Positions 1 through 20,164 of a stretch of 20,164 bases of DNA are shown one piece after another. The notes beneath the pieces are model-generated. The model made no database searches. It was not told the origin of the DNA and saw nothing but the letters and a program-made list of their open reading frames with translations. Made by a program: the position numbers and the translations under genes. Source of the stretch: a virus; IMG/VR virus record IMGVR_UViG_3300029787_000436, positions 1-20,164 of that record, one strand, 5' to 3'. Each line of letters opens with the position of its first letter. Within the stretch, counting starts at the first letter, position 1.

Positions 1-860
1 TGTTGTGTAGCTGCATAATTTGGTGAAGCTTCGTACGAAATAGAATATGACGATGCATCAAATTTTGTATATTGATGTTGTGCTAAACTTTGACTTAATG
101 TGAAAAGAAATTTATTTTCCAATTGGATGAAGTCTTTACTTAGTACTTTTTGAATTTTTGATGAGTATGATTTTACAGACGAAGTTGGAACTGTAGGTAA
201 TGGAGTAGGATTAACAGGAGATGTAATAGTTAATGTTCCTCCTACCATATCTGGTCTAAATTCTGCTCCAATAATTTTTGCAACTGGTACATTATTTGAG
301 GTTTCAAATTCTATTAATCCAGTTGTTTGTGTTGGAAATTGTTGATTACTTTCATATGATCTATCTAATCGTACACCAATTTGTTCTTCAATAGTTACAT
401 TTGGTAAATTTAAAGAATCAAATAAAATTTCTGAAGTATTAACTGATTTTGTATTAACAGGTAGTTGTACAGACCATTTTGTATTAATAATATTTGACCA
501 AGTAGATGGTATTATTACATTGTTATTAGATTGTAAAGTACCAGCAAATGTTATTGTACAATCTCCACTAAATGTATTATCATATATATAAACTGCTACT
601 ACTCTAGATTGATCAGATTCAATAACATTTATTATTTCATTATATATAGGATTTCTATTTGAATCTAGTATTTCTATTAATAACTCAGTTCCTGGCTGAA
701 ATACATTTGGAACTCCTTTAAATTTTATTAAATTTTTTCCTAATGTAAATTCATTTGGTAAAAAAGTTAAATTAAATATATTAGAAGATAATGCAGATGT
801 ATCTGTAATATATGTATCTAGCTGATCAAGATTTCGAACTATTGAAGTTATTTTCTTCAT
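1..860 (-). CDS. Virion structural-type protein, unknown function (3' end off the left edge)
   Basis: An open frame starts at the ATG at 858-860 and runs without a stop to the left edge, giving 286 codons; the C-terminus is missing. The start (MKKITSIVRNLDQLD) sits 26 bases after the stop of the Mre11-Rad50 gene. The product is rich in Ser, Thr, Asn and Ile, with beta-type patterning such as FTLGKNLIKFKGV near residue 40 and a stretch around SRVVAVYIYDNTFSGDC. It has no signal peptide or membrane segment and no enzyme motif I recognise. From memory, similar sequences occur among structural genes of marine T4-like phages, so a tail, baseplate or fibre component is my inference. Its place shows that virion genes resume after the replication and nuclease block. 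Confidence 0.75.
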   Translation of the reverse strand, partial: MKKITSIVRNLDQLDTYITDTSALSSNIFNLTFLPNEFTLGKNLIKFKGVPNVFQPGTELLIEILDSNRNPIYNEIINVIESDQSRVVAVYIYDNTFSGDCTITFAGTLQSNNNVIIPSTWSNIINTKWSVQLPVNTKSVNTSEILFDSLNLPNVTIEEQIGVRLDRSYESNQQFPTQTTGLIEFETSNNVPVAKIIGAEFRPDMVGGTLTITSPVNPTPLPTVPTSSVKSYSSKIQKVLSKDFIQLENKFLFTLSQSLAQHQYTKFDASSYSISYEASPNYAATQ

Positions 861-878
861 ACGTTAACATTCTTTTTT

Positions 879-886
879 TATAAATA
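879..886 (-). promoter_or_regulatory. Gap octamer TATTTATA before the 286+ residue structural gene
   Basis: The coding strand reads TATTTATA immediately after the TAA stop of the Mre11-Rad50 gene and 18 bases before the next ATG. It is one of six near-identical octamers in gaps in this window. A promoter -10 element or an RNA-processing site is inferred only from its position and recurrence. Confidence 0.3.
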
Positions 887-3800
887 TTAAGTATGTTGAA
901 TCTGGCTGAAATTTTCTATTTTATTTACTTCTATTAAATTATCAACCATATCTCGCATAGATTCAACATGTGATATGATAATTGAAAAGTCAAATTTTGT
1001 TCTAAAATATTCAAATAAATTTGTAACAGAAGATATATGGTCTCTATCTAAACTACCCCATCCTTCATCTATTGCTATAAAATTTGGTCTTGGTAATGCA
1101 GATACATTGATTAATGCTACACGAATAGCTAATGAAGAAATAAATCGTTCCATACCTGATGTTAATTCTAATGGCCAAAAATTATCTTCGTCATATATAA
1201 TATATCCGTTAATATTTTTACCATCTGTATTCAACACCATATTGAAATCAACAACTTGATTTAAAACATTATTTATTTCTGTTTCAATCTTTGGCAATGC
1301 TTTTTTAATTAATTCATATGGAACTCCATCACGTTTAACAGATTGTAAATAATATTCATATGCTTTATATTCTGTTTCTAATTGTTTATATGTTTCTAAT
1401 TGTTCTAAAGCAGTTTTCTTTTTAGTTTTAGCAACTTCAATTTCTCCATGATTAGATTTAATTTGATCGGTAATTGATTTCAATGTAGTTGCAATATCTG
1501 TTATTAGTCTTTTTTTAACAGTTATTTTTTTATCTATAGATTTATTATGAACTATTGCAGACTCATTCTTTCGAAATAAATCTTGTCTTTCCAAACAAGT
1601 TTCTAATTCAGACTCTTTTGTTTGCATATCACTTTCTAATACTTGTAGTTGCAATTCTTGTTTATCTAAATTATTTCTAATATCTTGTTTTTCTTGAATT
1701 TTGTCTATTTCAGTTTGTATAAGATTTAGTTTAAATTTTGAAGCACGTAGAGATTGTTCTTCCTTAAATAAATTTTTTTCTTGTATTGGAATTTGTTTTT
1801 CTGCTTCTTCGGCTTCTTTTACAAATATATTTGAAACACAATATTTACAATCTGGATCATATTCGTGATCTTTTAAATTATCTATTTTTTCTTGTAAATA
1901 TGTAAGTTCTGATTGATGTCTATGTATCCATCTAGTAGATTCTCCTATAGACTTATTAATATTGTCTTTTTTTATGTTAAGAACATTAATATCTGATTGA
2001 AAGTCATATTCTGATGCAACGTTGCATCGACTATTTAATATTTCAATTGTATCTTCTAAGTCTTCAATATCTGTTTGTAGTTCTTCAATATCTTCTTCCA
2101 AATATGTTTGTGTATCTTGTAAATCTTCAATATCAGGACCTTCATATGACATTGGTTGTTTTGATTCAATTAATTCTACAATTTCATTTTGTAATTTATT
2201 TCTTGACTCTTGAAACGCATTATCTGATTCTTCTAATTCAATAATTGTATCTTGATTTTCTATAATAATATCATCTGACTCTTTGATAATAGATCCAAAA
2301 TCTGTTTTTTTGTATTCTTTTAATTTACCAGAAGTTTCTTTTATTTCTTCTGAAGCCAAATGGTATAACTGCTCAAACACGGTAGTATCTAAAAATTGTG
2401 ATAGCAAATCTTTTCGCTCACGTTGAGACTTTTCTATAAAATTATTATTATCTGCTTGCAATGAAAATGCAGTTAAAATAAAATCATCATATGTTCCTAA
2501 ATATCTTCTAATACTTTTATTTGTATCACTTCGCTCTTCGCCATTTAAATTTTCATCTTCATTATAAAAATTAACATTAACTTTAACATGGCCATGTTTT
2601 AATGTTATGCCTTCACGTTCGATTGTATATAATTTATTATTTAATTTAAATTTAAATACGGCTTTAAATGTAGATTTTTTATTGTTTAAAACTTCTTTTG
2701 ATTTGCTTGTTTTACTGCACTTATCAAATATTGTATATGTTATTGCATCTAATAATGAAGATTTGCCAGATGCATTAGCTGCAAACAATCCTATTACATC
2801 TTTTAATTTAGAAAAGTCAATTTTATTATTTTCACCATATGAAAACATGTTATCAAATTCAAATGATACTGGATACCATGTAACATTTCTTACAGAAGAT
2901 AAAACAGGTAATTTGGAATTTATTGATCTATTAATATGACGTATTGCATCTAATTCTTTTTTATCAGCTTCAGGATGATTTTCTTCAATAAATTGTGTTA
3001 TTAAATTGTTTTGATATTCAATATCTCTAACATTACCAATAGCAATAGATCCATTCTGATTGCTTTCTATGTGATTTGCACTTCGTTGTATAGATATATC
3101 TTGAACACTGTATTTTTTTCGTATTGTTGCAATTAATTTTTTAATATCAGATGCATCAGTATCACTAAATTTAATTCGTACTCTTGGTTTTCTTGGTACT
3201 CGATGTGGAGAATTAATAATTTTTGCGTTATCTACTTCAAATGTTACATATCCATAATCATTTTGTATTTCTATGAATTCTGATGTACGATCTGGTAAGT
3301 CCCATACTAATATTCCATGATCTAATGCTTCTCCATGATTTTGTTGTATCAATGATCCAGGATATCCAATTGTTTTTTCTTGATCTAAAAATTGAGCTGG
3401 TTTATGTATATCTCCTAACAGTGTTAAATCATGTCCTGCAAATAAATCTGTTGTAACATGATCATTAGAAATTTGAAATCCTATATCAGTTTTAGCATTA
3501 TGTACAGCTCCATGATGTAAAGCTATTTTATAATGTGCATCAAAGTCTTTGGCTTGAATATAATCTTTAGGAGCAACATCAACTGCCATATGATTAAATA
3601 CAACATTTGCAAAACTAAATAATCCATTTTCTTTTATAAAATAAATGTTGTCATTATCAATAACATCTAATATTGGTGATATAGCATCTAATCTATATAA
3701 ATTATTTAAATTCATATCATGATTACCTAATATAACAATTGTAGGTATTTGAAATCCATTAAAAAATTTAGTTAACATGTTAATTAACTCCGGAGACATA

Positions 3801-3997
3801 TCTAGTTTAGAATGTACAATATCTCCAGTTACTACACAAATGCTTGAATCTGTTGCATGTTGTGCAATATGTAAAAATAATGTATCAAATACTTCTTGAT
3901 ATTCTTTATGCCTTTTTAATGTTCGGATATGAATGTCAGATACATGAAATATTTTGTCAATTGATTTGATATTTGTTTTTAATGTTTTTATTTCCAT
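887..3997 (-). CDS. Single-chain Mre11-Rad50 (SbcD-SbcC, T4 gp47-gp46) recombination nuclease
   Basis: This 1036-residue protein joins both subunits of the SbcCD/Mre11-Rad50 complex, which resects and processes DNA ends during phage recombination and replication. Residues 1 to about 360 are a metallophosphoesterase: DIH at 21-23, GD at 58-59, GNHD at 91-94, HHG at 161-163, GHD at 188-190 and GDIH at 195-198. Residues from about 372 are Rad50-like: a P-loop ending SGKSS at 410-414 (AANASGKS, with Ala where Gly is usual), long coiled coils about 550-890 with a zinc-hook CKYC at 717-720, ABC signature TSGMERF at 946-952, Walker B with D977-E978, D-loop SLD at 982-984 and H1010. In T4 the two are separate genes (339 and 560 residues), and the summed length fits a full fusion. 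The start overlaps the primase gene by 10 bases, so the two are probably translationally coupled. Confidence 0.95.
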   Translation of the reverse strand: MEIKTLKTNIKSIDKIFHVSDIHIRTLKRHKEYQEVFDTLFLHIAQHATDSSICVVTGDIVHSKLDMSPELINMLTKFFNGFQIPTIVILGNHDMNLNNLYRLDAISPILDVIDNDNIYFIKENGLFSFANVVFNHMAVDVAPKDYIQAKDFDAHYKIALHHGAVHNAKTDIGFQISNDHVTTDLFAGHDLTLLGDIHKPAQFLDQEKTIGYPGSLIQQNHGEALDHGILVWDLPDRTSEFIEIQNDYGYVTFEVDNAKIINSPHRVPRKPRVRIKFSDTDASDIKKLIATIRKKYSVQDISIQRSANHIESNQNGSIAIGNVRDIEYQNNLITQFIEENHPEADKKELDAIRHINRSINSKLPVLSSVRNVTWYPVSFEFDNMFSYGENNKIDFSKLKDVIGLFAANASGKSSLLDAITYTIFDKCSKTSKSKEVLNNKKSTFKAVFKFKLNNKLYTIEREGITLKHGHVKVNVNFYNEDENLNGEERSDTNKSIRRYLGTYDDFILTAFSLQADNNNFIEKSQRERKDLLSQFLDTTVFEQLYHLASEEIKETSGKLKEYKKTDFGSIIKESDDIIIENQDTIIELEESDNAFQESRNKLQNEIVELIESKQPMSYEGPDIEDLQDTQTYLEEDIEELQTDIEDLEDTIEILNSRCNVASEYDFQSDINVLNIKKDNINKSIGESTRWIHRHQSELTYLQEKIDNLKDHEYDPDCKYCVSNIFVKEAEEAEKQIPIQEKNLFKEEQSLRASKFKLNLIQTEIDKIQEKQDIRNNLDKQELQLQVLESDMQTKESELETCLERQDLFRKNESAIVHNKSIDKKITVKKRLITDIATTLKSITDQIKSNHGEIEVAKTKKKTALEQLETYKQLETEYKAYEYYLQSVKRDGVPYELIKKALPKIETEINNVLNQVVDFNMVLNTDGKNINGYIIYDEDNFWPLELTSGMERFISSLAIRVALINVSALPRPNFIAIDEGWGSLDRDHISSVTNLFEYFRTKFDFSIIISHVESMRDMVDNLIEVNKIENFSQIQHT

Positions 3998-4935
3998 AGT
4001 GAATCTATTTCCATTTGCATCAACTCTTCGAACGAAAATTGATACGTGTCTTGAATTTTTTCAATAATTTTTTTATATCCTAATTCATTAGGATCTTCAG
4101 AATCTAATTTTACTAAATGAACTTTTATACCTTCTCGTAAAAATATTTGGGCAATTCGTTTTGCATTTGTTAATGCATCTTGATCCAAACATATATAAAT
4201 TTCTTGTACTCCTTCTTCGATAATTTTTATTCGAAGTTTAGGATTAATCATTTTGCCAAATAATGGAATTGCATTTCTTTTTATAGTGATAGCGTCAAAT
4301 GCTCCTTCACATAATATAATAGGTTCATTCCAATTAATCAACATATCAAATCCTATAATATCTTTTGAAATTTTTGGATTCTTATGTTTATATGGATCAT
4401 TTTCATAGAATGCTCTTGATACAAAATAATTTAATTGTCCTTCGCAATCATAACTAGGAATAATAATTTTTCCAGAATATGGTCCTCTTTCAGCATATCC
4501 TATTCTATAACGAATTATATCAAATATTGATATTCCACGTTTTTGTAGATAATATATTGCATTTTTATAGTCAGGTGATTTTCTTTCCAACCAAAGTGGT
4601 TTATATTCTTCTGGTAATTGTATAGTTTCTTCAATTTGTTTTTTATTGTTTGAATTATCTCTATACTTAGTTCGTTCAATTAATTTTCCTAATTTTTCAA
4701 ATTTATCTTTTGGAAGATTTAATTGTTTGAATAATGAATGTATTGTTCTACCCTTTTTATCAGATATCCAACAATGCCATGGGTTTTGGCCTTCATGATT
4801 TGTGTTTAAATTAATTTCTAGTTTAGGCTTATAATGAGATGTAAACGGAGAAAAAAATGCAATATTATCTCCGGATGTAGGTTTACCTTTACCTAAAACA
4901 GATTCTATTAATTGAAGTAACTTAAGATTCTTCAT
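3988..4935 (-). CDS. DnaG-type DNA primase (T4 gp61-like) with degenerate zinc finger
   Basis: It makes RNA primers for lagging-strand synthesis, by family. From the chosen ATG the product is 315 residues (MKNLKLLQLIESVLG). The N-terminal region about 28-58 matches the shape of a CHC2 zinc domain (FFSPFTSHYKPKLEINL then WHCW), but the usual Cys pair is replaced, leaving only His-Cys. Next come a primase core (RGISIFDIIRYRIGY, GKIIIPSYDCEGQLNYFVSRAF) and a TOPRIM domain about 203-280: LCEGAFDAI with the catalytic Glu at 210, LDQDA with Asp 251 and 253, then DPNELGYKK. An in-frame GTG at 5002-5004 would add 23 residues, but it lies inside a hairpin and the extra residues look non-conserved, so I prefer the ATG at 4933-4935. 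Neither start has a strong Shine-Dalgarno. The gene overlaps the Mre11-Rad50 start. Confidence 0.88.
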   Translation of the reverse strand: MKNLKLLQLIESVLGKGKPTSGDNIAFFSPFTSHYKPKLEINLNTNHEGQNPWHCWISDKKGRTIHSLFKQLNLPKDKFEKLGKLIERTKYRDNSNNKKQIEETIQLPEEYKPLWLERKSPDYKNAIYYLQKRGISIFDIIRYRIGYAERGPYSGKIIIPSYDCEGQLNYFVSRAFYENDPYKHKNPKISKDIIGFDMLINWNEPIILCEGAFDAITIKRNAIPLFGKMINPKLRIKIIEEGVQEIYICLDQDALTNAKRIAQIFLREGIKVHLVKLDSEDPNELGYKKIIEKIQDTYQFSFEELMQMEIDSLWK

Positions 4936-4995
4936 ATAATTTATTATAAGAAAATTTCCTGAAAGATCAAAAGGATTGGCTATTATATAATACTG

Positions 4996-5020
4996 GTTAG
5001 ACACAATAAATTAGTCTAAC
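4996..5020 (-). promoter_or_regulatory. Perfect 7-bp inverted repeat (hairpin) at the primase leader
   Basis: GTTAGAC at 5014-5020 on the coding strand is followed by an 11-base loop and then GTCTAAC at 4996-5002, a perfect stem. The possible GTG start of the primase (5002-5004) lies at the loop-stem border, and the preferred ATG is about 60 bases downstream. It could be an RNA hairpin that hides an upstream start or binds a regulator, or a DNA operator. It has no U-tract directly after it, so it does not look like an intrinsic terminator. Confidence 0.45.
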
Positions 5021-5115
5021 GAATCATCATTTAATAAATAATTTCATTAAACGATTTCATCTTTTTATTAATTACATTAAGAAAATAATAAAAATTTTTC
5101 AAAGATCCAAATTAA
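5005..5115 (-). other. Largest gap: 111-base leader between the 127-residue gene and the primase
   Basis: It has no full gene. In transcript order it holds an A5T5 palindrome, a nine-residue mini-ORF (ATG at 5058-5060, MKSFNEIIY, stop at 5031-5033), a four-residue mini-ORF starting at 5028-5030 straight after that stop, the octamer TATTTATT, and the upstream arm of the hairpin at the primase start. The mini-ORFs may be chance in AT-rich DNA. With the hairpin they could form a leader controlling primase translation, which is speculation. Confidence 0.35.
5033..5040 (-). promoter_or_regulatory. Gap octamer TATTTATT before the primase
   Basis: The coding strand reads TATTTATT in the primase leader, 28 bases before the possible GTG start and about 97 before the preferred ATG. 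It also overlaps the end of a nine-codon mini-ORF, so the match may be incidental. Confidence 0.22.
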
Positions 5116-5499
5116 TTATATAAAATTTAAATTTAAAGCTTTCATCAATTTTACTAATTTTGGATATAATTCATTATAACGTTTAGGTGCCAAAGATTTT
5201 ATTAATTTTTTCATTATTTTATTATCTACTGGTTCTGGATTCTCTGGTATCAATATTTTAATTATTGGAATTAAGTCTTCTGTAGATTCTAATGCTCCTA
5301 ATACAGTTTCAGCAGCTTCGTCTGATCCTCCTAGATCGTTAACTAACGTTTTTGATTTTTGTAACATTTTATTAGGATCTTTTTCTAATATTATGTCTTT
5401 AATCTTATTTTTTCGAAAAGCTAATTTTGTTATATCAAAAACTCCTTCTTTAAGATTTTTTGTGCGAAATCTTTGCATATTTTCTTGTAATTTATTCAT
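5116..5499 (-). CDS. Small conserved-looking phage protein, unknown function (127 residues)
   Basis: I do not recognise a function. The N-terminus MNKLQENMQRFRTKNLKEG is basic and amphipathic and resembles, from memory, the start of several small proteins in marine T4-like phages. The rest is predicted helical: lysine-rich DITKLAFRKNKIKDII near residue 22, an acidic stretch ending in TEDLIPIIKILIPENPEP, then a basic helical C-terminus. There is no signal peptide or membrane segment and no cysteine. It lies between the secreted DUF4294 gene and the primase, with a 33-base gap upstream that holds the recurrent octamer and no clear Shine-Dalgarno. A DNA-binding, internal head or scaffold-like role is possible but unsupported. 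Confidence 0.75.
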   Translation of the reverse strand: MNKLQENMQRFRTKNLKEGVFDITKLAFRKNKIKDIILEKDPNKMLQKSKTLVNDLGGSDEAAETVLGALESTEDLIPIIKILIPENPEPVDNKIMKKLIKSLAPKRYNELYPKLVKLMKALNLNFI

Positions 5500-5519
5500 A
5501 GTATTAATTCCAATTTATT

Positions 5520-5527
5520 AATAAATA
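5520..5527 (-). promoter_or_regulatory. Gap octamer TATTTATT before the 127-residue gene
   Basis: The coding strand reads TATTTATT soon after the TAG stop of the DUF4294 gene and 20 bases before the next ATG. That spacing nearly matches the octamers before the 286+ residue and the 221-residue genes (18 and 19 bases). Confidence 0.3.
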
Positions 5528-5532
5528 TATTA

Positions 5533-6093
5533 CTATATAATAAAATCTTGTATTATTTCTTCAATCAAAGAATCATCACCATGCTTATCATATGACTTTT
5601 TTAAATTGGTACCACATATTCTAGCAAACTGCTGATACCCCCATGCTACGAATCCGTTTCGTAAATCTTTTACTAATATGTATCCTGTTCTAGAACATTC
5701 ACGATCAATTAATTTAATTAACAATTGTCCTTCAAAAACAGTTAATCGTTTCATGTCTTTATCAAATTCAGCTTTTATTTGATCTTCAACAAGTTTATAA
5801 TATTTTTTAGAATTAACATTTCTTTGTTCTTCTGACATAGCCGCAAGTTGCATTTCACATTCTTTCAATCGCTGTCCTGCTATTTTGGCATATGGATATA
5901 CTTTTTGAACTTTTGCAACTAATTTATAATATCGATTTTTACTTCTATTATTTTTAAAAGTTCTAAATGTAAACTCAGGCAATTGACCACTGTTGTAAAC
6001 ATGATTACAAGGATTACCTAATGCGTCTACACATTGACTAAAATTTGCATTAGAAAATAAAATTGTTAATGCTAATACTATACACTTTTTCAT
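5533..6093 (-). CDS. Secreted DUF4294 family protein
   Basis: The 186-residue product begins with a typical signal peptide (MKKCIVLALTILFSNANFSQ), with probable cleavage near residues 18-20, so it should be exported to the periplasm. The mature part matches DUF4294 as I remember it: YYKLVAKVQKVYPYAKIAGQRL at 55-76, KRLTVFEGQLLIKLIDRE at 115-132, then GYILVKDLRNGFVAWGYQQFARICGTNLKKSY. The family is known to me as Bacteroidota-specific and has no established biochemical role. The Cys after the signal (FSQC) is not a good lipobox. In a phage this is either a gene taken from the host or a phage factor acting on the cell envelope. It follows the endonuclease gene by 50 bases and ends with TAG. The family call is from motif memory and should be checked by profile search. 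Confidence 0.85.
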   Translation of the reverse strand: MKKCIVLALTILFSNANFSQCVDALGNPCNHVYNSGQLPEFTFRTFKNNRSKNRYYKLVAKVQKVYPYAKIAGQRLKECEMQLAAMSEEQRNVNSKKYYKLVEDQIKAEFDKDMKRLTVFEGQLLIKLIDRECSRTGYILVKDLRNGFVAWGYQQFARICGTNLKKSYDKHGDDSLIEEIIQDFII

Positions 6094-6143
6094 ATCTATA
6101 TTTTTTCTTTATAATAAGAAATTAATATGAAAAATCCAATCGT

Positions 6144-6617
6144 TTAATTGAAAAATTTTATTAAAGTTGGATCTTCGCCTTCTTTGCAACATTCTTGTAA
6201 CCATTCAGTTGGCATATCTTTTTTTGCAACATGTTGTATACCTAATTTTTTTGCATATGCTTCATATGTTGTTTTAGATCCTTTTGATATTTTTTGATTT
6301 GGATTCTGAAAAATTATTCGTAAATCTATATTAGGATTTGAAGCTAATACATTTTTCATTTTTTGTCTATCAGTACTAGTCCATCTACCTTTAGTTTCAA
6401 TATACATTGTTTTACCGTCTTTTTTTGTGAAAATAAAATCTGGAGTATATTTTGAATTTTTTTGAGGAACTATGTAATGCAATGTTTCTTTTTCGTAATT
6501 TACTGGATATTTTGCCTCTTTTATTTGATCTGCTACTTTTAATTCTAATCCAGATCTATATCCATATTTGTACGCCGCTTGGCGTTGTTTATTATTGGAA
6601 TGCCAATGATTCTTCAT
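6144..6617 (-). CDS. T7 endonuclease I-type Holliday junction resolvase
   Basis: The 157-residue product should resolve branched DNA before packaging and may help degrade host DNA. It matches phage endonuclease I (T7 gp3, 149 residues) along its length: GYRSGLELKVADQI at 19-32 with catalytic E25, then YEKETLHYIVP, KYTPDFIFTKKDG with D60, and MYIETKGR with E74 and K76. These correspond to E20, D55, E65 and K67 of T7. They are followed by a basic stretch, IIFQNPNQKISKGSKTTYEAYAKKLG, and a terminal PTEWL motif. All active-site residues are present, so it should be active. It follows the peptidase gene by 11 bases with an AAGG Shine-Dalgarno 8 bases before ATG. T4 itself uses an unrelated resolvase (gp49), so the T7-type enzyme is a mosaic trait. 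Confidence 0.95.
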   Translation of the reverse strand: MKNHWHSNNKQRQAAYKYGYRSGLELKVADQIKEAKYPVNYEKETLHYIVPQKNSKYTPDFIFTKKDGKTMYIETKGRWTSTDRQKMKNVLASNPNIDLRIIFQNPNQKISKGSKTTYEAYAKKLGIQHVAKKDMPTEWLQECCKEGEDPTLIKFFN

Positions 6618-6628
6618 GTTATAACCTT

Positions 6629-7471
6629 TTAACTTTCTAATTGTTTTAGAAATTTTCTTCTTTGTTTTGTAAATTTAGGACTATTAAATGCTTTTTCATT
6701 TTTTAATCCTATGTGTATATGATCATAATGCTTCTCTGATCTCCATATTACTTGTATTCTAAATCCACCACTTCTTCTATTAAAGACCCCGCCTTGGCCA
6801 TCTTTAGGTAGAGGTATTTTTAATGCTGTCATAAGACCTTTAAATATTTGATCGCCTAGCTCATCTCCTATTACATCACCTGAAACATGTATGCCTCCTT
6901 TTTGTAATCCAATATCTATGCCAAATGCAGCATGATTTCCTTGCCAATGATCACTTATATTGTCACCCTTAGCATATATGTCTTCTCGTTTTGCTGAATT
7001 GATTCGTATAGTATCTTTTAACGGTGCTAAAAAATTTAATAAAGATGATTTTGTTTGAGCATAATCTCCATCAATCTCAGAATCTTGTTTATATAAACCA
7101 CCAGTCGAAAATCCAGGAACACCAGGTTTTAACGTCTTATCTGAAGTAATTCGCATAGGGCTTAATTTTTTTACAATATTTTTAGGAACTTCTTTCATTG
7201 CTTGATCAACATCATCTGTTGGAGAATATTTTGTTGTATCATCATTAGATTGATCCTCACTATTTTTTGGATCAGTTAGAAATTTTATTATGTTCTGTCT
7301 AGTTTTTTCTTTTTGTGCATCAGCAGCTTTTTGAAGTTTTTCTAATTCATCAGGTGGCGTTTCAATTTTACTGTATCGGTAAGTTTGTTGTTCTGGTAGT
7401 AAAATATGATCTAATAGTAAACTGTAATATTCTTCTAATATTATTTGTTTTATATATTTTTTCGAATCCAT
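6629..7471 (-). CDS. M15/LAS-type peptidoglycan peptidase (lysin or tail-associated)
   Basis: The C-terminal half of this 280-residue protein carries a zinc-peptidase pattern of the M15/D-Ala-D-Ala (LAS) group: SDHWQGNHAAFGIDIG at 173-188, with H175 or H180 and D186 as likely ligands, and W243 followed by HYDHIHIG at 248-255 with the HxH pair. That suggests cleavage of peptide links in the cell wall. Residues 1-160 are a charged helical and then low-complexity region with no signal peptide or membrane span. The N-terminus (KKYIKQIILEEYYSLLL) resembles the basic amphipathic starts of the kinase-like gene upstream. It could be an endolysin needing a holin, or a virion peptidase used at entry. 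Its place after tail genes permits either. There is no visible Shine-Dalgarno: the 12-base gap is TATTTATATAAA. Confidence 0.8.
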   Translation of the reverse strand: MDSKKYIKQIILEEYYSLLLDHILLPEQQTYRYSKIETPPDELEKLQKAADAQKEKTRQNIIKFLTDPKNSEDQSNDDTTKYSPTDDVDQAMKEVPKNIVKKLSPMRITSDKTLKPGVPGFSTGGLYKQDSEIDGDYAQTKSSLLNFLAPLKDTIRINSAKREDIYAKGDNISDHWQGNHAAFGIDIGLQKGGIHVSGDVIGDELGDQIFKGLMTALKIPLPKDGQGGVFNRRSGGFRIQVIWRSEKHYDHIHIGLKNEKAFNSPKFTKQRRKFLKQLES

Positions 7472-7475
7472 TTTA

Positions 7476-7483
7476 TATAAATA
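7476..7483 (-). promoter_or_regulatory. Gap octamer TATTTATA before the peptidase gene
   Basis: The coding strand reads TATTTATA directly after the TAA stop of the kinase-like gene, only 4 bases before the peptidase ATG. At that distance it cannot be a promoter with a normal leader for this start, which argues for a translation-start context or processing signal at this copy. Confidence 0.25.
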
Positions 7484-8029
7484 TTACCAATCTATCATTA
7501 CAAGGTTTCCATTCCATTTCATTATGTTGTCTGGTTTGAAATCTATTGTTTGATCTAAATCTCCAATATTGGTTTTTCTAACTTGTTGTTGTAAAGCTCG
7601 TAAAAAATTAATTAATTTTGCAGAATAATTTCTTGTTTCTTCTGTATCTAGATAATTAAATACAGTTACATTAGGACCTTCTTGTCTCATGTAATTTTTA
7701 AATCCTTGATAAAACATTTCCAATTCTTTTTTTTCTCCATCAGATAATTGATCTGCTTTATTTAAGATATACATATTTTTAGTATCATGACTATAATGTA
7801 CAGGAATAAATGCATTAAATTCTCCAAATCTTCCAACAATAACATCTGCTACGGCTTTTTCATCTGGCTCTGTTGTTGTTTTAAATAGCAAATCTTCTCC
7901 GTCAATTTCATAAACTTTTCCATTATCGCCACTATCTAAAAATTTAAATTGTTTGTTTTTAATTTTAGATAACAATTGATCTGATCTATCAATACTTATT
8001 TCATTTATTATTTTTTTAAGTTTAATCAT
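7484..8029 (-). CDS. Minimal protein-kinase-like protein ending at the DFG-type aspartate
   Basis: The 181-residue product fits a protein-kinase fold. FLDSGDNGKVYEI at about 30-42 resembles the Gly-rich loop, LLFKTT at 47-52 supplies the ATP-anchoring Lys (K50), and IDFKPDNIM at 162-170 matches the catalytic loop HRDLKPENI with Asp, Lys and Asn kept (D163, K165, N168) but His-Arg lost. The final VMIDW puts the metal-binding Asp (D180) one residue from the end. The activation segment and large C-lobe of ordinary kinases are absent. Related short kinase-like proteins occur, as I recall, in marine T4-like phages. The start is the ATG at 8027-8029, which shares its A with the TGA of the fibre gene and has GGAGG 6 bases upstream; a TTG one codon earlier is less likely. 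The N-terminus MIKLKKIINEI is basic and amphipathic. Confidence 0.72.
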   Translation of the reverse strand: MIKLKKIINEISIDRSDQLLSKIKNKQFKFLDSGDNGKVYEIDGEDLLFKTTTEPDEKAVADVIVGRFGEFNAFIPVHYSHDTKNMYILNKADQLSDGEKKELEMFYQGFKNYMRQEGPNVTVFNYLDTEETRNYSAKLINFLRALQQQVRKTNIGDLDQTIDFKPDNIMKWNGNLVMIDW

Positions 8030-9636
8030 CAATATCCTCCTCCACCTCCAGAACTTACAACAGTTGTAGTTGCAACAGGAACAGAAATAGTTGGAGTTGA
8101 TGTTGTGGCCACATTATTTGTTGTTTGCAAACTTCCGGTTGATTCAATGAATATTGGTCTTTTAACATCTAAATCTAATCGCACAAAGAAATTCATATCG
8201 ACATCAGATCGCTTTTTAATAGGTTGTCCTAGTTTTGCAACTGCTAACAATTGTCCTAATGAATCATATAATCCAATCGTTGTTATATATGGTGAAAAAT
8301 TACTTCCTGTTAAATAATTTAAATACCTCGTATTATCTTCTGTTAATACCGAATGATTTCTAGTTACATTAAATTCTCCAGATCTAACTCTACACAATGT
8401 TGACATTTCATATGATGTAATAGTACTTTGGTAACTTGCAGTATATTGTGATGTTATTAAGTTGTTATATCGATAATCAGGTGTTGATATTACAATGAAT
8501 CCTTTTTTATCAAAAACTTGTCCTACTACATTAGTTTGCAACATTCCTCCACCCTCGTTACGATCCTTTAACGTGCTTATTTCGGATGTTGTTAACGCTT
8601 TATTATAAATTCTAATTTCATCTAGATATCCTTGTAAACTAGATGTATTGGCGCCATATCCGCCTATCTTCAGTGAAGATGTATTAGATATATTTACTGG
8701 ATGTGTAATATAGGTATTTAAATTATCATTTAATTCTGAAAAGCTTTCTGTTGAATGTCTTGTGCCATTTATATATATTTGTAATTCACTACCTGTTTTT
8801 TGACATATAATATGATTCCAAGAAGAAGATACTTCTGTAGATGAAGAAATAAATGATTCTTGTATACCTGTACCAAATCCTAACTTTAATTGATTGCTTC
8901 CACTTAATTCTATTTTAAATGGATATTGTTGTTGTGTGTAATTTAATTTACCTAATATTAATTCATCAGAAGTTGTATTATTTCCTCCAGATATAAAAAA
9001 TGATATTGCATAATCATGTTGTTTGTCATAACTACCATTTATTGTTGTTTCAATATAACCAGTTCCAGAAAATAATGCAGATAATCCAATTGGCAACTGC
9101 GATCCATTAGATGTAGTTACTCCATCAACATATGTTATATTTTCAATATTTGTATATTTTATATATCTTGTATTAAAATAATTATTAAATCCTTCATAAA
9201 AGTCTAATGTATCTGGAAATGATCCTGTAACTATATTTGTGTCATAAATAACGCCATTTCTTGTTGATGCTAAATTCAAGGATCCGCTAGAATAAGTAAA
9301 TGAATCTGATTTAATTTTTTGTCCCATTTTCTTTTGCGGGATACTAAAAATAGAAGATGTTTGATATAATACACTATTTTCATGTTTGTAAAATAATTGA
9401 TCAATTGATTTAAATATTATATTTTTAAAACTATCGTCAATATTTTTCTCACCAGTTGTATATGTTTGTGGAATAGTTGCCGAATAATATGCTTGTAAAG
9501 GAGTATATTCATCAGTACTACCAGATAGTAGTGTAAACGTTTTATTAAGTTGCATTGGATTAAATTTTAAATCAGAAGACTTAATTTTTTTAAACGCTTT
9601 TACTGTTTCACCAGGATAATTAGAAATTGTCGACAT
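8029..9636 (-). CDS. Tail fibre or baseplate adhesin with LamG/concanavalin-like domain
   Basis: This 535-residue protein likely sits at the tail tip and binds the cell surface. Residues 1-165 form an N-terminal part (YPGETVKAFKKIKSSDLKF, later PDTLDFYEGFNNYFNTRYIKY). About 180-355 is a LamG-type beta-sandwich: GTGYIETTIN, SSWNHIICQKTGSELQIYINGTR and SLQGYLDEIRIYNKALTTSEI are its usual landmarks. Residues about 368-492 (NVVGQVFDKKGFIVIS, ITTIGLYDSLGQLLAVAKLGQPIKK) are a conserved phage tail module also found at the end of the neighbouring 367-residue protein. The tail is Thr/Pro-rich and ends in SSGGGGGY; those Gly codons also form the Shine-Dalgarno of the kinase-like gene. The LamG domain appears inserted between conserved flanks. 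Its role in receptor binding is inferred. Confidence 0.85.
   Translation of the reverse strand: MSTISNYPGETVKAFKKIKSSDLKFNPMQLNKTFTLLSGSTDEYTPLQAYYSATIPQTYTTGEKNIDDSFKNIIFKSIDQLFYKHENSVLYQTSSIFSIPQKKMGQKIKSDSFTYSSGSLNLASTRNGVIYDTNIVTGSFPDTLDFYEGFNNYFNTRYIKYTNIENITYVDGVTTSNGSQLPIGLSALFSGTGYIETTINGSYDKQHDYAISFFISGGNNTTSDELILGKLNYTQQQYPFKIELSGSNQLKLGFGTGIQESFISSSTEVSSSWNHIICQKTGSELQIYINGTRHSTESFSELNDNLNTYITHPVNISNTSSLKIGGYGANTSSLQGYLDEIRIYNKALTTSEISTLKDRNEGGGMLQTNVVGQVFDKKGFIVISTPDYRYNNLITSQYTASYQSTITSYEMSTLCRVRSGEFNVTRNHSVLTEDNTRYLNYLTGSNFSPYITTIGLYDSLGQLLAVAKLGQPIKKRSDVDMNFFVRLDLDVKRPIFIESTGSLQTTNNVATTSTPTISVPVATTTVVSSGGGGGY
8036..8040 (-). promoter_or_regulatory. Ribosome binding site GGAGG that sets the kinase-like gene start
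   Basis: GGAGG on the coding strand lies 6 bases before the ATG at 8027-8029. It lies within the last Gly codons of the fibre gene, so the poly-Gly C-terminus and the next gene's ribosome binding site are the same DNA. This is the strongest Shine-Dalgarno in the window and favours the ATG over the TTG one codon earlier. Confidence 0.75.
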
Positions 9637-9647
9637 AATAGTATAAA

Positions 9648-9675
9648 CCTGCTATTTTAATATAAATATAACAGG
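9648..9675 (-). promoter_or_regulatory. 8-bp hairpin covering the ribosome binding site of the LamG fibre gene
   Basis: On the coding strand CCTGTTAT (9675-9668) can pair with ATAGCAGG (9655-9648), 8 pairs with one G-U, around a 12-base AT loop. The AGG of the probable Shine-Dalgarno is in the downstream arm, 11 bases before the ATG at 9634-9636. The loop carries most of the recurrent octamer. It may throttle translation or mark an RNA cleavage site. It is not followed by a U-run. Confidence 0.4.
9661..9668 (-). promoter_or_regulatory. Gap octamer TATTTATA before the LamG fibre gene
   Basis: The coding strand reads TATTTATA 24 bases before the ATG of the 535-residue fibre gene, in a 58-base gap. 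It is an exact copy of the octamers at the 286+ residue and peptidase genes. Confidence 0.3.
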
Positions 9676-9694
9676 GTTAAATTCATATGAATAA

Positions 9695-10798
9695 TTAGTA
9701 ATCTAATTTAACTCGTATATTTAATTCTGATGTTTTATTTTTTTGAATAGGCTTACTTAATTTTGCAACTGCTAATAATTCTTGATTTGCATTATATAAG
9801 CCAACCGTAGTAATATATGATACTGGATCTGTCCAATATCCACTATTTGCAATTTGATAATCACTTCCTGTTACATATGATGGATTATTTGAATAATTAT
9901 AATCTGCATTATTTAATCTAACAAAGTAAATTGTGCTACTAACAGTTTCTTTATTTCTAGCAGTAAATGATCCAGATCCTGCAGCTGCTGAACCAGATAT
10001 AGAATGAAATAATGCATAATGATTATTTCCTTGTGAATTAGAACCAGTATTAGTTCTAAACCCTAGTTGTTTATCTAATTTTCTTCCATCTAATACTAAA
10101 GCACTATATAGTGGATATACTTTTCCATAATAAACTGGATCTGAAGAATTAAATATACCATTTGCAATACTACCTGATACAATATTATATGAATCGGCTA
10201 ATTCTGTAGTAATTGCCGCAGTTGAAGAGTCATCAATTAATGTAAACGATCCACTTACTGCAGATGTTGCAACACTACCAGTAGCAGATGTTGCTCTTGA
10301 ATCAATACCTAGCAATGGAAGTTCCCAATTACCAGGATCTAATCTTTCTTTTGATCTTGCTCTTTCTATATTAATTATATAAACAGAATCTGTTGTGTAT
10401 GTACCTGACCCTGTTTTAAATGTAAATGCATTTTCAGTATCACTTAACAATAGTTGTTTATATTGAGAATATATTGCTCTACTAGGAGAATCACCTGCTG
10501 TTCCACCACCATTATTTAATGATCCACTTCCCTTTTGATTACCATATGCTATAGCAAATTGTACTGCAGAACCTGTTGCTGCTGGATCTTTTTGTTGAAC
10601 ATTTACATAATATGATTTTTGTGCACTAGTTAATACCGAAGATGTAAAAAATGTTGATAATGAAGCTAGATTATCACTCCACAATGGTTGTGTAACTGTT
10701 GTTTTTGATCCGTCAATTACATCAGTATTTGAATTTAATTGTTGAAATGATTGCCCTTGATTTGTCAATTTTTTTAAATTTAAAATTATTTTATTCAT
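9695..10798 (-). CDS. Tail fibre-like structural protein sharing the C-terminal module
   Basis: This 367-residue protein is rich in Ser, Gly, Thr and Asn with repeated TGS and SGS motifs (ATGSAVQFAIAYG, KTGSGTYTTDSVYIINIERARSKERLDPGNWELPL), typical of virion structural proteins. Its last 80 residues (about 288-367: VRLNNADYNYSNNPSY, SYITTVGLYNANQELLAVAKLSKPIQK, RVKLDY) align with the C-terminal module of the neighbouring 535-residue LamG protein, which suggests duplication or a common docking domain. There is no signal peptide, membrane span or enzyme motif. A fibre or baseplate-attached role is inferred from position and sequence style. A usable Shine-Dalgarno (AGG, then about 9 bases to ATG) lies in the 24-base gap after the 221-residue gene. 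Confidence 0.82.
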   Translation of the reverse strand: MNKIILNLKKLTNQGQSFQQLNSNTDVIDGSKTTVTQPLWSDNLASLSTFFTSSVLTSAQKSYYVNVQQKDPAATGSAVQFAIAYGNQKGSGSLNNGGGTAGDSPSRAIYSQYKQLLLSDTENAFTFKTGSGTYTTDSVYIINIERARSKERLDPGNWELPLLGIDSRATSATGSVATSAVSGSFTLIDDSSTAAITTELADSYNIVSGSIANGIFNSSDPVYYGKVYPLYSALVLDGRKLDKQLGFRTNTGSNSQGNNHYALFHSISGSAAAGSGSFTARNKETVSSTIYFVRLNNADYNYSNNPSYVTGSDYQIANSGYWTDPVSYITTVGLYNANQELLAVAKLSKPIQKNKTSELNIRVKLDY

Positions 10799-10822
10799 TT
10801 GTTTTACCTATTCTTTACATCA

Positions 10823-11488
10823 TTAAGCTGTAGCATTTGCTGTTGATGCAGCTAATGGTCTTGCATTTTGTGTTATATCAATACTAGATTGTCCACCCGT
10901 CTCATTTGCAAATATTGTAATTGTAACAGATCTTGCTGCTGTAGTTGATGGATTTGCAGAAACAACTAAATCAAATCTACCTCTTCCTACTACTGCTATT
11001 GATCCAGGATCACTAGAAACAGCTGGTGGATTTGATAATGCCTGGCCAGCTGCTGGTCTCAATGTTCCAAATGAGTCATCTGATAATATTGCTGTATATC
11101 CTAATGTTAGATTTGAATTTGGATAATTTGATGTTGCAACATTAAACGTTAATGTTTGACCCTGGCCATTAAGATTATTAGGAGCTGCTGGACTAACGGT
11201 TACTTTTGGTATATATTGTTTATTATTTCCTTGTAATGATAATAATCTATATTTTAATGCTTTTGTTTGATCTGGTACTGCTTCTGTAACAGGCATATTT
11301 TCTATAACATCACCATAAAATGCAGTACCTCTTGTATCGCCTGGATTCCATAATGTATAATCTATTTCATCATCTCCTAACGCAAATTGTGTAATATTGA
11401 AAGCTGTTCCGCCTTGTGCTAACAATTCACGTCCTTTATTTGTTAATATTGCATCAACTGTTATTGATGTATTATCTAAGTATCCCAT
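10823..11488 (-). CDS. Virion structural protein with C-terminal BACON/Ig-like domain
   Basis: The 221-residue product has an N-terminal part of about 90 residues (MGYLDNTSITVDAILTNKGRELL, FNITQFALGDDEIDYTLWNP, VIENMPVTEA) that I recall as a conserved structural-protein block in large marine phages, role unknown. From about residue 95 it becomes a beta-sandwich. The end (RFDLVVSANPSTTAARSVTI at about 171-190, then SSIDITQNA) looks like a BACON domain, a family common in Bacteroidota carbohydrate-active proteins and also seen in crAss-like phages. This suggests binding of surface glycans or mucin-like material. It has a good Shine-Dalgarno (AAAGGA, 8 bases from ATG) preceded by the recurrent octamer. 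The BACON assignment is from motif shape only and could be another Ig-like fold. Confidence 0.85.
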   Translation of the reverse strand: MGYLDNTSITVDAILTNKGRELLAQGGTAFNITQFALGDDEIDYTLWNPGDTRGTAFYGDVIENMPVTEAVPDQTKALKYRLLSLQGNNKQYIPKVTVSPAAPNNLNGQGQTLTFNVATSNYPNSNLTLGYTAILSDDSFGTLRPAAGQALSNPPAVSSDPGSIAVVGRGRFDLVVSANPSTTAARSVTITIFANETGGQSSIDITQNARPLAASTANATA

Positions 11489-11507
11489 GTTTATATCCTT
11501 TATTTTT

Positions 11508-11515
11508 AATAAATA
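11508..11515 (-). promoter_or_regulatory. Gap octamer TATTTATT before the BACON-like gene
   Basis: The coding strand reads TATTTATT 19 bases before the ATG, followed by an A-rich stretch and the AAAGGA ribosome binding site. An A5T5 palindrome lies just upstream in the same 50-base gap. Confidence 0.3.
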
Positions 11516-11538
11516 TCATAATCAAAAATTTTTAGTTA

Positions 11539-14500
11539 TTAATATCCCTTACCACCGGTTTCAGATTGATTGCTACTTTTATTTGTAGGTGTAATAGTTG
11601 GCGGAGGAGAAGATTGTTTATTTTCTGGGGCGTTATATGTGTTTCCTCCTGATGATGGGTTATTTTTAACTGTCTCTATCGAAGGATCATTATTACTAAC
11701 TATAATTTCTGGTTGTTTTGTTAATTCTATTTCATCATCTTTACCTCCAGAAAATACTCCACCTCCTTGATTTCCTGGATTTGTTGTTAAATTAGTATAC
11801 GAAACTGTTGTTTTTGTTATAACAGGAGCTCCATCAGGCCAATTATCAGTAGGTATATTAATATCTGGACCAGTTAATTTACATCCTAGATATCTATGAT
11901 TTTTTTGTCCAAGTGCAGTCATTATAAGAGTATTACTATTAACATTAGTACTTAACGGAGTAGATGTAGATTCATTTATATTTGGTACTTGAAGACTTCC
12001 TGTTGGATCAATAATTGTTCCAGATGGTGTAATATTAATTGAAGTATTACTTAGCTGTACATCTATGGTTGTTGATTCTATTTTTTTAGAAATATCTAAA
12101 GAAGAACTATAAGTTCTATGTCGTATTTCCATTGGTTTCCATATTGCGTCTTTACTTCTTTCTAGTAAATTTGGTTGAATTAACAATCCTTTAATTTTAT
12201 CAACACGTGCTGGTATTAATTGATCCAATTGTTTAAAGAATGATAAGTCAAATAATGAAAATAATTGTATATATGCATTTATATTATTTTTACTACTATA
12301 TTTTTTCCAATAATTACTTGCAAAATTTAATAATTTTGGATATGATTTTTCCATGAAATCTTCCGGATCACCTAGATATTGATCTAAATTTACATATCCT
12401 AGTTGTGCAATAATATCTTCATCTATCATTGTTTGTGGAGAATAAAATACTCCTAATTTATTGGAATCTAACGGAGCTGTATCATATTTTGATAATGATA
12501 CACGACCAGTACTTGTTAAATAATTTGTTAATTCATATGATTCTAAACGAACTTTATTGTCATCATATGTTCCAGCTCCTATAGATATACCATCATAATA
12601 ATATGTTTCTTCAATTGAATCATATGGTGTAGCAGTACTCCATCCCGCAAAAGATGCAGAAATAGTTGAAATAACTGGCTGTACTCCTGTTAAACTACCT
12701 GTTAATGTATGATTAATTTTTTCTGTTAACGGAACTCTAAAAACTAATTCATCGTATGCACTATTATTTCCATCATATGCAGCCGGAGCCTTTGTGTGAT
12801 TTGCAAACGGATCATTTTGTAAACTAGATGTCCATAATCTTAATTCTTGTAATTGACCTTGCAATCTAGATCCATCAGTAGTTCCACCTAATGTTACAGT
12901 TCCAGATGCTGGTAAACTAGATGTAGCAGACGCAGATACAGTGGATATAATTTTTCCATATTTCGATTTTTGTGCTACTATTTCTAATGAACCATTTGAT
13001 CCACTACGCAATAATGTATTTAAATATCCTCCATCATAACATTCAATAGCTGCAGATGCTGTATTATTAATACTAATAGTTCCTAATGTTCCTCGTACAA
13101 AATCTATAGTTACATTATTTGATCCAACAGAATATAAATTCATTGAACTTGGAATTGTTGGATTTTTTAATACATCATCAAGTCTAAATCTTAATTCTAC
13201 AGATTGAATTGGTTGATTATAATTTACTGTAGTTGTTCCTGCATTATTATTTATTAAATCTAATGCAAAGTCAAAATTTAATTTTTCATATACTGGTTTT
13301 CTTGCAATTCTAGGACCGCCATATTCTTTAATTGATATTAATGATTGCGGCACGCCATAACAAGCCAATAATGCTTGTATACTTCGCTTAGTTCCTTTTG
13401 ATTTCATTAATGATGGAATATTGTTAACAATTCTTCTCCAAACTGAATATGTCATTTCTCTACCAGGAAGAGAAGGTTCTCCTACAGTATTTGACCCAGT
13501 TATAGGAATTCCTTGTTCTGTTGTTCCTAAAATATATTCCCATAAATTTTGATATTGATGCCCATTAGTTAGAGTCCAACCAAATTGTTTAGCAACAGAA
13601 TACAATAATTCATTTGGCATACCTATAGATGGATGTTCATCTCTAGTATGTATTTTTGTCATATCTCGTACATATGTATATAATAAATCATAATGATGAC
13701 CTAACATGTTAACAAACGTTTCTAGTTGCGTGTTTTGTTCATCTAATAATATAAATTCTGGAACAGATTTTGTTAGCCTATTATTATTTCTATTATCATA
13801 TATTGAAGCTGATTCATATATACCAGAATACCAATTTTCAAAAATACTACTAGTAGTTGAGTATAATGTATATGGTCTATATAAATTTTGTTTTGGAACT
13901 GGAGAAATATAACTTCCTGTAACAAATGATACGTTTGCATCTAATAATGGAATATCATGTGTAAATAATCCTGAAGATGATTTATAATATAAAAAGTTTT
14001 CAAAATGATCAAATGTTCCAACTAAATTATTAAATAATGAATCAAAGTCAGATGCATTAGTTGTTGCTACACTTCCACTTAAAGCTGCACTGGAAGCTGA
14101 TTGTTTTGTGTAATATTCTAGTAATTCTAATTTATATTTAAAATTTGATAAACGTTCTGTTGCCGAACTATAAAATACAAAATTATTAAAATCTGTATAA
14201 TCAATGTTTAATGAAGCACCAGATAATGATCCAGAGAAATATGAGTCAATAATCTGTTGAGACGTTTGTAATGATGATCCTAATAAATCATTCCAACTCT
14301 TTAATGATGTTTCTGAAGAATCAACTGCTTCGTCATATGCTTCCCAATTGACATTTTGTAATATATTAAATTCTTGCAAGATCTGTTCTGGACTTATTGA
14401 TACAGAATCTACATATGGTAATTTGTTTTCTTTTGATATCCAACATTTAAAATTCTTTTTAAACATCGATGTGTTAATTGGATCCAATGTTTTTATAAAC

Positions 14501-15096
14501 AAATATTTTCCAATAATAACACTATTAACAAATTGTATAGTTTTGTTTCGGCCGAAATTAACTAAATATGTTTCATTAGGTTGATTGTTAAATGCGGTTT
14601 GATTAATATTACCAGCCCAATCTGCCATTTGTTGTAAATGTTCGCCATTTTCATCGTCAATTAATCTTAATCTTATTTCTTGTTTATTTGGAGCTATTTT
14701 ATCTATGGCAAATGCTGGAGTATTAAAACTACCAATTTTATTTTCAAAGAAATTTATTATAAATCTATAATTACCAGATGTTAAATTTAAATCTAAAAAT
14801 TGTTGAAATATATCAAGTCGTTTCAAATAATTTGTTGGTAAAATATTGCCATCATTATCAACAATATCTGCTAGATAATTTACTGACATAATATTTACTG
14901 AATCATGTTTAGCCGTTATCCAATCTTGATCTGCATACACATGAAATTCTGTATCTGTATTTAAAGAAGCATTAGCAAATATAAATTGTTCTGGGTTTCG
15001 TAGAAATGTATTACGATCAGTAATTGTGAATCGTTGTGCTGATATAGAGCTAGGTGCTGCTAATATTTCATTGATATTTGAATATTGATTTATCAT
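11539..15096 (-). CDS. Giant baseplate wedge protein, T4 gp7 / P2 gpI-like, with internal LamG-like domain
   Basis: This 1185-residue protein is the largest in the window, near the size of T4 gp7 (1032). Residues about 444-600 (PEFILLDEQNTQLETFVNMLGHHYD, PNELLYSVAKQFGWTL, WRRIVNNIPSLMKSKGTKRS, IQALLACYGVP, IKEYGG) carry the R-x-I-x3-P-x4-SKGT-x3-ALL-x2-YG pattern of the P2 gpI/TssG group, which occupies the gp7 place in contractile baseplates. In P2 the gpI gene also follows the gp6-like gpJ gene; here a gp6-like gene lies upstream. About 615-800 looks like a LamG/concanavalin-type sandwich (ELRLWTSSLQNDPFANHTKAP). About 880-995 is a conserved-looking block (DLDQYLGDPEDF, LIPARVDKIKGLLIQPNLLERSK). 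The tail is low complexity and ends GGKGY. The start is 1 base after the previous stop with AGGA upstream. The gp7 call is inference from motif and order. Confidence 0.85.
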   Translation of the reverse strand: MINQYSNINEILAAPSSISAQRFTITDRNTFLRNPEQFIFANASLNTDTEFHVYADQDWITAKHDSVNIMSVNYLADIVDNDGNILPTNYLKRLDIFQQFLDLNLTSGNYRFIINFFENKIGSFNTPAFAIDKIAPNKQEIRLRLIDDENGEHLQQMADWAGNINQTAFNNQPNETYLVNFGRNKTIQFVNSVIIGKYLFIKTLDPINTSMFKKNFKCWISKENKLPYVDSVSISPEQILQEFNILQNVNWEAYDEAVDSSETSLKSWNDLLGSSLQTSQQIIDSYFSGSLSGASLNIDYTDFNNFVFYSSATERLSNFKYKLELLEYYTKQSASSAALSGSVATTNASDFDSLFNNLVGTFDHFENFLYYKSSSGLFTHDIPLLDANVSFVTGSYISPVPKQNLYRPYTLYSTTSSIFENWYSGIYESASIYDNRNNNRLTKSVPEFILLDEQNTQLETFVNMLGHHYDLLYTYVRDMTKIHTRDEHPSIGMPNELLYSVAKQFGWTLTNGHQYQNLWEYILGTTEQGIPITGSNTVGEPSLPGREMTYSVWRRIVNNIPSLMKSKGTKRSIQALLACYGVPQSLISIKEYGGPRIARKPVYEKLNFDFALDLINNNAGTTTVNYNQPIQSVELRFRLDDVLKNPTIPSSMNLYSVGSNNVTIDFVRGTLGTISINNTASAAIECYDGGYLNTLLRSGSNGSLEIVAQKSKYGKIISTVSASATSSLPASGTVTLGGTTDGSRLQGQLQELRLWTSSLQNDPFANHTKAPAAYDGNNSAYDELVFRVPLTEKINHTLTGSLTGVQPVISTISASFAGWSTATPYDSIEETYYYDGISIGAGTYDDNKVRLESYELTNYLTSTGRVSLSKYDTAPLDSNKLGVFYSPQTMIDEDIIAQLGYVNLDQYLGDPEDFMEKSYPKLLNFASNYWKKYSSKNNINAYIQLFSLFDLSFFKQLDQLIPARVDKIKGLLIQPNLLERSKDAIWKPMEIRHRTYSSSLDISKKIESTTIDVQLSNTSINITPSGTIIDPTGSLQVPNINESTSTPLSTNVNSNTLIMTALGQKNHRYLGCKLTGPDINIPTDNWPDGAPVITKTTVSYTNLTTNPGNQGGGVFSGGKDDEIELTKQPEIIVSNNDPSIETVKNNPSSGGNTYNAPENKQSSPPPTITPTNKSSNQSETGGKGY

Positions 15097-15097
15097 A

Positions 15098-17281
15098 TTA
15101 TCCTGTTATAAATCTTATTGGTGTATTAGCGTTCCAATTTGTACTAAAAACATCATATTGACTCAGATTCAATGCACCTGAAGAAGCCCAATCTGTCACA
15201 TATGATACACCTGCACTAAAAAAAGCTCCTACATTTTTTAACTTATTTGCATTAAAATATGAATTATTTTCATTTGAATCAAATATCTTACTTGCGACTA
15301 AATCTGAAGCAGGAGTTTCTAATATTATACTATTTGGAACAACTTGTAAACTCCATGAATTTAACGATGAGTTTGGTGTTGACGAATCATTACCAGCCAT
15401 TCTATTTAATCCGACAAAATAGATATTTATATCTCCGGTATTAGAATTACTTGCTCCAGTATTTATTTTTATTTCCAAACTATTAACAGAATTTGGTGGT
15501 ATCCCATTTGGTAATTCATTTGATAAGTCATTAAAAGATAATGAATACCCGTTTCCTGCATTTTCACTGTCTTCAAATTGTACTCCAGGATTAACAGTAT
15601 TTTCAACTAAATCTGTTGCTATATTATTATTAATATCTTTTAATTGACTAGTTATATTAGTATCATTTAAAAAAAGTTCATAATTATATCCAGCTCCTTG
15701 TGAAGCTTGTGCAGAAAGTCGCATCCTATACATTCTTGTTTGATTGTCTTCGTCACCTAATTTACCAGGAGTAATTTTATAATAGTCTATGTTAGCACCC
15801 CAATTACCATTTCCTGGAGCTCCTGGGCTATCTAATCCGTCTAGAAAACTTTTAGGTTCATTATCATGTTTTGCATATTGTTGAATATCCCAATTTCCTA
15901 TACCTCTAGCCCAATCACGAAATGCATCTTGTACAAAATTAAAATAATCAACAGGCGTTCCTCCTGGGGCACCATCTTTGTTTGTAATATCGACATTGTA
16001 AATATTTTGTAAATATGCAGCAATTTCTAGAAGATCTGCAGGTGGCTCATACAGAAATGTATTGTCAAAATCTGCTAACTCCCTTGGAGGATCTAAAATA
16101 AATGCTTGATCACTTGGAAAATTTGAATTAATACGAATAAAACTATCTTGTAATTCAACAGCATCAAATTCTGCAAATCGAAATCTACTTTTATATGGAT
16201 TATTAGGTGTATTAAACGTATCAGTAGTAACATCACTCCATTCAATTTTACCAAAATTTGGCCCTACTACTTCTACAAAATATGGCGGAGTTATTGCAAT
16301 TGATGGAAGTTGTAAATTTCCTTGTGATTCATCAATCAACCTAACGTTAATTTTTGCATAAACATTTCCTTCAGCAAATCCATCTTCTGGTCCATATGAG
16401 TCTAATATATCATAACCATTAAATATACCTGCAGCTACATTTCTAATTGTAACGCCGTTATAATTATCATAATTACTTTCTCCTGCATCTAAGTCATCAA
16501 TATCGTCGTTAATATTAGCAAATGGTGGTAATGCATTTTTAATTGCCCATATACTATCAGCTTTAATTTGAAAACTTCGTTTTCCTAGTCCTTGTACAAA
16601 AAATAGTTCAAATCCTGGATCAGCTTGATTTCTAATTAATGATCCTTGATATGGATCATTTAATATTCCTTGTTGTACATCAATATCTAGCAAAGATTCA
16701 TCAAACTCTATATCCTGTATTTCTGTTGTTATTGTTGCAGGAAATTTAAAGTAATTAAATTGTGTATTGATTGCTGAAACAACAGAACGATTTGTATAGT
16801 TATTAGCAATAGATTCAAATAATAATTCTTGATTGCTGCCACTTTCATTTAAACTAATATTTCCTTTTGTGTCTCTATTATTAATAAATTCTAAATTGGA
16901 TTTATATGTTGATCCACTAACAATATATTTTTCATATTCTAATAATTCATTTGGGGTAGGAACATATGGTGGAGAAGCAGGTGGAGCAATACCTGGGGTT
17001 GGATCACGTTGTATTAATGCCCCTCCTACAACGGTTGATGAAATTGGTGTTAATGAATCATGTGGTCCAGAAATATGAGTTGCTCCAACCATTGCTCCAG
17101 TAACTGGATGCACATGATAAAATCCTATATATTCTGTACCATCTGGTAATTGATACTCACTACCTGATGTATATAAATTTTCTTGTACCAGCGCTGGCAT
17201 ATTATTAGGTGCTGGTCCGGTTGGCATATACGGTGCTCCTTGCGAATGTTTTGGATATGTTTTTAATTTTGTTATTAACAT
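15098..17281 (-). CDS. Large tail/baseplate structural protein, unknown function
   Basis: From the chosen ATG the product is 727 residues. Early on it has LYTSGSEYQLPDGTEYIGFY followed by HVHPVTGAMVGATH (about residues 36-69), a block I recall from structural genes of large marine phages, with no known role. The His pair there is not a convincing metallopeptidase site. The rest is Asn, Asp and Ser-rich with beta-type patterning and ends ISVSY-like in style (SAGVSYVTDWASSGALNLSQYDV). There are no membrane segments. An upstream in-frame ATG at 17309-17311 would add ten residues (MIYFLKLYDN) but overlap the previous gene by 29 bases; the ATG at 17279-17281 gives a 1-base spacing, as at the next junction. 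It sits between the DNRLRE and gp7-like proteins, so a wedge or fibre-network role is plausible. Confidence 0.82.
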   Translation of the reverse strand: MLITKLKTYPKHSQGAPYMPTGPAPNNMPALVQENLYTSGSEYQLPDGTEYIGFYHVHPVTGAMVGATHISGPHDSLTPISSTVVGGALIQRDPTPGIAPPASPPYVPTPNELLEYEKYIVSGSTYKSNLEFINNRDTKGNISLNESGSNQELLFESIANNYTNRSVVSAINTQFNYFKFPATITTEIQDIEFDESLLDIDVQQGILNDPYQGSLIRNQADPGFELFFVQGLGKRSFQIKADSIWAIKNALPPFANINDDIDDLDAGESNYDNYNGVTIRNVAAGIFNGYDILDSYGPEDGFAEGNVYAKINVRLIDESQGNLQLPSIAITPPYFVEVVGPNFGKIEWSDVTTDTFNTPNNPYKSRFRFAEFDAVELQDSFIRINSNFPSDQAFILDPPRELADFDNTFLYEPPADLLEIAAYLQNIYNVDITNKDGAPGGTPVDYFNFVQDAFRDWARGIGNWDIQQYAKHDNEPKSFLDGLDSPGAPGNGNWGANIDYYKITPGKLGDEDNQTRMYRMRLSAQASQGAGYNYELFLNDTNITSQLKDINNNIATDLVENTVNPGVQFEDSENAGNGYSLSFNDLSNELPNGIPPNSVNSLEIKINTGASNSNTGDINIYFVGLNRMAGNDSSTPNSSLNSWSLQVVPNSIILETPASDLVASKIFDSNENNSYFNANKLKNVGAFFSAGVSYVTDWASSGALNLSQYDVFSTNWNANTPIRFITG

Positions 17282-17282
17282 G

Positions 17283-18443
17283 TTATCGTACAACTTTAAA
17301 AAATAAATCATCTTCTATAAATTCTTCATAAAAACCAGATACTACTTTAAATGCTAATCTATAATAACGTTCTGGCATTAATCCTGTCATATCAATACTA
17401 ATAAAATTACTAGTTGAGTCACAACTTATTTTGGTATATTGCGAATCATATGGTATTACAATTTCTTCTGTGGCTGCATCAATTACTGAATATAATGTGT
17501 CAGCTGGTAAATATTTTACTGTTTGTTGTGGAAATAAATTAGTTGGAGATTTTTGTGGATATTTATCTCGTACAAATATTCTAACTTTATTAACACTAGT
17601 ATCTTTATATTCTTTTCTTAAATTTGTATATATCTTATATGAATCAATATCAAATGCATTTAAAGATCCTGTATCAAATGATGATTTATCAAATAACATT
17701 AATATTCTAGGAACATATATAGTATGAGTATCTCTACTAAAGAATCTTACATATCCTGATACATTTATGCTTGCTTCATCTGTTTCTGAAAATTTTAATA
17801 AAAAGCCATTATTTGGAACTGTTTTATTATTAGATCCACTTATCCATGTTATAACAGCTCCTGTTACATCCATGTTAATATCAGTAGGACGAAGATCAAA
17901 TGATTCGGAAACATCTAATCCTGGTTGATTGAAAAATGATTGTGAATAAAAACTTGAACTATATATACCTGATCCTGATTGATATAACCAACTACCGCCT
18001 TTGCCTGATCCTGTAATATATAAACTAGTATCAGCTATTGATTGATATTGAGAACCAGATGTCCAAAAGAATGATCCTGATTTAGGAGTATTCCAACAAC
18101 ATCCATCTACTACTGCAGTATCTAAATTTTGAAATCCAGTCCCATTATCCCATTCATCACCAACTAAATTTGCATCAATAGTATATGTAGCTGGTAAATT
18201 TTTTGCATGAGTTGTATATAATTTTAGCATGAATTTACAATTATTAACATCAACACTATATTTTGAAAGAGCAGATGTAACATCATTCATATTAAATTTA
18301 ATTAATGCTCTAGAAGTTAATAATGTGCTACCTGATGTACTTAATCGTTTTCCTACTTCCAATATTTCATCTAATCCAGTATTATACGTTGGTAATGATT
18401 CATATAATGTTGCATCAGTGGAAGGATATATTATTTTAAACAT
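17283..18443 (-). CDS. DNRLRE-type structural protein of the tail/baseplate
   Basis: Residues about 1-252 of this 386-residue protein show the order of a DNRLRE beta-sandwich domain: DATLYESLPTYNTGLDEILEVG, then SRALIKFNMNDVTSAL, a DEWDNGTGF turn, DVTGAVITWISGSNN with NNGFLLKFSE at about 191-219, and VPRILMLFD. In bacteria this fold is found in secreted, often glycan-associated proteins. In phages I recall it as a virion structural protein near gp6. TGS/SGS motifs in the middle part fit that. Residues 265-386 are a second beta-rich domain (KVRIFVRDKYPQKSP, GLMPERYYRLAFKVVSGFYEE). There is no signal peptide. The start follows the gp6-like gene by 8 bases, with TAAGG before ATG. The exact place in the particle is unknown. 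Confidence 0.82.
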   Translation of the reverse strand: MFKIIYPSTDATLYESLPTYNTGLDEILEVGKRLSTSGSTLLTSRALIKFNMNDVTSALSKYSVDVNNCKFMLKLYTTHAKNLPATYTIDANLVGDEWDNGTGFQNLDTAVVDGCCWNTPKSGSFFWTSGSQYQSIADTSLYITGSGKGGSWLYQSGSGIYSSSFYSQSFFNQPGLDVSESFDLRPTDINMDVTGAVITWISGSNNKTVPNNGFLLKFSETDEASINVSGYVRFFSRDTHTIYVPRILMLFDKSSFDTGSLNAFDIDSYKIYTNLRKEYKDTSVNKVRIFVRDKYPQKSPTNLFPQQTVKYLPADTLYSVIDAATEEIVIPYDSQYTKISCDSTSNFISIDMTGLMPERYYRLAFKVVSGFYEEFIEDDLFFKVVR

Positions 18444-18451
18444 TGTTTACC

Positions 18452-20164
18452 TTAAAAATTTACTACTTTACCTTTTATATCTTGATTAGGATATTTTATT
18501 TCAAATATTGCTGGATCTAATGGAGGATATATTATTCCTTGTTTAGTAGCATTAGCAAAATCATATGAATTACCTGAATATCCTAAGTTAGTATCAAATA
18601 CATTTATAAAATCTACACCTACTACATTCTGAACTCCAGAAACTCCTCCTATAATATTCATTACTTCTGTCTTAACTATAGGTTGATTAATTTGCCAATT
18701 ATCTATGTTAAAATATGATTTTAAAACGTCAATGCATTGCAATAATACTTCGTTAGAATTATAATTATTTCTAACAATTATTTCAAAATTTACTTTTAAA
18801 TTAACAATTAACGCATCAGAAATATTGATAGCATCTGTTAACATTCTATAATATGATAAATAACTTTTTAAATTGTTTTTAACTGCGTCATTGAGTTGTG
18901 TTAATTGTTTATTTTGATTAAATCCTAACACATATAAATTTAAAGCTAATGGATTTGGAACTCTATCTGATGTAAATTCTGATTGAGATAATTGATCATC
19001 AGGAACAATATATGCTTTTGCTACAGATCCAAATTTTGAAGGCATTGCATATGATCTAACAATATAATCATCTTTTGTTACTGTACGATTTTGTGTTGCA
19101 AAATTACTCATTGCATTATTTTTTATATCTTGCAATGTGTCTGCAGTTTTTCCTCCTGTTGCAGGATTTGGATTATTTATTGCTAAACTAGATTTAACAA
19201 AATTTGTCATTGATGTACTTGAAGTACTATTTGGATCATCATAAAATTCTACAAATTCTATTTCTGTTACAACATTGGCTGGAGCATTATCTTGAATGCC
19301 TTCTCCGGTTGTATATGTAACTGTTAATGTTGTATTGGAAGGAGCTTGGCCATATGCTCTTGTATATAAAAAATTAGAAGGATCTATATTGATATCAACA
19401 TTTCGTGAAAATCCTTGTAATCCATTTCCAACATTTTTTGGATTTGGAATAATTTCTTCATCATTATTATCAGATATACCAGCTCCAAATTGAATTTCAA
19501 ATGTATTATTACTTCTTAATCTACTAACAAATCGTTTTGAAGTTTTTCTTAATTTTAATAAAAAAGGGGATGAATCTCTATACTGAGCAAAATCTGGATC
19601 ATTTTCTAATAAATTTGGAACTTCTTGAAAAACTGTGTCTTGTGCTAAATAAGGTACTTGTGTCCAAGCATCACCATCAGTTTCAGTTATGCTAATAACA
19701 TCTATTACATTTGAATCATTAATTACAACTTTATCATATGGTTTAGGAGATCCAAATGTATATGTTGTAGTTTTTATATTTCCAGAAATTGCAGGTGCTT
19801 GTTTTTTTAATAAATAATATGTAGGCTCGCCTGTTGAATCATCACTTTCATAAACAGTTACTTCGGTTGGATTTAGTGAGGATGAAAATGAAAAATCTAT
19901 ATCTTGTAATGTTCTAAATTGAGTAGGTCCATCATTTCGTTTGCCACGTAATCCTGATTTAATTGTTAATGCAAATGTATAATCAGGCCTATTACTTGTT
20001 CCAGAGCCTATTGCTGGAACTAACTGAAAAACATTTAATGTTGTATACGCAGGAATAACATTTCTAGATTCATATCCTAAAGCTTTAGCTAAATCATAAA
20101 TATTTTTACGTTCAGAAGCTTGTTCTAATAATGATTCTTTTAAATTATTATCAGCATAATAACT
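18452..20164 (-). CDS. Baseplate wedge protein, T4 gp6 / P2 gpJ-like (5' end off the right edge)
   Basis: The frame is open from the right edge to the TAA at 18452-18454, 570 codons without a start, so the N-terminus lies outside the window. The ATG at 19208-19210 (MTNFVKSSLA) is only an internal Met. The fragment begins with a gp6-like segment, SYYADNNLKESLLEQASERKNIYDLAKALGYESRN, and includes the classic gp6/gpJ stretch DTLQDIKNNAMSNFATQNRTVTKDDYI then MPSKFGSVAKAYI (about residues 342-380 of the fragment). T4 gp6 is 660 residues, so most of the protein is here. It forms the inner iris of the contractile baseplate, with gp7 and gp53 as usual partners. It heads the visible tail operon. Confidence 0.93.
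   Translation of the reverse strand, partial: SYYADNNLKESLLEQASERKNIYDLAKALGYESRNVIPAYTTLNVFQLVPAIGSGTSNRPDYTFALTIKSGLRGKRNDGPTQFRTLQDIDFSFSSSLNPTEVTVYESDDSTGEPTYYLLKKQAPAISGNIKTTTYTFGSPKPYDKVVINDSNVIDVISITETDGDAWTQVPYLAQDTVFQEVPNLLENDPDFAQYRDSSPFLLKLRKTSKRFVSRLRSNNTFEIQFGAGISDNNDEEIIPNPKNVGNGLQGFSRNVDINIDPSNFLYTRAYGQAPSNTTLTVTYTTGEGIQDNAPANVVTEIEFVEFYDDPNSTSSTSMTNFVKSSLAINNPNPATGGKTADTLQDIKNNAMSNFATQNRTVTKDDYIVRSYAMPSKFGSVAKAYIVPDDQLSQSEFTSDRVPNPLALNLYVLGFNQNKQLTQLNDAVKNNLKSYLSYYRMLTDAINISDALIVNLKVNFEIIVRNNYNSNEVLLQCIDVLKSYFNIDNWQINQPIVKTEVMNIIGGVSGVQNVVGVDFINVFDTNLGYSGNSYDFANATKQGIIYPPLDPAIFEIKYPNQDIKGKVVNF

Follow-up and report, generated by a model that had tools for sequence, protein, structure and literature searches.

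Introduction

Host-derived accessory genes are a known kind of phage cargo. Phage morons and other accessory inserts are extra genes lodged between two core genes, with a leader copy of their own and a patchy distribution in close relatives. The internal proteins of T4 are diverse apart from a short N-terminal capsid targeting sequence that they have in common (PMC3012670), and some are injected into the host, where they counteract its enzymes (PMC3012670; PMC7697877). On the bacterial side, Bacteroidota chromosomes encode secreted DUF4294 proteins, a family that no paper found in our literature search names; in one flavobacterial family, the gene is near-universal and single-copy.

We analyzed a virus record of 20,164 bases (hereafter the window) in which a DUF4294 gene and a 127-aa ORF form an insert that shares with morons its position between two core genes, its leader copy and its patchiness in close relatives. 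Unlike morons, it sits in a T4-like backbone without sign of a prophage, its GC content equals that of the phage (0.28), and its leader is a candidate sigma-70 promoter at most. The phage DUF4294 protein resembles its chromosomal counterparts in having a full helical core, a predicted signal peptide and all family-invariant residues. In contrast to them, the phage clade lacks most of the GDTIP...V.V segment and is about 30-44% identical to host proteins, and its gene belongs to a phage cassette instead of occupying a chromosomal site such as that downstream of tig-clpP-clpX. The optional, patchy two-gene insert and the shortened, altered version of the host protein go beyond the initial annotation, and neither the loss of the N-terminal segment nor the tag on the partner had been expected. 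Although the kind of gene is known, this DUF4294 variant is new.

A DUF4294 gene in a tailed-phage contig

The window carries genes for a baseplate wedge protein (T4-type baseplate), endonuclease I, primase and an SbcC-like protein, as identified with PHROGs. It is a genuine tailed-phage contig, and an origin from chromosomal DNA does not apply. The ORF of interest starts with ATG, and its assignment to DUF4294 in the initial annotation was confirmed by a profile search, in which it scored 148.5 bits against the curated PF14127 cut-off of 27 bits. The match spans residues 44-182, corresponding to profile positions 17-154 of 155. The gene had been described as a full-length copy, which is right for the complete core but slightly wrong for the N-terminal end, where profile positions 1-16 are unmatched and the segment described below is largely deleted. 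Likewise, its placement inside a replication/nuclease island holds approximately: the gene lies between endonuclease I and primase, but head-cargo-like genes are found on the other side (Table 1).

Table 1. Features of the DUF4294 insert and of its surroundings in the window.
Feature	Coordinates	Strand	Basis
DNA primase, downstream flank of insertion site	3988..4935	-	PHROG 47, E=3.5e-32
Second leader copy TTGGATCTTT..., after insert, before primase region	5057..5110	-	copy present in empty-site relatives
127-aa ORF, second gene of insert, always with DUF4294	5116..5499	-	in 5/5 filled contigs, absent from empty ones
N-terminal tag MNKLQENMQRFRTKNLKEG of 127-aa ORF, capsid-targeting-like, LxE at end	5443..5499	-	best conserved block of divergent copies; tag shared with unrelated proteins in L180-L184
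DUF4294 gene, 186 aa, first gene of insert	5533..6093	-	PF14127, E=1.9e-43; same slot in 4 other viral contigs
Residues 35-44 (SGQLPEFTFR) of DUF4294, site of missing GDTIPxxxLxxVxV	5962..5991	-	alignment of 77 copies; strands there in host model
Putative Sec signal peptide of DUF4294, residues 1-19, cleavage between S19 and Q20	6037..6093	-	sequence inspection; hydropathy peak; host homologues mostly end in AQ
Insert leader TTGGATTTTT...TTTCTTATTATAA...	6094..6139	-	sequence comparison; box at 6130-6139
Endonuclease I (T7 gp3-type), upstream flank of insertion site	6144..6617	-	Pfam PF05367, E=5e-34; PHROG 945
Accessory gene, M15-like motif (SDH...GID...DHIHIG), IILEEY N-terminal tag	6629..7471	-	motif; relatives fused to baseplate-like or peptidoglycan-binding-like stretches

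The DUF4294 protein likely carries a Sec signal peptide, in agreement with the initial annotation. By inspection, its N-terminus (MKKCIVLALTILFSNANFS followed by QC) has a positively charged start, hydrophobicity over the whole protein peaks in the 11-mer at residues 4-14 (Kyte-Doolittle 2.75), and the predicted S-Q junction is of the type found in most host homologues (...AQ). Searches of Pfam, NCBIfam, PADLOC, PHROG and PDB (by sequence and profile) assigned neither this protein nor the 127-aa partner to any other family.

The distribution of the family points to the host. Of 14 control genomes, only that of a Bacteroides contained PF14127, and an evenly drawn phylum sample of 99 genomes yielded 20 with the family. 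When the family of Lacinutrix was searched with the window protein, 140 of 149 genomes had a single DUF4294 copy, 33-44% identical to the query. Furthermore, the cultured phages nearest to the window by primase include Flavobacterium phage immuto. These observations support the prediction, already made in the initial annotation, that the phage infects Bacteroidota. In about 20 of 80 chromosomal loci (L013-L092), DUF4294 directly follows tig-clpP-clpX, neighbors being identified by reading their sequences; this adjacency is a possible clue to a protein-quality role.

DUF4294 and its partner form an optional cassette

A search with the neighboring endonuclease I returned 68 contigs, and both endonuclease I and primase were visible at 66 loci. 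The site is empty in 59 of 64 related contigs, where endonuclease I is directly followed by primase with a spacing of 168-199 bp. It is filled at seven loci, representing five distinct contigs including the window, with a spacing of 1211-1265 bp. All filled contigs have DUF4294 followed by the 127-aa ORF, and the DUF4294 copies of the other four are 72-82% identical to that of the window. On a tree of endonuclease and primase, the filled state requires at least three gains or losses, of which well-supported branches force two. L005, which is filled, is nested among empty relatives that are up to 97% identical. Given the coexistence of empty and filled sites and the patchy distribution on the phage tree, DUF4294 and the 127-aa ORF constitute an optional mobile accessory cassette. 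Empty sites in close relatives also led us to reject DUF4294 as a core phage gene.

A leader of the form TTGGATYTTT...TTTCTTATTATAA stands ahead of DUF4294 and again between the insert and the primase region. Promoter-like sites were no commoner than expected by chance, and no terminator was found at the insert. Since the insert shares the GC content of the phage, either it was captured long ago or the gene has adapted.

The phage protein is a host-derived variant under selection

Phage DUF4294 is host-derived. Whether phage copies form a clade of their own was a question raised by the initial annotation; for the marine lineage they do, as the four distinct copies group together (SH-aLRT 100), and their stem measures about one change per site. 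The host sequences nearest to this clade shifted with the rows included in two tree builds. Scanning genome contigs for exact peptides taken from the window protein revealed no close bacterial copy of the phage form.

In an alignment of 77 copies, from which L169 was left out, the segment GDTIPxxxLxxVxV is largely deleted in all four marine phage copies. The jumbo-phage copy described below (L096) and nearly all the remaining 72 aligned copies retain this segment, which is usual in the DUF4294 family and lies outside Pfam's definition. Conversely, the seven columns that are invariant over 76 sequences, phage copies included (P67, G122, L125, K127, L128, R131 and A150), are all kept in the window protein. 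Three cysteines, Cys79, Cys133 and Cys160, are invariant in the marine phage clade and mostly absent from hosts, Cys133 also being present in 7 of 71 hosts.

The host structure model (pLDDT 81.7) places two strands in the segment, as a hairpin ahead of the helices, and the phage model (pLDDT 78.1) is without those N-terminal strands. Neither model had a usable match in fold searches of PDB (best E 1.3 and 0.38), and a BFVD search yielded none either (best E 0.63). The best VIA-align hit was to the helical hairpin of Wzc; its Z of 6.8 over 75 residues is a value that helical models can attain through common arrangement. As judged from these models, both of middling quality (pLDDT 78 and 82), the DUF4294 fold appears to have no clear relative among solved or viral structures.

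One explanation for a phage-borne copy is that the phage adds to the supply of a host envelope factor that runs short during infection. Retention of every family-invariant residue would fit such a supplement, as would the jumbo-phage copy, which is of the unshortened host type. However, the marine clade has lost a conserved segment and has three invariant cysteines mostly absent from hosts, which is unlike a plain replacement, and we regard supplementation as unlikely.

We also observed that the marine phage DUF4294 genes have dN/dS values of 0.25-0.39 (about 0.3 over dS 0.4-0.6), indicating purifying selection; for comparison, informative pairs of endonuclease genes gave 0.11-0.13. That only two lineages were found in 2.9 million contigs is the kind of rarity expected if the gene were passenger DNA without benefit. 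Nevertheless, the dN/dS values and a reading frame intact in all phage copies make this very improbable.

A possible mode of action

We tentatively propose, with a probability of about 0.4, that the marine Bacteroidota phage carries on its mobile two-gene cassette a host-derived, exported and altered competitor of the host's single-copy DUF4294. The phage protein would be made in the infected cell and then exported through Sec to the periplasm, export being judged by eye, where it would replace or compete with the host's own protein. Because the core is kept and the N-terminal segment is lost, it may bind the same core partner through the helical core with all its invariant residues and fail to make the N-terminal contact. 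A role in the host envelope through phage exclusion, wall change or help with lysis was suggested in the initial annotation; in the proposed scheme, an envelope process would be altered in the phage's favor, with competitors blocked or wall breakdown eased. Of these effects, superinfection exclusion would come most naturally to a gene that is optional and mobile. An altered DUF4294 kept under selection by a phage would mark the protein as a point of phage action on the Bacteroidota envelope. As a small natural variant without the N-terminal segment, the phage copy also offers a way to probe what this protein, conserved in an abundant phylum, does.

The 127-aa partner carries a capsid-targeting-like tag

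The first 19 residues of the 127-aa ORF (MNKLQxNMxRFxTKNLxEG) are its best conserved part, and the rest diverges fast (dN/dS 0.55-1.06). Profile searches, including Pfam and PHROG, gave no family match for this ORF. The same tag, with LxE at its end, heads unrelated proteins in other phage contigs. Like T4 internal proteins, the partner thus has a short conserved N-terminal tag with LxE that is common to unrelated, fast-evolving proteins. Unlike them, its tag is that of these marine phages and not that of T4, and packaging and cleavage are predicted from the tag. Since the tag pattern matches that of T4 internal proteins, the partner is most likely a head-packaged protein, by analogy.

The partner bears on an alternative reading, superinfection exclusion, in which exported DUF4294 would coat or modify an outer-membrane or periplasmic step that other phages need, and the tagged partner would protect or disarm at the next infection. 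An optional, patchy cassette with a fast-evolving tagged protein fits what one would expect of genes directed at other phages or at the host, and in T4, too, internal proteins are diverse with only the targeting sequence conserved (PMC3012670). PADLOC, however, gave no match, which counts against exclusion. So does the absence of DUF4294 members among the exclusion proteins known to us, namely T4 Imm and Sp, and lipoproteins. Overall, we consider this reading rather unlikely. A paired weapon, in which DUF4294 made in the infected cell would mimic a conserved Bacteroidota envelope protein in the periplasm and a fast-evolving, head-packaged partner would be injected at the next infection, both acting on the same host envelope pathway, appears improbable.

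The two genes upstream of endonuclease I are also headed by tags (IILEEY and IINEI) that resemble the partner's. The first of them, the M15-like gene, had no match in Pfam or PDB. A second variable slot (window 6629-7471 and 7484-8032; L002:3525-5457; L159:1501-3987; L161:3104-3988; L142:1389-3978) lies between the 182-aa ORF and endonuclease I, and different tagged (IILEEY/ILLEA-like) proteins occupy it. Some of these are M15-like or have a weak peptidoglycan-binding match, and the tagged proteins of this slot are possibly head-delivered wall enzymes.

A second phage lineage carries a host-like DUF4294

Pattern-based scans of 2.9 million viral contigs, which fragmentary or very divergent copies could escape, revealed only two phage DUF4294 lineages. 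The second one is unrelated to the marine lineage and comprises L096, a jumbo phage contig (IMGVR_UViG_3300031857_024884), and L097 (203 and 48 kb, respectively), with a 205-aa gene of the host-like, unshortened form. Both lineages have a phage-borne, putatively secreted DUF4294, yet the L096 protein differs in its unrelated neighborhood, its host-like N-terminus and its 35% identity. A common origin of the marine clade and the L096 copy was neither supported nor rejected (AU p 0.81). Since the L096 lineage keeps the GDTIP segment, loss of this segment is not needed for phage use.

Within 6.5 kb of the L096 DUF4294 gene are genes for an SLT transglycosylase (2e-17), a C92 YiiX-like amidase (1e-35) and an M54-like protease. 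This neighborhood, together with the M15-like gene two genes upstream of DUF4294 in the window, would suit a lysis or wall helper, DUF4294 aiding peptidoglycan-cutting enzymes by timing or easing wall breakdown. Against such a helper, L005 has the cassette without the M15-like gene, the head-cargo-like tag of that gene makes it look more like an entry enzyme than a lysin, and most relatives must lyse without the cassette. We therefore find this role decidedly unlikely. The case of L005 also made us abandon a link between DUF4294 and the M15-like gene.

The region L096:3237-14879 around DUF4294 is a cluster of secreted envelope enzymes. It contains glycosyltransferase-like genes, and the M54-like and C92 YiiX-like products are lipoproteins.

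Other observations

Three further records were examined as mobile elements and set aside. MT839712.1 (L006, 'Bacteriophage sp.', from faeces) looks chromosomal, with ABC transporter, FtsX-like and glycerophosphodiesterase (GDPD) genes, and is probably mislabelled as a phage. Two putative plasmids, L010 and L012 (NZ_OY725921.1 and NZ_OY725801.1), look like chromosome fragments, with leuS, nadA and other housekeeping genes.

At about 4995-5022 of the window, the long leader of the primase contains an inverted repeat (GTTAGAC...GTCTAAC) that is also found in most of the empty-site relatives compared. Finally, positions 887-3997 encode an SbcD/Mre11-type phosphoesterase and an SbcC/Rad50-type ATPase in one 1036-aa protein, equivalent to a fusion of T4 gp47 and gp46. 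Microcystis phage Mel-JY01 has a full-length relative that is 40% identical, and the 484-kb record LR756508 contains a further one.
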